Origin: Pseudomonadota bacterium
Lineage (GTDB): Bacteria; Pseudomonadota; Alphaproteobacteria; SP197
NCBI GenBank assembly: GCA_039028155.1
Contig: JBCCIS010000034.1
Span: forward strand, 1-56,197
DNA length: 56,197 nt
Direction: 5' to 3'
The position numbers and the translations under genes are program-made. Positions 1 through 56,197 of this stretch are shown here, piece after piece. The first letter of the stretch is position 1; every line of letters starts with the position of its first letter. The notes beneath the pieces were generated by a model, which was not told where the DNA came from, ran no database searches, and was given only the letters and a program-made list of their open reading frames with translations.

Positions 1-1128
1 GTCGACCGGCGCGGGCAGGCGCAGCTTCTTCTCGACGCCACGCATGCCGGTGCCGAACAGAACGGCGAAGGCGGTATAGGGGTTAAGGTCGGCGCCGCCG
101 ACACGGTGTTCCAGCCGCGCCTTCTTGGCGCTGACATTGATGACGCGCAAGCCGGATGTACGGTTATCGATGCTCCAGCATCGCGTCACGCCGGCGAAGC
201 TGTCGTCCTGGAAGCGTTTGTATGAGTTGACGAAGGGCGCGATGAACAGCGTTGTCTCGCACATGAGGTCGAGTTGGCCGGCGATGAAACGGCGGAACCA
301 CGGCGTCAGGTTGTCCTTGGCCTTGGCGTCGTAGCACAGGGACTTGCCGGTCTTGGCTTCGCTGAAGCTTTGATGGATGTGGCCGGAGTTGCCGGAGAAG
401 TCCTGGTGCCACTTGGCCATGAAGGTGGCGGACAGACCGGCTTCGGCGGCAATCTGTTTGACCGCCGTCTTGAACAGCATGACCTGATCGGCCATCGAGA
501 GCGCGTCGGTGGCGGCGAGGTTGATCTCGAACTGACCCTGGCCCCATTCGGGTGTGCAGCCTTCGATAATATCCTCGAAACACTCGCGGACTCGCGCGAC
601 GACCGGCTCAAAGAAGCTGCCTTCGTAGATGGAGTAACAGTGGATATCCTGGGAGGCCGGACCGAGGCCGGAGAAGTCACCGCGCCGCACGTCGGCGATC
701 GGCTTGGGCATCAGATAGAACTCGAACTCCAGTGCGGCGCGTTCGACGACGTTCTGTTTGCGCATTGCCGCGACTTGGCGTTTGAGTTCGCTACGCGGGC
801 AATAGGGGCAAGTGCTGCCATCGGGCCAGACCCAGTCGATCAGCACGATGGCGGTGTCGGGCTCCCACGGCGCCAACTGCAATGTCGAGAGGTCAGGCAC
901 GCCTTTTACATCGGGAACGCCGGTGCCCAGCATGTCCGGCAACACATCGTCGACCGTGGTCGTGCGCATGATGAACCAGGCAAAGGTGAGGCCCGTGTCG
1001 ATGGCGTTCTTGAAGTAGGGGACGGTCAGCCGTTTTCCGCGCAGCACACCCATGGGATCGGTGCCGGCGACGATCACCGTTCGGATCGCGTTCTCGTCAA
1101 GGAATGTGTCGACGTCCTGTGGTTTCAT
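1..1128 (-). CDS. glutamine synthetase family ligase (PuuA-like), 3' end cut by window
   Basis: The reverse strand is open from ATG at 1128 to the window edge, 376 residues without a stop, so the C-terminus is missing. The protein begins MKPQDVDTFLDEN. It shows glutamine-synthetase catalytic-domain blocks: EFEFYLMP (metal and glutamate ligands), GQGQFEINL and NSGHIHQSF. The short N-terminal domain followed by this catalytic core fits the gamma-glutamylpolyamine/glutamate-amine ligase branch better than housekeeping GlnA, but substrate cannot be read from sequence. It would join glutamate to ammonia or an amine using ATP in the cytoplasm. It lies 117 nt downstream of a co-directional MFS carrier, which suggests uptake plus gamma-glutamylation of one substrate. 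Family confidence is high, substrate confidence low. Confidence 0.9.
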   Translation of the reverse strand, partial: MKPQDVDTFLDENAIRTVIVAGTDPMGVLRGKRLTVPYFKNAIDTGLTFAWFIMRTTTVDDVLPDMLGTGVPDVKGVPDLSTLQLAPWEPDTAIVLIDWVWPDGSTCPYCPRSELKRQVAAMRKQNVVERAALEFEFYLMPKPIADVRRGDFSGLGPASQDIHCYSIYEGSFFEPVVARVRECFEDIIEGCTPEWGQGQFEINLAATDALSMADQVMLFKTAVKQIAAEAGLSATFMAKWHQDFSGNSGHIHQSFSEAKTGKSLCYDAKAKDNLTPWFRRFIAGQLDLMCETTLFIAPFVNSYKRFQDDSFAGVTRCWSIDNRTSGLRVINVSAKKARLEHRVGGADLNPYTAFAVLFGTGMRGVEKKLRLPAPVD

Positions 1129-1245
1129 CAGCCGCCCCCGTCTGGTCTTTTGCCGGGATCGTTCCCGTTGCCCCTGACCTGTCATCGGCCAAGGACGCCG
1201 TGACGTCAAGCCGGCGCGTGGGCTGGCTAAGGCCGGTTTGCGGCG

Positions 1246-2472
1246 TCAAGCGGGCGCGTGACGCAAAGACGGCGTGCGGGTCAGCCCGATAAGGAAACCG
1301 ATGATCAGCAGGTTGGCCACGTTGAAGGCCGTGCCGGCCAGGAAGGCCGAGGTGTAGCTGCCGGTCATGTCGTAACCGAAGCCGCCCAGCCAGCCGCCGA
1401 TGGCCATGCCGAACGTGCCGAACATGACGACAATGCCCGTATAGCGACCAGCGCGCCGCTCAGGCAGATACTCACGCACGATGACCGGATAGCACGGGCC
1501 GATGCCGCCATAGCCGAAGCCGAACACGGCCGCGACGACGTAGAATGCCATCAGCCCCTGAATGAAGGGCAGCACGGTCAGCATCGCGACCTGGATCACC
1601 GAGAACAGGAAGAGCGCCTTCAAGGCACCGAAGCGGCCGATCAACAAGCCGGCAAAGACGGCGCGGGCGACGAAGCTGGCGAGCAGCATGACAGAGAGCA
1701 GCGTCGCTGCCTGCATCGGCGCGATGCCGACATCGGTGGCGTAGACCTTCAAATGCGCCAGCGGCAGCGACATGGCGATACAGCAGCCGACAATGGCGCA
1801 ACACAGTAGTGCCAGCAGGCTGTTGGGCCTGAGACGATAGATCGTGGCGCTACGTCCCGGCGCGGCCGAACCGCCGGACACCGTGTGGTGGTCGATTGGC
1901 GGCGGACTGCGCCTGAGCACCAGACTCAACGGCACCATCACCAGAATGGTCGCGATACCGTAGTAGACGTAGGTCGCGCGCCAGCCAATCTCGGTCAGAC
2001 CCAGTTCAAAAATCGGTGGCCAGATGAACCCAGCCAGGCTCTGGCCGCTGGCGACCAGGCCGACGGCCATACCCCGGTTGCGGTCGAACCAGCGTGTGAT
2101 GTTCGCCATCAAGGGCGCGAACATGGCGGCCGTGCCCAGAAGGCCGATCATCACGCCGTAGATCGCCCATAGTTCCCAGCGGCTTGAGATCATGCCCGTT
2201 AGAATGGCGCCCGATCCGATCATGATGGCGCCGAGCAGCGCTGGTTTGCCCATACCGGCGCGGTCGAGCCACCAACCCATGGCGATACAACCCAGACCGC
2301 CGCCGACAAACTGCATGGCATAGGCCGTCGAGGGAACGCCGCGCGGCCAGTTGAAGGTTTCCGAGATATCCGCCATCGCGACGATGATCAGGAACATCGC
2401 GCCATTGGCCATCAGCAGCATCAGTACGGACGCGGCCAGCACATACCAACGATAACGGCGGGGATCAGACAT
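1246..2472 (-). CDS. MFS transporter, monocarboxylate/OFA-like
   Basis: A 408-residue inner-membrane protein with about 12 hydrophobic segments. The loop after TM4, NITRWFDRNRGMAVGLVASGQSLAG, carries the WFxxxRGxAxGxxxSGxxxG pattern typical of oxalate/formate antiporter and monocarboxylate-type MFS carriers. A hydrophilic central loop near residues 190-215 separates the two halves, as in the superfamily. It precedes the glutamine-synthetase-like gene on the same strand, so the two may be co-transcribed. Substrate is unknown; a small organic anion or amine-containing acid is the plausible range. Confidence 0.88.
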   Translation of the reverse strand: MSDPRRYRWYVLAASVLMLLMANGAMFLIIVAMADISETFNWPRGVPSTAYAMQFVGGGLGCIAMGWWLDRAGMGKPALLGAIMIGSGAILTGMISSRWELWAIYGVMIGLLGTAAMFAPLMANITRWFDRNRGMAVGLVASGQSLAGFIWPPIFELGLTEIGWRATYVYYGIATILVMVPLSLVLRRSPPPIDHHTVSGGSAAPGRSATIYRLRPNSLLALLCCAIVGCCIAMSLPLAHLKVYATDVGIAPMQAATLLSVMLLASFVARAVFAGLLIGRFGALKALFLFSVIQVAMLTVLPFIQGLMAFYVVAAVFGFGYGGIGPCYPVIVREYLPERRAGRYTGIVVMFGTFGMAIGGWLGGFGYDMTGSYTSAFLAGTAFNVANLLIIGFLIGLTRTPSLRHAPA

Positions 2473-2631
2473 TCATACGACCGGCGGGTTAAGAACGAAG
2501 CCTACTCTCTCGTGCTCCGTCCGCCAAACGCGAAGTGCGGCGGCCGTGGCGCGGCCGTGATAAAGTTCTGGCGACAGGTGGAACCAGGGGCCGGGATCAA
2601 GGATGTGACATCAACAGGCGTAACGACCGGC

Positions 2632-3705
2632 ATGATCGGCCACGGCGAGTACAATCGTAACTCCGCGCCGCAGATGGTCGCCATCGACCATGTGATGCCC
2701 TGGCTCGACGACGCGCTTTCCGCGATGCCCTTGGATGACTCCCTGCCCGATTTGGGTTTGGCCGATTTCGGCTGTTCGGAAGGGCGCAACTCCATCGCCG
2801 TCATGCAGCGCGCTGTCGACACGCTGCGCGCCCGCACGGCCCGGCCCATCCAGACGATCCATAGCGACCTGCCAACCAACGATTTTACCGCGCTACTAAC
2901 CGGATTGCGCCCGGATGGCCATTCCGTCTTTGGTGACGACGCGGTCTTCTCATCGGTCGTCGGCGGGTCCATGTTCGACCGGCTCCTGCCGCCGCGTTCC
3001 CTGCACCTGGCAACGACCTTCAACGCCATTGCGTTCTTCAGTCGGCGGCCGCTAGACCGTCTGCCCGGTCACATCGTCGGCAATGGTCCAAGCGGCCTTG
3101 GCAGCGGAATCGGCTGGGTAACGGGCGAGGAACACGCTGCACTCGCCGCGCAGTCATCGAGCGATTTGGAGGCGTTCTTACAGGCGAGGGCGGACGAGTT
3201 GGTTCCGGGCGGCAAACTTTTGATGCAGGTCTTCGGCACCGGACTTGGGCACGCGACCTGTGACGGGTTTGCCGACGCTTTGAATGATGCGCTGCTGGAA
3301 ATGGTGGACGACAAGCTGATCGATCGCGATCACTACGAGGTCTACTATCACCCCACCTATTTCCGCACGCTCGATGAACTGGTCGCGCCGGTCGCAGAGG
3401 CACAAGCCTCGTGCGCCGGCCTCTTCTCGCTGGAACGATCGGAAACCTATGAGATACCCGTGCCGTTTGTCGAAACCTTCAGGGAGACCGATGACGCCGA
3501 ACGGTTCGCTCGCGAGTTCACCGCATTCTTCCGGGTCTTCAGCGAATCGCCACTGCGACTCTGCCTTGCCAATCTCGACGACGTCGACAATCTGATCGAT
3601 GACGTCTACGTCCGCGCGGAACGATTGATTCGCGACGACCCGCGCCGCCACGATTATCACTTCATCGCGTTGGCGGCGTTGCTGACGCGGCGCGACGGGA
3701 GCTGA
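2632..3705 (+). CDS. SABATH-type SAM-dependent carboxyl methyltransferase
   Basis: The reading frame is open from GTG 2512, but the SABATH family begins close to the motif seen here as GHGEYNRNSAPQ, so I start at ATG 2632 (357 aa); GTG 2605 is an alternative. Recognisable blocks are ADFGCSEGRNS (SAM motif I), HSDLPTNDFTALL (the family's DLPxNDFN block), and SLHLATTFNAIAFFSRRP, matching the plant SHxSxSLxWLSxxP segment. The family methylates carboxyl groups of small acids such as salicylate, jasmonate or indoleacetate in plants, and also includes xanthine N-methyltransferases. Bacterial members are less common and mostly uncharacterised. The gene stands alone, divergent from the MFS gene at 1246-2472 and convergent with the malic enzyme gene, so context does not give a substrate. 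Confidence 0.82.
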   Translation: MIGHGEYNRNSAPQMVAIDHVMPWLDDALSAMPLDDSLPDLGLADFGCSEGRNSIAVMQRAVDTLRARTARPIQTIHSDLPTNDFTALLTGLRPDGHSVFGDDAVFSSVVGGSMFDRLLPPRSLHLATTFNAIAFFSRRPLDRLPGHIVGNGPSGLGSGIGWVTGEEHAALAAQSSSDLEAFLQARADELVPGGKLLMQVFGTGLGHATCDGFADALNDALLEMVDDKLIDRDHYEVYYHPTYFRTLDELVAPVAEAQASCAGLFSLERSETYEIPVPFVETFRETDDAERFAREFTAFFRVFSESPLRLCLANLDDVDNLIDDVYVRAERLIRDDPRRHDYHFIALAALLTRRDGS

Positions 3706-3723
3706 GTATCCCGTCGAAGCTGG

Positions 3724-5403
3724 TCAGGCTGGGCGATAGGGTTTGTAGACGGGTTCCCAGATCTTAGCCTTGATCTTCGCTTCAAGTTCGTCGGCGCTCG
3801 ACTCCGGCGCGTGGCCTTGCTCCTGCGCCTCGCGCGCGACGGCGAACGCGATGTCGCGGCTGACTTTTTGGATATCCTCCAGGTGCGCCAGCAGCGAACC
3901 GTTGGGATCGGACATGATCGGCGCGTCGGCGGCAAGCGCCTCGGCGGCGGCCATCATCATTTCGTTGCTGATCCGTCTGGCGCCGCTGGCCAATACGCCC
4001 AGACCCAGGCCCGGGAAGATATAGACGTTATTCGACTGGGCGATTTCGAACGTCTTTTCCTTGTGCTTGACCGGGTCGAACGGACTGCCGGTTGCCACCA
4101 GCGCCTTGCCGTCGGTCCAGTTGATGATGTCCTCGGGCGTTGCCTCGCAGCGTGATGTCGGGTTCGACAGCGGAAAGATGATCGGCCGCTCGGTGTGTTT
4201 GGCCATCTTGCGGATGATCGCCTCGGTGAATGTGTTGGGCTGGCCGCTGACACCGACCAGCACCGTGGGTTTGGCCTTGTCGACCACATCCTCCAGCGAA
4301 ATCGTCTCGCCCTCGGACGCCCACCCGGCGACCTTGTCCTTCGGTTGCACCAATGGTGTCTGGATGTCCAACAGACCGGTCATGCCGTCATGCAAAAGGC
4401 CCTGGCGGTCGATCATGAAGAAGCGCTCGGCGGCCTCGGCTTCCGAAAGCCCATTCCTCACCATGCCACGGCGGATCTGCATGGCGATGCCGCAGCCCGC
4501 GGATCCGGCGCCCAGAAAGGCGACGCGCATGTCGGTGACTTTGGTGCCGGCTGCTTCGGCAGCCGCGAGCAACGTGCCGTAGGCGACCGCTGCGGTGCCT
4601 TGAATATCGTCGTTGAAGGTCAGCAGTCGGTCACGGTAGCGCTCCAGGATCGGCGCGGCGTGCTGTTGCGCGAAATCCTCCCATTGCAGGAGAACCTCGG
4701 GATAGCGCGCCTCGATGCTCTGGACGAACAGGTCGACAAAATCGTCATAATCCTGGCCGCTGATGCGTTCGTTGCGCCAGCCGATATAGAGAGGATCGTT
4801 GAGGCGTTCCTCGTTGTTGGTGCCGACATCCAGCACGATCGGCAACGTGGTCGCCGGATCGATACCGCCGCAGGCGGTGTACAGTGACAGCTTGCCGATC
4901 GGGATGCCCAACCCGCCGGCGCCCTGGTCGCCCAGGCCAAGGATACGTTCGCCATCGGTGACCACGATGGCCTCGACATTGTCGAGCGGCGCGTTCTCCA
5001 TGATCTTGTGCATGACGTTGCGCCGTGGATAGGGCACGAACAAGCCGCGCGGGCGCCGGTAGATCTCGCTGAACTGCTGGCACGCCTGGCCGACGGTCGG
5101 TGTATAGACCAGCGGCAGCATTTCGGTGATGTAGCGTCCGATCAGCGCGTAGAACAGCGTCTCATTCGTGTCCTGCAGTTGGCGCAGGTAGATATGCTTG
5201 CCCATCGGCGTGTTTTTGGTGCCGACGGCCTGATAGGCGCGCTGGAGCTGGCTTTCAAGGTCTTCGATATGCGGCGGCAAGAGGCCGAACAGGCCGAGCT
5301 CGTCGCGCTCTTCGTAGCTGAACGCGGTCGCCTTGTTGAGCAGCGGATTGAAAAGCAGCGTGCTGCCGCGCTCCGTTACGTCGATCGAACCTGCCCCCGA
5401 CAT
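3724..5403 (-). CDS. maeA: NAD-dependent malic enzyme
   Basis: 559 residues, the usual length of the SfcA/MaeA type, which oxidatively decarboxylates malate to pyruvate with NAD. The N-terminal malic domain has [17 protein letters not shown] and the catalytic RPRGLF segment. [29 protein letters not shown] holds the dinucleotide/malate loop. The metal-binding acidic pair is in WEDFAQ and FNDDIQGTA. The C-terminal Rossmann domain begins at [15 protein letters not shown] strong GGGAGG sits upstream of the ATG at 5403. It is convergent with the methyltransferase gene and divergent from the oxygenase gene at 5507. It links the TCA cycle to pyruvate and fits the acid-using lifestyle suggested by the nearby carriers. 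Confidence 0.95.
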
Positions 5404-5506
5404 GATCTACCTCCCAGCGGTTTGTATCAGTTTGGCCTGAAATCACATTCACAGCCACCCCAGCCCATGACATAGTTCGGTAACAGCCGTTCTGACGGAG
5501 GCCGCG

Positions 5507-6355
5507 ATGGACGTCACGACGCTGACAGGTGCGCTGGGTGCGCGGGTCGACGGTGTCGACCTTGCCAAACCCATGGATGATGACGTGTTCGGTGCCGTAC
5601 TGAATGCATTCGGCGATCATCTGGTGTTGTTGTTCCCCAATCAGTCCTTGTCGCCTGCCGAGCAGGTCGCCTTTACCGAGCGCTTCGGACCGGTCGAGCC
5701 CCATCCGCTGCGCTCGCGCCGTGGGGTCGATGGATTTCCGGAAGTGCTGGTCATCGAGAACAAGCCCGGCAAGCCCGGCGCGCGCAACGACGAATGGCAC
5801 AGCGACATCACCTGTTCAGAGCAGCCCCCGGCACTCTCCGTTCTGCAAGCGCTGACCGTGACCGAAGGACGCGGCGCCACCATGTTCTGCAACATGTACC
5901 GCGCCTTTGAGACACTGTCGGATGGCATGCGCACCATGCTTGACCGGCTTAATGCGTTGCACAGCGCGGAGTCCCTGGTGGCGCGCAACAATGAGCCGGG
6001 GACCGATGCGTTGCCGATCCGCGAGATGCCGCCACCGGCCGTTCATCCCGTGGTGCGCCGCCATCCTGTGACCGGGCGCCACGCATTGTTCGTCAATCCC
6101 AGCTTCACGATCGCGTTCGAAGGCATGAGTCGCGAGGAAAGCGCGCCGCTTCTGGCCTTCCTCTACGACCATGCGACCCGGCCGGAGAACGTGTTCCGAC
6201 ATGCGTGGAGCCCGGGCGACGTCTTGATGTGGGATAACCGGTGCGCCATGCACTATGCGGTCCACGACTACGACGACACCATGCCGCGTCTGATGCACCG
6301 CACGACAGCGGCTGGTGACCGGCCCGTGTTTGCTGAGACTCAGGCCGTCGCCTGA
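5507..6355 (+). CDS. TauD/TfdA-type Fe(II)/2-oxoglutarate dioxygenase
   Basis: 282 residues, the normal size for TauD/TfdA enzymes, which hydroxylate sulfonates, aryloxyacids or similar organic acids with O2 and 2-oxoglutarate. The iron facial triad is visible: His98 and Asp100 in EWHSDITC, and distal His249 in CAMHYAVHDY. Arginines 261/265 after it are the expected 2OG carboxylate anchor. The N-terminal GARVDGVDLAKPMDD is the usual family opening. ATG 5507 follows GACGGAGG at a good distance. Its last 16 bases overlap the end of the convergent glutamine amidotransferase gene. Substrate cannot be inferred. Confidence 0.92.
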   Translation: MDVTTLTGALGARVDGVDLAKPMDDDVFGAVLNAFGDHLVLLFPNQSLSPAEQVAFTERFGPVEPHPLRSRRGVDGFPEVLVIENKPGKPGARNDEWHSDITCSEQPPALSVLQALTVTEGRGATMFCNMYRAFETLSDGMRTMLDRLNALHSAESLVARNNEPGTDALPIREMPPPAVHPVVRRHPVTGRHALFVNPSFTIAFEGMSREESAPLLAFLYDHATRPENVFRHAWSPGDVLMWDNRCAMHYAVHDYDDTMPRLMHRTTAAGDRPVFAETQAVA

Positions 6356-7152
6356 GCCACAACTGCGCCGTCGCGCAGCGCCAGCACCGTCCCTTCGTCA
6401 ACCGGCATCCAGTCCTCGGCGGTTAACGGCACGCTCGCCAGAAGTGTCACCGCCTGGTTGTCATCGCCGGTGCTGACATTGACGCCGCCGCCCGAGAGCG
6501 CGATGCCCTCGTTGCCGCAGGTGCGCGACAGCATGTGCAGGCCGATGCCGGTCGAGCCGTCATCCTGGTGGCGGATATGGCTGTGCGCAAACAGCACGTC
6601 GCCGTCGGCGTAAAGAAAGTTGGCACGGCCGACGCCGCGCAACTCGCCGGCGAACCTGGCGACTTCGTCCATGCGCTCTTCCAAGTCAGGCACGCCGTCG
6701 GCTTCGTTCCACAATGGGCTCAGGCGCGCCAGAAGGGAGCAGAAGACATACTCCGAATCGGTGCTGCCCACGGGATGATAGGCATCCAGCGGGAAACGCG
6801 AATCACCCATGGCGCCATCGACGACTCCGTTATGGGCGAAGACATGCATGCGTCCGCCCAGCTCGCGGCTGAACGGATGGGTGTTGTAGAGCGCGACGTG
6901 GCCGGTGGTCGCATAACGGATGTGGCTGATCACCGTGGCGCTGACCAGTCCCTGCTCCTCGACAAAGCGGACCCAGACGCTGCTGCTGGCCTGATGTGTG
7001 TCCTTGATCAGCCGGATATCGCCTTCCTCGTAATAGGCGATTCCCCAGCCGTCGCGATGCGGTCCCGTCCGTCCGCCATGATCGGCGAAGGTATCCAGCG
7101 ACAGGTTGACGTTTGCCGGCTGGCGGCTGGACTTGGCGAACAACTCACACAT
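6340..7152 (-). CDS. class II glutamine amidotransferase (YafJ/EgtC-like)
   Basis: 270 residues beginning MCELFA, so removal of Met exposes the N-terminal nucleophile Cys2 of class II (Ntn) amidotransferases. Further hallmarks are HRDGWGIAYY, SHIRYATTGHV (Arg anchoring the glutamine carboxylate), NTHPFSRE and AHNGVVDG. The protein is a glutaminase domain only; no synthase domain is attached. It starts 28 nt after the stop of the glutamate-synthase-like FMN gene on the same strand, so the two are likely one operon. That would let the pair act as separate ammonia-donor and FMN halves, although YafJ/EgtC proteins can also act as hydrolases on gamma-glutamyl compounds. Confidence 0.9.
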   Translation of the reverse strand: MCELFAKSSRQPANVNLSLDTFADHGGRTGPHRDGWGIAYYEEGDIRLIKDTHQASSSVWVRFVEEQGLVSATVISHIRYATTGHVALYNTHPFSRELGGRMHVFAHNGVVDGAMGDSRFPLDAYHPVGSTDSEYVFCSLLARLSPLWNEADGVPDLEERMDEVARFAGELRGVGRANFLYADGDVLFAHSHIRHQDDGSTGIGLHMLSRTCGNEGIALSGGGVNVSTGDDNQAVTLLASVPLTAEDWMPVDEGTVLALRDGAVVAQATA

Positions 7153-7180
7153 GGGTCGTCAGATCTCTCGATGGTTCAGG

Positions 7181-8758
7181 CTAAAAATGCTCCGCGCTTG
7201 CGTGGGACCAATAGCGGTCGAACGGCACTGGCAGCGCGCCGCCCAACAGCGCGTCTTGGTCCAGCCACGAATAGACCTCGGCATAGGAGCGGGCGGTACC
7301 ATCATCACCACGCAGGAAGATGTGTTGCGGGGTCAAATTCTTCGGATCGTCTACGCCCATGGCACCTATCAGAGCCAAAAAACTCTCTATCGTTTTTTCG
7401 TGATATTTCGCGACCTGAAGGTGCTTTCTCTCGATGTCGATCGCCTTGTAGCGCTCAGGATCCTGTGTCGCGACGCCCGTCGGGCATCGGTTGGTATGGC
7501 AGCGCAGCGCCTGGATACAGCCGACGGTGAACATGAAGGGGCGCGCGACGTTGCAGATATCCGCTCCCAGCGCCATCTTGATCACCATGTCGAAACCGGA
7601 TGCGATTTTGCCGCTGGCACCGATGCGGACCTTGTCGCGCAAACCGGCGCCGACAAGACTGGCGTGAACGAACGCCAGTCCTTCGTTGACTGGCAAGCCG
7701 AGCGACCGCGAGAACTCCAGGGGCGCGGCCCCGGTGCCGCCTTCTGAACCGTCGACGACGATGAAGTCGGGTGTGATGCCGGTCTTCAGCATGCCCTTCA
7801 CGATGCCGAGGAACTCGCTGCGTTGCCCGATGCAAAGCTTGAAGCCGGCCGGCTTACCGCCGGAAAGCTCGCGCAGCTGGGCGACAAACTCCATCATCTC
7901 GCAGGGGTTCGAATAGGCCGTGTGGGCCGGCGGTGAAATGCAGTCTTGGCCCATCGGCACGCCGCGAATCCTTGAGATTTCCTCGGAGATCTTGGCCGCG
8001 GGCAGAACGCCGCCATGGGATGGCTTGGCACCCTGGCTGACCTTGATTTCGACCATCTTGACGTGGTCGTGGGCGGCCTTCTCGCGGAACTTCTCAGGGT
8101 CGAAATTGCCGTCGGCGGTGCGGCACCCGAAATAGCCGGTGCCAAGCTCCCAGACGATATCGCCGCCACCTGCGATATGGTGCGGCGTCAGACCGCCTTC
8201 GCCGGTGTCTTGATAAAACCCACCCAGTGCCGCGCCGCGGTTCATGGCGATGACCGCGTTGCGTGACAGCGCGCCATAACTCATCGCCGAGACGTTGAGA
8301 CGCGACGCGCTGTACGGCTGAGCGCAATCGGGACCGAAGACAACACGCGCCGCCTCCGGGGGCGGTTCCTTCGGCGCCATTGAGTGCATGGCAAACTCGG
8401 TCCCGGAGGTCAGGAGATCGTGCTGTGTGCCAAAGGGCTGAATGCCGTCGCCGCCATGGGAGCGCGCGCCGACAAGTTCTCGGGTCTCCCTTGGATAGGG
8501 CCGGCCAGACAGATTGGTGGCAACGAAGTACTGCTGGATTTCAGGCCGGATGAACTCCGCGAAGTATCGGATATGGCCGATCACCGGATAGTTGCGCAGC
8601 ACGTTGTGAACGCCGTGGGTCGCGTCGTAGACGCCGACCAGAAACAACGGGACCAGCACGAGCAAAGCCCAGAGCACGTTCGGCCACACGATCGCCAATA
8701 GCGCGACCGCGACGAACAGCACAATGGAAACGATGTAAAAGCCTTGTCTGACGGTCAC
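7181..8758 (-). CDS. FMN-binding glutamate synthase family protein, membrane-anchored
   Basis: 525 residues. The N-terminus has two hydrophobic helices (about residues 5-25 and 28-45), then the glutamate-synthase central FMN/TIM-barrel domain. Signatures are MSYGALSRNAV, TGEGGLTPHH, EIKVSQGAKPSHGG, DGSEGGTGAAP and GASGKIASG. The 3Fe-4S cysteines are in CIQALRCHTNRCPTG. The glutaminase and GXGXG domains of full GltB are absent. The start is GTG 8758 after GGGGGAG. Related stand-alone proteins are common in proteobacteria and their reaction is not settled. The class II amidotransferase gene follows 28 nt downstream, which is suggestive of a split enzyme. Confidence 0.9.
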   Translation of the reverse strand: MTVRQGFYIVSIVLFVAVALLAIVWPNVLWALLVLVPLFLVGVYDATHGVHNVLRNYPVIGHIRYFAEFIRPEIQQYFVATNLSGRPYPRETRELVGARSHGGDGIQPFGTQHDLLTSGTEFAMHSMAPKEPPPEAARVVFGPDCAQPYSASRLNVSAMSYGALSRNAVIAMNRGAALGGFYQDTGEGGLTPHHIAGGGDIVWELGTGYFGCRTADGNFDPEKFREKAAHDHVKMVEIKVSQGAKPSHGGVLPAAKISEEISRIRGVPMGQDCISPPAHTAYSNPCEMMEFVAQLRELSGGKPAGFKLCIGQRSEFLGIVKGMLKTGITPDFIVVDGSEGGTGAAPLEFSRSLGLPVNEGLAFVHASLVGAGLRDKVRIGASGKIASGFDMVIKMALGADICNVARPFMFTVGCIQALRCHTNRCPTGVATQDPERYKAIDIERKHLQVAKYHEKTIESFLALIGAMGVDDPKNLTPQHIFLRGDDGTARSYAEVYSWLDQDALLGGALPVPFDRYWSHASAEHF

Positions 8759-8851
8759 GTTCCGGTCAACTCCCCCATGTCGTCATTATCGCATCGCGCC
8801 CCACGAGCTTGGTCGTGCTGTTTCTTATGCTTGCGATAGGTCTCTCATCCC

Positions 8852-9916
8852 TCAATAGCGCAGAACACCCCGCTCGAGGACATCGGTCGCGTCGCCGGCA
8901 TAGCGGGTGTTCTCGCGGCTCTCTTGTTTCTTGATGCCCTGGCTTCGATAGATCTCAATCCTGGGATCGATCGGCCGCCGGTCGTGGGCGGTGAGCCAAA
9001 GGCGCAACAGCATGCGGCCGGTGTCGGGGCCCGGCCGGTCCTCGAACCCGGTGCGCGCGTGCAGAACGGTATAGTTGTTGGCGAAGCAGATCTGACCGGG
9101 CGGCATCATGAACTCAAGCTTCATGTCGTCGCGCTGCGCGGTCTCGTCGAAGAACTCCAGAGCTTCGCGCTCGAATGCGCCGATTTCCTCGCCGAGCTCT
9201 TCGTAGGCCATATAGATATAGCCAGCGATATAGCGGGTGCTGACGACGCCTTCGCACTGACACAGCACCGGTACCTCATGCGGCGTTACCGGATCTTCGC
9301 CGGGCCCTTGCTCGCCGAAGCGGTGATAGCGAAAACCGCGATAGAGTGGTTCCAACAGATCGGGCCGGGCCTTCAGGATCTCGTTGTGGACGGCAAGCGC
9401 GCTGGCGTATTGCGACAACCCGCCTTCGTCGGCCGGGCGTATCGACAGCATGCCAAGGATACCGCAGCCGTCGGTGTGCAATGTCAGCGGCATGCTGTTG
9501 CGGTAGGCGCGTTCTTTCGGATCCTTGCCGCCGATGTTGACGACATGGCCAAGACGGTCGCCCATGACCGACTGTGAGACCCCGGTGCCGAAATGGGTGC
9601 CGATACCCCAATAGATGATCTCTGTCTTGGCCAGTGGCCAGTCTTCGATAGGCAGCCGGTCAATCAGCACCAGGCCGCGCCCGTCGATGATCTCGCGATA
9701 GATGTCGGCGAGGTCGTCGGCGATCGCCGGTACCTCGAAATGCTCGCGTTCAACCTGATCGAGGGTCAGGCCGGCGCGGTCAATCGCCTGCCAGGCCGCC
9801 TCGAAAGCGTCGATATGGCGTTGGTCAAATGTGACCGTGATGTCATCCAGGCTCGTAAAATCACTGGCCTTCCAGGCCGCCGGATGATCGACCGGTTCGA
9901 GGTATGCCTGTCCCAC
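8852..9916 (-). CDS. TauD/TfdA family Fe(II)/2OG dioxygenase
   Basis: An open frame extends up to 10030, but GTG 9916 is preceded by GAGGGAGG with a 7-nt gap and removes a low-complexity leader, so I start there (354 aa). The facial triad is His147 and Asp149 in TLHTDGCG and His286 in TVLHARTGFED, with Arg301/305 for 2OG. The family is the broad TauD/gamma-butyrobetaine-hydroxylase type, which oxidises small acids and betaines. It lies 93 nt upstream of the FMN glutamate-synthase-like gene on the same strand, so co-transcription is possible. Substrate unknown. Confidence 0.9.
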   Translation of the reverse strand: MGQAYLEPVDHPAAWKASDFTSLDDITVTFDQRHIDAFEAAWQAIDRAGLTLDQVEREHFEVPAIADDLADIYREIIDGRGLVLIDRLPIEDWPLAKTEIIYWGIGTHFGTGVSQSVMGDRLGHVVNIGGKDPKERAYRNSMPLTLHTDGCGILGMLSIRPADEGGLSQYASALAVHNEILKARPDLLEPLYRGFRYHRFGEQGPGEDPVTPHEVPVLCQCEGVVSTRYIAGYIYMAYEELGEEIGAFEREALEFFDETAQRDDMKLEFMMPPGQICFANNYTVLHARTGFEDRPGPDTGRMLLRLWLTAHDRRPIDPRIEIYRSQGIKKQESRENTRYAGDATDVLERGVLRY

Positions 9917-10070
9917 GCGATCGCCTCCCTCAGGCGTTGTTGGCGCTTGCGCCGCCAAGTCTAGCCGCAACTGGCGCGCCGGCGCCATCGGTGCTTTGTC
10001 CGGCGGGTCCGCCGCGCTAAAACAGGACAATCCGCGTTAGGTTCTCTGACGGATGCCATGGGAGGGTGCC

Positions 10071-10421
10071 TTGATCACCGTCTACGGATTGAAGAATTGC
10101 GATACCTGCAAGAAAGCGCTGGCGTGGCTGAAGGCTGAAGGGATCGCGCACGAGTTTCACGATGTCCGTGCCGACGGTCTGGATGCCGGCGACGTGAAAG
10201 CCTGGGTCGGCGAGTTGGGCAGCGACGTTTTGATCAACACGCGCGGTACCACCTGGCGCGGTCTTGACGAGACCGACAAGGCGGATTTGGACGACGCCAA
10301 GGCGGCGGCGCTTATCCTGGCCCATCCGGCACTGATGAAACGACCGGTCTTTGACCTTGGCGACCGCCGATTGGTCGGCTTCAAGAACGCCCAGAAAGAG
10401 GCGCTTCAGGGGCTGGCGTAG
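10071..10421 (+). CDS. ArsC/Spx/YffB-family thioredoxin-fold protein
   Basis: A small protein of 116 residues if started at TTG 10071, which follows GGGAGGG and gives the family opening MITVYGLKNCDTCKKAL; ATG 10053 is in frame but lies upstream of that ribosome site. The CDTC motif (Cys10, Cys13) sits where arsenate reductase ArsC and YffB carry the catalytic Cys. The body matches the YffB branch (ADGLDAGDVKAWV, NTRGTTWR, HPALMKRPV). Many such proteins have no proven arsenate activity. The 3' end overlaps the convergent Lrp gene by 16 bases. Confidence 0.85.
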   Translation: MITVYGLKNCDTCKKALAWLKAEGIAHEFHDVRADGLDAGDVKAWVGELGSDVLINTRGTTWRGLDETDKADLDDAKAAALILAHPALMKRPVFDLGDRRLVGFKNAQKEALQGLA

Positions 10422-10885
10422 CCGAGCGGCAGGGCGGTCGTATACTTTATGCGCTCCATGGCGAACATGGAGCTGACGTCGAAGAACCGGATCTTGGCGA
10501 TCAAGGCTTTGTAGACGCGGTCGTAACCCTGAATGTCTGGCACGACGACCTTCAATAGATAGTCGATGTCGCCCGCCATGCGGTAGATCTCCACAACCTC
10601 CGGCACGTCCTGGACCTCGCGGGCGAAATCCGTCAGCCACTCCGCGTTGTGCTGGTCGGTCTTGATGGCGACGAAGACCGTGATGCCGACATTGACCTTG
10701 TTGGGATCCAGAAGCGCCACCCGCCCGGTGATGAAGCCGTCGCGCTCCAGACGCTGAATGCGGCGCCAGCAGGGCGTGGTCGACAGATTGACGGCCTCGG
10801 CGACCTGCGCCAGCGACAGGCTGGCATCCGCCTGCAACAGCTCAAGAATCTTAATATCCGTGCCGTTAAGAGAAGATTTTTCCAT
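10406..10885 (-). CDS. Lrp/AsnC family transcriptional regulator
   Basis: 159 residues, the standard length. The N-terminal winged helix-turn-helix (DIKILELLQADASLSLAQVAEAVNLSTTPCWRRIQRLERDG, given here as residue range about 9-48) is followed by the RAM ligand-binding domain with VEIYRMAGDIDYLLKVVVPDIQGYDRVY. These proteins bind an amino acid and control amino-acid metabolism genes, often including themselves. The upstream region is AT-rich and holds a dyad at 10925-10943 that could be an operator. The neighbouring amino-acid related genes are plausible but unproven targets. Confidence 0.93.
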   Translation of the reverse strand: MEKSSLNGTDIKILELLQADASLSLAQVAEAVNLSTTPCWRRIQRLERDGFITGRVALLDPNKVNVGITVFVAIKTDQHNAEWLTDFAREVQDVPEVVEIYRMAGDIDYLLKVVVPDIQGYDRVYKALIAKIRFFDVSSMFAMERIKYTTALPLGYASP

Positions 10886-10924
10886 GAATTATGACTCTTC
10901 TGGAATAGATTGCTCAAAGCTCTA

Positions 10925-10943
10925 CCAATGACCCGAACATTGG
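10925..10943. promoter_or_regulatory. dyad CCAATG-N7-CATTGG upstream of the Lrp gene
   Basis: A perfect 6-bp inverted repeat with a 7-base spacer lies about 40 nt upstream of the Lrp start codon, in a noticeably AT-rich stretch, and is followed on the plus strand by six T's (10949-10954). Position suits an operator for the regulator itself. The trailing T-run also resembles a weak intrinsic terminator, but no plus-strand gene ends there. Confidence 0.35.
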
Positions 10944-11050
10944 CAAGCTTTTTTCTCCTGCTCGCGTTTACGCTTTTACCCGTCCTTTAAGGCCCTGAAA
11001 CGGGTCATGGACGGGGTGAGGCTGGCGTCAACAACGGTGAGCGTGGTTCC

Positions 11051-11308
11051 ATGATTTCCCTTTTTACGAAGCATCCCGAATCGGTCGGCGAGACCTACTT
11101 TGAGCACATGGGCGTGGCCTCCGGCTTCGGTTTGAAGATGGTGGTCGCGGGATGCGCCTGCCTGTTGCATGGCATCTTTCCCTTCCTTTTCGTGAAGACC
11201 GGCAGCACGGCGATTGCCGACCTTCATCATCGTATGGTGACGCACCGCAGGCGCGACGACGCGCCGTCGGCGGAGCCGGCCGTTCGGATCAGCCGCCCGG
11301 CGTGGTAA
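11051..11308 (+). CDS. small membrane protein, DUF6356-like
   Basis: 85 residues: LFTKHPESVGETYFEHMGVASGFG, a hydrophobic helix at about residues 25-50, then PFLFVKTGSTAIADLHHRMV and a basic tail. The HPxSVGETYxEHM and PFLFxxTGSxxxxxLHxRM blocks match a conserved alphaproteobacterial family I recall as DUF6356, of unknown function. One membrane helix is predicted. The gene is isolated between the Lrp gene (divergent) and the hydantoinase operon. Confidence 0.75.
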   Translation: MISLFTKHPESVGETYFEHMGVASGFGLKMVVAGCACLLHGIFPFLFVKTGSTAIADLHHRMVTHRRRDDAPSAEPAVRISRPAW

Positions 11309-11414
11309 GCGGCAGCGACTTGGAGCAGCTCTCTCATTGGTAAGGTCGCTTTGCGGTCCGATCACTGTGGGTGCGTCTCTTCTACTAAAAGGATAGCGTG
11401 CGGAGTCATGTGAT

Positions 11415-11443
11415 GAGGTAGAGCCGTTAATCGGTTCCACCTC
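11415..11443. repeat. intergenic palindrome, copy A of the GTGGAACCG/CGGTTCCAC family
   Basis: GAGGTAGAGCCG, loop TTAAT, CGGTTCCACCTC forms a 12-bp stem with one G-T pair and one mismatch. The right arm CGGTTCCACCT is identical to copy B at 38961-38971 and shares CGGTTCCA with copy C at 44311. It lies in the 234-base gap before hyuA, about 100 nt upstream of the start. The rest of that gap shows no gene. Confidence 0.7.
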
Positions 11444-11542
11444 ACCACGATCGTTCGAGCGTCGCCCAGTTAAACCAGAAATTGATTGGCAGTGCGCGCG
11501 CGCGCTGGCAAGTTCTTGCCCGTTTCATCAGGCGAGGTTCTT

Positions 11543-13624
11543 ATGGCGCGCATGGCGGTCGATATCGGCGGCACGTTTACCGATGTTGCGATCGAAAAAA
11601 ATGACGGCGGTCTGATAACCGCCAAGGTGCCGACAACGCCATCGGCGCCCGAGGCCGGCGTGATGGATGGCGTGCTGCTGGCGCTGGCTGACGCCGGTCT
11701 GAAACCGGACGCCATCGACCATGTCATTCACGGCACGACGTTAGCCACCAACGCGCTGATTGAACGCAAGGGCGCGGTGACCGCGCTTGTCGTAACCAAA
11801 GGATTTCGCGATACCCTGGCGATCGCCTATGAGGGCCGGTACGATCAGTACGACGTTTTTCTTCAGAAGCCGGAGCCGGTCGTGCCGCGTTACCTGACCT
11901 TGCCGGTCGGCGAACGCCTCAACATTCACGGCGATGTTCTAGATCCACTCGACGAAGGCGCGCTGGATGGCGTGCTCCAGGCGATCGATGAACACCAGGT
12001 CGAAGCAGTCGCAATCGGCTTCCTCCATGCCTACGCCAATCCGGTGCACGAGCAACGTTTCGCCGATCTGCTGCGCGAGGCGAGGCCCGATGTTTACCTG
12101 ACGTTATCATCGGAAGTCTGCCCGGAGATGCGAGAGTATGAACGGTTGTCGACGGCAGCGTGCAACGCCTACGTCCAGCCGTTGATGGCTCGCTACCTCG
12201 GCGCCCTCAACGACGCCTTGACCGAGGCCGGTTTCGACGCGCCGCTTTTGCTGATGACGTCGGGCGGAGGTCTGTGCGCGCTGCAGACGGCGACGCGGTT
12301 TCCGATCCGGCTGGTCGAGTCCGGGCCCAGCGGCGGCGCTATCCTGTCGGCCACCGTGGCTGCGCAACGCGGTGATCGGGAGGTTTTGTCCTATGACATG
12401 GGCGGCACGACCGCGAAGATTTGCCTGATCGACGACTACACGCCCCAGACCGCGCGCCGTTTCGAGATCGCGCGCGCCGCGCGGTTTATCAAGGGCAGCG
12501 GCACGCCGGTGCGGATCCCTGTGATCGAGATGATCGAGATTGGCGCCGGCGGCGGTTCGATCGCTCATGTCGACGAACTGCAGCGCATTGCCGTCGGGCC
12601 GGAAAGCGCAGGGTCCGAACCGGGGCCCGCCTGCTACACTAGGGGCGGCACGCAGCCGACGGTGACCGATGGCGACCTGCTGCTGGGTCGCCTTGACGCC
12701 GATCGATTCGCCGACGGGCGCATGAAACTCGATACCGCGCTCGCTCAAGATGCGCTGGGGCGCGATGTCGGCGGGCCACTGGGACTTGATGCGTCGCTTG
12801 CAGCGCACGGTCTTTCCGAAGTCGTCGACGAAAGCATGGCGAACGCGGCGCGTGTGCACGCGGTCGAGCGCGGCAAGGAGTTGCGCCAGCGCACCTTGAT
12901 CGCGTTCGGTGGCGCCGGACCGCTTCATGCGGCCCGGCTGGCCGAAAAACTCGATCTCGCCCGCATTGTCGTGCCGGAAAGCCCGGGCGTCGGGTCGGCG
13001 GTCGGATTTCTAATGGCGCCGGTCGCGTATGAGGTCGTTCGCAGCCACTACATGACGCTCGACGGTTTCGATGCCGGCATGGTGACCGCGCTGTTTGACG
13101 ACCTTGCCGCGGAAGCCCACGACGTTGTTGGCCAAGCGGTCAAGGGTGTGCCGCTCGACGAGCGGCGCACGTGTTTCATGCGCTACCTTGGCCAGGGTCA
13201 CGAGATCGAGGTCGAACTGCCGACGAGACCGCTGACCATCGACGATCGTGACGCGATCCGCGCGGCCTATGACGAGACCTATACCCGCATGTATGGCCGC
13301 ACGGTGCCGGCGATGGATATCGAGGTATTGAGCTGGACCCTAACCTTGTCCGCCAAGGCTGAGACGCCGGAAGCGCCTGTCGACGAGATCGCCGAGCACG
13401 ACGCGGTCGCGGCGGGATCAAGACGGCTTTTCGATGGCCCCGCCGGCGACTTTGTTGAGGCGCCAGTCTTCGATCGCGCGACACTTCGACCGGGCGCGCG
13501 GTTCCGTGGTCCCTGCGTGGTGACCGAAGGCCAGACCTCGACCGTCGTGACATCATGCTTCGCGGGTCGTATCGACGGACACCGCCATATCGTGCTGGAA
13601 CAAATCCAGGAGGCCGCCGAATGA
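11543..13624 (+). CDS. hyuA: hydantoinase/oxoprolinase A subunit (HyuA)
   Basis: 693 residues from ATG 11543, which follows GGCGAGG; an in-frame start at 11486 has no ribosome site. The N-terminal DIGGTFTD phosphate-binding motif and the actin-like ATPase core (HGTTLATNALIERKG, YDMGGTTAKICLID, GGGSIAHVD, AFGGAGPLHA) define the HyuA/5-oxoprolinase/acetone-carboxylase-beta family. With HyuB it performs ATP-dependent opening of cyclic amides such as N-methylhydantoin or 5-oxoproline. hyuB overlaps its stop codon by ATGA, so the subunits are translationally coupled. The exact ring substrate is unknown. Confidence 0.95.
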   Translation: MARMAVDIGGTFTDVAIEKNDGGLITAKVPTTPSAPEAGVMDGVLLALADAGLKPDAIDHVIHGTTLATNALIERKGAVTALVVTKGFRDTLAIAYEGRYDQYDVFLQKPEPVVPRYLTLPVGERLNIHGDVLDPLDEGALDGVLQAIDEHQVEAVAIGFLHAYANPVHEQRFADLLREARPDVYLTLSSEVCPEMREYERLSTAACNAYVQPLMARYLGALNDALTEAGFDAPLLLMTSGGGLCALQTATRFPIRLVESGPSGGAILSATVAAQRGDREVLSYDMGGTTAKICLIDDYTPQTARRFEIARAARFIKGSGTPVRIPVIEMIEIGAGGGSIAHVDELQRIAVGPESAGSEPGPACYTRGGTQPTVTDGDLLLGRLDADRFADGRMKLDTALAQDALGRDVGGPLGLDASLAAHGLSEVVDESMANAARVHAVERGKELRQRTLIAFGGAGPLHAARLAEKLDLARIVVPESPGVGSAVGFLMAPVAYEVVRSHYMTLDGFDAGMVTALFDDLAAEAHDVVGQAVKGVPLDERRTCFMRYLGQGHEIEVELPTRPLTIDDRDAIRAAYDETYTRMYGRTVPAMDIEVLSWTLTLSAKAETPEAPVDEIAEHDAVAAGSRRLFDGPAGDFVEAPVFDRATLRPGARFRGPCVVTEGQTSTVVTSCFAGRIDGHRHIVLEQIQEAAE

Positions 13625-15252
13625 GCGACGCGCTTGACCGGATTAACCGGCAGATCATGTGGGACCGTCTGCAGGCGGTGGTCGAGGAGCAGGGCCAGAC
13701 CCTGACCCGCGCGGCGTTCAGTCCGATTGTCAGGGAATGCGGCGATATCTCGGCCGGCATCTTCGATCTTGGCGGGCTGATGCTGGCCCAGGCCGTGACC
13801 GGCACCCCCGGCCATGTCAACACCATGGCGGCCTCGGTCGGTCACTTCATCAAACACTTTCCGCCGGCGTCCATGCAGCCCGGCGATATCTACATGACCA
13901 ACGATCCTTGGATGGGATCGGGACACCTGAACGACTTCGTCCTTGTGCGTCCCTGCTTTCTTGACGGCGAACTGATTGGCTACAACTCCTGCACCTCGCA
14001 TCTGATTGATCTGGGCGGACGCGGCGTCGGACCTGAAGGCCGCGACGTGCACGAGGAGGGGCTCTACATTCCGCTGCTGAAACTGGTCGATCAGGGCGAA
14101 ATCAACGAGACGTTGATCGAGATCGTGCGCGCCAACAGCCGCATGCCGGTCCAGAATGAAGGCGATATCTATGCGCTGATCGCCTGTGCCGAGGTCGGTG
14201 AAGAACGCCTGATCGCCATGATGCGCGAGTTCGCCATCGACAGCCTGGACGACCTTGGCCGCCACATCCTGGAAACGTCGGAGCACGCGACGCGGGCGCG
14301 TATCTCGGAGTTGCCCGACGGCAACTGGGACCACGAGCTGAAGCTCGACGGGTACGATTTCGAGATCGCGCTGAAGGCACGGCTGACAATCGACGGTGAT
14401 ACGCTCTGCGTCGACTATACCGGCACATCACCGGCCTCGCGCTTCGGCATCAACGTGCCGATCACCTATGCCCAGGCCTATACGGTCTTTGGGTTGAAGT
14501 GCATCATCGCGCCGGACATTCCGAACAACGCCGGAGCGCTTGCACCATTCAGCGTCACGGCACCGGAAGGTTCGATCCTCAACCCGCTTAAACCGGCGCC
14601 GGTATCCCAGCGTCATGTTATCGGCCAACTCTTGCCCGATACTGTGTTCGGTTGCCTGGACCAGGCGATTCCTGGTCGTGTGCCGGCGGAAGGCACGGGC
14701 TGTCTTTGGAGCATGATCATGCACAGCACGATCGGCAGCCAATCCGATGGCAATGCGCCGGCCTTCATGATCGAGGCTGTGCACAACGGCGGCACCGGTG
14801 GGCGGCCATCGAGCGACGGTCTGTCGGCGACCGCCTATCCATCGGGCGTTATGGGAAGCCAGGTAGAGCTGACCGAAAGCACCGGTCCTTTGATCATACG
14901 TCGTCGTGAGTTGCGCCCGGACTCCGCCGGCGATGGCGAGTATCGCGGCGGTCTAGGCCAAATCCTGGAGGTCGAGCACAGTGCCGGCGCGCCCTTCATG
15001 CTGTCATCCGCGGTCGAGCGCGCCACCTATCCGCCACGTGGCCGCCATGGTGGCCGGGACGGTGCGGCGGGCGAGCTTTGGCTGGCGTCCGGCGCGGCGC
15101 TGCCGGCGAAGGGCGAGAAGGAAATTCCCGCCGGCGATCGTCTCATTATCAAGACCCCGGGTGGCGGCGGTTACGGTGATCCCGCCAAGCGCGACATGGC
15201 GTTGCGCGACGCCGACCGGCGCGACGGTCTGGTAACCGGCGACGCTGGCTAA
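13621..15252 (+). CDS. hyuB: hydantoinase B subunit (HyuB)
   Basis: 543 residues starting at the ATG inside ATGA, overlapping the hyuA stop. Family landmarks are TRAAFSPIVRECGDISAGIFD, the metal-site region TGTPGHVNTM, YMTNDPWMGSGHLND, and the C-terminal glycine-rich KTPGGGGYGDP. It is the second subunit of the ATP-dependent hydantoinase/oxoprolinase complex. It ends 40 nt before the convergent kinase-fold/TPR gene. Full length and intact. Confidence 0.95.
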   Translation: MSDALDRINRQIMWDRLQAVVEEQGQTLTRAAFSPIVRECGDISAGIFDLGGLMLAQAVTGTPGHVNTMAASVGHFIKHFPPASMQPGDIYMTNDPWMGSGHLNDFVLVRPCFLDGELIGYNSCTSHLIDLGGRGVGPEGRDVHEEGLYIPLLKLVDQGEINETLIEIVRANSRMPVQNEGDIYALIACAEVGEERLIAMMREFAIDSLDDLGRHILETSEHATRARISELPDGNWDHELKLDGYDFEIALKARLTIDGDTLCVDYTGTSPASRFGINVPITYAQAYTVFGLKCIIAPDIPNNAGALAPFSVTAPEGSILNPLKPAPVSQRHVIGQLLPDTVFGCLDQAIPGRVPAEGTGCLWSMIMHSTIGSQSDGNAPAFMIEAVHNGGTGGRPSSDGLSATAYPSGVMGSQVELTESTGPLIIRRRELRPDSAGDGEYRGGLGQILEVEHSAGAPFMLSSAVERATYPPRGRHGGRDGAAGELWLASGAALPAKGEKEIPAGDRLIIKTPGGGGYGDPAKRDMALRDADRRDGLVTGDAG

Positions 15253-15292
15253 GTCATCGGCGTGCGGGCTGCCACCGGCCTCAGCGTATCGC

Positions 15293-17782
15293 CTAGTCTG
15301 TCAAACCAGCCGCTTCGATATCCGACAGAAGCTTGTCGCGATAGCGCGGCGCTAGCGTGTGCCACGAACTCCTGAGTTGAGCCAGCGTGAGCTGAGGTTT
15401 CAGTTCGCTAACGGTCGCGATTGCGGCACGGGCTTCGTCGAATTTCTCTTGCCGAACCAGAATGGCGCTCAAGATCAGATGGACAAAGGGCGCCAACGAG
15501 GCGGAGATCTCGGCCTCGCCGACTGTTTTCTCAGCTTCGCTGTCGTCATTGAGGAGATAAAGGATGAAACCCTTGACGAAGATCTTTACCTGCATCAGGG
15601 GATCAAGCGGACTAAGTCGGATCGCCTTGTTGATGGCCGGCAACGCTTCCTCCGCGTGTCCTGTCCAAAGCAACGTCCCGGCAAGATTCAAGCAGGCATT
15701 GCTGGAGCTTGGATTGAGCGCGGTCGCCATTTCCGCCTCTTCAATCGCCTGCTCCTGATTGCCTTGGAACGCGTAGGCACGGCTAAGCGCCATGCGCGCG
15801 ATGCTGCTGTTCCCGTCAAGCTCCACGGCCTTGACGGCGTGCTTGAAGGCAAACGCCAAATGACGCTCGAGCTCGTCGGGTTCGGCGAAATAGATCCTTC
15901 GCGTTTCCAGAAGCGCCAGGGCCGCATGCGCGCCGGCAAAGGTCGGCGCCAGCTTGACAACGTTCGATAGGTGCTGTCGCGCGATTTGGGAGTTGTCCTC
16001 CGTAATTCGGTGGAAATGCCACATGCCCCTTTGAAACATATCCCAAAGACCGACGGCGCCGCGTTTGCGCTCGGCACGCTCTCTCTCGCATGACTTCAGC
16101 TTCGCATCGATCTTGCCGACAATGGCTGCGACCATGTCGTCCTGGACCGAGGGCGACTCGTCCAGTTGACTGTAGTAGTGCTCGGTCCAGAGCTGTCTTC
16201 CGTCACGCGTATCGATCAATTCGACCGTCACTTTGATTTGGTCGCCGGACCTGCGAATGACACCGTCGACCACATAGTTGACGCCCAACTCCTTGCCGAC
16301 CGTCCTTGCGTCGATGGTCTGCCCCTTGTAGGCGAACGTCGATGCGCGCGCGACGACCATCAGCCAGTCGATGCGCACCAGCTCTTCGATGATCTGTTCG
16401 GCTATGCCGTCGGCGACATAGACCAGTTGCGGGTCGCCGCTGTGATTCTCAAAAGCGAGAACCGCAACCGACGGCTTTTCCGGCTTTGTCGGATGATCTA
16501 CCGACCATACGCCGGACGGCTCCGTGACTGGAGATGCGGCCAGGCTTGGTGTCGGCGAAGATGGCGCTTTCTCGTCGAGACTGAAGTCGGGTCCGTGTTT
16601 GGGCCAGACAACGTCGTTCAGAACGAGGTAGTCTTTGAGGATGGCGGCGGCGTAGAGCACCGCCAACCGCCTGTCACGTTCGGCGACTTGTCTGTTCGCC
16701 ATGGTCAAGCCGACGGCGACCTGGGCAAGCTGGAACTGGGACTCCATGTTGGACAAACGATGCGCGTGGTTTCGATCGACCCAATCGAAAACCTCCTGGC
16801 GCAGAGACCTGAGAATGTCGAGCAGACCGATATCCTCGCTGCGGGGACTGCTGCCTGTGCGCATGTGATCAAAGGGGCACAGCTGATCAAGAATCGCTTG
16901 CCAATGAAGGCTGTTGGCGTTCCGTCGCTTCGCCAATAGATGACTCAGTGCGAAGTAGCCGTGGTCGAAAAACAGGAACTGACTGTTCTCATAGTGCGAC
17001 AGGTCGATGAGATAATAGTGGTCCCGTGCATCACCGGTCTTGCTGACTAGGACGTTGTAGCCGCTTAGATGGCCGTGGACGTTGCCGCGTACGGCGCGGA
17101 GCCTCAAATGATCGACGGTCTTCGCGGCACCGACGGCGAAAGCCAGAGGATTGGGATACCATTGCCCTTCGAACGACATGCTGGGCTCATCGGCCGGCAC
17201 CCCACAGCCTTCCGCCATGAGGCTTTGCAGGTTGCCGACGTCGGGTTCGAGCCGGTCACCGAGCCAACCGCGCAGCAGGTCATGGGGCGACAGCAGACCC
17301 GGCGCCAGTTCAGCGGCCGCGTTCCAGTCTTCAAGCAGCGCGCGCGAAACTTGGCGCAAGACCCTCTTCTGCTGTTCGTGGCTGCAGTCCGACCAGGGCA
17401 AGGCGAAGTCCAGAGACCGCCCGGGAATCGACGACAGGATGGCGACGCTGTCGTCGGTGTGGGCCACGTTGATGATCTGCGGCAGGTGCGTTGCGGCATA
17501 GTCCGGTGCCGTCTGACTGGCCAGGCGAAAGCGTTCGGTCTCGCTCTCCAAATGTGCCACGGGGTCACCGACACGACCGAGCTTCAAGACAGCCTGGCCC
17601 GAAAACGCGGGGGTCGTCACATCGGCCAGAAACAGGGTCCACGTGGCGATGTCATTGCTCAACTGGCGTGTCAGGTAGATTTCGTCGCCGACCTGCCACT
17701 GGTCGCGAATCACCGTTTGAATCGCGGCGAAGGCTTCCGGCCAGGGCAATCCCTGCTGCGATTTTTCCCTGGTTTCTTGCAT
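15293..17782 (-). CDS. kinase-fold (degenerate) + FlgO/TolB-N-like + TPR multidomain protein
   Basis: 829 residues with no signal peptide or membrane helix. Residues about 30-285 look like an aminoglycoside-phosphotransferase/protein-kinase fold: Lys67 in AVLKLG, Glu near 79-83, a catalytic-loop-like HGHLSGYN (236-243) and YYLIDLS with Asp260. The usual catalytic Asp of HGD is His238. Residues about 437-540 (PSVAVLAFENHSGDPQ...WTEHYYSQLDE) are the FlgO/TolB-N-like module usually found between a winged helix or cyclase and TPRs in bacterial adenylate-cyclase-like regulators. About 590-800 are TPR repeats. No cyclase or DNA-binding domain is present. The kinase part may relate to the TCAD9-type kinase domains of conflict systems, but I cannot verify this. 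Function unknown; a signalling scaffold or ligand sensor is likely. Confidence 0.85.
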   Translation of the reverse strand: MQETREKSQQGLPWPEAFAAIQTVIRDQWQVGDEIYLTRQLSNDIATWTLFLADVTTPAFSGQAVLKLGRVGDPVAHLESETERFRLASQTAPDYAATHLPQIINVAHTDDSVAILSSIPGRSLDFALPWSDCSHEQQKRVLRQVSRALLEDWNAAAELAPGLLSPHDLLRGWLGDRLEPDVGNLQSLMAEGCGVPADEPSMSFEGQWYPNPLAFAVGAAKTVDHLRLRAVRGNVHGHLSGYNVLVSKTGDARDHYYLIDLSHYENSQFLFFDHGYFALSHLLAKRRNANSLHWQAILDQLCPFDHMRTGSSPRSEDIGLLDILRSLRQEVFDWVDRNHAHRLSNMESQFQLAQVAVGLTMANRQVAERDRRLAVLYAAAILKDYLVLNDVVWPKHGPDFSLDEKAPSSPTPSLAASPVTEPSGVWSVDHPTKPEKPSVAVLAFENHSGDPQLVYVADGIAEQIIEELVRIDWLMVVARASTFAYKGQTIDARTVGKELGVNYVVDGVIRRSGDQIKVTVELIDTRDGRQLWTEHYYSQLDESPSVQDDMVAAIVGKIDAKLKSCERERAERKRGAVGLWDMFQRGMWHFHRITEDNSQIARQHLSNVVKLAPTFAGAHAALALLETRRIYFAEPDELERHLAFAFKHAVKAVELDGNSSIARMALSRAYAFQGNQEQAIEEAEMATALNPSSSNACLNLAGTLLWTGHAEEALPAINKAIRLSPLDPLMQVKIFVKGFILYLLNDDSEAEKTVGEAEISASLAPFVHLILSAILVRQEKFDEARAAIATVSELKPQLTLAQLRSSWHTLAPRYRDKLLSDIEAAGLTD

Positions 17783-17911
17783 CCGCGTCGCTTAGGCGCC
17801 GTGCGGTTGTGTTGCGGGGGACTGCGGCATTGGTCCGTTACGAGGCCTCCACTCCTGGAACGTCACTGCGGCGGCCCCTCTCAGCATGCCCTGGGCGGCC
17901 TGTTTGTCTGT

Positions 17912-19228
17912 CTAACGGTTTAACCAGCGGTCGTGAAGGTCGTACATGGACATGGCAATCGGCACAAACCAGTTGTTGTTGGTGAAGACGGAGAGGTTCG
18001 GGAAGGTGCGGTCGCCAAATATCGTCTGGCCCTTCTCCAGCCTCAGGATTTGCCAAGCGGCTTTATGGCCCAGATAGGTTCCCATGGGCATGCCGACAAA
18101 GGAATAGCCGGTCGCGTAGTAGACGCCCTGGTGATGGATCAGCTTCGGCAGGCGATCGACAGGTGCCGAGCACCATCCGCTCCAGAAACGGCCAAGCTGG
18201 ATATCGCCGAGCTGCGGAAACACATCGATGAACGTCTGGCGCAGCTTTCGCGCCTTGGCTTCCGCGGTCCTTTCTTCCGTACCGGTCAAGCCTGACATCA
18301 AGATGCGCCGGCCATCGGGCGCGACCTGGATCGCCGTGGTATTGAAGTTCGAATCCAAATAAGTGCGCCGATTGGGCATTAGCGTATCGAGTTGATTCTC
18401 GCTCAGTTCCTCCGTCGCCATCGCGAAAGCGTGAAACGGGATCAGGCGCGGGCGAAGCCAGTTGAGGTCCGCGCGCGTGTAGCCGTTTGTCGCCACAACC
18501 GCGTTGCGTGCGCGTATCCGCCCGCGCGATGTCTCGATGTCAAGCCAACCGTCGCCATCCGGTTTGCCGATCGCGTCGACCTTGGTGTGGGGATGCACCT
18601 CGGCGCCGCTTTCCATGGCGCGGTCAAGCAAACCCGCGTGATACATGCCGGGATGGAAGCTGCCGAGGTCCGGTATGTAGACGGCGCCGACAAAATCCTC
18701 GGACCCGTTGAACTCGTCTGCCAACGCGCCGCGGTCCAGGACCTCGAAACGTTGATCGAGGTGTTCCTGCTTCAACGTGTATTCGTCTACGATGGTCTCG
18801 AGCTGGCGCCGCGAGCGGGCGAGGAAGACCCTGCCGCACGGGCGGTAATGGCAGTCGATCTTTTCGGCCTGAACCGTTCGGCTCACGCTCTCGAACGCCT
18901 CGCGCGCTTCGGTGTAGTAGGCCTTGGCCCTCGCCAGGCCGTGGCGCTTGATCAAATCGCTGAAACTGCGTTTCAGCGCGCTTCCGACAAAACCCATGTT
19001 GCGGGTGCTGGCGCCATGGCCGGCGTCTTCAGCGTCCAGGACGACGACGTGGCGGCCGCCGCGCGCGAGTTCGCGGGCGGCGTTCAAGCCGGTGACGCCC
19101 GAACCGACAATGACGACATCGGCGCGTTGGGGCAGGGGTTCGACGCCAAGCCGAGGCCGTGGAACCGCGTCCCACCAATAAGGCGCCTGCTTGTAATCCG
19201 GCGCGAAGATATCCGACGCGGCGCTCAT
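17912..19228 (-). CDS. FAD-dependent amine/amino-acid oxidoreductase (DadA/PuuB type)
   Basis: 438 residues from ATG 19228; the frame is open upstream to 19591 but that part has no family similarity. ADVVIVGSGVTGLNAARELARGG is the GxGxxG FAD-binding fold, followed by VVLDAEDAGHGASTRNMGFVG. The C-terminal GRFWSGWCSAPVDRLPKL and YYATGYSFVGMPMGTYLG regions match gamma-glutamylputrescine oxidase and related D-amino-acid-oxidase-fold enzymes. It would oxidise a secondary amine or amino acid in the cytoplasm. It is divergent from the secreted-protein gene at 19395. Substrate not determined. Confidence 0.9.
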   Translation of the reverse strand: MSAASDIFAPDYKQAPYWWDAVPRPRLGVEPLPQRADVVIVGSGVTGLNAARELARGGRHVVVLDAEDAGHGASTRNMGFVGSALKRSFSDLIKRHGLARAKAYYTEAREAFESVSRTVQAEKIDCHYRPCGRVFLARSRRQLETIVDEYTLKQEHLDQRFEVLDRGALADEFNGSEDFVGAVYIPDLGSFHPGMYHAGLLDRAMESGAEVHPHTKVDAIGKPDGDGWLDIETSRGRIRARNAVVATNGYTRADLNWLRPRLIPFHAFAMATEELSENQLDTLMPNRRTYLDSNFNTTAIQVAPDGRRILMSGLTGTEERTAEAKARKLRQTFIDVFPQLGDIQLGRFWSGWCSAPVDRLPKLIHHQGVYYATGYSFVGMPMGTYLGHKAAWQILRLEKGQTIFGDRTFPNLSVFTNNNWFVPIAMSMYDLHDRWLNR

Positions 19229-19394
19229 CACGGGCAGCCCCCGACCTCTCCCTACCTTTGAGCAGCATAACACTCCCGCCGGCAACACCAAGCAGGTGGG
19301 CTGGACCATCTTGTCGCCAGCCCCTAGCTTATCCGGCGACTCACCGTCGGTGGATGACAGAATGACGGGACGATGGAGGCACAGTGCCGGACGT

Positions 19395-19883
19395 ATGAAG
19401 CGACGGTTCTGGGAATCGACGATTCCCGGACTGGCGGTCTTTTCGGTTCTGAACGCAACGCAGGCGCAGGATCTATGTTCAGATCTCGACGAATTGATCG
19501 ACGACGCGGGAACCCATTTCGTCGATGTGGCAACAGAAGCGAACGACGAAACCAGCGATCGCCTCGTCACGCGCGTCTTGCCCGGCGCCACCTACTGCCG
19601 TGTCAACCAGTCGTCGCTGAGCAGCGCCTACTACTGCGCTTGGGCGTTTCCCTACCGCGCCGAGCTTGCTGGCGAGACGTTCGACCGCCTTGCTCGAGAT
19701 ATCGGGGATTGCGTCGGCGCTGGAGCGACCGCTCAAAGTGGTCAGAGCGTCAACCACCCGGACACCTATGACGTTCGACGTTTTCAAACGGAAGAAGCGG
19801 ACGTGAGTGTCGCGATCAAAGACAAGGTGGCCATGGACGCAACCTATGTTTTCGTGCGTATCCACGGCCGCGTGGATGACTAG
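19395..19883 (+). CDS. secreted hypothetical protein
   Basis: The frame is open from 19296, but ATG 19395 gives a good signal peptide (MKRRFW, a hydrophobic stretch, cleavage near ATQAQD) and 162 residues. The mature part has Cys residues in DLCSDL, TYCRVN, YYCAWAF and DCVGAG, which could form disulfides in the periplasm. I do not recognise the family. It lies alone, divergent from the FAD oxidase and upstream of the tandem cupin gene. Confidence 0.6.
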   Translation: MKRRFWESTIPGLAVFSVLNATQAQDLCSDLDELIDDAGTHFVDVATEANDETSDRLVTRVLPGATYCRVNQSSLSSAYYCAWAFPYRAELAGETFDRLARDIGDCVGAGATAQSGQSVNHPDTYDVRRFQTEEADVSVAIKDKVAMDATYVFVRIHGRVDD

Positions 19884-20009
19884 CCGCCATCACGCTCAAC
19901 GTCCGTCTTCGATGCGTGCGGTTGATGACGGTCTGCGCCTGGATTTGTTTGGCCTGACCCGTCATTGGGTCTCGTCGCCTTAGTTGTGCTGCGAGAGGAG
20001 ATAGTCGAC

Positions 20010-20816
20010 GTGTTTGTCAGCACCCTTGACGACCTTGAAAGACTAGGGCGCATCAAGTTCCCATCTGATGCTTCGTTTCGTTCGGCCCGGTTCCTGACTG
20101 CCGCTGACGGCATGGGGTTTTCCTATAACGAGAACCGGGTCAAGGGCGGCACCGACTTGAATGTCTGGCTCAAGCATCACTGGGAAGCCAACTACATCGT
20201 TTCCGGCCGAGGCGAGGTTACGGATTTAACGCGGGGCGAGGCGTGGCCGCTTGAGGCGGGTGTCCTCTATGTTGTCGGCCCCAATGACCGGCATCGACTT
20301 TACTTCACCGAAGACGAATGCCACGTCAGCATCTTCTGTCCGCCGCTGACCGGCAATGAGCGGTTCGACAGTGACGGATCCTATGAGGCCAGCGGTCCGA
20401 TAGAAAAGACCGACCGGCGCATGTTCGTCAAACGTGTCGACGAGATGCGCCAGGCCGAAGGGGAGATGGTCGTGGCTGATGGCCTTGTGCGTATCCAACG
20501 CATGCTGACCAAGGCCGATGGCGTCGGCTTCGGTTTCTCCGATGTGCGCCTCGACGCCGGCGCCGAGCTCACGCACTGGTACAAGCACCATCGCCAAGCG
20601 AACCACATTCTCTCTGGTTCCGGCGATGTGACGGATATGACGACCGGGCAGACCTGGGTCCTTGGTCCCAACATGTCCTACAACGTAGGGCCTGAAGACC
20701 GGCATCATCTTCGCGTCGACACCGACATGCATCTCTTAAGCATCGTCTGTCCGCCGCTTGTCGGAGACGAACAGTACGATCAGGACGGCGGCCTGCCTGC
20801 GAGCGTGTCTGTCTGA
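20010..20816 (+). CDS. tandem ectoine-synthase-like (EctC) cupin protein
   Basis: 268 residues from GTG 20010, which follows GAGAGGAG and aligns with the EctC N-terminus. Two EctC-like domains are fused head to tail (about 1-128 and 136-262). Domain 1 has WLKHHWEANY, GVLYVVGPNDRH and FCPPLTGNERFDSDG. Domain 2 has WYKHHRQANH, NMSYNVGPEDRH and VCPPLVGDEQYDQDG. The three iron ligands of characterised EctC (Glu, Tyr, His with 28- and 8-residue steps) appear as Glu59/Tyr87/His95 in domain 1. In domain 2 the Glu is Gln196, with Tyr224 and His232 kept. EctC closes acetyl-diaminobutyrate to ectoine, but no ectA or ectB is near. Single EctC is about 130 aa, so this is a duplication-fusion. True substrate unknown. 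Confidence 0.85.
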   Translation: MFVSTLDDLERLGRIKFPSDASFRSARFLTAADGMGFSYNENRVKGGTDLNVWLKHHWEANYIVSGRGEVTDLTRGEAWPLEAGVLYVVGPNDRHRLYFTEDECHVSIFCPPLTGNERFDSDGSYEASGPIEKTDRRMFVKRVDEMRQAEGEMVVADGLVRIQRMLTKADGVGFGFSDVRLDAGAELTHWYKHHRQANHILSGSGDVTDMTTGQTWVLGPNMSYNVGPEDRHHLRVDTDMHLLSIVCPPLVGDEQYDQDGGLPASVSV

Positions 20817-20831
20817 CGTCGTGTCCCGGTG

Positions 20832-21752
20832 TTAAGCGGTCTGGGCGGCCTCCAAGAGCCAGGCGATGAATGCGCGGACTTCCGGCCTGTCTTGGCGCTC
20901 GGCTGTCGTTACGACGTCATAGCCGATGCCCGGCGCCGCCAGTTCGGCAAAGGGCTGCACCAGAAGGTTGGCTTCCAGGGGCTCACGAAGAATCGGCCCA
21001 CTCGCCAGCACCACGCCGTGCCCAGCGATGGCCGCTTGGACGGCCAAGCCGTAATCGCTGAAGTGGAGGCCGCCGGCGGTATCGATCCTTTCGGCCCCGA
21101 CATGCGCCAACCAGTTCTCCCAGACGAACCATTGCCGCGTCGAGCGCGCCCAGTCCATCGTCGAGAGATCCCAGTGGATCAGCGGCCGAGCGTTGAGGTC
21201 GCTGAGATGCCGAAGCCGAGGCGGCCCTTTGGCGAGGGACGGACTGCAGGCAGGGAAAATCTGGTCATCGAACAGCCGGTGGATGACGAGCCCCTCGTCG
21301 CTGTCGACCGCGTAACGAAGCGCCACATCAGTTTCACCACGTTGCAGATCGACAATACGTGGTGTCGACTCGATCAAGACGTTGACGTCCGGATGCGCCT
21401 CTCTGAATCCGGCGAGCTTTGGAACAAGCCACGTCGTTGCGATCGACGTCTCGACCGAGACGATAAGGCGACGTTCGTCTTGGGGCGCGCGCATCTGGCG
21501 GACCGATGCGGTGAGGTGCTGCATGGCGGCGGCCAAATCGTTCAGGCCCGCTTCTCCGTTCGCCGTCAAGGTGAGCGCGCGACCCTTCCGCAGCAAAAGG
21601 CGCGATCCCACCGACGCCTCGAGTTTGCCAACCAGCTGTTTCACAGCCGCCGGCGTCACATTCAGTTCGTCGGCGGCGGCGCTATAGCTCAGATGACGGG
21701 CCGCTGCCTCAAAGGCCCTGAGCGCGTTCAGCGAAGGTAACCAAGTGCTCAT
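20832..21752 (-). CDS. LysR family transcriptional regulator, GcvA-like
   Basis: 306 residues. The N-terminus (LPSLNALRAFEAAARHLSYS, then AAADELNVTPAAVKQLVGKLE) is the GcvA-type LysR helix-turn-helix; the rest is the periplasmic-binding-like effector domain. It is divergent from the GcvT-type aminomethyltransferase gene across an AT-rich 213-base gap, the classic arrangement of a LysR activator and its target. Its C-terminal end is 16 bases from the convergent tandem-cupin gene. Effector unknown; glycine or a methylated amine is a reasonable guess. Confidence 0.94.
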   Translation of the reverse strand: MSTWLPSLNALRAFEAAARHLSYSAAADELNVTPAAVKQLVGKLEASVGSRLLLRKGRALTLTANGEAGLNDLAAAMQHLTASVRQMRAPQDERRLIVSVETSIATTWLVPKLAGFREAHPDVNVLIESTPRIVDLQRGETDVALRYAVDSDEGLVIHRLFDDQIFPACSPSLAKGPPRLRHLSDLNARPLIHWDLSTMDWARSTRQWFVWENWLAHVGAERIDTAGGLHFSDYGLAVQAAIAGHGVVLASGPILREPLEANLLVQPFAELAAPGIGYDVVTTAERQDRPEVRAFIAWLLEAAQTA

Positions 21753-21965
21753 ATCACTATTTAGATAAACTTAAACGAGCGATCAGTTCAAATGATTCGT
21801 TTCCATCCATGATTTGACTTTAGATATGATATCAAGAGCACGGTACCAACCGGCATGAGGCAAGCGATGTTGAAGGTTTGCTAAATGAAGGACAGCCGGA
21901 TACCGGAAGGCTGATCCGGTCCTGCGCCAGCCTCTATCGAACCAGGTCCAAGGAGTTTTCTCATC
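21753..21965. promoter_or_regulatory. divergent control region with two mini-ORFs and a hairpin leader
   Basis: The LysR-proximal half (21753-21840) is much more AT-rich than its surroundings and includes TTGACT at 21814 and TATGAT at 21825, but these are too close to pair as one promoter. The distal half carries two back-to-back 9-codon reading frames (21855-21884 and 21885-21914) and a bulged hairpin, GGAC-AGC-CGGAT (21890-21901) with ATCCG-GTCC (21914-21922). AAGGAG precedes the ATG at 21966. The sequence does not match a glycine riboswitch. Assignment as regulatory rests on position and structure only. Confidence 0.45.
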
Positions 21966-23153
21966 ATGACCGCGCCAGCAGCAGAGCCGATCCGCAATGT
22001 CGTGACGTCACACAACGAGCCCGGCTGGAACTACGGCTATCAGAACTCGCCCTACTTCGCGTTTGACCACGCCCGCGGCGCGAGCTTCGTCGTTTACAAC
22101 CGCCGGCTCATGCCGATCGCGTTCGACGACGATGATCGGTTCGAGGACTATTGGGCGCTGCGCCGCGCGGCCACGATGCTGCCGACAGGCGAACTGCCGC
22201 TTGAGATCAAGGGCCCGGATGCCGAGCGCCTGTGCGACATGGTCTTCACAAAGGACATAACAAAGCTGAAGCCCGGCCGCTGCGCTTACGGCATCGCGTG
22301 CTATCCCGACGGCGGCCTGATCGTCGACGGAATCCTGATGCGCCTGGAGGCGGACCGTTTCTGGTACGTCCAGGCGGACGGCGACATTCATTCCTGGTTC
22401 ATCGCCCACGCGCAGGGTCTGGATGTCGAGGTTCGGGATCCCAATGTCTGGGTCAATCAGGTCCAAGGTCCGCTTGCGTTGGACGTGCTCGCCAAAGCGG
22501 CTGACAACGGGTTGCCGGATCCGTTCGGCTACTTTGCGATCGCGGATATCACGATCGGCGGCCAGCGTGTCATCGTAACGCGCACGGGTTGGACCGGTGA
22601 GGTTGGCTGGGAGTACTACAGTTTCCCCGAGACCGACTGCCACAAGCTATGGCGTGACATCATGAGGGCCGGCGAGAGCGCGGGCATGGTCCATATCGGT
22701 CTCGATTCCATGGACATCCGACGCATCGAGGCGGCTATCTTGAACGCGGGCTCGGACTTCGATCACACAATGAATCCTTTCCAGGCGGGTCTCGGTCCCA
22801 TGGTTGATCTGAAGAAAGCGGATTTCTTCGGCAAGGCCGCGTTGCTCGAGGCAGACCAGAGACCGTTGCTCTACGGCGTCCGCTGCGCCGATGCCGAACC
22901 GCTGACCTCGGGACCGGTTGCAAAATCCGGAAAGGCTGTCGGCCATCTTTCGGCGGCTGCGTGGTCGCCTTTTCTCTCTTGCGGGATCGGCTACGTCCGC
23001 CTGGACGATACTGAGCATGGTCCGGGTGACGCCATCGAAGTCGTCGGTGTCGACGGCAAGACCTATGCTGCGGAAATCGTCGAACTGCCCTACTACGACA
23101 AAGAAAAGCGGATCCCGCGCGGCCTTGATAAGGAGATTCCGGCGCGTGCGTGA
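21966..23153 (+). CDS. GcvT-fold aminomethyltransferase family protein
   Basis: 395 residues with the tetrahydrofolate-dependent aminomethyltransferase fold: LPLEIKGPDAERLCDMVFTKDITKLKPGRCAYG, the VQGPLALDVLAK region, RTGWTGEVGWEYY and the C-terminal KADFFGKAALL block. The family includes glycine cleavage T protein, the C-terminal domains of dimethylglycine and sarcosine dehydrogenases, and DMSP demethylase. No gcvH or gcvP is adjacent, so a stand-alone methyl or methylene transfer from a small amine or sulfonium is more likely than glycine cleavage. A GcvA-like regulator is encoded divergently. Confidence 0.9.
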   Translation: MTAPAAEPIRNVVTSHNEPGWNYGYQNSPYFAFDHARGASFVVYNRRLMPIAFDDDDRFEDYWALRRAATMLPTGELPLEIKGPDAERLCDMVFTKDITKLKPGRCAYGIACYPDGGLIVDGILMRLEADRFWYVQADGDIHSWFIAHAQGLDVEVRDPNVWVNQVQGPLALDVLAKAADNGLPDPFGYFAIADITIGGQRVIVTRTGWTGEVGWEYYSFPETDCHKLWRDIMRAGESAGMVHIGLDSMDIRRIEAAILNAGSDFDHTMNPFQAGLGPMVDLKKADFFGKAALLEADQRPLLYGVRCADAEPLTSGPVAKSGKAVGHLSAAAWSPFLSCGIGYVRLDDTEHGPGDAIEVVGVDGKTYAAEIVELPYYDKEKRIPRGLDKEIPARA

Positions 23154-23165
23154 GGCGGTACCGCT

Positions 23166-24344
23166 CTATAACGCGGCGACGGCGGCAACCAGCCGATCGA
23201 TCTCGTCTTCGCTGTTGTAGTAGTGCGGCGCGGCGCGCACCAACGGCGGCAAATGGCGCGCCTCGAAGTCAAGCAGAGTCGATGTCGGCCTCGACGTACC
23301 GACGGCCATGTTCTGGGCCGCAAGACGCTGTTGCACCTCTTTCGGCTTCAGCCGGTCATGGCTGAAGGTGACGATGGCGCAGCGCGTCTTGCCGGCATCG
23401 TGGACACGGACATCGGGCAGGGCGTCGAGGCGCTCGCGTAGCGGCCCTGCCAAGTCTTGGATTCGCTGCCATATGGCATCGAGGCCTATGGCGCAGGTGT
23501 AGTCGACGGCGACGCCCAGGCCGATCTTACCGGCGACGTAGTTTTCCCAGTTCTCGTAACGGCGGGCATCGCCACGGACGGTGTAGTCATCCGGCGCCGT
23601 CCACGTCGCGCTCAGCAGGTCGAGTACCGGCGGCTCGCAGCGCGTCAGCATGGTGTTTCGCGCGTAGAGAAATCCCGTGCCTCGCGGTCCACGCAGGAAC
23701 TTGCGACCGGTCGCCGAGAGGAAGTCGCAACCGATCGTATCGACATCCAGCGGCATCTGACCGACCGATTGACAGGCGTCGAGCAGATAAGGAATGCCAT
23801 GACGACGCGCCACCTTGCCGATCTCCGCCGCCGGGTTGACCAGCCCGCCGGAGGTCGGGACGTGAGTCACGGCGATCAGCTTGACCCGGTCGTCGATCAT
23901 CTTTCCCAGTGCCTCGACATCGGCCTCGCCGTCGGGCGTGTTGGGAATGATGTCGATGACGATGCCGCGCCGCTTGGCGGTCTGTAGGAAGGCGATGTAG
24001 TTGGAGGCGTACTCGGCGATCACCGTCAGCACCCGGTCGCCAGGCTTCATATCCTGGGCCAGGCCGTAGAAGGCCTGACACCAGGCGACAGTCGCGTTTT
24101 CGACGACGGCGATTTCGTCGGCGCCGCAGTTCAGCATGCCGGCAATCGCGTCATAGGTGTTTTGAAGCGGGCCGGCGGCCTTTCCTGCGGCCTCGTAACC
24201 GCCGATCCGCGCTTCCAGATCCAGATGAGCCTTCACCGCGTCGATCACCGGGTTCGGCATCAGGCTGGCACCGGAGTTGTAGAAATAGGCGAGGTCAGCT
24301 GTTGCCGGCGTGTCATCGCGAAGACGTTTCAAATCCAAAGCCAT
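23166..24344 (-). CDS. class V PLP-dependent aminotransferase/desulfurase-like
   Basis: 392 residues from ATG 24344, five bases after the stop of the co-directional MDR oxidoreductase; the frame extends further upstream but overlaps that gene. FYNSGASLMPNPVIDAV opens the family, DACQSVGQMPLDV holds the PLP Asp, and ATGRKFLRGPRGTGFLYAR the lysine. It is in the class V (NifS/CsdA-like or epimerase-like) group. With a free-standing gene and no Fe-S cluster genes nearby it is more likely a catabolic lyase or aminotransferase than a cysteine desulfurase. Confidence 0.9.
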   Translation of the reverse strand: MALDLKRLRDDTPATADLAYFYNSGASLMPNPVIDAVKAHLDLEARIGGYEAAGKAAGPLQNTYDAIAGMLNCGADEIAVVENATVAWCQAFYGLAQDMKPGDRVLTVIAEYASNYIAFLQTAKRRGIVIDIIPNTPDGEADVEALGKMIDDRVKLIAVTHVPTSGGLVNPAAEIGKVARRHGIPYLLDACQSVGQMPLDVDTIGCDFLSATGRKFLRGPRGTGFLYARNTMLTRCEPPVLDLLSATWTAPDDYTVRGDARRYENWENYVAGKIGLGVAVDYTCAIGLDAIWQRIQDLAGPLRERLDALPDVRVHDAGKTRCAIVTFSHDRLKPKEVQQRLAAQNMAVGTSRPTSTLLDFEARHLPPLVRAAPHYYNSEDEIDRLVAAVAAL

Positions 24345-24349
24345 GGTGA

Positions 24350-25375
24350 TCAATCCATCAAGAGAACCATCTTGCCCGTCATGCCGCCCTGTTCGAGGCG
24401 CTGCTGTGCCGCCGCGGCCTCTACCAGCGGAAATGTCTCGGCGACATGCAGTCTGAGCTTGCCGTCGGCCATCAACCCCATCGCCTGGTTCACAATACCG
24501 CCTTGCTGGGCGGCATGTGCGGTATCGCCGATCCACATGGCCATCAGCATCATCACGTTGTGGACCGTAATGTTGCGGTTGAAGGCATCACTGCTGTCGT
24601 TGTCGCTTGTCAGACCGGTCAGGCCGACGACCCGCCCGAACGGCGCCATGGCGTGAAAGGTCGCGTGCATGACGTCGCCACCGACATTGTCGAGGGCGAC
24701 ATCAATGCCCCGGCCGTCCGTCCAGACAAGCGCGGCGGCGGCGACGTCTTCGCGGCGGTAGTTAAACGTATGGTCGGCGCCCAGGTCCTTTACGAACGCC
24801 GCCTTGTCATCATCCCCAACGGTCGCCGCCACCCTGGCGCCCCTGAGCTTGGCCAGCTGGATCGCGACGTGGCCGGTGCCGCCGGCACCACCATGGATCA
24901 GGCAGTGTTCGTCAGATGCGAGCTGAGCGCGCTGGTATAGTGCCTCCCAACAGGTGATGGTGACCAGCGGTGCGGCGGCCGCTTCCGCGAAACTCACGTT
25001 CTCCGGTTTGCGTGCCAGGCTGTGCGCCGGAACCACGGCGAACTCAGCATAGGTACCGGGGTCGCCGCCGATGCCGCCGTAGCAGAACGCAACCTCTTCG
25101 CCCTGCAGAATTCCGCGGACCTTGTCGCCGACCGCCTCGACAATGCCGGCGCCGTCGCTGCCCAGGATGATCGGTTGATCGTCCTTGATCAAAGGTCCGG
25201 ACCGGCGCAGATGAACGTCGAAGGGATTCAGGCCGGCCGCCTTCAAGCGGACCAGGACATCGTGGGGTCCCCGTGGCCAGTCAAGCGGCACCTCCGCCAC
25301 CTCCAGGACCTCCGTACCGCCTTTGCCGGCCGCAACCACGGCCTTCATCTTTGTCTTGGCCACTATCATCCCCAT
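24350..25375 (-). CDS. MDR-family NADPH:quinone/zinc-less alcohol dehydrogenase-like reductase
   Basis: 341 residues from ATG 25375; several downstream ATGs are possible starts. The GroES-like domain (LKAAGLNPFDVHLRRSG, GSDGAGIVEAVGDKV) precedes a Rossmann domain with HGGAGGTGHVAIQLAKLRGARV. The structural and catalytic zinc cysteines are not evident, so it fits the quinone-oxidoreductase branch that reduces enones or quinones with NADPH. Five bases separate it from the downstream class V aminotransferase, so they form an operon. Divergent from the ABC exporter gene. Confidence 0.9.
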   Translation of the reverse strand: MGMIVAKTKMKAVVAAGKGGTEVLEVAEVPLDWPRGPHDVLVRLKAAGLNPFDVHLRRSGPLIKDDQPIILGSDGAGIVEAVGDKVRGILQGEEVAFCYGGIGGDPGTYAEFAVVPAHSLARKPENVSFAEAAAAPLVTITCWEALYQRAQLASDEHCLIHGGAGGTGHVAIQLAKLRGARVAATVGDDDKAAFVKDLGADHTFNYRREDVAAAALVWTDGRGIDVALDNVGGDVMHATFHAMAPFGRVVGLTGLTSDNDSSDAFNRNITVHNVMMLMAMWIGDTAHAAQQGGIVNQAMGLMADGKLRLHVAETFPLVEAAAAQQRLEQGGMTGKMVLLMD

Positions 25376-25439
25376 ATGACCTGTTTCGGTGTTTCGCGCG
25401 TACCATAGACGCGCGATTTTATCCACGCGGGGACCGCCT

Positions 25440-27314
25440 TTGGCGAACACAACCGATCCGGCGACGGCACCGCAGGCCGAACTAGCGGCCAAGGCCGCGG
25501 AGACGACGAGCGGTTGGCGGACACTTGCGCGCCTACTGCCTTATCTGTGGCCCAGCAATCAGCCCGGCATGCGGCTGCGCGTGGTCGCGGCCATGGTTTT
25601 CCTGATCGCCGCCAAGGTCGCGATCATCTACGTCCCCATCTATTACAAGGATGCGATCGATGTCCTGGCGCCGGCCGATGTCGGTATGGCCGTCGCGCTG
25701 CCGTTGGGCCTGATTCTCGCCTATGGCGCGGCGCGCGTCCTATCGCTGGCCTTCGGCGAGCTGCGCGACGCGATCTTCGCCAAGGTCGGCCAGCGCGCCA
25801 TCCGAAGCGTCGCGCTCAACGTCTTCCGTCACCTGCACAAGCTGTCGCTGCGATTCCATTTGGAACGCCAGACCGGCGGCCTATCGCGCGCCATCGAACG
25901 CGGCACCAAGGCGATCGAACTCTTGCTGCGCTTCAGCCTGTTCAACATCATTCCGACACTGATCGAAATCACGATGGTCTTCGTGATCCTGTGGATCATG
26001 CTGGACTTCGCGATCGCTGCCGTTACGGCGGTGACGGTTATTGTCTATATCGTCTACACCATGGTGGTGACGGAATGGCGCATCAAGTTCCGCCGCCAGA
26101 TGAACGAGCAGGATTCAAGCGCCAATACCAAGGCGATCGATAGCCTGCTGAACTATGAGACCGTCAAGTACTTCGGCAACGAAGAACATGAGGCCCAGCG
26201 CTACGACAAGGCGCTCCAGCGCTATGAGACCGCCGCCGTGCGCAACACGACGTCGCTTTCGGTCCTCAACATCGGTCAGGCGATCATCATCTCGATCGGT
26301 TTGACCATGGTCATGATTATGTCAGGACAAGGCATCGTCGACGGCAGTCTGACGGTCGGCGATTTTGTCCTGGCCAACACCTATCTCATGCAGCTTTACC
26401 AGCCGCTCAACTTCTTCGGCTTCGTCTATCGCGAGATCAAGCAGGCGTTGATCGACATCGAAACGATGTTCCAGCTTCTCGCTGTCGACACGGAGATCGC
26501 CGACAAGGCGGACGCACCGGATCTGAAGCTGGCCGGCGGCGAGGTACGGTTCGAGGATGTCGACTTCGGCTATGATCCCCGCCGGCCGATCCTGAAGGGG
26601 ATTAGCTTCCGGGTGCCGCCCGGCCATTCGGTCGCGATCGTTGGGCCGTCCGGCGCCGGCAAGTCGACCATCAGTCGCCTGCTCTACCGGTTTTATGATG
26701 TCGGCAACGGGCGCATCACGATCGATGGCCAGGATATCCGCGACGTCGGCCAGGCCTCGGTGCGGCGCGCCACCGGCATCGTGCCTCAGGACACCGTGCT
26801 GTTTAACGACACCATCTATTACAACATCGCCTATGGCCGGCCCGACGCGTCGCCGGCCGAGGTGGAGAGCGCGGCACGGCTGGCACACGTCCATGATTTC
26901 ATTATGGCCTTGCCGGACGGCTACCAGTCCATGGTCGGCGAACGCGGCCTGAAGCTCTCCGGCGGCGAAAAGCAGCGCGTCGCGATCGCGCGCACGATCA
27001 TCAAGGACCCCTGCATTCTGCTGTTCGACGAGGCGACCAGCGCGCTCGATACCCAGACGGAACAGGAGATCCAGGCCAACCTGCGCGACCTGTCTGAGGG
27101 CCGCACGACGCTGATCATCGCCCACCGGCTATCGACCGTCGTCGATGCCGACGAGATTATCGTGTTGGACCAGGGGCAGATTATTGAACGCGGCAACCAT
27201 GCCGACCTGATTGCCGCCGACGGCCGTTACGCCGAGATGTGGCGGCGTCAGCAGGAAGGCGCCGACAACGGTAACAGCGGAAGGAACGGGCAAATCGAGC
27301 CCGCGCCCGCCTGA
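25440..27314 (+). CDS. ATM1-type ABC exporter (permease-ATPase fusion)
   Basis: About 624 residues from TTG 25440 (GGGGA upstream); GTG 25389 is the longest in-frame alternative. An N-terminal six-helix exporter domain is followed by an ATPase domain with Walker A GPSGAGKST, signature LSGGEKQRVAIART and Walker B CILLFDEATSALD. The LLNYETVKYFGNEEHE segment in the transmembrane domain is the hallmark of ATM1/HMT1 proteins, which export glutathione-linked sulfur or metal species. It works as a homodimer in the inner membrane. An MFS gene follows 99 nt downstream. Confidence 0.93.
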   Translation: MANTTDPATAPQAELAAKAAETTSGWRTLARLLPYLWPSNQPGMRLRVVAAMVFLIAAKVAIIYVPIYYKDAIDVLAPADVGMAVALPLGLILAYGAARVLSLAFGELRDAIFAKVGQRAIRSVALNVFRHLHKLSLRFHLERQTGGLSRAIERGTKAIELLLRFSLFNIIPTLIEITMVFVILWIMLDFAIAAVTAVTVIVYIVYTMVVTEWRIKFRRQMNEQDSSANTKAIDSLLNYETVKYFGNEEHEAQRYDKALQRYETAAVRNTTSLSVLNIGQAIIISIGLTMVMIMSGQGIVDGSLTVGDFVLANTYLMQLYQPLNFFGFVYREIKQALIDIETMFQLLAVDTEIADKADAPDLKLAGGEVRFEDVDFGYDPRRPILKGISFRVPPGHSVAIVGPSGAGKSTISRLLYRFYDVGNGRITIDGQDIRDVGQASVRRATGIVPQDTVLFNDTIYYNIAYGRPDASPAEVESAARLAHVHDFIMALPDGYQSMVGERGLKLSGGEKQRVAIARTIIKDPCILLFDEATSALDTQTEQEIQANLRDLSEGRTTLIIAHRLSTVVDADEIIVLDQGQIIERGNHADLIAADGRYAEMWRRQQEGADNGNSGRNGQIEPAPA

Positions 27315-27413
27315 GGCAACCCAGCTATGCGTGGTTAGCGCTTGTGCGATGCTGAGAAAGGCCGTCGGATAGACTCCGCATAAGTTCATCCAAGCTGCCG
27401 GGGGCGCAGCAAC

Positions 27414-28604
27414 GTGCGGGGTATTCATCTTCCCGTCTGGTTCGGGGTCGCCGACTTGCCCAAGGCGATACCCTTCGCGTGGCTTTACGCGACCCAGGGC
27501 ATGGCCCGCACCGTCCTGATGACCATCATCCCGCTTCGCGCTCTCGAGCTGCTCGGCACCGCCCAGGAAGTCAGCGTGCTCTACCTGGCGGTCAGCGCCT
27601 GCGGGCTTGCGGTCAGTCTCACCATTCCGCTGATGGTACATCTGATCCGGCGGCGCCGGGTCGTTGTCGTCGGTACGCTCGCCATGATGGTCGCGGCGGT
27701 GTTGCTGCTCAGCGACAATCTCTTCGTCTACGCGCTCGGCATGTTCTTTTATGTCGCCGGCTCGATCGCGATCGATGTCAGCCTGAACCTCTATCTGATG
27801 GACACGATCCCGCGCCGGGAGTTCGCGCGGTTCGAGCCGGTGCGCATCTGGTTCATGGGCGTCGCCTTCATCATCGGTCCCTACCTCGGCGTCTGGCTTT
27901 GGACCAACGTCGCCTATTGGCTGCCGTCGCTGCTCACGATCGGCTTCAGCCTCTCTCTGCTGGTGCTGTTCCTTTACCTCAGACTGTCGGACAACCCAGC
28001 CATCCAGGCGGCCAAAACGCCGCCGCCCAATCCGCTGCGTTTCTTCGTGAGATTCTTTCGTCAGCCACGGCTGCGTCTTGCCTGGCTCTTGGCGGTCGGT
28101 CGTTCGGCGTGGTGGGCAATGTTCTTCATCTACGCGCCCATCTACTGCGTCGAATCGGGGTTGGGTGACGATGTCGCCGGCATGATGGCGTCCGCCGGAT
28201 CTGCCTCGGTGTTGCTGGTGCCTTTGTGGGCAAAGATCGGCCGCCGCTATGGCATCCGCGCATTGATGCTTGCGGGCTACGCGGCCAGTGCCGTAGTCAG
28301 CGTCATCGTCGCGGTGTTCGCCGGCTCGCCATGGCTCGGCGTCGGCCTTTTGATGGCAGCCGCAGTCGTGACCTCGCTGATCGATGGCGCCGGCAACATG
28401 CTCTTCCTGCGCGCCGTCCACCCCCATGAGCGCCCGGAGATGACCTCGGTCTTCGCGACCTTCCGCGATACCTCGCAGATCGGGCCGCCGGCCGTCTTCT
28501 CTGTCCTGCTCAAGGTCTTCGCCTTGCCGGCGGTGTTCGTTGCGGGCGGTGTCGGCATGGCGGCCATGGCGTACTACGCGCGTTTCGTGCCCAAGCGCTA
28601 TTGA
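27414..28604 (+). CDS. MFS transporter
   Basis: 396 residues with about 12 hydrophobic segments, starting at GTG 27414. The inter-helix motif LIRRRRVVVVG and the second-half motif KIGRRYGIRALMLAG show the superfamily repeat. Subfamily and substrate cannot be read. It sits between the ABC exporter and an ADP-forming acyl-CoA synthetase on the same strand (58-nt gap to the latter), so a carboxylic acid substrate activated by that ligase is possible. Confidence 0.88.
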   Translation: MRGIHLPVWFGVADLPKAIPFAWLYATQGMARTVLMTIIPLRALELLGTAQEVSVLYLAVSACGLAVSLTIPLMVHLIRRRRVVVVGTLAMMVAAVLLLSDNLFVYALGMFFYVAGSIAIDVSLNLYLMDTIPRREFARFEPVRIWFMGVAFIIGPYLGVWLWTNVAYWLPSLLTIGFSLSLLVLFLYLRLSDNPAIQAAKTPPPNPLRFFVRFFRQPRLRLAWLLAVGRSAWWAMFFIYAPIYCVESGLGDDVAGMMASAGSASVLLVPLWAKIGRRYGIRALMLAGYAASAVVSVIVAVFAGSPWLGVGLLMAAAVVTSLIDGAGNMLFLRAVHPHERPEMTSVFATFRDTSQIGPPAVFSVLLKVFALPAVFVAGGVGMAAMAYYARFVPKRY

Positions 28605-28662
28605 CGGGAGCCGTATGCCCCCGTTCACTGATGGCGCCCGCCTTCTGACCGAGTAACCCCGC

Positions 28663-30759
28663 ATGAGCAATGTCCTCGCGCCGCGCCTCTCGATCGCCGA
28701 GATCATGAATCCCCGTTCGGTCGCGGTCATCGGCGGCTCGGAAGACTTGCGGAAGTTCGGTGCCCGCGTTCTGAACAATACCATCCAGGGGGGTTTTCCA
28801 GGCCGCATCGTGCCAGTCAATCCGAAGCGTGAGACCGTCTTTGGCCTGACCGCCGTACCCAAGGTCTCCGCGCTGGATGAACCGGTGGATGTCGCGGTGA
28901 TCGCCGTGCCGCGCGCCCTGGTGCTCGACCAGCTCAGGGACTGCGCGGATTCCGGCGTTGGTTGTTGCGTGCTGATCACCGCGGGCTTCACCGAGACCGG
29001 CGACGACGGCGCACGCGTGCAGGAGGAGATCAATAGCGTCGCGCGCGCTGCGGGCATGCGGCTGATTGGCCCCAATTGTCTGGGCCTGACCAACACGCAC
29101 GCCAAACTGATCATGAACTCGTCGCCCTCAATGGAGCTGACGGCGCACGAACCCGGCGGCATCGGCTTCATCAGCCAGTCTGGCGCGCTGATGGCGACGG
29201 TCTATAACCGCGGCGTCTGCGACGGCGCGCGCTTCTCCAGCACCATATCGGTCGGTAACCAGGCCGACCTTGAGCTCGCCGACTTCATGGAATGGATGGC
29301 GGACGATCCAGCAACCCGCGTCGTCACGCTCTATGTCGAAGGGTTCAAAGACCCCGGCCGGTTTGTTGCCGCCGCCAAACGCTGCCGCGATGCCGGCAAA
29401 CCGGTCTTGATGGTGAAGGCCGGCCGGTCGGAGGAGGGTGCGCGCGTCGCCATGAGCCACACTGCGAGCCTCGCCGGTTCGTGGCGCGTACTCCAGGCCG
29501 TCTGCCGCGACGCCGGTGTCATTCCCGTCGACGACACGGTCGCGATGATGCAGACGGCGGAAATGTTCTCACGCCATGGTGCGCCCATGGGCGACGGCAT
29601 TCTCGTCATGTCCGGGTCCGGCGGCGCGGCGGCCATCACCAGCGATCTCTTCGCCGACCGCGGCCTGAGGCTCGCGGCGTTCTCAGCCCAGACGCGCACG
29701 GCGCTTGAGGAGATTTACGAGCCCGTGCAACTGGGCAACCCCCTGGACATCGGTGCGACACGGGCGAAGGACTTCGTTATCGTCGACGACAGCGGGCTGT
29801 CGGTCGCCGCCGCCGATCCGGATGTCAGCGCCAATCTGCTGGTCATCGCGACCGCGCCACAGCTGACGAAGTCGACGGAGATCCTGGCGAAAAGCGGGAA
29901 GGCGTCAGGTAAACCCACGGTCGTCGTTTTCGTCCCCGGTAACGCCAGCGACGAGGGCCGGCACATTGTTCGTGACATGGGCGTCCTCGGCTACGAGACG
30001 ATCGACGAGGCGCTGCGCGTGCTGCAGGGCTGGATGACGCCGACCGCAGCGGGTCCCGAGCCCGTCCGCCCAGACGATCTTCCGCAAGGCGACCCGTTTG
30101 CCGGTATTGCTGACGGCATGGTCGATGAACACACGGTCAAGCAGGTCTTGTCGCGGTACGGCGTCCCGGTGACCCGCGAAGCGCCGGGCGAAAGCCTCGA
30201 AGACGCCATGACAGCTGCCGAGGCCATCGGCTTTCCGGTCGCGCTGAAGGGTTTCGGTCCCGACCTCATCCACAAGTCTGACGAGGGTGCGGTTGCGCTC
30301 AATCTGGCTGATCGGGCCGCCCTCGAAACGGCCTGGCAAGCCATGACCAAAGGCCTTGGCGCGCGCCTTGACGGCTTCCTCGTCGCTGAGATGGCCAACG
30401 GCATCGAGGAAGTCATCCTGGGCATCAAACACGACGATCAGTTCGGTCCTATGGTGCTGGTCGGCCTGGGCGGCGTACTGGCCGAGATCATCGACGACGT
30501 CGTCCTGCTGCCCGCGCCCGTCGCGCCCGAGAACGTCAAGGCGCTGATGAAAGGTCTTCGCCTTTGGCCCGTCTTCGATGGCGCGCGCGGCCGCCCGCAG
30601 CTCGACGTCGACGCGATCGCCGATGCCACTGCGCGCCTTTCCTGGCTTGCCGTCGACGCGGGCGAACGTCTCAAGGAACTCGACATCAACCCGCTATTCG
30701 TCCGCGCGTCTGGTCAGGGCGTCACCGCGGTCGACGCCAGGGCGCGGTTGGCCGGTTGA
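28663..30759 (+). CDS. ADP-forming acyl-CoA synthetase (acetate-CoA ligase family)
   Basis: 698 residues with alpha and beta parts fused. First is a CoA-binding Rossmann domain (PRSVAVIGGSEDLRKFG), then the succinyl-CoA-ligase-like domains with GFISQSGALMA and the phospho-histidine region VAMSHTASLAGS. A C-terminal ATP-grasp domain carries AIGFPVALKGFGPDLIHKSDEGAV. It would interconvert an acid, CoA and ATP with acyl-CoA, ADP and phosphate. The usual GCN5 domain is absent. Convergent with the hydroxylase gene, 3 bases apart. A second member is cut by the right window edge. Confidence 0.93.
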   Translation: MSNVLAPRLSIAEIMNPRSVAVIGGSEDLRKFGARVLNNTIQGGFPGRIVPVNPKRETVFGLTAVPKVSALDEPVDVAVIAVPRALVLDQLRDCADSGVGCCVLITAGFTETGDDGARVQEEINSVARAAGMRLIGPNCLGLTNTHAKLIMNSSPSMELTAHEPGGIGFISQSGALMATVYNRGVCDGARFSSTISVGNQADLELADFMEWMADDPATRVVTLYVEGFKDPGRFVAAAKRCRDAGKPVLMVKAGRSEEGARVAMSHTASLAGSWRVLQAVCRDAGVIPVDDTVAMMQTAEMFSRHGAPMGDGILVMSGSGGAAAITSDLFADRGLRLAAFSAQTRTALEEIYEPVQLGNPLDIGATRAKDFVIVDDSGLSVAAADPDVSANLLVIATAPQLTKSTEILAKSGKASGKPTVVVFVPGNASDEGRHIVRDMGVLGYETIDEALRVLQGWMTPTAAGPEPVRPDDLPQGDPFAGIADGMVDEHTVKQVLSRYGVPVTREAPGESLEDAMTAAEAIGFPVALKGFGPDLIHKSDEGAVALNLADRAALETAWQAMTKGLGARLDGFLVAEMANGIEEVILGIKHDDQFGPMVLVGLGGVLAEIIDDVVLLPAPVAPENVKALMKGLRLWPVFDGARGRPQLDVDAIADATARLSWLAVDAGERLKELDINPLFVRASGQGVTAVDARARLAG

Positions 30760-30762
30760 TCT

Positions 30763-31557
30763 TCAGGACGTCCGGCCGAAGAAGTTGATGCGAATGTCGT
30801 CGCTGAAGATCGTGTCCGGCTGGGAGTCGTAGGACAGCACGAGCACGATGCGGTCAGGGCTCGCCTCAACCGGCGTCACGCGGTGGAGCGAACGATGGCC
30901 GTTGAAGAGGGCGAGCGTGCCGGCTTCCTGGTCTTCGCTCTGCAAGCCCGGCCACGCGCCGTCCATCACTTCGTCGTAGACGTCAAGCGCGCGGGCCTTG
31001 TCGGATTGGCGCACGGCGGGTGCGAATTCGAAGACGCCACCACGCCCTGCTTTCTGCAGCATTAAGGTGACGACGCCGTCATTGGGGTCGAAGTGCCAGC
31101 CGAGTTCGTCCGACGGCGCGTAGCCTGTCAGCATGCAGCCGACCATCGGGTCGGTGGCGCAGGGATAGTAGGGCGTGACGCCGAAGACCGTGCCCAGAAA
31201 GTCGGTCAGGGGTTGCCAGACATGGATTTGTCTAAGCGCCGACGTCTCGGGCATTCGGTCGCCGCCAGCGCTGCACACGGCCGCGCGCGTCGGGCGGTGC
31301 CAGGGGTAGAGGCCGGTTTCCTCGCCATGGTCGGCGTCACGGATACGTTCGTGCCAGTGTCCGTTGGCAAGCTGGCGTTCGGCTTCTTCGGCCATCGCGC
31401 GGACCGCATCAGAACGAATGAAGCCGGGCATGGTGAAGTAGCCGGGGTCGTCCAGCCCCGCCTTCGCGTCAGCGACCAACGCCTGGGCCTCGGGCGTGGC
31501 GAGGTCGGCAATTGGATATCGGTCGAGGTCGACAATGTCGGCCAGAATGTCAGGCAT
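30763..31557 (-). CDS. Fe(II)/2OG hydroxylase, HalD/BesD-related type
   Basis: 264 residues. The facial triad is His155 and Asp157 in GWHFDPND and His225 in SLHRVTPV, with Arg236 for 2OG. The VTLMLQxxxxGGVFEF block and the closing FFGRTS resemble the amino-acid hydroxylase/halogenase group around BesD and HalD as I remember it. Halogenases replace the Asp by Gly; here Asp is kept, so hydroxylation is expected. The gene starts inside the stop region of an alpha/beta hydrolase gene (8-base overlap), implying coupled translation. Substrate unknown, perhaps a free amino acid. Confidence 0.85.
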   Translation of the reverse strand: MPDILADIVDLDRYPIADLATPEAQALVADAKAGLDDPGYFTMPGFIRSDAVRAMAEEAERQLANGHWHERIRDADHGEETGLYPWHRPTRAAVCSAGGDRMPETSALRQIHVWQPLTDFLGTVFGVTPYYPCATDPMVGCMLTGYAPSDELGWHFDPNDGVVTLMLQKAGRGGVFEFAPAVRQSDKARALDVYDEVMDGAWPGLQSEDQEAGTLALFNGHRSLHRVTPVEASPDRIVLVLSYDSQPDTIFSDDIRINFFGRTS

Positions 31558-32359
31558 AGGCCGCGATGATCTCCCTGATCTTGGCGTTCACCACCTCCGG
31601 CTTATGGCCGCACAGCGAGAGGTGGCCGAGTCCCTCCAGCATATGAAAGTAGCCGTCGCCTGCCAACTCGGCGGCCTCGCGGCCCAGCTGCGGCGGTGCC
31701 TGCATATCCTGGCTGAAGCCAATGACATGCATCGGCACCTTGCATCCGGGCAGGCGGTCGCGCGTATCGAACTCGCAGCAGGCCTGCCATTGCGCGTCCA
31801 GCATGGCGCCGTCACGGTGTTCGTAGGCTTCCGATGTTACCTGCTTCAGTTTGTTCCAGAGCGCCTCGTCGCCCAGCACCTCCGACGGGTACATGAAGGC
31901 GCCATAGTGGGTCATGGCGAAGTCGGGCGGCAGGTCGCCGTGCTCGCGGCGGTATCGGATCTCCGACTCCATCCACTCGCGCGAGAAGCCGCTGGCATAG
32001 GCTTCCGTACCCATGGGTATCGCGACCTTCACCAGCTCAGGCCAGTTGATTGCCACTTCCTGGGTGATCATCGATCCCATGGAAAGCCCGGCGACGATGA
32101 CCGGCGGATTGCACACCGCCTCGATCAGTTCGGCGCAGTCGCGCGCCATGTCCTTAATCGTCCACGGTGGCTGGTCGATGATGCCGGTCTCGCCAACGCC
32201 GCGCGGGTCATGGATGGTGTTGCGGAACTCGGGAAAACCCTCGACCTGCCAGCGCATCTCACGGCCACGCTGATCGCCGCCGGGAATCCAGACGATGTCC
32301 GACCCGTCGCCAGACTGTTCGTAATAGAGGTTGGCGCCTGATGTCTTGATATGCGGCAT
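31550..32359 (-). CDS. alpha/beta hydrolase
   Basis: 269 residues from ATG 32359; the longer frame to 32524 has no family similarity. The nucleophile elbow is GLSMGS, the oxyanion region lies around IVWIPGGDQRG, and the late Asp/His pair is in the HVIGFSQDMQ and LEGLGHLSLCGHKPE segments. It fits 3-oxoadipate-enol-lactonase-like or esterase enzymes. Its stop overlaps the start of the downstream hydroxylase by 8 bases, so the pair probably act on the same compound. Confidence 0.9.
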   Translation of the reverse strand: MPHIKTSGANLYYEQSGDGSDIVWIPGGDQRGREMRWQVEGFPEFRNTIHDPRGVGETGIIDQPPWTIKDMARDCAELIEAVCNPPVIVAGLSMGSMITQEVAINWPELVKVAIPMGTEAYASGFSREWMESEIRYRREHGDLPPDFAMTHYGAFMYPSEVLGDEALWNKLKQVTSEAYEHRDGAMLDAQWQACCEFDTRDRLPGCKVPMHVIGFSQDMQAPPQLGREAAELAGDGYFHMLEGLGHLSLCGHKPEVVNAKIREIIAAYA

Positions 32360-32595
32360 GGCAGCTTGTTTTCCTGGGCTGGTGGCTCGGGTGTGTGACG
32401 GGGGCATCGTCGACCCCTGAAGCGCCGGTCGCAAGTCCTGCCTCGCCCGGCGCCGCACCTGGCGTCCGCTGGCTCTCGGCGGTCTCAGCCGGTAAGCTCG
32501 GCGAGGGGCAACCCAATGGACCAAGGGTTTACCGTCGCGTTCTCACGCGGCCGAGCCTTCCGCGTATCGTCATTCCGAGGGGCGGCGTACCGAGT

Positions 32596-33891
32596 TTGAC
32601 CGAAGCGTCATCAACCGACAGGCGTGCCTCAAGCCCACTCGGAACGCGCAAGCAAAACGCGGCCACCATCGTGGGCACGGCGCTGGAGTGGTACGACTTC
32701 GCCGCCTATGGCTTCCTCGCGCCAATCATCGGAAAGGTGTTCTTCCCGGCCGATGATCCCGTCGCCTCGCTGCTGGCGGCCTTTGGTGCGTTGGCCGTCG
32801 GGTATGCCGCGCGCCCCATTGGCAGTATCGTCTTCGGCCATCTGGGCGACCGTATGGGCCGCAAGCCGGCGCTGATGCTCTCGGTCGCAATGATGGGTTG
32901 CGCCACGTTGGGCGTTGCGGTCTTACCGGGTTACGCCGAGCTTGGCGTGACCGCCGCGGCACTGCTGATCCTGCTGCGGGCCATACAGGGCATATCCGTT
33001 GCCGGCGAATACAGCTGTTCGTCGGTTTTGCTGGTCGAGAAGGCGCCACCGGGTAGGCGAGGCATCATAGGGGGCTGGCTTGTGTCCGGCTGCAATCTTG
33101 GCTTTCTGCTCGGCGCGGCCGTCGGCGCGGGCGTCAGCAATCTGCTGGGCGAAGCGCAACTGGCGGCGTGGGGCTGGCGTGTCCCGTTTTTCCTGGGCGC
33201 TGCTGTCGCGATCTATGCGCTTTTCCTGCGTCGCGGCCTCGAGGAGTCGCCGGTGATGGTGTCGATAGAGGACGTCAGCCGGATTCCGGCACTGGAGGCG
33301 ATCAGAACCAGCTGGCGCAGCATGATCCGCATCGTCTGTCTGGTCCTGCCGACCGGTGTGATGTACTTCGTCGTCTTCGTCTACGGTGCCTCCTACCTCA
33401 CCGAAGAGATGCACTATTCGACCGCCGAAGCGCTCGATATCTCGACGCTGGCGCTCGTTTTCCTGGTGGTCATACCACCGGTCGCGGGCTTGGTATCCGA
33501 CCGCGTCGGCCGCCGGCCAGTTATCCTCACGTTCGCGATTGCCAGCATTCTTCTGACCTGGCCGCTCTGGTGGGCGCTGCACCAGCACAGCCTCGCCTGG
33601 ATCCTGTTCGCGCAGCTCGCCTTTGCCCTGATCAACGGCATCGGCTGGGGCATGACTGTCCCCGTGATGGTCGAGCTCTTGCCGCCGCGCGTACGCTGCA
33701 GCGGCGCCGGCATCAGCTACAACTTGTGCTTAGGCATCTTCGGCGGCATTACGCCTTGGGTCGCGACCTATCTGGTATCGCGCACGTCCGACGACTTCGC
33801 GCCGGCCTACTACGTCATCCTGGCCGCCATCATTGCGCTCATCGCAGCCCTGCGCATGCCCGAGTTGGCGCGCAGGCCGCTGGCGAGGTGA
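32596..33891 (+). CDS. MFS transporter, metabolite:H+ symporter (MHS) type
   Basis: About 431 residues if started at TTG 32596; the frame is open from GTG 32395, and no start has a convincing ribosome site. ATIVGTALEWYDFAAYGFLAP opens TM1 as in the ShiA/ProP/KgtP group. The loop GHLGDRMGRKPALM and RAIQGISVAGEYSCSSV are also MHS hallmarks. Twelve membrane segments are expected. This group imports shikimate, 2-oxoglutarate, betaines or proline with protons. The 237-base gap to the divergent hydrolase gene holds no other feature I can see. Confidence 0.88.
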   Translation: MTEASSTDRRASSPLGTRKQNAATIVGTALEWYDFAAYGFLAPIIGKVFFPADDPVASLLAAFGALAVGYAARPIGSIVFGHLGDRMGRKPALMLSVAMMGCATLGVAVLPGYAELGVTAAALLILLRAIQGISVAGEYSCSSVLLVEKAPPGRRGIIGGWLVSGCNLGFLLGAAVGAGVSNLLGEAQLAAWGWRVPFFLGAAVAIYALFLRRGLEESPVMVSIEDVSRIPALEAIRTSWRSMIRIVCLVLPTGVMYFVVFVYGASYLTEEMHYSTAEALDISTLALVFLVVIPPVAGLVSDRVGRRPVILTFAIASILLTWPLWWALHQHSLAWILFAQLAFALINGIGWGMTVPVMVELLPPRVRCSGAGISYNLCLGIFGGITPWVATYLVSRTSDDFAPAYYVILAAIIALIAALRMPELARRPLAR

Positions 33892-33916
33892 ACCAGCGGG
33901 CCCGAATTCGCGCCCG

Positions 33917-34873
33917 TCAATCCTGCGGTATGGCGGCGAGCACGGCGTCCCACAGAGTCTCGGCGGCCATCTCGCCCAGCGTGATCGGACCGAGCCTGGG
34001 GTTATCAACCTCGCCGGTCGAGACGAGAAACAGGACATCGCCATCATAGATCGTGTGAAACGGCCGGATCATGCGGCCCATGGCGTTGTGGATTTGCCGG
34101 CTCATCTGCTGGCGGACATAACCCTCCAGGTTCTGGTTGGTGATGACGACGGTCAGCGTTGTGTTGCCGGGTCCCGCTTCATCTGACGCCAGATCGTCGG
34201 CCATGATATCGGCCATCGGTTTGCGCTCGCCGGTCTCGCGGTTCTGGAAGCCGCGCACGATCTGGCCGCTGCGATTGAAGATGCCGCCCAGTGCGTTGAC
34301 CACGGAGATCGCCAAGATCTTCGTTTCGCCGATCTGCCGAAACGCCGCACCCTGACCGGATGTCTCCCATCCAAAGGGCGTCAGCGGCGCTGCGTTGCCA
34401 ACCGTGGCCGACATGCCGGCGCCGCGGGCACCCACCGGAAACCAGCCGGGCTGTGCCGCGCCGAGCGCCGCTTCGCCCAACGCCTTGTCCGGATAGATCG
34501 CGTTCTCGCGATAGCCGAAGTCATAGATGATGGCGCCTGAGACCAGCGGCAGCGTGTCAAAGCCCGTGTCGTGTCCCCGTGAGGCCGACAACGCCGCGGT
34601 GACGCCGGCGCTTGCCTCAAGGCCCAGGATCGAACCGCCGGCCAGACAGATCGCGTCGACGGAACCGTAGTCGCCGACCATGCCGATCGCCCCGCCCCGC
34701 TTGTCGATATCCAGATTGGCGGTCTGGGCGAACCGAATGACCGTGCAGCCGGTCGGCCCCTCGGCATACTCCGCGACGCCGATCTCCACACCTGGAAAGT
34801 CGAATGCCAATCCTGGCCCGTCCGGCGGCGCCTGAGGCGTCAATGTCAGAGTGTCGTTGGAAACCGTGCTCAC
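33917..34873 (-). CDS. P1 family peptidase (DmpA/NylC-like, self-cleaving)
   Basis: 318 residues of the Ntn-fold P1 family, which includes DmpA-type aminopeptidases and the nylon-oligomer hydrolase NylC. The self-cleavage site appears as PGNTTLTVV, giving an N-terminal Thr nucleophile on the small subunit. VGDYGSVDAICLAGGSILGLEA and GAIIYDFGYRENAIYP are family blocks. It overlaps the upstream pepN stop by ATGA, so the two peptidases are made together. It probably hydrolyses small beta-peptides or unusual amides. Confidence 0.9.
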   Translation of the reverse strand: MSTVSNDTLTLTPQAPPDGPGLAFDFPGVEIGVAEYAEGPTGCTVIRFAQTANLDIDKRGGAIGMVGDYGSVDAICLAGGSILGLEASAGVTAALSASRGHDTGFDTLPLVSGAIIYDFGYRENAIYPDKALGEAALGAAQPGWFPVGARGAGMSATVGNAAPLTPFGWETSGQGAAFRQIGETKILAISVVNALGGIFNRSGQIVRGFQNRETGERKPMADIMADDLASDEAGPGNTTLTVVITNQNLEGYVRQQMSRQIHNAMGRMIRPFHTIYDGDVLFLVSTGEVDNPRLGPITLGEMAAETLWDAVLAAIPQD

Positions 34874-37500
34874 GAGGTGCTGTCGTCCAGCGACTTGCTG
34901 GCCTTCTCAAAGACATCACGCGACAGATTGGGCGTGCCCAGAATGCGGTCCAGAGCGCTCTTCATGAGCTGCTTGCGCGCGCTGTCGAACCGGCGCCAGC
35001 GGCCCAGGGGATCGATCAGACGCGCAGCGAGCTGCGGGTTCAGGGCATCGATCTCGATGATGCGGTCGGCGACAAAGCCATAACCCGCGCCGTCGGCGCG
35101 GTGGAAGTTCAAGGGATTGCCCATGGCGAAGGCGCCGACCAGCGCGCGAACCCGGTTGGGGTTGCGCAGGGTGAAGTCGTCGCGTTCCATCAACGCCGTC
35201 ACCTGATCCAGCGTATCGTCGCGGCTCGACCGCGCCTGCACCGAATACCATTTGTCGACGACCAGGGCGTCGTCCTTGAAGCGCTCGTGGAAATCGTCCA
35301 GCGCCGACTGACGTTCGGGTGTCTTGAGCTCGCTAAGCAAGCCCAAGGCCGCCATGCGGTCGGTCATGTTGTCGCCGTTGCGGTACTGCGTCGCCACCAT
35401 GTCGACATGGCCGCCGGCCGCCAGGTAACCAAGCGCGGTGTTCTTCAGCGCGCGGCGCCCCGCTTCCGCAGCGTCCGGACTATAGGGAACGTTGCTCAGG
35501 CACGCGCGGTAAGTGTCCTGCAGCAGACCGTCCAGTTCGCCGGCGATGGCCTCGCGCAGTGTTTCGCGCGCGGTGTGGATGGCTTCGACATCGACCACCT
35601 CCATCTGATCGGCGAGATAGCCTTCGCCGGGTAGCAGAATGGCCTGGGCGGCGAAGGCAGGGTCCAGCGCCCCATCGTCAATGATGCTTTTGATCGCGCC
35701 GATGAACGCGCCGTCTATCGCCATGTCCCGCCCGTTCTGGATCTCGGCAACACCGCGCAATAGGAGCCGCGTGCCGTATTGCTGGCCGGACTCCCAACGG
35801 TTGAAGGGATCGCTGTCATGGGCCATCAAAAACGCATCAGCCGTGTCGCCGGCATCGCTCCTGATCCGGACCGGCGCGGAGAACGCGCGGTTGATGGAGA
35901 GCACAGGATTTTCGGCAACCCCCTCGAACACGAAGGTCTGCTCGGCTTCCTGCAGGTGGACGACATGGCTTTTGCCTGAGGCGCCATCATAGGTCATCTC
36001 AAGCGGCGCGCCGTCGGGGCCGATCAAGGCGACATCGATCGGCATAAAGAGCGGCTTCTTGTCGGGTTGGCCGGGTGTCGGCGGCGTCACCTGACTGATG
36101 CCGACGGAATAGCGTTTTGCCGCTTCGTCCCAATGGCCGACGACCGAGAGTTCCGGCGTGCCAGCCTGGGAGTACCAGAGTTTGAAGTGGGTGAAGTCGA
36201 CATCGTTGGCGTCCGCCATGGCGGCGACAAAGTCGTCGCAGGTCGCGGCCTCGCCGTCATGACGTTCGAAGTAGAGGTCGAGGCCGCGTCGGAACCCGTC
36301 TCGTCCGACGATGCGCTCGATCATGCGGATGACTTCAGCGCCCTTCTCGTAGACGGTCGGCGTATAGAAGTTGTTGATCTCGATATAGCTTGCCGGGCGT
36401 ATCGGATGGGCAAGCGGGCTGGCGTCTTCGGGGAACTGCGCGGCGCGCAGGGCGCGCACGTCTTCGATGCGTTTAACCGGGCGGCTCCGCATGTCGGAGG
36501 AAAACTCCTGATCGCGAAACACGGTCAGGCCTTCCTTCAACGACAGCTGGAACCAGTCGCGGCAGGTCACGCGGTTGCCGGTCCAATTGTGAAAGTACTC
36601 GTGCGCGATGACCGATTCGATAAAGGCATAGTCGGCATCGGTCGCGGTCTCCGGGCTCGCCAGCACCAGCTTCGAATTGAAGATGTTGAGGCTCTTGTTC
36701 TCCATCGCCCCCATGTTGAAGTCGCCGACCGCGACGATGTTGAAGATGTCGAGGTCGTACTCCAGCCCGAAACGTTCCTCGTCCCAGCGCATGGAACGTT
36801 TGAGCGAATCCATCGCATAGGTGCAGCGCGGCTCGTTGCCGTGTTCCGACCAGATACGCAGGGCGACCTCGCGGCCCGACGCCGTGGTGAAGCTGTCTTC
36901 CAGGCAGCCGAGGTCGCCGGCGACCAGGGCGAACAGATAGGACGGTTTGGGGAAGGGATCGTGCCACACCGCGCGATGGTGGCCGTCATCGAAATCTTCC
37001 GACGAGACCGGGTTCCCATTCGAAAGCAGCACCGGGTACTGCGTCTTATCGGCGGTCATTGTGACGCGGTAGGTCGCCAGCACGTCCGGCCGGTCCTGGA
37101 AGAACGTGATGCGCCGGAACCCCTCGGCCTCGCACTGGGTGCAGAACATCCCGCTGGAGACATAAAGGCCTTCCAGCGCCGTGTTCGCGTCCGGCGCGAT
37201 TTCGGTTTCGGTGACAAGTGTGAAGGTATCCGGCACCTCATGCAGAGTGAGGCCGTTGTCGTCGTGACTGTAAGCGTCATCGTCGAGCGGCTGGCCATCT
37301 AAGGCAATCGAGAGAAGTGGCAGGTTGTCGCCGTCGAGCTTGAACGGACCGCCGCCCTGGCCGTTGTCGACAACCGACATTGTTGCGCGGATCCGCGTCT
37401 TCGAGGGATCGAGGTCGAACTCAAGGCTGACGTCGGTGATCCGGTAGGCCGGCGGGCGGTAGTCCTCCAGGCGGATCGTGCGCGGTTCTTCGGTTCTCAT
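34870..37500 (-). CDS. pepN: aminopeptidase N
   Basis: 876 residues, the normal size of proteobacterial M1 PepN. The exopeptidase motif is GAMEN within FNMGAMENKS. The zinc site is HEYFHNW with the distal Glu in LKEGLTVFRDQEF. The C-terminal armadillo-like domain is complete. It removes N-terminal residues from peptides in the cytoplasm. The gene overlaps its neighbours on both sides by ATGA (start with the SAF-domain oxidoreductase gene, stop with the P1 peptidase gene), so three proteins are translationally coupled. Confidence 0.97.
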   Translation of the reverse strand: MRTEEPRTIRLEDYRPPAYRITDVSLEFDLDPSKTRIRATMSVVDNGQGGGPFKLDGDNLPLLSIALDGQPLDDDAYSHDDNGLTLHEVPDTFTLVTETEIAPDANTALEGLYVSSGMFCTQCEAEGFRRITFFQDRPDVLATYRVTMTADKTQYPVLLSNGNPVSSEDFDDGHHRAVWHDPFPKPSYLFALVAGDLGCLEDSFTTASGREVALRIWSEHGNEPRCTYAMDSLKRSMRWDEERFGLEYDLDIFNIVAVGDFNMGAMENKSLNIFNSKLVLASPETATDADYAFIESVIAHEYFHNWTGNRVTCRDWFQLSLKEGLTVFRDQEFSSDMRSRPVKRIEDVRALRAAQFPEDASPLAHPIRPASYIEINNFYTPTVYEKGAEVIRMIERIVGRDGFRRGLDLYFERHDGEAATCDDFVAAMADANDVDFTHFKLWYSQAGTPELSVVGHWDEAAKRYSVGISQVTPPTPGQPDKKPLFMPIDVALIGPDGAPLEMTYDGASGKSHVVHLQEAEQTFVFEGVAENPVLSINRAFSAPVRIRSDAGDTADAFLMAHDSDPFNRWESGQQYGTRLLLRGVAEIQNGRDMAIDGAFIGAIKSIIDDGALDPAFAAQAILLPGEGYLADQMEVVDVEAIHTARETLREAIAGELDGLLQDTYRACLSNVPYSPDAAEAGRRALKNTALGYLAAGGHVDMVATQYRNGDNMTDRMAALGLLSELKTPERQSALDDFHERFKDDALVVDKWYSVQARSSRDDTLDQVTALMERDDFTLRNPNRVRALVGAFAMGNPLNFHRADGAGYGFVADRIIEIDALNPQLAARLIDPLGRWRRFDSARKQLMKSALDRILGTPNLSRDVFEKASKSLDDSTS

Positions 37501-38810
37501 GCTGCGGTCTCCCGTTGGCCTTGGGGGCCGATGGTGTTTTCCATTGCGCGGCGGGTTCGTACCGCCGGATCGTTATCATCAATGACGACGTCGGCCCAGC
37601 GCAGCGCCTGGCCGGCACCAACGTCATGGCGAAGCGCGATATCCTGGGCCAGACCGATGGGCAGCAGGCTCTCACCGAGCGATCGTTGCGCGGGCACCAG
37701 CTTGCCCCATACCGTCGCGCCACCCTCACCGTCGAGCAGCTCGCCGACCTTGAGATCACGCTTGGCGACGGCGACAGCATCGCCACGAAAGGCCTGAGGC
37801 GAGCCGGTTGGCTCGCCGCGCACCGCGATACTGGCGACGGAGATGCCGAGTTCCAGGCCGATCAGATGATAAGGCTTCCACATCGCGGTGTAGCGTCCGC
37901 TGGCGTCTGTCGCCATGCCGTACTCGCGGAAACAACGGGCGGCGTAGTCGTCGCCCACCGTCATCGTGACGTAGACGCCCCAGCGCAGGTCATCGGCGAC
38001 CGGGGAACCGTCGCGCGCCAGGCTGCTGACGACCTCGACCATGCCCGGCGCCGGCAGTTGGCCGCCGTCGGATTGCGGCTTCAGAACCTCCGAGAGTTCA
38101 TGGCAACCGACCGGCGGGAAACCGAGGCCGTCGTCGGGTGGCGTCAGGCCGGTGGCGTTCGCGACGGCCGCCATCTCGATTCCTGACTTGGTGCCGTCCA
38201 GGAACGAGTTGAACATCTTCGGGTTCATGCCGCCGGCCTTCGCTTCCTCCGGCGTCACGCCGTAGTGCGACCAGACGGTCTCCGGCGTCGATTGGTGAAA
38301 GGCGGGCAGATACTTGGTGCCCTTGCCGGCACAGACGATCTTGAAACCGGCCGCGCGGCCCCAGTCGACGAGTTCGGCGATAAGCGCCGGCTGGTCGCCA
38401 TAGGCGAGCGAATAGACCAGACCGGCTGCCCGTGCGTCGCGGGCAAGCAGGGGCCCGGCCAGAACGTCTGCCTCGACATTCACCATGATGAGATGGCGGC
38501 CCTCGCGGATGGCGGTCGCAGCATGGCGCAGGCCAGCAGCCGGGTGGCCTGTCGCCTCGATGACGATCTCGACACCGTCGCGCGCGATCAGGTCTTCCGC
38601 GTCGTCGGTGACGGGTGTCTTCGCATCATCCCAGCCGGCCTGAGCCATCGTCCGCCCGGCCTGGTCCACGTTTAGATCGGCAATGCCGATCAACCGTAGG
38701 CCGGGTGTATGGCGGGCGCGATTCAGGAACATGGCGCCGAACTTGCCGGCGCCGATCAGCGCGACGCCAACCGGGGTTTCGCGTGCGCGCATGCCGGCAT
38801 AAAGGTTCAA
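37497..38810 (-). CDS. NAD(P)-dependent oxidoreductase with C-terminal SAF domain
   Basis: 437 residues. The N-terminal VGVALIGAGKFGAMFLNRA is a dinucleotide-binding motif of the homoserine-dehydrogenase/Gfo-Idh type. The middle region has GKGTKYLPAFHQSTPETVW. The C-terminal third (RDLKVGELLDGEGGATVWGKLVPA) is a SAF domain, as in antifreeze-like and sugar-lyase proteins. Such fused proteins occur in sugar-acid and branched sugar catabolism, but the reaction here is not assignable. It is the first gene of the coupled oxidoreductase-pepN-P1 peptidase set. Confidence 0.85.
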   Translation of the reverse strand: MNLYAGMRARETPVGVALIGAGKFGAMFLNRARHTPGLRLIGIADLNVDQAGRTMAQAGWDDAKTPVTDDAEDLIARDGVEIVIEATGHPAAGLRHAATAIREGRHLIMVNVEADVLAGPLLARDARAAGLVYSLAYGDQPALIAELVDWGRAAGFKIVCAGKGTKYLPAFHQSTPETVWSHYGVTPEEAKAGGMNPKMFNSFLDGTKSGIEMAAVANATGLTPPDDGLGFPPVGCHELSEVLKPQSDGGQLPAPGMVEVVSSLARDGSPVADDLRWGVYVTMTVGDDYAARCFREYGMATDASGRYTAMWKPYHLIGLELGISVASIAVRGEPTGSPQAFRGDAVAVAKRDLKVGELLDGEGGATVWGKLVPAQRSLGESLLPIGLAQDIALRHDVGAGQALRWADVVIDDNDPAVRTRRAMENTIGPQGQRETAA

Positions 38811-38892
38811 TTGCGACTCCGGGCGACCGAGGGGTGCGCATCCTGCCCGAAATCGGCTGCCGGCGTCACCCGTCCGGTAAGGACCTAGGGGC

Positions 38893-38986
38893 TAGAGCAG
38901 GTGAATCTGCTCTACTCATAGATAGAGAGCGGATTCACATGGCAAGGTGGGACCGCCTGACGGTTCCACCTAGTCATGATCCGCTC
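38893..38986. repeat. double palindromic intergenic repeat, copy B
   Basis: Two adjoining hairpins. The first is TAGAGCAG (38893-38900), loop GTGAAT, CTGCTCTA (38907-38914), perfect. The second is nested: outer GAGCGGAT (38927-38934) with ATCCGCTC (38979-38986), and inner AGGTGGGACCG (38945) with CGGTTCCACCT (38961-38971). The inner arm is shared with copies A and C. The right side runs into the 3' end of the arylsulfotransferase-like gene, whose TAG stop (38970-38972) lies inside the repeat. Confidence 0.8.
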
Positions 38987-40226
38987 GATGCGGGCAGTCG
39001 AAAGCGCCGGGCTCGAAAAAGCCGGGTGAATAGTGGGCGGCCGCTGTGACGATATGGTTCTGGGTGTCGTCGAAGATCATCTCGCGCCGCCAGATCTGAT
39101 CGCCATCGGCATCGGCCAGCAGGACGCGGCCCCGCTCCGGCTCGGTCATCAGGATCGCGCCGTTGTCGAGCACCTGATGGGTGCCGCGTTGCCATGTATA
39201 AAACGAGATGTCGCTGCCACCCTCGAAGCTGACGTCCCACGCATCGGTCGCCGGATCGATGGCGATGATGCGCGACGAGCCGAGCCCCATCTGGTTGTCG
39301 AACACGGAAATCCGGCCGTCGGGTAAAAAGTCCGGGTCATGCTGACGGAACCAGGGGCCGTGCTTCCACCATTTGAGAAGACCGGTCTCCGGATCGATCA
39401 CGGCGACCAGGTTGAGTTCGCGCAGACTGATCAGAAGGTCGCCGGCATCGAACATGGGAAACGCAGGCGCGAGCGCTTCGGTCAAGGGTTCGACGTCGTT
39501 CGAATGAAACGCACTGCCCTGATAGATGATCTGATCGGGGTCTTCTTTGGTGCGAATGGAAAAGACGCCGTACTGGTTCTGCGCGCCGATGATATCGCGT
39601 TTGAGGTGGATGCTCGTCAGTACCTTGCCGGTATCGGCATCCAACTTCATCAGGATGTCGTTGACCCAGGACCAGATAACGTCGTCATCGCCGTTCGCGA
39701 CCACGTGATGGTAGCGGCCGGGGGTCACCCAGAGCGGTTCGCCGCAGGCATCGATCCGCGCGATGACGTTGCCGTTGTCGAAGGCGACGGCGATCGAGCC
39801 ATCGGGAAACGCCAGCATGCCGTGCAGCATGACGTTTTCCTGCTTTTCGCCTTCGGGATCGAGCGCTTCATAGTCGATTGCCCAGTGATGAAGCTCGTTT
39901 CCTTGTTCGTCATAGAGCGTGGCGCCTTGCAGCAGTCCGCGGTCGGGCGCTAAGCCGCCAATGATGACGGAGCCAGCCGGGACGCTGGCCGGTTGCTCGA
40001 CATAAAAGGCGACGCGCTGGGGATCGGCGGCGGGCACCAGGTGGCGGGTCGGCTCCAGTGCCAGATCGTTGCGCCAGTGTTCGGCCAGATCCATCACCGT
40101 CGCGCGCGCCTCGATGATTTGCGGCGCGGGAAAGACGCGGTAGATGACGGCAAAGACGCCGAACGTGATGCACAAGACACCGAACGAGACGACGAAGGCC
40201 GATCGTAAAAGGCGATCGCCTGTCAT
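38970..40226 (-). CDS. membrane-anchored arylsulfotransferase-like beta-propeller protein
   Basis: 418 residues with one N-terminal membrane helix (about residues 10-30) and a periplasmic beta-propeller. Repeated motifs such as LHGMLAFPDGSIAVAFDN and QHDPDFLPDGRISVFDN are those of the arylsulfotransferase (ASST-like) families, in which a His is transiently sulfated. It starts at the ATG within TGATG, overlapping the upstream sulfotransferase stop by one base. The last residues (ADHD) and stop are encoded by an intergenic repeat. Whether it moves sulfate or is a structural relative is open. Confidence 0.82.
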   Translation of the reverse strand: MTGDRLLRSAFVVSFGVLCITFGVFAVIYRVFPAPQIIEARATVMDLAEHWRNDLALEPTRHLVPAADPQRVAFYVEQPASVPAGSVIIGGLAPDRGLLQGATLYDEQGNELHHWAIDYEALDPEGEKQENVMLHGMLAFPDGSIAVAFDNGNVIARIDACGEPLWVTPGRYHHVVANGDDDVIWSWVNDILMKLDADTGKVLTSIHLKRDIIGAQNQYGVFSIRTKEDPDQIIYQGSAFHSNDVEPLTEALAPAFPMFDAGDLLISLRELNLVAVIDPETGLLKWWKHGPWFRQHDPDFLPDGRISVFDNQMGLGSSRIIAIDPATDAWDVSFEGGSDISFYTWQRGTHQVLDNGAILMTEPERGRVLLADADGDQIWRREMIFDDTQNHIVTAAAHYSPGFFEPGAFDCPHRADHD

Positions 40227-41329
40227 CAGCGCATGCCCACCGCCGCGATGCTCATCGGCCGGCCGGGCGCCAGGCAGCGGGCCAGAAGCGCCTGATAGAT
40301 GTCATTGCACCGCGCCTTGAGCGGTCCGGCAATGTCGGGTTCAGTTGCTGGCGTCGCGTCGCGGAACCGGTAGGCCTTGGCGATCAGGGCCGCGGGCTCG
40401 TCGATCGCCAGTGCATCAGCCAGGCTCTCTAAATGTTCCAAGGGTGATGCGCATAGACCGTCATAGTTGACCAGGACGAGTCGTTCCGGTGCCGCCGCCA
40501 GTACCGCTTCATAACAGGCCGCCCAACAGCTTAACCAAAAGGCCGGCTGGTCCGGCGTGATGTGGGGTTCGTTCTGCCACGTCAGGAAACCGATTGGGCG
40601 CAGACCTGTGCCGAACTCGAAATGGCCAAGCCAATTCATGTAGCGCCGGGCGAACGGGTCGTCATGATGGATGCGGCAGAAATGGCGGTGCTGACGCAAA
40701 AGCGACGCCGCCTGGGACCAGGGATGGCGCACCGGCACAATGATCGTGCCATCGGGGAACAGCGTCGACAAGAGATCGAGGCGCGCGATGTTGGCGTTGT
40801 TCTTCGAAAGATAACGCGACGCCGGTCGGCCGCCTGCCGCGATGATCTTGCGCATGTAGTCCTGCAAGAACGCCTCGAACACCGGCTGCCTGTCGGCGTC
40901 CGACCATGGCTCGATACGATCGGCCTGATAGTGATGACGCCAGAAGGCCTGCCAGATGATCTCCTCGAACGCCTCGGGGCTGTCGAAGCCGACTTCCATG
41001 CCGTCACCATGGGCGCGTTCCTTGTTCTCGCTGCGCCTCAGAAAAGGCGCGGCGATCTTGGGCCACAGCAGCGGGCAAAGCGCGAACGGCATGTGGCGGT
41101 AGGTCGCGGCGGCGAATTCCGGCAGCATGTTGAGCACATCCAGCAGCAACGTGGTGCCCGCACGCGGCAGCGCCGCCACGAAGACCGGCCGTTCGCAGGG
41201 CGTTTGTTCCAAGCGGTCGCGGAACAGGCGGCATTCCACGCCATTTAGCGCGACCTGCAGGTCGACATTGGCGAACGCCAGGCTGTAGAGCGCGCGGTCG
41301 AAGCGGTCATAGGGAATGTCCTGCCTCAT
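40226..41329 (-). CDS. sulfotransferase family protein
   Basis: 367 residues. The 5'-phosphosulfate-binding loop is VAALPRAGTTLLLDVLN, and the 3'-phosphate site is VPVRHPWSQAASLLRQH, both standard for PAPS-dependent sulfotransferases. It would transfer sulfate from PAPS to a hydroxyl or amine acceptor in the cytoplasm. It is the third gene of a tight four-gene operon after two small membrane proteins (2-base gap) and before the arylsulfotransferase-like gene (1-base overlap). Confidence 0.88.
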   Translation of the reverse strand: MRQDIPYDRFDRALYSLAFANVDLQVALNGVECRLFRDRLEQTPCERPVFVAALPRAGTTLLLDVLNMLPEFAAATYRHMPFALCPLLWPKIAAPFLRRSENKERAHGDGMEVGFDSPEAFEEIIWQAFWRHHYQADRIEPWSDADRQPVFEAFLQDYMRKIIAAGGRPASRYLSKNNANIARLDLLSTLFPDGTIIVPVRHPWSQAASLLRQHRHFCRIHHDDPFARRYMNWLGHFEFGTGLRPIGFLTWQNEPHITPDQPAFWLSCWAACYEAVLAAAPERLVLVNYDGLCASPLEHLESLADALAIDEPAALIAKAYRFRDATPATEPDIAGPLKARCNDIYQALLARCLAPGRPMSIAAVGMR

Positions 41330-41331
41330 GG

Positions 41332-41697
41332 TCAGCGCACCACGAACAGCGCTGTCATGGCGATGCCGGCGACCACAATGACTTCCCAGCTTTCCGCCGC
41401 CGCGATGATGCTGGCCGTGTCATAGAAGTTCAGCGCGCCACCGGTCGCGACAAACAGGATCGATAGTGCGACCGCGCCAACCGACCAGAACAACAGGATG
41501 GCAAAAGCACGCAGCATGGCAAGCGCGTCGCGCTGGATCCGCGCCTCCTTCTCATCGTCGCTAAGCGAGGTCGACGTCATGACACCGGTCGCTTCGCGCA
41601 TGGTGGTCACCACGGTGAATGATCGTTCGACCACGCGGCCGAGTTTGAGCACGGCGACAAAGAGGGCGAGCGCAAGCGCCAGAACCAGATAGGTCAT
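41332..41697 (-). CDS. small three-helix membrane protein
   Basis: 121 residues with hydrophobic segments at about 3-18, 62-85 and 100-120, and a charged loop (SDDEKEARIQRDALAMLRA) between. Family not recognised. It overlaps the upstream gene by ATGA and ends two bases before the sulfotransferase gene, so it belongs to that operon and may anchor the sulfotransferase at the inner membrane. Confidence 0.75.
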   Translation of the reverse strand: MTYLVLALALALFVAVLKLGRVVERSFTVVTTMREATGVMTSTSLSDDEKEARIQRDALAMLRAFAILLFWSVGAVALSILFVATGGALNFYDTASIIAAAESWEVIVVAGIAMTALFVVR

Positions 41698-41966
41698 GGC
41701 GTTTCGCGCGTATCGTTCTCCAGCCTGGGCGGCTGATTTTCGTGACGGCGGCGGCGCAGGCGGCGGATCGGGTACCAGACGAAGCCGACGATCGCCAAGA
41801 GCAAGGCGGCGACCAGGGCTAGCACCGTGCCGATCGCCGTGAGGCCGGCGCCTGGCCCGACATAGGCAAGCGCCGGCGCCGCCGACGGGACTGTCAGAAA
41901 GACAAACGCGATCGCGGCCAACGGTGCTGCTGCACGACCACGCATCGTTCGAATTCTTGAGAGCAT
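41694..41966 (-). CDS. small exported/membrane protein with YVGPGAG motif
   Basis: 90 residues from ATG 41966, which has AGG six bases upstream; the frame is open to 41996. An N-terminal signal-like helix ends near ALAYVGPGAG, followed by a second helix (TVLALVAALLLAIVGFVWYPI) and a basic, Arg-rich tail. The AYVGPGAG motif after a signal sequence recurs in small bacterial proteins, whose function I do not know. It is the first gene of the sulfotransferase operon. Confidence 0.7.
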   Translation of the reverse strand: MLSRIRTMRGRAAAPLAAIAFVFLTVPSAAPALAYVGPGAGLTAIGTVLALVAALLLAIVGFVWYPIRRLRRRRHENQPPRLENDTRETP

Positions 41967-42132
41967 GAGCAACCTGTCACCCGACGGTGCTGCCATGATG
42001 TCGACGGGAACGGTCGCTGGGCACCATCGAGCCTTCTACAAGTTAAGGCGCGCTCGGGTCAGACAGTGTTGCGACAATTTGGCTCAATCGTGACGGCGGA
42101 GAGAGGACGTTTTTGCCGCCGTTTTATTCCCG

Positions 42133-42345
42133 TCAGCCGTCGAGAAGTTTCTTGAACGCACGGCCGGCGACACGTGCCGGATGGGTGCCGGGCTCGGCGT
42201 CTCGCGCGACTTCGCGCACCTCGGCGATCTTTTCCTCGACCACCGGCTTGGCATGCGTCTCCGCGAGTTCGCGCGCCTTGGCTCTGACCTTGGGGTCGTT
42301 CGCCACACGGCGCGCTGCCAGCGCGACTAAGCTCCGTATCAACAT
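42133..42345 (-). CDS. small conserved hypothetical protein
   Basis: 70 residues from ATG 42345 (the frame is open to 42381). MLIRSLVALAARRVA is an amphipathic, basic opening; the rest is a charged helix rich in Lys, Glu and Ala (NDPKVRAKARELAETHAKPVVEEKI). Similar short alpha-helical proteins occur in alphaproteobacteria. No function can be given. The flanking gap toward 42405 leads into a large hairpin. Confidence 0.55.
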   Translation of the reverse strand: MLIRSLVALAARRVANDPKVRAKARELAETHAKPVVEEKIAEVREVARDAEPGTHPARVAGRAFKKLLDG

Positions 42346-42404
42346 GGCGCCAGCATAACCCATTGCGCGCGGCGATGGCACATATGGCGGCTTCTGGCCC
42401 GTCC

Positions 42405-42535
42405 TCTAGAGCATTTTCCGTTTTCACGAAATCGGTGCCGGCCCGCTCCCCCTCCCGGCCACCCCTAGGATCCTGCCATGGGTGGCCGGGAGGGGAGCGG
42501 GCTGGTGATGCCGTGTGAACGGAAAACGCTCTAGA
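42405..42535. repeat. 131-base nested hairpin with G-rich arm
   Basis: Outer arms TCTAGAGCATTTTCCG (from 42405) and CGGAAAACGCTCTAGA (to 42535) pair with one mismatch. Inner arms 42441-42464 and 42480-42502 form a 23-bp GC stem with a single bulged C and a 15-base loop holding AGGATCCT. The inner right arm reads GGG-N5-GGG-N1-GGGG-N3-GGG, a G-quadruplex pattern. The TAG stop of the DUF6445 gene (42531-42533) lies in the outer right arm. The outer TCTAGAGC resembles the TAGAGC half-sites of copies B and C. It could act as a transcription terminator and/or be a mobile palindrome; no transposase is visible. Confidence 0.85.
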
Positions 42536-43178
42536 TTGGCGGTACCTGGGGGACATTGGGCGCGTTAGGACCGGGCGCAAAGAAGAGAAGCTGGACCAGC
42601 CTGCCGTTCTCGAGGCTGTCGCCAAAACCGTCGCCGCTGGAATGCCAGAACCAGGGCCGAAACAAGATGCAGCGATTGAACTTCATCGGCAGCGAGAAGT
42701 TCAACGCCCACGCGTCGGGGTCGCTCGAGTTTTCAAGGCTCAGAATGTCGATCAACGCATCGCGCGGTGTTGGCTTGCCATAGATTTCCTGGGCTTCCTG
42801 ATCGGTCAGCGGCGCGCGGTCGGTACCGTAGCGCCGGTTGATGAAGAAGTCCGTACCGCCCGATGCATGCTCGTTAAGGGTCAGATAGATGATGGCAGCC
42901 CAGCAGCATCCGGGGTCCACGTGTACATTGCCATGGCGCTTGTCCTCGGCCAGGGTTACGCGGGCCCTGCCATGGGCCTGCGACTTTGGCACCACCTGAT
43001 GGCCCAGGATGCGGCTGAACATATCCTCATGACCCGGCCATGCCATCGATTCCTTGGAGTTGCGGCCGGGGTAGTGAACTTCAGGCGGCGGCTCCGGATA
43101 GGTCATGGACAAGGCGGTTTGACGCGCCTGTTCCGGGTTGCCGAAGAAGTCGTCGATAACGAGAAAAGACTGCTGCAT
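42531..43178 (-). CDS. DUF6445-type Fe(II)/2OG oxygenase-like protein
   Basis: 215 residues. A VIDDFFGNPEQARQTALSM opening and a jelly-roll core with NVHVDPGCCWAAIIYL (His86, Asp88), PWFWHSSGDGFG (His179) and Arg192 give a complete facial triad and 2OG anchor. The overall pattern matches the family I recall as DUF6445. Members often sit beside tryptophan halogenase or prolyl-hydroxylase-like genes, but here it is single. The C-terminus (Pro-rich VPQVPPI) and stop run into the large hairpin. Confidence 0.8.
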   Translation of the reverse strand: MQQSFLVIDDFFGNPEQARQTALSMTYPEPPPEVHYPGRNSKESMAWPGHEDMFSRILGHQVVPKSQAHGRARVTLAEDKRHGNVHVDPGCCWAAIIYLTLNEHASGGTDFFINRRYGTDRAPLTDQEAQEIYGKPTPRDALIDILSLENSSDPDAWALNFSLPMKFNRCILFRPWFWHSSGDGFGDSLENGRLVQLLFFAPGPNAPNVPQVPPI

Positions 43179-43245
43179 AGTTTACCATCGTCGAACGTGG
43201 ATTGTGGGCCAGCGTGCATCGCCGGCCCTTGCCTGACAAGAGCGC

Positions 43246-44190
43246 TCAGCCAGCCAACAAGCCGTCGACGTCCGCCATCTCGTCGGGCGTCAACCGCCAG
43301 GCTGTCACGGCGGCGGCGTTCGCCTTGACCTGGGCCGGCTTGGTCGCACCGCAAATCACCGTCGAGACAACCGATTGACTGGCCAGCCAACCGATGGCGA
43401 GCTCCAGCAATGAGTGGCCGTGATCGGCGGCGAATGCCGTCAGCTTGTCGATGCGATCAAAGTTGGTGTCCGACAGCATGGCGGCATAGCGCGCATCATC
43501 ACCGCCCAGACGGTTGCTCTTCGCGGCCTTTTTGCCGCGCTTGTACTTGCCCGACAACAAACCCATCGCCAGAGGGAAATAGGGCATGATGCCCATGCCG
43601 TAGTGATCGCATGCGGGCACCACCTCGGTCTCGATCTCGCGCTCCAGAAGGTTCCATTCGTTCTGCGCGACGATGAAATGATGCGAGCGCGCCTCGCGCG
43701 CCAGCCAGTGGGCGTGGGCGACCTGCCAGCCGGCGTAGTTTGAGCATCCGGCATAACGGATCTTGCCCTGGTCGATCAGGGTGCCAAACGTATCGAGCGT
43801 CTCCTCGATCGGCGTGTGGGGATCAGGCTCGTGGTGCAGATAGACGTCGATGTGGTCGGTGCCCAGGCGCTTAAGGCTGGCCTCGCACGACTTGATGATG
43901 TAGCCGCGGGCACCCCGCGGTATGTTGCGCTGATCGTCGCCGCGTTTCATGCCGCACTTGGTCACGATCACCGCATCATGACGCTTCCTGCCCAGCGCCT
44001 TGCCCAGGAACGTCTCGGACCGGCCGTCGTCGTACATGTCGGCGGTATCGAACAGCGTAACGCCGGAATCGAGAGCGGCATGGACCACCTTCTTGGCTTC
44101 GGGCTCTTCGATCCACCAGCCCAGCGTGTTGCAGCCGATCCCGGCCAACGAGACATGCAGGCCCGAGCGGCCCATGGTGCGGTACTCCAT
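43246..44190 (-). CDS. aldo/keto reductase
   Basis: 314 residues of the AKR fold. The catalytic tetrad is visible as Asp and Tyr in DTADMYDDG, Lys in VTKCGMKRG and His in YLHHEPDP. The NADPH-binding C-terminal segment is STVICGATKPAQVKANA. It resembles the YghZ/Tas-like open-reading-frame family that reduces small aldehydes or sugars. Transcribed alone; GGAGGATCAG upstream of ATG 44190 is a strong ribosome site. Confidence 0.94.
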   Translation of the reverse strand: MEYRTMGRSGLHVSLAGIGCNTLGWWIEEPEAKKVVHAALDSGVTLFDTADMYDDGRSETFLGKALGRKRHDAVIVTKCGMKRGDDQRNIPRGARGYIIKSCEASLKRLGTDHIDVYLHHEPDPHTPIEETLDTFGTLIDQGKIRYAGCSNYAGWQVAHAHWLAREARSHHFIVAQNEWNLLEREIETEVVPACDHYGMGIMPYFPLAMGLLSGKYKRGKKAAKSNRLGGDDARYAAMLSDTNFDRIDKLTAFAADHGHSLLELAIGWLASQSVVSTVICGATKPAQVKANAAAVTAWRLTPDEMADVDGLLAG

Positions 44191-44283
44191 CTGATCCTCC
44201 TGATTTTGACGGGCGACTGTAGCGCCGATCGGACGATCCGTGAACGACCGCCGCCTTGCCCTCGCCGCGCTGGCGTCTCGACC

Positions 44284-44338
44284 GGATCATGGCGAAGTGG
44301 AACCGTGAAACGGTTCCATCAGGGCAAGATCTGCTCTA
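44284..44338. repeat. intergenic palindrome, copy C of the GTGGAACCG family
   Basis: GTGGAACCG (44297-44305), loop TGAAA, CGGTTCCAT (44311-44319), flanked by GATC (44285, 44328) and followed by ATCTGCTCTA (44329-44338), the same half-site seen in copy B. It ends eight bases before the Nudix start codon, so the repeat lies in or next to that gene's ribosome-binding region. Confidence 0.75.
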
Positions 44339-44345
44339 GGTCAGG

Positions 44346-44987
44346 ATGGCCATGACCGAAAACCCCGACCTTCATTTCGGCCCGTCGCTCAAAACCATGA
44401 TCACGGCCAACCTCGAGAGGCTCGAGCGCATGCAGCACGACGACGACGCGCTGAAGCGCGCGGCTGTCGCTTTCGTGGTGGTCGAGGGCGAACGCGACGA
44501 GGGCGCCTTCGTTCTGACCAGGCGTTCAAGCCGGCTTAAACGTCACAAAGGCCAATGGGCGCTGCCCGGCGGCCGATTGGATCCCGGCGAGACCCCTGTC
44601 GTCGCGGCGCTACGGGAGCTGTCGGAGGAGGTTGAACTCGAACTGACCGCCGACTCGGTCCTCGGGATGCTCGACGATTATCCCACCCGGTCCGGTTATC
44701 TGATCACGCCGGTCGTGGTGTGGGCGGGCAAGGCAGCATCGATGACACCCAACCCCGACGAGGTCGAGACGATCTACCGGATCGCCTTTCGCGACCTCTT
44801 CCGCCCGGATTCGCCGGAGTTCGTCACCATCCCGGAGAGCGATCGCCCGGTCATTCGCATGCCGATCGCCGGCACGAAGATCCACGCGCCGACCGCCGCC
44901 TTCATCTACCAGTTCCGCGAGGTCGGCCTGTGCGGGCGCGACACCCGCGTCGCCCACCTGGAACAGCCGGTCTTCGCCTGGCGCTGA
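44346..44987 (+). CDS. Nudix hydrolase (CoA pyrophosphatase-like)
   Basis: 213 residues. The Nudix box is complete: GRLDPGETPVVAALRELSEEV, matching GX5EX7REUXEEXGU with Val at the last Gly position. The preceding WALPGG and the LTRRSSRLKRHKGQ segment resemble the YeaB/NudL CoA-pyrophosphatase group. It would cleave a nucleoside diphosphate derivative such as oxidised CoA. ATG 44352 is a second possible start. Convergent with the molybdopterin oxidoreductase gene, 4 bases apart. Confidence 0.92.
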   Translation: MAMTENPDLHFGPSLKTMITANLERLERMQHDDDALKRAAVAFVVVEGERDEGAFVLTRRSSRLKRHKGQWALPGGRLDPGETPVVAALRELSEEVELELTADSVLGMLDDYPTRSGYLITPVVVWAGKAASMTPNPDEVETIYRIAFRDLFRPDSPEFVTIPESDRPVIRMPIAGTKIHAPTAAFIYQFREVGLCGRDTRVAHLEQPVFAWR

Positions 44988-44991
44988 GGCC

Positions 44992-47082
44992 TCAGGCTGT
45001 CTTCAGCCACACCGAGGTGTCGTGGAACAAGCCACCGCCAATCGGGGCGCCGGGATCCGATGAGATCAGCAGATTGATGCCAATGCCTTCCTCGAAGGCG
45101 TGATTGGGCCATATGCTTTCGACAATGAGTGTGCCGCGCCTGAGCCCTCCGAAGAGCTCGGCATGCAGGACGACACTGCCCTTGTCGTTGCCGATGCGCA
45201 CGCGCGCGCGATCATCGATACCCAGCGGCTGAGCGTCATCGGGATGGATCTTCACGGTCGGTCGGTCTTCGCGGGCGATGGATGTCGGTGTCTCGGTAAA
45301 GCTGGAATTCAGGAAGTTGCGCGCCGGCGCGGTGACCAGCCGAAACGGACGATCCTCCGTCGCGCTATCGATGACCTCCCAGTGATCCGGCAGGCCAGGC
45401 ATGAAGGCGGGCGTGCCTTGAGGCCCGAAGGCGTTTTGGGCATGCGACCAGTGGGCGCGAAAATGAAAGCGCCCATCGGCGTGGCCAAAACCATCGATGT
45501 AGTGGGCGGTGTCGAAGTCGGGCTGGACGTCGATCCAGTGCGCTTCCTTCAGGGTTGCCAGGTCCGCCCAGCCGGAGACGGTCAAGGTGTGGTCGATCAG
45601 CTCTTCTGGCGTCATCGTCAGGCCCGGGTGGGCGTCAGCGACGCCAAGCCGTTCTGCCAGTGCTTGGATCACCTGGTGGTTGGAGCGGCAGGTGCCCGGT
45701 GCCTCGACGACCCTGGGACCGAACATGATGTGCTGGTGGCCGCCGCCCTGGTAGAGGTCATCGTGTTCCAGAAACATGGTCGCCGGCAGGACGATATCGG
45801 CCATCTTGGCGGTCTCTGTCAGGAACTGTTCGTGGACGGCGACAAACAAATCGTCGCGCGCGAAGCCGGCATGGACCTTGGCAAGGTCGGGCGCCACCAT
45901 CATCGGATTGGTGTTCTGAATCAGCATGGCGTTGACCGGTGGGCCGTCTTTCAGCGCCGCCGTGTCGCCGGTCAGGATCGGACCGATGCGTGACTGGTCG
46001 AGCACGCGGATCGCCGGGTCGCGCGCATCGAGCCCTTCGATCATGGTGCGGTCCCAGTGGTAGATCGCGCCGTTGTTGTGGAACGCGCCGCCACCCTCGT
46101 ACTGCCAGGCACCGGTGACACTGGCGATGCAGGTGGCCGCATGCATGGCGACCGAACCATTGCGCCCGCGACAGAAACCGTAGCCCAGTCGCAGATACGT
46201 GCGCTTGGTTGTGCCAACTAACGTGGCGAAATCTTCGATCGTGCCGGCGGGGACGCCGCAGATCGTTTCGGCCCATGCGGGCGTGCGCGTCTGAAGGTGG
46301 TCTTCCAGCGCGTCCGGTTCGTCGGTGTAGCGCGCCATATAGTCGCGGTCGGCATGGCCGTCGCGGAACAGCACATGCATGACCGCACAGGCCAGCGCCG
46401 CATCGGTGCCCGGCTTGACGCAAACAAAAAGATCGGCCTGCTGCGCCGTTGCGTTTTCGTAGGTATCGACGACAACAATCTTGGCGCCCCGCTGTTTGCG
46501 GGCCTGGGTCACGTGGGTCATCACGTTGACCTGGGTATTCACCGGGTTAGTGCCCCAGATCACCACCAGGTCGCTCTTCGCCATTTCACGCGGGTCGGGT
46601 CCGGCGAGCCGGCCGGTCGCTGCGATGAAACCGGACCAGGCAAGAGTCGTGCAGATCGTGTTGTGCTGGCCGGAGTACTTCTTGACGTGGCGCAGACGAT
46701 TGATGCCGTCGCGCATCACCATCCCCATGGTGCCGGCGTAGTAGTAGGGCCACACCGATTCGGTGCCGGATGCCTGCTCAGCCTTCGTGAAGCGCTCGGC
46801 TATCTCGTCAAGCGCATCGTCCCAGGAGATTTCGGCATAGTCGCCGCTGCCCTTGGCGCCGGTCCGGCGCAGCGGTTGCAGCAGCCGGTCGGGGTGATGG
46901 ATACGCTCGGCATACCGCGCGACCTTGGCGCAGACGACGCCCGCCGTATAGGTGTTGTCACGCGCGCCATGGACACGGCCGATGGTGTGGTCGTCGATCT
47001 TCTCGACCTCCAGGGCGCAGGTGCTCGGGCAATCGTGCGGGCAGACGCTGAAGTGAATTTCCGGCGAACCGTCGCTAGGCAT
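44992..47082 (-). CDS. molybdopterin-dependent oxidoreductase with N-terminal [4Fe-4S]
   Basis: 696 residues. The N-terminus has CPHDCPSTC and a later VVCAKV Cys, binding one [4Fe-4S] cluster. The bis-MGD domains follow, with WDDALDEIAERF, VVIWGTNPVNT, LIQNTNPMM and the C-terminal RIGNDKGSVVLHAELFGGLRRGTL. No Tat signal is seen, so it is cytoplasmic. It is of the BisC/formate-dehydrogenase-like superfamily, but no partner iron-sulfur or membrane subunit is adjacent. Substrate unknown; a sulfoxide, N-oxide or formate-like reaction is possible. Confidence 0.92.
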   Translation of the reverse strand: MPSDGSPEIHFSVCPHDCPSTCALEVEKIDDHTIGRVHGARDNTYTAGVVCAKVARYAERIHHPDRLLQPLRRTGAKGSGDYAEISWDDALDEIAERFTKAEQASGTESVWPYYYAGTMGMVMRDGINRLRHVKKYSGQHNTICTTLAWSGFIAATGRLAGPDPREMAKSDLVVIWGTNPVNTQVNVMTHVTQARKQRGAKIVVVDTYENATAQQADLFVCVKPGTDAALACAVMHVLFRDGHADRDYMARYTDEPDALEDHLQTRTPAWAETICGVPAGTIEDFATLVGTTKRTYLRLGYGFCRGRNGSVAMHAATCIASVTGAWQYEGGGAFHNNGAIYHWDRTMIEGLDARDPAIRVLDQSRIGPILTGDTAALKDGPPVNAMLIQNTNPMMVAPDLAKVHAGFARDDLFVAVHEQFLTETAKMADIVLPATMFLEHDDLYQGGGHQHIMFGPRVVEAPGTCRSNHQVIQALAERLGVADAHPGLTMTPEELIDHTLTVSGWADLATLKEAHWIDVQPDFDTAHYIDGFGHADGRFHFRAHWSHAQNAFGPQGTPAFMPGLPDHWEVIDSATEDRPFRLVTAPARNFLNSSFTETPTSIAREDRPTVKIHPDDAQPLGIDDRARVRIGNDKGSVVLHAELFGGLRRGTLIVESIWPNHAFEEGIGINLLISSDPGAPIGGGLFHDTSVWLKTA

Positions 47083-47170
47083 GGCTTCTCCTGGGTTGCG
47101 CCGAACCTAGCGCGATTGCCGCCTATGCGCCAAGATACACGCAACGTCCGCAGCGTCGGGAGAATCGACC

Positions 47171-47530
47171 ATGAAAGCAGTGGGAATCGTGGTAGCCGTG
47201 CTGTTGGTGACGGCGCCGGTCGTCGCCCAGGACTCTCTATCAGGCACGTGGAACAGCGGCCTTGGCGGCATGACGCTGAAATTCGACAGCACCATGGGGA
47301 CCTACACTCTGGACCTGCAGAACCAGACGTCGTACGAGGGCGACTACACGGTCTCCGGCCAGTCGGTGACCTTCGAGAACGCCTTTGGCAGTCAGATGTG
47401 TCCAGGCGTCAAGGGCATCTATAACTTCAACGTGCTCGCCAACTCAGTGGAGTTCCTCGTTATTGAGGACCAGTGCACTGCCCGCCGCGACCAGCTGCGC
47501 GGCACATGGACAAACGCGGGTCTGCTCTAG
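47171..47530 (+). CDS. small secreted hypothetical protein
   Basis: 119 residues with a clear signal peptide (MKAVGIVVAVLLVTAPVVAQD, cleavage near VVA-QD). The mature part is beta-rich (GTWNSGLGGMTLKFDS...YTLDLQNQTSYEGDYTVSG) with two Cys (QMCPG, EDQCT) that may pair, suggesting a small lipocalin-like barrel in the periplasm. Family not recognised. Confidence 0.7.
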   Translation: MKAVGIVVAVLLVTAPVVAQDSLSGTWNSGLGGMTLKFDSTMGTYTLDLQNQTSYEGDYTVSGQSVTFENAFGSQMCPGVKGIYNFNVLANSVEFLVIEDQCTARRDQLRGTWTNAGLL

Positions 47531-47569
47531 TTAGAGGTTGATGGGGCGAGCACGCCACGGGGGCGAGCG

Positions 47570-48391
47570 ATGACGGCCGACGACGACTCCGACCACTACT
47601 ACCTCGGTGTGCACAAGGATGCGTTTCGGCGCTACCGAATGTTCAACGAGATCAACATGCCGGGGACCGCAAGTCGTCTCGCCGATCTGCCGCTGACACC
47701 GGACATGCACATTCTGGAAGTCGGCTGCGGCATTGGTGATACCGCGCGCTACTTCGCCCAGAACGTGGTGCCGGACGGCCACGTCACGGCCTTCGATCAA
47801 GCAAGTGACATCGTCAAGATCGCCGAAAAAGAAGCGCGCGATGCCGGCATCAGCAATATCACGTTCATCTGCGCCCACGCCCAGGACTTCGACTACGGGC
47901 TTGATCGCTTCGACTTCGCGCATTCGCGCTACGTCCTGTCCTATTCGCCGGACGCAGCAAGCATCGTCGCCAGTATTCTCGGTGCGCTGAAACCGAAAGG
48001 TATGTTCCTGGGCGAGGAGGTCGCCCAGAGCTACGTCAAGCACGGCAAGTCCGACTGGATCGAGAAACTAGAAGCGTGGTTTACCGCTTTGATCGAACAC
48101 GGCGGCGGACACCCCAACTATGGTCTTGAACAGCTTCCCTCGGACATGATCACGGCCGGCTTTGAGAACCTGCACGTCAACGGGTTTTGGCCAATGCAGG
48201 ATCAAGAGGAAGTCGTTGCCATGCTTCGGCTCGCGTTGTCGAACGAGATGAGACCGAACCTGGTTGCATTGGGCGTGGCGACAGACGCTGAGATCGATGC
48301 GGTTCTTGCGGCGGCTCAGGCCCCCGGCAAGGACTTCATCGTCAGCGCGGCGGCCGCGATACAGGTCGTCGGCTACAAGCCCTGGGCCTGA
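47570..48391 (+). CDS. class I SAM-dependent methyltransferase
   Basis: 273 residues. The SAM motif I is ILEVGCGIGDTARYFA, with the acidic ribose-binding residue in VTAFDQAS and post-I ICAHAQDFDYG. The fold is of the UbiE/MenG-like small-molecule type. The acceptor is not known. It starts 39 bases after the secreted-protein gene on the same strand. Confidence 0.9.
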   Translation: MTADDDSDHYYLGVHKDAFRRYRMFNEINMPGTASRLADLPLTPDMHILEVGCGIGDTARYFAQNVVPDGHVTAFDQASDIVKIAEKEARDAGISNITFICAHAQDFDYGLDRFDFAHSRYVLSYSPDAASIVASILGALKPKGMFLGEEVAQSYVKHGKSDWIEKLEAWFTALIEHGGGHPNYGLEQLPSDMITAGFENLHVNGFWPMQDQEEVVAMLRLALSNEMRPNLVALGVATDAEIDAVLAAAQAPGKDFIVSAAAAIQVVGYKPWA

Positions 48392-48413
48392 GCGAGCGCG
48401 TCGTCCAAGCACC

Positions 48414-48893
48414 TCAACGTTTTCGAGGCTGGCCGATCGCGCGGCCCGCGTTGTCGTGCCGCTCCAGATTGCCGTGGCGGTCCAGGATCTCCTGGAGTCT
48501 TTCCTGGACGTCGTCCTTGAAGATCTCAAGGCCGCGCTCGTTGAGATTGAAACCCAGCGCCATGACTTCGTTGGTCGCCGCGATGTAATCTCTTTCCGCG
48601 TGATACATCGTGTGGAACAGGCGAAAACGCTTGGCGTCGGCGGCCAAGAGCTGGGTCGTGATGCGCAGAGGATCACCTTCGCGCACCTCGTCCAGATAGT
48701 TCACGTGGGCCTCAACCACCGCGTACTCGCTGCCGCCGCGGTCCTCCAGCTTCCTGTCGCCGTTGACGATGTCCCAGAAGTTGAAGGTCGCGCTGTCGCA
48801 GATCAGCACGTAGTAGGCCATGTTGAGATGACCGAACTCGTCGATCCATTCAGGGCGGACGACGGAGTCGTAGGTCAAGAGGTCGTCGGTCAT
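48414..48893 (-). CDS. 4HBT hotdog-fold acyl-CoA thioesterase
   Basis: 159 residues. The catalytic-helix motif is EWIDEFGHLNMAYY, where the acidic residue and the GHxN pattern match 4-hydroxybenzoyl-CoA-thioesterase-like enzymes, including the betainyl-CoA thioesterases of carnitine breakdown. It would release CoA from a short acyl-CoA. Divergent from the creatinase-like gene across about 130 bases. Confidence 0.9.
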   Translation of the reverse strand: MTDDLLTYDSVVRPEWIDEFGHLNMAYYVLICDSATFNFWDIVNGDRKLEDRGGSEYAVVEAHVNYLDEVREGDPLRITTQLLAADAKRFRLFHTMYHAERDYIAATNEVMALGFNLNERGLEIFKDDVQERLQEILDRHGNLERHDNAGRAIGQPRKR

Positions 48894-49027
48894 GGCTTCT
48901 CCGCTGGCGGGTGGTGGTTGGCGGGGCGGGCGTTGTCATAGCCGACCCGCTCGGCCGCGACAATGGCTGGCGGCACCGGGCCGGGCTTGCCATCATGGCG
49001 CCTGTCACCACTGGCCGGAGTACCAGC

Positions 49028-50182
49028 ATGCCTTACCTGCACTTTTCCGAAGACGAACTGGCGGCACGCCGCGCGAAGACCGTTGCGGCGATGAATCAAC
49101 GCGGCTTCGACGCGCTGCTGCTGTTCAAGCAGGAGAGCATGTACTACCTGACCGGATACGACACCGCCGGCTACTCTCTGTTCCAGTGTTTCATGCTGTT
49201 CGCCGACGGGTCGATGACGCTGGTGACGCGCTCCGCCGACCGCGAGCAGGCAGCCTATACTTCGGTGATCCCGGATGTCCGCATCTGGGTCGACCGCGGC
49301 GGTGCCAACCCGGCCGATGACGTCAAGGCGGTGTTGGAGGAGAAAGGTATCGCCGGTGGCAAGGTCGGTGTTGAGCTGCACGCCTGGTGTCTGACCGGCC
49401 AACGCTGGGTCATGGTCGAGGGCGCGCTTCAGGGGTTCTGTTCCTGGGAAGACGCCACCGACCTCGTCCAATCTCAGCGCATCGTCAAGAGCGAGAGCGA
49501 GCTTACCTATGTGCGAAAGGCCGGCACCCTGGCGGATGCGGCACTCGGCGCCTTGAACGACGCGATCGAGCCGGGCGTCGACGAGGGCCACCTCTATGCC
49601 GTCATGAACAACGCGATCTTCGAGGGCGGCGGTGACTATTCGGCCAGTCGCGGCATCATCGGTTCGGGCGAGGGCGCGCTTCTGGTGCGTTACTTCACCG
49701 GACGCGCGAAGGTCGGCGCGAACGATCAGGTGCAGCTGGAGTTCGGCGCGGCCTATCGCCACTACCACGCCTGTATCATGCGCACGGTCCTGACCGGCAA
49801 CGTCAGTGCACGGCATCAGGCCATGCGCGCGGCCTGTGTCGAGGCGCTTGCTGCCTGCCAGGACGTTGCCAAGCCTGGCGCCCTGTTCGGTGAAATCTAC
49901 GACGCCCACGCGCGCGTCGTTGACGCGCACGGGCTGGAAGACTGCCGCCTTAACGCCTGCGGCTATTCGCTCTCGGCAAACTATTCGCCATCGTGGATGG
50001 AAGAACCGATGATCTATCCGGCCAACCCGACGGTGATTGAACCAGGCATGGTCATCTTCATGCACATGATCTTGGTCGACAGCGCTAACCGGCTTACCAT
50101 GTCGCTTGGCGAAACCGGTATTGTGCATGCGGATCGATTTGAGCCGGTCTCGACCATGCCGCATGATCTGGTGGTCAAATAG
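49028..50182 (+). CDS. M24/creatinase-like hydrolase, metal ligands replaced
   Basis: 384 residues from ATG 49028 (the frame is open to 48911). The creatinase N-terminal domain (FDALLLFKQESMYYLTGYDTAGY) and a pita-bread C-terminal domain are present. The canonical metal Asp pair is changed: LEFGAAYRHYHACIMRT has Glu for the first Asp and Cys in place of the second. The His and first Glu ligand regions read GYSLSANYSPSWME and FMHMILVD. Creatinase and ectoine hydrolase (DoeA) are non-peptidase relatives that also lack the usual metal set. A C-N hydrolase of a small amine compound is therefore likelier than an aminopeptidase. A PhyH oxygenase gene follows 15 bases later. Confidence 0.85.
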   Translation: MPYLHFSEDELAARRAKTVAAMNQRGFDALLLFKQESMYYLTGYDTAGYSLFQCFMLFADGSMTLVTRSADREQAAYTSVIPDVRIWVDRGGANPADDVKAVLEEKGIAGGKVGVELHAWCLTGQRWVMVEGALQGFCSWEDATDLVQSQRIVKSESELTYVRKAGTLADAALGALNDAIEPGVDEGHLYAVMNNAIFEGGGDYSASRGIIGSGEGALLVRYFTGRAKVGANDQVQLEFGAAYRHYHACIMRTVLTGNVSARHQAMRAACVEALAACQDVAKPGALFGEIYDAHARVVDAHGLEDCRLNACGYSLSANYSPSWMEEPMIYPANPTVIEPGMVIFMHMILVDSANRLTMSLGETGIVHADRFEPVSTMPHDLVVK

Positions 50183-50197
50183 CGAGGGGACATCGCC

Positions 50198-51025
50198 ATG
50201 CCTGACGCACCGGCCCGCGCCGTAACGACGGACGAAGTCACGCAGTTCGACGACGATGGCGTTGTCTGTTTAAAGGGCGTTCTGCCGCAGCATTGGGTGG
50301 GTGTCTTGGAACAGGGCATTGCCGGTGCCATGGCGTCGGCGGGGCGCTATACGCGCCGTCAGTCCGATGGCGATGATCCCGGCCTTTTCTTCAGCGATTA
50401 CGGCGCGTCCGCCCGCGTGCCCGACCTGATGGATTACGCCCTACACTCGCCGGTTGGCGAGATCGCGGCGACGCTGCTTTGCTCGAAGCGCTCGAACTTT
50501 CTCTATGACGCCGTTTGGGTGAAGGAGCCGGGTACGGCCAAACCGAGCGCCTGGCATCAGGACCAGCCTTACTACGCGGTCGACGGCAGGCAGATCTGTA
50601 TTGTCTGGGCGCCAGTCGACCCGGTGCCGGAAGATGTCGTGCTGCGCTGCGTGCGGGGATCTCATCGTTGGGGCAAGGCGTTCAAGCCTCTGCGTTTCAA
50701 GGATCTCGGCGATTATGGTCGGAACGGCGCCGACGGTTACGCCGAGCCGCCGGATATCGACCGCGATCACGCCGATGCCATTCTGGCGCCCGCCATGGAG
50801 CCGGGCGACCTCTTGGTGTTTCACGGCATGTGCATGCATGGCGCGCCGGGCAATAGCCAAGCCGGACGAAGCCGACGTGTCGTTTCGACCACGTGGGTCG
50901 GCGACGACGCCGTCTATATCGAACGCCCGGGCGAGATGGAGCCGGACTTCTCCGATCGCGGCCTCAAGCCTGGCGAACCGCTCGATGCGCCGGCCTTTCC
51001 GCGCGTCTACGAGCGAACGCTGTAA
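50198..51025 (+). CDS. phytanoyl-CoA dioxygenase (PhyH) family oxygenase
   Basis: 275 residues. The triad is in SAWHQDQPYY (His, Asp) and FHGMCMHGAPGN (distal His), with Arg in RSRRVVSTTW for 2OG. It is of the PhyH superfamily that includes ectoine hydroxylase, but the EctD signature WHSDFETWH is absent, so that identity is not supported. It follows the creatinase-like gene by 15 bases with GAGGGG as ribosome site; the two are one operon. Confidence 0.9.
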   Translation: MPDAPARAVTTDEVTQFDDDGVVCLKGVLPQHWVGVLEQGIAGAMASAGRYTRRQSDGDDPGLFFSDYGASARVPDLMDYALHSPVGEIAATLLCSKRSNFLYDAVWVKEPGTAKPSAWHQDQPYYAVDGRQICIVWAPVDPVPEDVVLRCVRGSHRWGKAFKPLRFKDLGDYGRNGADGYAEPPDIDRDHADAILAPAMEPGDLLVFHGMCMHGAPGNSQAGRSRRVVSTTWVGDDAVYIERPGEMEPDFSDRGLKPGEPLDAPAFPRVYERTL

Positions 51026-51099
51026 GCCCCGGCAGACCACGCCACCCGAGAGCAGACCCGCGTTACGTGGTACCGGTCTCGCCCCACTCTAGTCCTCCC

Positions 51100-51202
51100 A
51101 TGCCGGACAAGCGTAGCGCAGATCCAGCATCCAAGAACACGTGAACCGGCATACCGGCCGCTGTCCGTGTTCATGGGCCCCGGGTCAAGCCCGGTGCGCG
51201 AG
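51100..51202. repeat. REP-like palindromic intergenic element
   Basis: The 220-base gap between two convergent genes contains ATGCCGGACAAGCGTAGCG, a GAACACG/CGTGTTC inverted pair (51134-51171), and CCGGG-TCAAG-CCCGG (51180-51194). ATGCCGGAC and GGGTCAAGCCCGG are the kind of cores seen in alphaproteobacterial REP elements. It sits where a bidirectional terminator would be expected. It is unrelated in sequence to copies A-C. Confidence 0.5.
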
Positions 51203-51245
51203 GAGGTAAGGGCTGGCGCAGGTTCCGCGTAAACGGGGAAGAGAC

Positions 51246-52673
51246 CTAGCTGTTGTAAGCTTCGATCAGTGCTGTCGGGCGAATGTGGTTGGTGTCGATG
51301 TAGTGGCCACGGACCGCTTGTCCGTCGTCCGCTGTTGTCACGGCGTTCACGTCGATCAGGCGCGCGCCTCTTTCGCGGGTCACGTCGCGAAGCCGATCGT
51401 TGAAGCGCTTGATGACGTGAAGGAAGAGATCGCGAACCTCGTCCTCGACCAGGCTCATGTTGATGTTGCTCATAGGCGGGCTTTGGAACCAAACGGTTTG
51501 GCCGCGCTCGGCTCCTTTCGCGAGCAGACGGTCGACATAACGTTCGACCAGGTCGTCGATCAGGGTGTCGCGATCGAGACCGGGGTCCTTTCGCAGCACG
51601 CGAACGATGCCTTCTTTCAATCGGCAATCGAGCTCGCCAAAGACCGCGACGACTGTTTCCCCTTCGGGTATGCGCGTCATCGCCAGATCGAAGCCGCCAC
51701 GGTAGGGGCTCGGCGCCTCGCGTATCAGATGCCAAGCCTTGCAGCCGAACACCAAACGCGTCTGCAGTCTTGTCGGCACGCCGTCGACCGGCAGGACCAC
51801 ATTGGCCGGGGTCAGTGTGTGGCTGTCGCCAACGACAAAGAGAGTTCGTTCAGCGGCGCCGTTGTAGTGCGCTTCATGGCTTGCCCGCCACGACACCAAC
51901 TCATCGAGGATGTTGAGATAGGTCACAAAGACCGAGCGGTTGGGCGCGTCGGTCGGCAGGCTGGGAATAAGAGGGCGGGCTTGGGCCAAGAGGTCGCTGC
52001 ACCGGTCGGGTTGGTTGTCGATCCATGCGCTGATCGCCCGGACGACTGTTTCACCGAATGTCTGGTTCGCCGTGAACGCGGGACTTAACGCTTCGATCTT
52101 GTCGGCTTCACCTGTGGCCAGCAATCCAAGCGCCAAGGTGTGGTTGGGATCTGGCACGGGCGTTTCGCTGGCGCGCGCCTTGCCCATGGCGTCAACCGCC
52201 TCGGTAAGACGTCCGTCGAGATAGGTGATGGTGCCGAGCAGTTGGTGGGCGCCGATCATGTTGGGATTATGCGCAAGTGCGTCGCGCGCCTCGACCTCGG
52301 CTTCGTCGGGTCGTCCTAGCCGCTGCAGGATCACCGCCGCCTGCAGATGTCCGCTCGGGTCGCGGGGATTGAAACTGATCGCCTGTTTCTGTGCCTCCAG
52401 CGCCTTATCCAGGTCGTCCATGCCCAGATAAATCTCGGCCAGCGCACGCGGCACGTCGGGGAGATTGGGGTTCAGCTGCTGCGCGCGCGCCAAGAGTCCG
52501 AGCGCGCGGTCGGTCTCGCCATTCTGAAACTCGATCATACCCAGCAGGCTGTGGGCGCGCGCGTGTTCCGGCTCCATGCGGCAGATGTCGCGGCACAGTT
52601 TGGCGGCCTCGTCGCGCCGACCGGCGCGCAGATTCTGCATCGAGGCCTTCAGCATGGAATCGACGATACTCAT
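51246..52673 (-). CDS. TPR protein with C-terminal SGNH/GDSL-like domain
   Basis: 475 residues. Residues about 1-235 are TPR helices (RDEAAKLCRDICRMEPEHARA and repeats). Residues about 276-475 form an SGNH-type domain: LFVVGDSHTL (Ser284), AVFGELDCR (346-351) and YIDTNHIRP (Asp460, His463), a Ser and DxxH catalytic set. SGNH domains hydrolyse or transfer acyl groups on glycans and lipids. No signal peptide is seen, so it is cytoplasmic. It starts three bases after the stop of the TPR-oxygenase gene, so both belong to one operon. Confidence 0.82.
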   Translation of the reverse strand: MSIVDSMLKASMQNLRAGRRDEAAKLCRDICRMEPEHARAHSLLGMIEFQNGETDRALGLLARAQQLNPNLPDVPRALAEIYLGMDDLDKALEAQKQAISFNPRDPSGHLQAAVILQRLGRPDEAEVEARDALAHNPNMIGAHQLLGTITYLDGRLTEAVDAMGKARASETPVPDPNHTLALGLLATGEADKIEALSPAFTANQTFGETVVRAISAWIDNQPDRCSDLLAQARPLIPSLPTDAPNRSVFVTYLNILDELVSWRASHEAHYNGAAERTLFVVGDSHTLTPANVVLPVDGVPTRLQTRLVFGCKAWHLIREAPSPYRGGFDLAMTRIPEGETVVAVFGELDCRLKEGIVRVLRKDPGLDRDTLIDDLVERYVDRLLAKGAERGQTVWFQSPPMSNINMSLVEDEVRDLFLHVIKRFNDRLRDVTRERGARLIDVNAVTTADDGQAVRGHYIDTNHIRPTALIEAYNS

Positions 52674-52676
52674 GGC

Positions 52677-54335
52677 TTAAGCCGAGTCGCCGCGTTTGCC
52701 GTAGAGCATGGTGATGTTGATGCGCCTGTTTTCGTAACCCGGCTTGAAGGTCAAACGGCCGGTCTCGTGAAACAGGTCGGAGTTGAACATCACGACCCGG
52801 TTCTGCCGGTGCGGCACATTGATCGACTTGGCGTTGTTCTCGGCCAAGAAGTTCCGCATGCGCGGCCCGTCGCGGTTGTAGGCCGCGAAGTCCCAGTCGA
52901 GCGGCGCTTCGACATCCCATACCTCCAACCCGCCGCCATCGGGATCAAGATTGGCCTCATCGGGTGCAATCCAGAAATTCACGTTCACCGCGGCGAAATC
53001 GGCATGCATAGGAATACCGCTCAGCCGGCTGTCGTACTTAAACGCCCACAATTTCCGCAAGCTATGGTGCTTGAAGATGGCGGGCAGGGCCGTGCGCATC
53101 TCTTCAGCGACCTGCAGCAGCAGCGGACAGCAAAAGCCGTCTTCCATAAACGCGCCGAGATAACCGTTGGCGTAGCGGAACTCGTACCAGATCGTTGATT
53201 CCAGACAGAAGCGCCTGAGGCCCCGGACGGCGTCGGCCGTCAGAAAATCGTCGAAGAAGGTTATGCCGGGCGCATTCTTCTTGTAGTCGGCCTCGATTGC
53301 CGCGATGTCCAGCTCGGGGTTGACCGCTGGGCCATCAAGCGCGGCACCGGCGTCCTTGTGGATCATGCGGTTGTAGGTCGGTTTCAACATCGCCGCTGCG
53401 GCCGCCGGCAGGTCGACCATGTGACTGTCGGCGTCGGGTGTCTCCAACGAACTCAGCGCCGCGCGGTAGGCTGCGGCAGTCTGTTGATGGGCCGCGTCGA
53501 GCACGCCGCGCTCCAGAAGATAGTCGAGCTGCTCGATGTCGTGCTCCAGCTTGGTGCGGCTGGTCTGATTGAAGTTGTTTGCCGGAACCGTGGGTCCGCC
53601 GGGCCGGCGTTTGATGCCGGTCGCATGATCGTAGGCGCCGGCCGCCTCATCGACGCGGCCCAGGTCCAGCAGCGTGTTACCCAGGTTGTGCCACGCGCTA
53701 TAGAAGCCGGGATCAAGTTCTGCCGCCTGGCGAAGGTGCCCGACGGCAGCCTCCGCGTCGCCCATGGCCTTCAGCGTGTTGCCCAGATTGTAGTGGCCGG
53801 CGGTCGACGCGGGGTCGCGGGCAAGCAAGGCCTCAAGCAGCCCTCGGCTTTCGTCCAGCGCGCCGGTTTCGGCGAGCAGGGATGCCAGATTGTTGGTCAA
53901 TCCGGCGTGTTCCGGTGACGCCTTTTGGGCGTCCCGCAGCACGATGATCGCCTTGTCGATGTCACCGGCGCGCCGGTGGACGCCGGCCAGGACCAACCAT
54001 GCCTCAACCTTGCCGGGCGCCAGCGCGATGGCCTTCTCAAGATCGGCGATGGCAGCCTCGGAGTTGCCGAGCCGGTCGTGCGCCATGCCGCGGCTGTGGA
54101 GTGCGTCGGCATCGTCCGGGCGTTGGTTCAACAACTGGTCGAGCTCAACGATGCCATCGCGAAGTCGGCCACTCTCCAGCAGCATGACGGCGAGCGTATA
54201 GCGTGCCCGTAGATCGCCCGGCTGCCGCGCCACGAGATCGCGGCATAACTCGATCGCGGCGCCGCGTTCGCCGGCTTGGTACCGGCGCACGGCCTCGTTC
54301 AGATCTGTCGGATGGGTTTCGGCTCGGGTTTGCAC
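52677..54335 (-). CDS. TPR protein with C-terminal Fe(II)/2OG oxygenase (prolyl-hydroxylase-like) domain
   Basis: About 552 residues if started at GTG 54335; ATG 54377 and 54395 are in-frame alternatives. The N-terminal half is seven or so TPRs (e.g. DDADALHSRGMAHDRLGNSEAAIADLEKA). The C-terminal part is a prolyl-4-hydroxylase-like double-stranded beta helix: PMHADFAAVNVNFW (His, Asp), SDLFHETG (distal His) and YENRRINITMLYG (Arg). TPR-oxygenase fusions usually hydroxylate proteins or peptides held by the TPRs. The TPR-SGNH gene follows three bases downstream. Confidence 0.85.
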   Translation of the reverse strand: MQTRAETHPTDLNEAVRRYQAGERGAAIELCRDLVARQPGDLRARYTLAVMLLESGRLRDGIVELDQLLNQRPDDADALHSRGMAHDRLGNSEAAIADLEKAIALAPGKVEAWLVLAGVHRRAGDIDKAIIVLRDAQKASPEHAGLTNNLASLLAETGALDESRGLLEALLARDPASTAGHYNLGNTLKAMGDAEAAVGHLRQAAELDPGFYSAWHNLGNTLLDLGRVDEAAGAYDHATGIKRRPGGPTVPANNFNQTSRTKLEHDIEQLDYLLERGVLDAAHQQTAAAYRAALSSLETPDADSHMVDLPAAAAAMLKPTYNRMIHKDAGAALDGPAVNPELDIAAIEADYKKNAPGITFFDDFLTADAVRGLRRFCLESTIWYEFRYANGYLGAFMEDGFCCPLLLQVAEEMRTALPAIFKHHSLRKLWAFKYDSRLSGIPMHADFAAVNVNFWIAPDEANLDPDGGGLEVWDVEAPLDWDFAAYNRDGPRMRNFLAENNAKSINVPHRQNRVVMFNSDLFHETGRLTFKPGYENRRINITMLYGKRGDSA

Positions 54336-54416
54336 AGCCGGACTATGCCGCCAGGGAGTCGCGCAGGCAAGCTGCATGCGACACCCCGGTGGCACCCGGG
54401 TTCATGCCTTGTCTGC

Positions 54417-55223
54417 CTATTCGAACTGGGTTTCGCGCCAACGGATGGCGGCCGACAGACCTTCCTTGGAGCGCACCGCCTCGAACTGTTTGTACTGCTC
54501 GGTTTCCGAGGCATCCAAGATGCCACCGACTTCGACGCCATAGGCGATCGCCTGGCGCAGGCCGGCGATCTCGGCGCCGCGGTTGATCGATGCCTTGGTG
54601 GTCTGTAGGCCTTCAAGGGAAATGGCCGTGGCGCGCTTGGCATAACGGAGGGTCTCGGCCTCGAGCTCGTCATCGGGAAACACCCGATTGACCATGCCGC
54701 AGCGTTCGGCCTCCTCGGCGCTGATCATGTCGCCGGTATAGAGCAGTTCGCGCGCCTTCTTCAGGCCGACCAGCCAGGGCATGATGACCGCCGGCGGCGC
54801 CGTCGAAAACCGGATCTCCGGTTCGCCGAACTGGGCGGACTGGGCGGCGAAAGTAATGCAGCACATCATGGCGAGTTCGCAGCTGCCGGCCAGGCAGTAG
54901 CCGCGCACCATGGCGATCACAGGCTTCGAGCAATCCCAGGGTGAGAACTCGAACGCCGCACAGTCGGTCAGCATCTTGCGGGTACCCATGGGGCCACGGC
55001 CGTACTCGTTGCCCCATTCGTACTTGAGGTCATAGCCAGCGCCGAAGTGATCGCCGGCCCCGGTCAGGATGACGACCGAGACATTGTCGTCGTCATCGGC
55101 CTTGCGGATGGCGGCCGACAGCTCGGCCATGAACGGCGGATTGATGGAGTTCATCTTGTTCGCCCGGTTGATGGTGATGCGGGCGATCTTGTCGTTCACC
55201 TCGTAGAGGACTTCGTCGGTCAC
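54417..55223 (-). CDS. enoyl-CoA hydratase/isomerase family (crotonase)
   Basis: 268 residues from GTG 55223, with a perfect AAGGAGG seven bases upstream. The crotonase fold shows GAGDHFGAGYDLKY (oxyanion-hole region), MVRGYCLAGSCELAMMCC and EPEIRFSTAPP. The usual catalytic Glu pair of true hydratases is not obvious. It overlaps the acyl-CoA ligase stop by GTGA, so ligase and crotonase are coupled and probably process one acyl-CoA. Confidence 0.92.
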   Translation of the reverse strand: MTDEVLYEVNDKIARITINRANKMNSINPPFMAELSAAIRKADDDDNVSVVILTGAGDHFGAGYDLKYEWGNEYGRGPMGTRKMLTDCAAFEFSPWDCSKPVIAMVRGYCLAGSCELAMMCCITFAAQSAQFGEPEIRFSTAPPAVIMPWLVGLKKARELLYTGDMISAEEAERCGMVNRVFPDDELEAETLRYAKRATAISLEGLQTTKASINRGAEIAGLRQAIAYGVEVGGILDASETEQYKQFEAVRSKEGLSAAIRWRETQFE

Positions 55224-56197
55224 GGTGCTTCCTCCTTGTCTTGATGGTCCGATGGTAGGTCGGCGATCACCAGGGCGTCGACGGCAATGACGCCATCGGG
55301 CCCGGCCAGAATGGGATTGACGTCGGCCTCGGCGATCAGGTCGCCGAGCGAGGCGGCCAGGACGGAGAATCGGGCGAGCGCATCGGCCAGACTGTCGATA
55401 TCGGCGGCTGGCCGGCCGCGCAGACCGTCAAGCATTGACCTCGCCTGCAAGCGGTCGATCAACCCGCGCGCGACATCGACGCCGAAGGGTGGTACGGCGA
55501 GCAGGCGATCGCGCAGCACCTCAACGAAGATACCGCCTGTCCCGATCATCACCAGGGGCCCGAACTGGGCATCGCGGATCAGGCCGAGCACCATCTCGAC
55601 CCCGCCGGGCGCCATCGGTGCGATCAGGCAGCGCGGGCCCAGGCGCGCGGTAAGATCGTCCCAGGCCGTTTGTACGGCAGCTTCGTCGCTTAGATGAAGT
55701 GCCACGCCGCCGACATCCGACTTGTGTGCGATGCCGGCCATGGCCGTTTTCATGACCACCGGGTAACCAAAGGCCGAAGCGGTGGCGACGGCTTCGTCAA
55801 CCGTCTCGACAATCCGATGATCGATCACCGGTATGGCGAAGGCCGACAGCAGATCGAGACCGTCGGCCTCATCGAGCGGCTGGCCGGAGGTCAGGCGCTG
55901 CCGCCAGGCCTCGATGACGTCGGCGTCTGGCGCATCGGGTGGCGGCAGAAAGCGACGCTCTTGTCCGCTGCGCCACGCAAACCCGTGGGCGATGGCGCTG
56001 ATCGCCGGTCCAAGACCGTCGATAAGCGGCATGCCGGCAAGACGCAGGCGCCGCGTCGTCTCATGCACGATGCCGTTCGGGATGCAGCTCGCGAAGGCCA
56101 GCGGTTTGTTGGTCGCGTCGATGATGGATGGCGCGTTGTCCGTGAAAACGGTGCGGAACCGTTCGCCGTCACGGATGTCGGCGACCCACAAGCCATA
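55220..56197 (-). CDS. acyl-CoA synthetase (ADP-forming) family, 5' end cut by window
   Basis: The frame is open to the window edge (325 codons visible), so the CoA-binding N-terminal part is missing. What remains is the C-terminal region: a succinyl-CoA-ligase-like segment, then an ATP-grasp domain with FGYPVVMKTAMAGIAHKSDVGGVALHL and GPLVMIGTGGIFVE. It is a second member of the family seen at 28663-30759. Coupled to the downstream crotonase gene. Confidence 0.9.
   Translation of the reverse strand, partial: YGLWVADIRDGERFRTVFTDNAPSIIDATNKPLAFASCIPNGIVHETTRRLRLAGMPLIDGLGPAISAIAHGFAWRSGQERRFLPPPDAPDADVIEAWRQRLTSGQPLDEADGLDLLSAFAIPVIDHRIVETVDEAVATASAFGYPVVMKTAMAGIAHKSDVGGVALHLSDEAAVQTAWDDLTARLGPRCLIAPMAPGGVEMVLGLIRDAQFGPLVMIGTGGIFVEVLRDRLLAVPPFGVDVARGLIDRLQARSMLDGLRGRPAADIDSLADALARFSVLAASLGDLIAEADVNPILAGPDGVIAVDALVIADLPSDHQDKEEAP

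Follow-up and report, generated by a model that had tools for sequence, protein, structure and literature searches.

The window, a 56,197-nucleotide stretch of an alphaproteobacterial genome (contig JBCCIS010000034.1), contains an open reading frame with an ATG start codon whose product joins a kinase-like N-terminal domain to a TolB_N/FlgO-like domain and TPRs (Table 1). This is a real gene, with an orthologue 82% identical to it in G001, the other genome of its genus, an overall dN/dS of 0.13 and conserved synteny. Its neighbours encode hydantoinase/caprolactamase-like subunits, an FAD oxidoreductase, LysR and GcvT-like proteins and other metabolic functions, and their order is largely kept in G001. 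A protein encoded at 19965-20816 (+) has two ectoine-synthase-like (cupin) stretches in tandem (NF009806, 1.1e-60), and no other ectoine genes were found among the neighbours scanned.

Table 1. Features of the kinase-like fusion gene (positions in the window).
Feature	Position	Strand	Evidence
Whole ORF, TCAD9/APH-type predicted pseudokinase + TolB_N/FlgO-like domain + TPRs	15293..17782	(-)	829 aa; 82% identity to the G001 orthologue
Kinase-like (TCAD9-related) N-terminal domain, residues 13-398	16589..17746	(-)	Family alignment, TCAD9 matches of homologues, fold of homologue
Glycine-rich loop, degenerate; residues 43-50 read NDIATWTL (GKSGALV in relatives)	17633..17656	(-)	Column comparison
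Lys67, beta-3 lysine kept	17582..17584	(-)	Invariant in all members
Catalytic loop, residues 236-243, HGHLSGYN; His238 in place of the HGD Asp	17054..17077	(-)	Alignment
Asp260, DFG-equivalent Asp kept	17003..17005	(-)	Invariant
Fast-evolving linker, residues 399-432, without transmembrane segment	16487..16588	(-)	dN/dS 0.45 (residues 400-432); hydropathy
TolB_N/FlgO-like domain, residues 433-560	16103..16486	(-)	TIGR02800 1.8e-5; other module copies in genome
TPR region, about residues 597-829	15296..15994	(-)	Pfam TPR_2, TPR_14, TPR_19

The C-terminal half follows the TolB_N/FlgO-then-TPR layout, as the sequence-only reading had described it. The TPRs are significant in a Pfam scan (TPR_2, 1.4e-10), whereas TolB_N reaches 0.017, below the Pfam cut-off. 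The latter domain is nevertheless clear from an NCBIfam scan, in which the TolB model TIGR02800 matches residues 435-558, and from 13 further proteins of the same genome that carry the TolB_N/FlgO-TPR module (E 6e-13 to 6e-47). NF009037, a HilA/EilA-type C-terminal region, also matches the window protein at 1.2e-5.

The same reading had placed a kinase-like Lys67, an H236-to-N243 motif and Asp260 in the N-terminal half and had raised a possible link to TCAD9. All of these positions are correct, and in the alignment they correspond to the beta-3 Lys, the catalytic loop and the metal-binding Asp, respectively. In the Pfam scan, the window protein itself gave a RIO1 trace (residues 231-263, 0.12) and no match to TCAD9 (PF19974) up to E 10. 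Its relatives with an intact motif match TCAD9 at E 5.2e-10 to 3.7e-8, just below the gathering score (26-40 bits, best 39.5, for a gathering score of 40 bits), and the Ruegeria relative also matches APH (5.8e-4). In the other direction, two proteins above the TCAD9 cut-off (G522 and G526) score 242 and 230 bits against the family profile, in matches that span the whole domain, and a more distant relative (G421) was found at 1.9e-37. Relatives were accepted only if the family profile matched over the whole domain. Phylum-wide matches to the TCAD9 model itself were mostly short ones at the HGD motif, covering model positions of about 297-328, and presumably come from other kinases; the model also matched in control genomes, and its counts are not taken as prevalence. 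The suspected kinship with TCAD9 is thus supported by the matches of the relatives and by the family profile, which suggest that the window protein is related to TCAD9 without being a member of it.

A kinase/APH fold, also proposed from the sequence, is predicted through the model of a homologous domain 43% identical to that of the window protein (L014; pLDDT 76, pTM 0.82). The best structural match of this model is the choline kinase LicA (Z 15.2, rmsd 3.7, 263 aligned), followed by N-acetylhexosamine 1-kinase, methylthioribose kinase, choline kinases and APHs. The model of the window domain itself, built with 7 close sequences, is of low confidence (pLDDT 53), and searching PDB sequences with this family's profile gave just two matches, both at chance level.

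Searches with the N-terminal domain found the order kinase, TolB_N/FlgO, TPR in at least 8 proteins from 6 alphaproteobacterial genomes, a lower bound because only close-relative patterns were used to search the largest collection. The carriers are the window's genome (G000) and G001, with two copies each, G093, a Geminicoccaceae MAG (L002), a Kiloniellaceae MAG (L003) and a Ruegeria plasmid (L050). The second copy in the window's genome is a full-length paralogue on contig C26, 41% identical over residues 5-812. In an even sample of the class, the fusion was found in 2 of 385 genomes, one of them the window's own. The fusion is therefore rare, in keeping with its earlier description as a new architecture, and the portions seen of the open-licence literature searched yielded no description of it. 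No relatives of the window protein were found in phage and viral collections. Separately, a TCAD9-like N-lobe fragment with two stop codons (L066, G418 C85:14046-14360) represents a decaying copy.

The absence of the catalytic Asp, noted from the sequence as His238 in the HGD motif, stands, and a second loss that had been overlooked accompanies it. The glycine-rich loop reads NDIATW in the window protein and HDVSAF in its orthologue, and GKSGA or GSSGA in relatives; the HGD position reads HGH in the window protein and HGR in the orthologue. Two hallmarks of active APH/choline kinase-type enzymes, the catalytic Asp and the nucleotide-binding loop, are thus gone, while the beta-3 Lys and the metal-binding Asn and Asp (Lys67, Asn243 and Asp260) are kept together with Glu81, all invariant in the family. 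Of the 38 columns that do not vary among eight other TCAD9-type domains, the window protein is changed at exactly five (44, 46, 47, 48 and 238), every one in the glycine-rich loop or at the HGD Asp; leave-one-out controls gave 2 or 3 changes each, scattered and mostly mild. An assembly error behind HGH was rejected because the genome of a second species has also lost this position, as well as the glycine-rich loop. Gene decay was likewise rejected, the reading frame being intact and dN/dS low: against the orthologue it is 0.106 for the N-terminal domain, indicating purifying selection, and 0.45 for the linker.

His238 is not conserved among homologues. HGD is kept in 6 of 6 relatives outside the window-orthologue pair, including the paralogue in the window's genome, and in the tree the pair groups with the HGD-bearing L002 and L003 proteins (support 97/98). 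Among the sequences found, the losses of loop and Asp are confined to the window's genus. With six relatives keeping HGD, the pair placed beside two of them in the tree and the domain under purifying selection, the N-terminal domain is best read as a derived, maintained pseudokinase. Contrary to the earlier supposition, a dead catalytic site is not part of the architecture; we conclude that the intact kinase fusion came first and that one copy in this genus later lost both the ATP loop and the catalytic Asp, yet was kept.

The expectation that FlgO-TPR modules usually sit behind a winged helix or a cyclase was borne out by the other 13 copies in this genome. Five of these carry Pfam Guanylate_cyc, two BTAD plus Trans_reg_C and one Trans_reg_C, and four more show a cyclase N-terminal motif by eye (L008, without a Pfam call, and L070-L072, which were not Pfam-scanned). 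The last, at L056:7672-9576 (+) on contig C26, is an apparent degenerate class III cyclase with a TM segment ahead of FlgO and TPRs, and is the divergent neighbour of the intact kinase paralogue. Its orthologues (L054 and L055) show 91% identity in G001 and 44% in G093, and the pairing with the paralogue is conserved in all three genomes; no cyclase-FlgO-TPR gene was found beside the window gene. Because the other modules of the genome follow cyclase-type or winged-helix domains, the kinase in this place points to a real module swap. In the Kiloniellaceae MAG (L003:1604-4591 (+)), a kinase domain 53% identical to that of the window protein is joined, through a TM segment, to another FlgO-TPR part, which resembles those of the cyclase and winged-helix proteins more closely than that of the window protein. 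As this kinase carries a FlgO-TPR part of another type, N- and C-terminal modules have been exchanged; L003 represents an independent exchange, which would put its FlgO-TPR part across the membrane.

Taken together, the window protein is probably a non-catalytic regulator that evolved out of a rare kinase-fusion family whose members in related bacteria are intact. We favour, with a probability of about 0.6, a soluble switch in which a derived TCAD9/aminoglycoside-phosphotransferase-type pseudokinase on a TolB_N/FlgO-TPR module would bind a ligand or partner and presumably transfers no phosphate. The N-terminal domain may bind a ligand or partner, possibly still a nucleotide or the substrate of the ancestral kinase, and its state would be passed to the TolB_N/FlgO-TPR part. 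The TPR array, judging from the repeat type, may recruit an effector or oligomerise, replacing a cyclase or DNA-binding output.

A doubtful alternative is that the window protein forms a pair with the HGD-intact C26 paralogue, regulating or mimicking it by competing for partners or by forming mixed FlgO-TPR oligomers. Each of the two genomes of the genus has both copies, which share their architecture and about 40% identity end to end, and only one copy is degenerate. However, the genes lie on different contigs, are about 60% diverged and are separated by a deep split in the tree. A comparably speculative extension would unite the intact TCAD9-type kinase, beside its degenerate cyclase-FlgO-TPR gene, and its dead paralogue, the window protein, in one signalling circuit that draws on a domain of conflict systems and uses the FlgO-TPR scaffold common to both.

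Less probable still is an active kinase in which another acidic residue, such as the invariant Asp273 in FFDHG, replaces the HGD Asp. Some pseudokinases retain weak activity, and the persistence of Lys67, Asn243 and Asp260 speaks against the non-catalytic reading; Glu81 and Asp273 are invariant with them. However, the glycine-rich loop has also gone, and since one species has His and the other Arg at the HGD position, chemistry is not what preserves it.

Relatives of TCAD9 do occur in settings that recall conflict systems. The G522 and G526 proteins carry an nSTAND_NTPase5 domain, which passes its cut-off in one of them, and a type I restriction system lies next to one of these genes (L053); the G421 relative (L062) is encoded with a MoxR-like AAA ATPase, recognised by eye, and an FGE-sulfatase protein. 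On the Streptomyces plasmid NZ_CP109010 (L051), two TCAD9-like proteins, one of them with AAA/STAND and TPRs, are encoded at 11098-14772 (-) and 7653-9869 (+), with a gene for an S-4TM pore-forming effector between them. According to Kaur et al. (2020; PMC7159879), whose main text does not name TCAD9, the catalytic residues are disrupted in the majority of S/T/Y kinase domains of VMAP systems, although these systems also include a few active kinases of the APH type. The association of TCAD9 with vWA-MoxR-VMAP or NTPase conflict genes is lacking at the window locus; the alphaproteobacterial fusions lie among mostly metabolic genes, no NTPase or nuclease was recognised among the neighbours of the window gene and its relatives, and PADLOC gave only a weak, generic TPR match. 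That the protein works, as other TCAD9 proteins do, within a conflict (anti-phage) system dependent on nucleotides is the least likely reading, and such a role, suggested earlier, is a lead from kinship rather than a result.

The pseudokinase reading gives these proteins a wider interest. They form a natural series that runs from the intact kinase fusions of relatives, by way of the intact paralogue beside which the window protein exists in its own genome, to a single lineage whose most conserved positions have changed in the ATP loop and at the catalytic Asp alone; the rest has stayed conserved, so that pseudokinase function becomes testable by comparison. A domain named for conflict systems is, moreover, used here on a widespread and poorly understood signalling module, TolB_N/FlgO-TPR.

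Among known systems, TCAD9 has a homologous N-terminal domain, its over-cut-off members matching the family profile end to end, but the window protein has no direct TCAD9 match and no STAND, MoxR or VMAP partner, and lacks the glycine-rich loop and HGD. The 'phosphotransferase' WP_223118376.1 of Ruegeria sp. SCSIO 43209 (plasmid NZ_CP065360) has the same domain order, aligned over residues 12-829 at 36% identity; unlike the window protein, it keeps GKSGALV and HGDLHG and is predicted to be active. The 13 class III cyclase- or winged-helix-TolB_N/FlgO-TPR proteins of the genome share the C-terminal module (21-35% identical) and differ in the N-terminal one, which is of the Guanylate_cyc, BTAD/Trans_reg_C or Trans_reg_C type, whereas that of the window protein has a predicted kinase fold. 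Aminoglycoside phosphotransferases, choline kinases and methylthioribose kinase resemble the fold of the homologue model (Z 12-15) at about 7-16% identity, but possess the catalytic Asp and glycine-rich loop that the window protein has lost.
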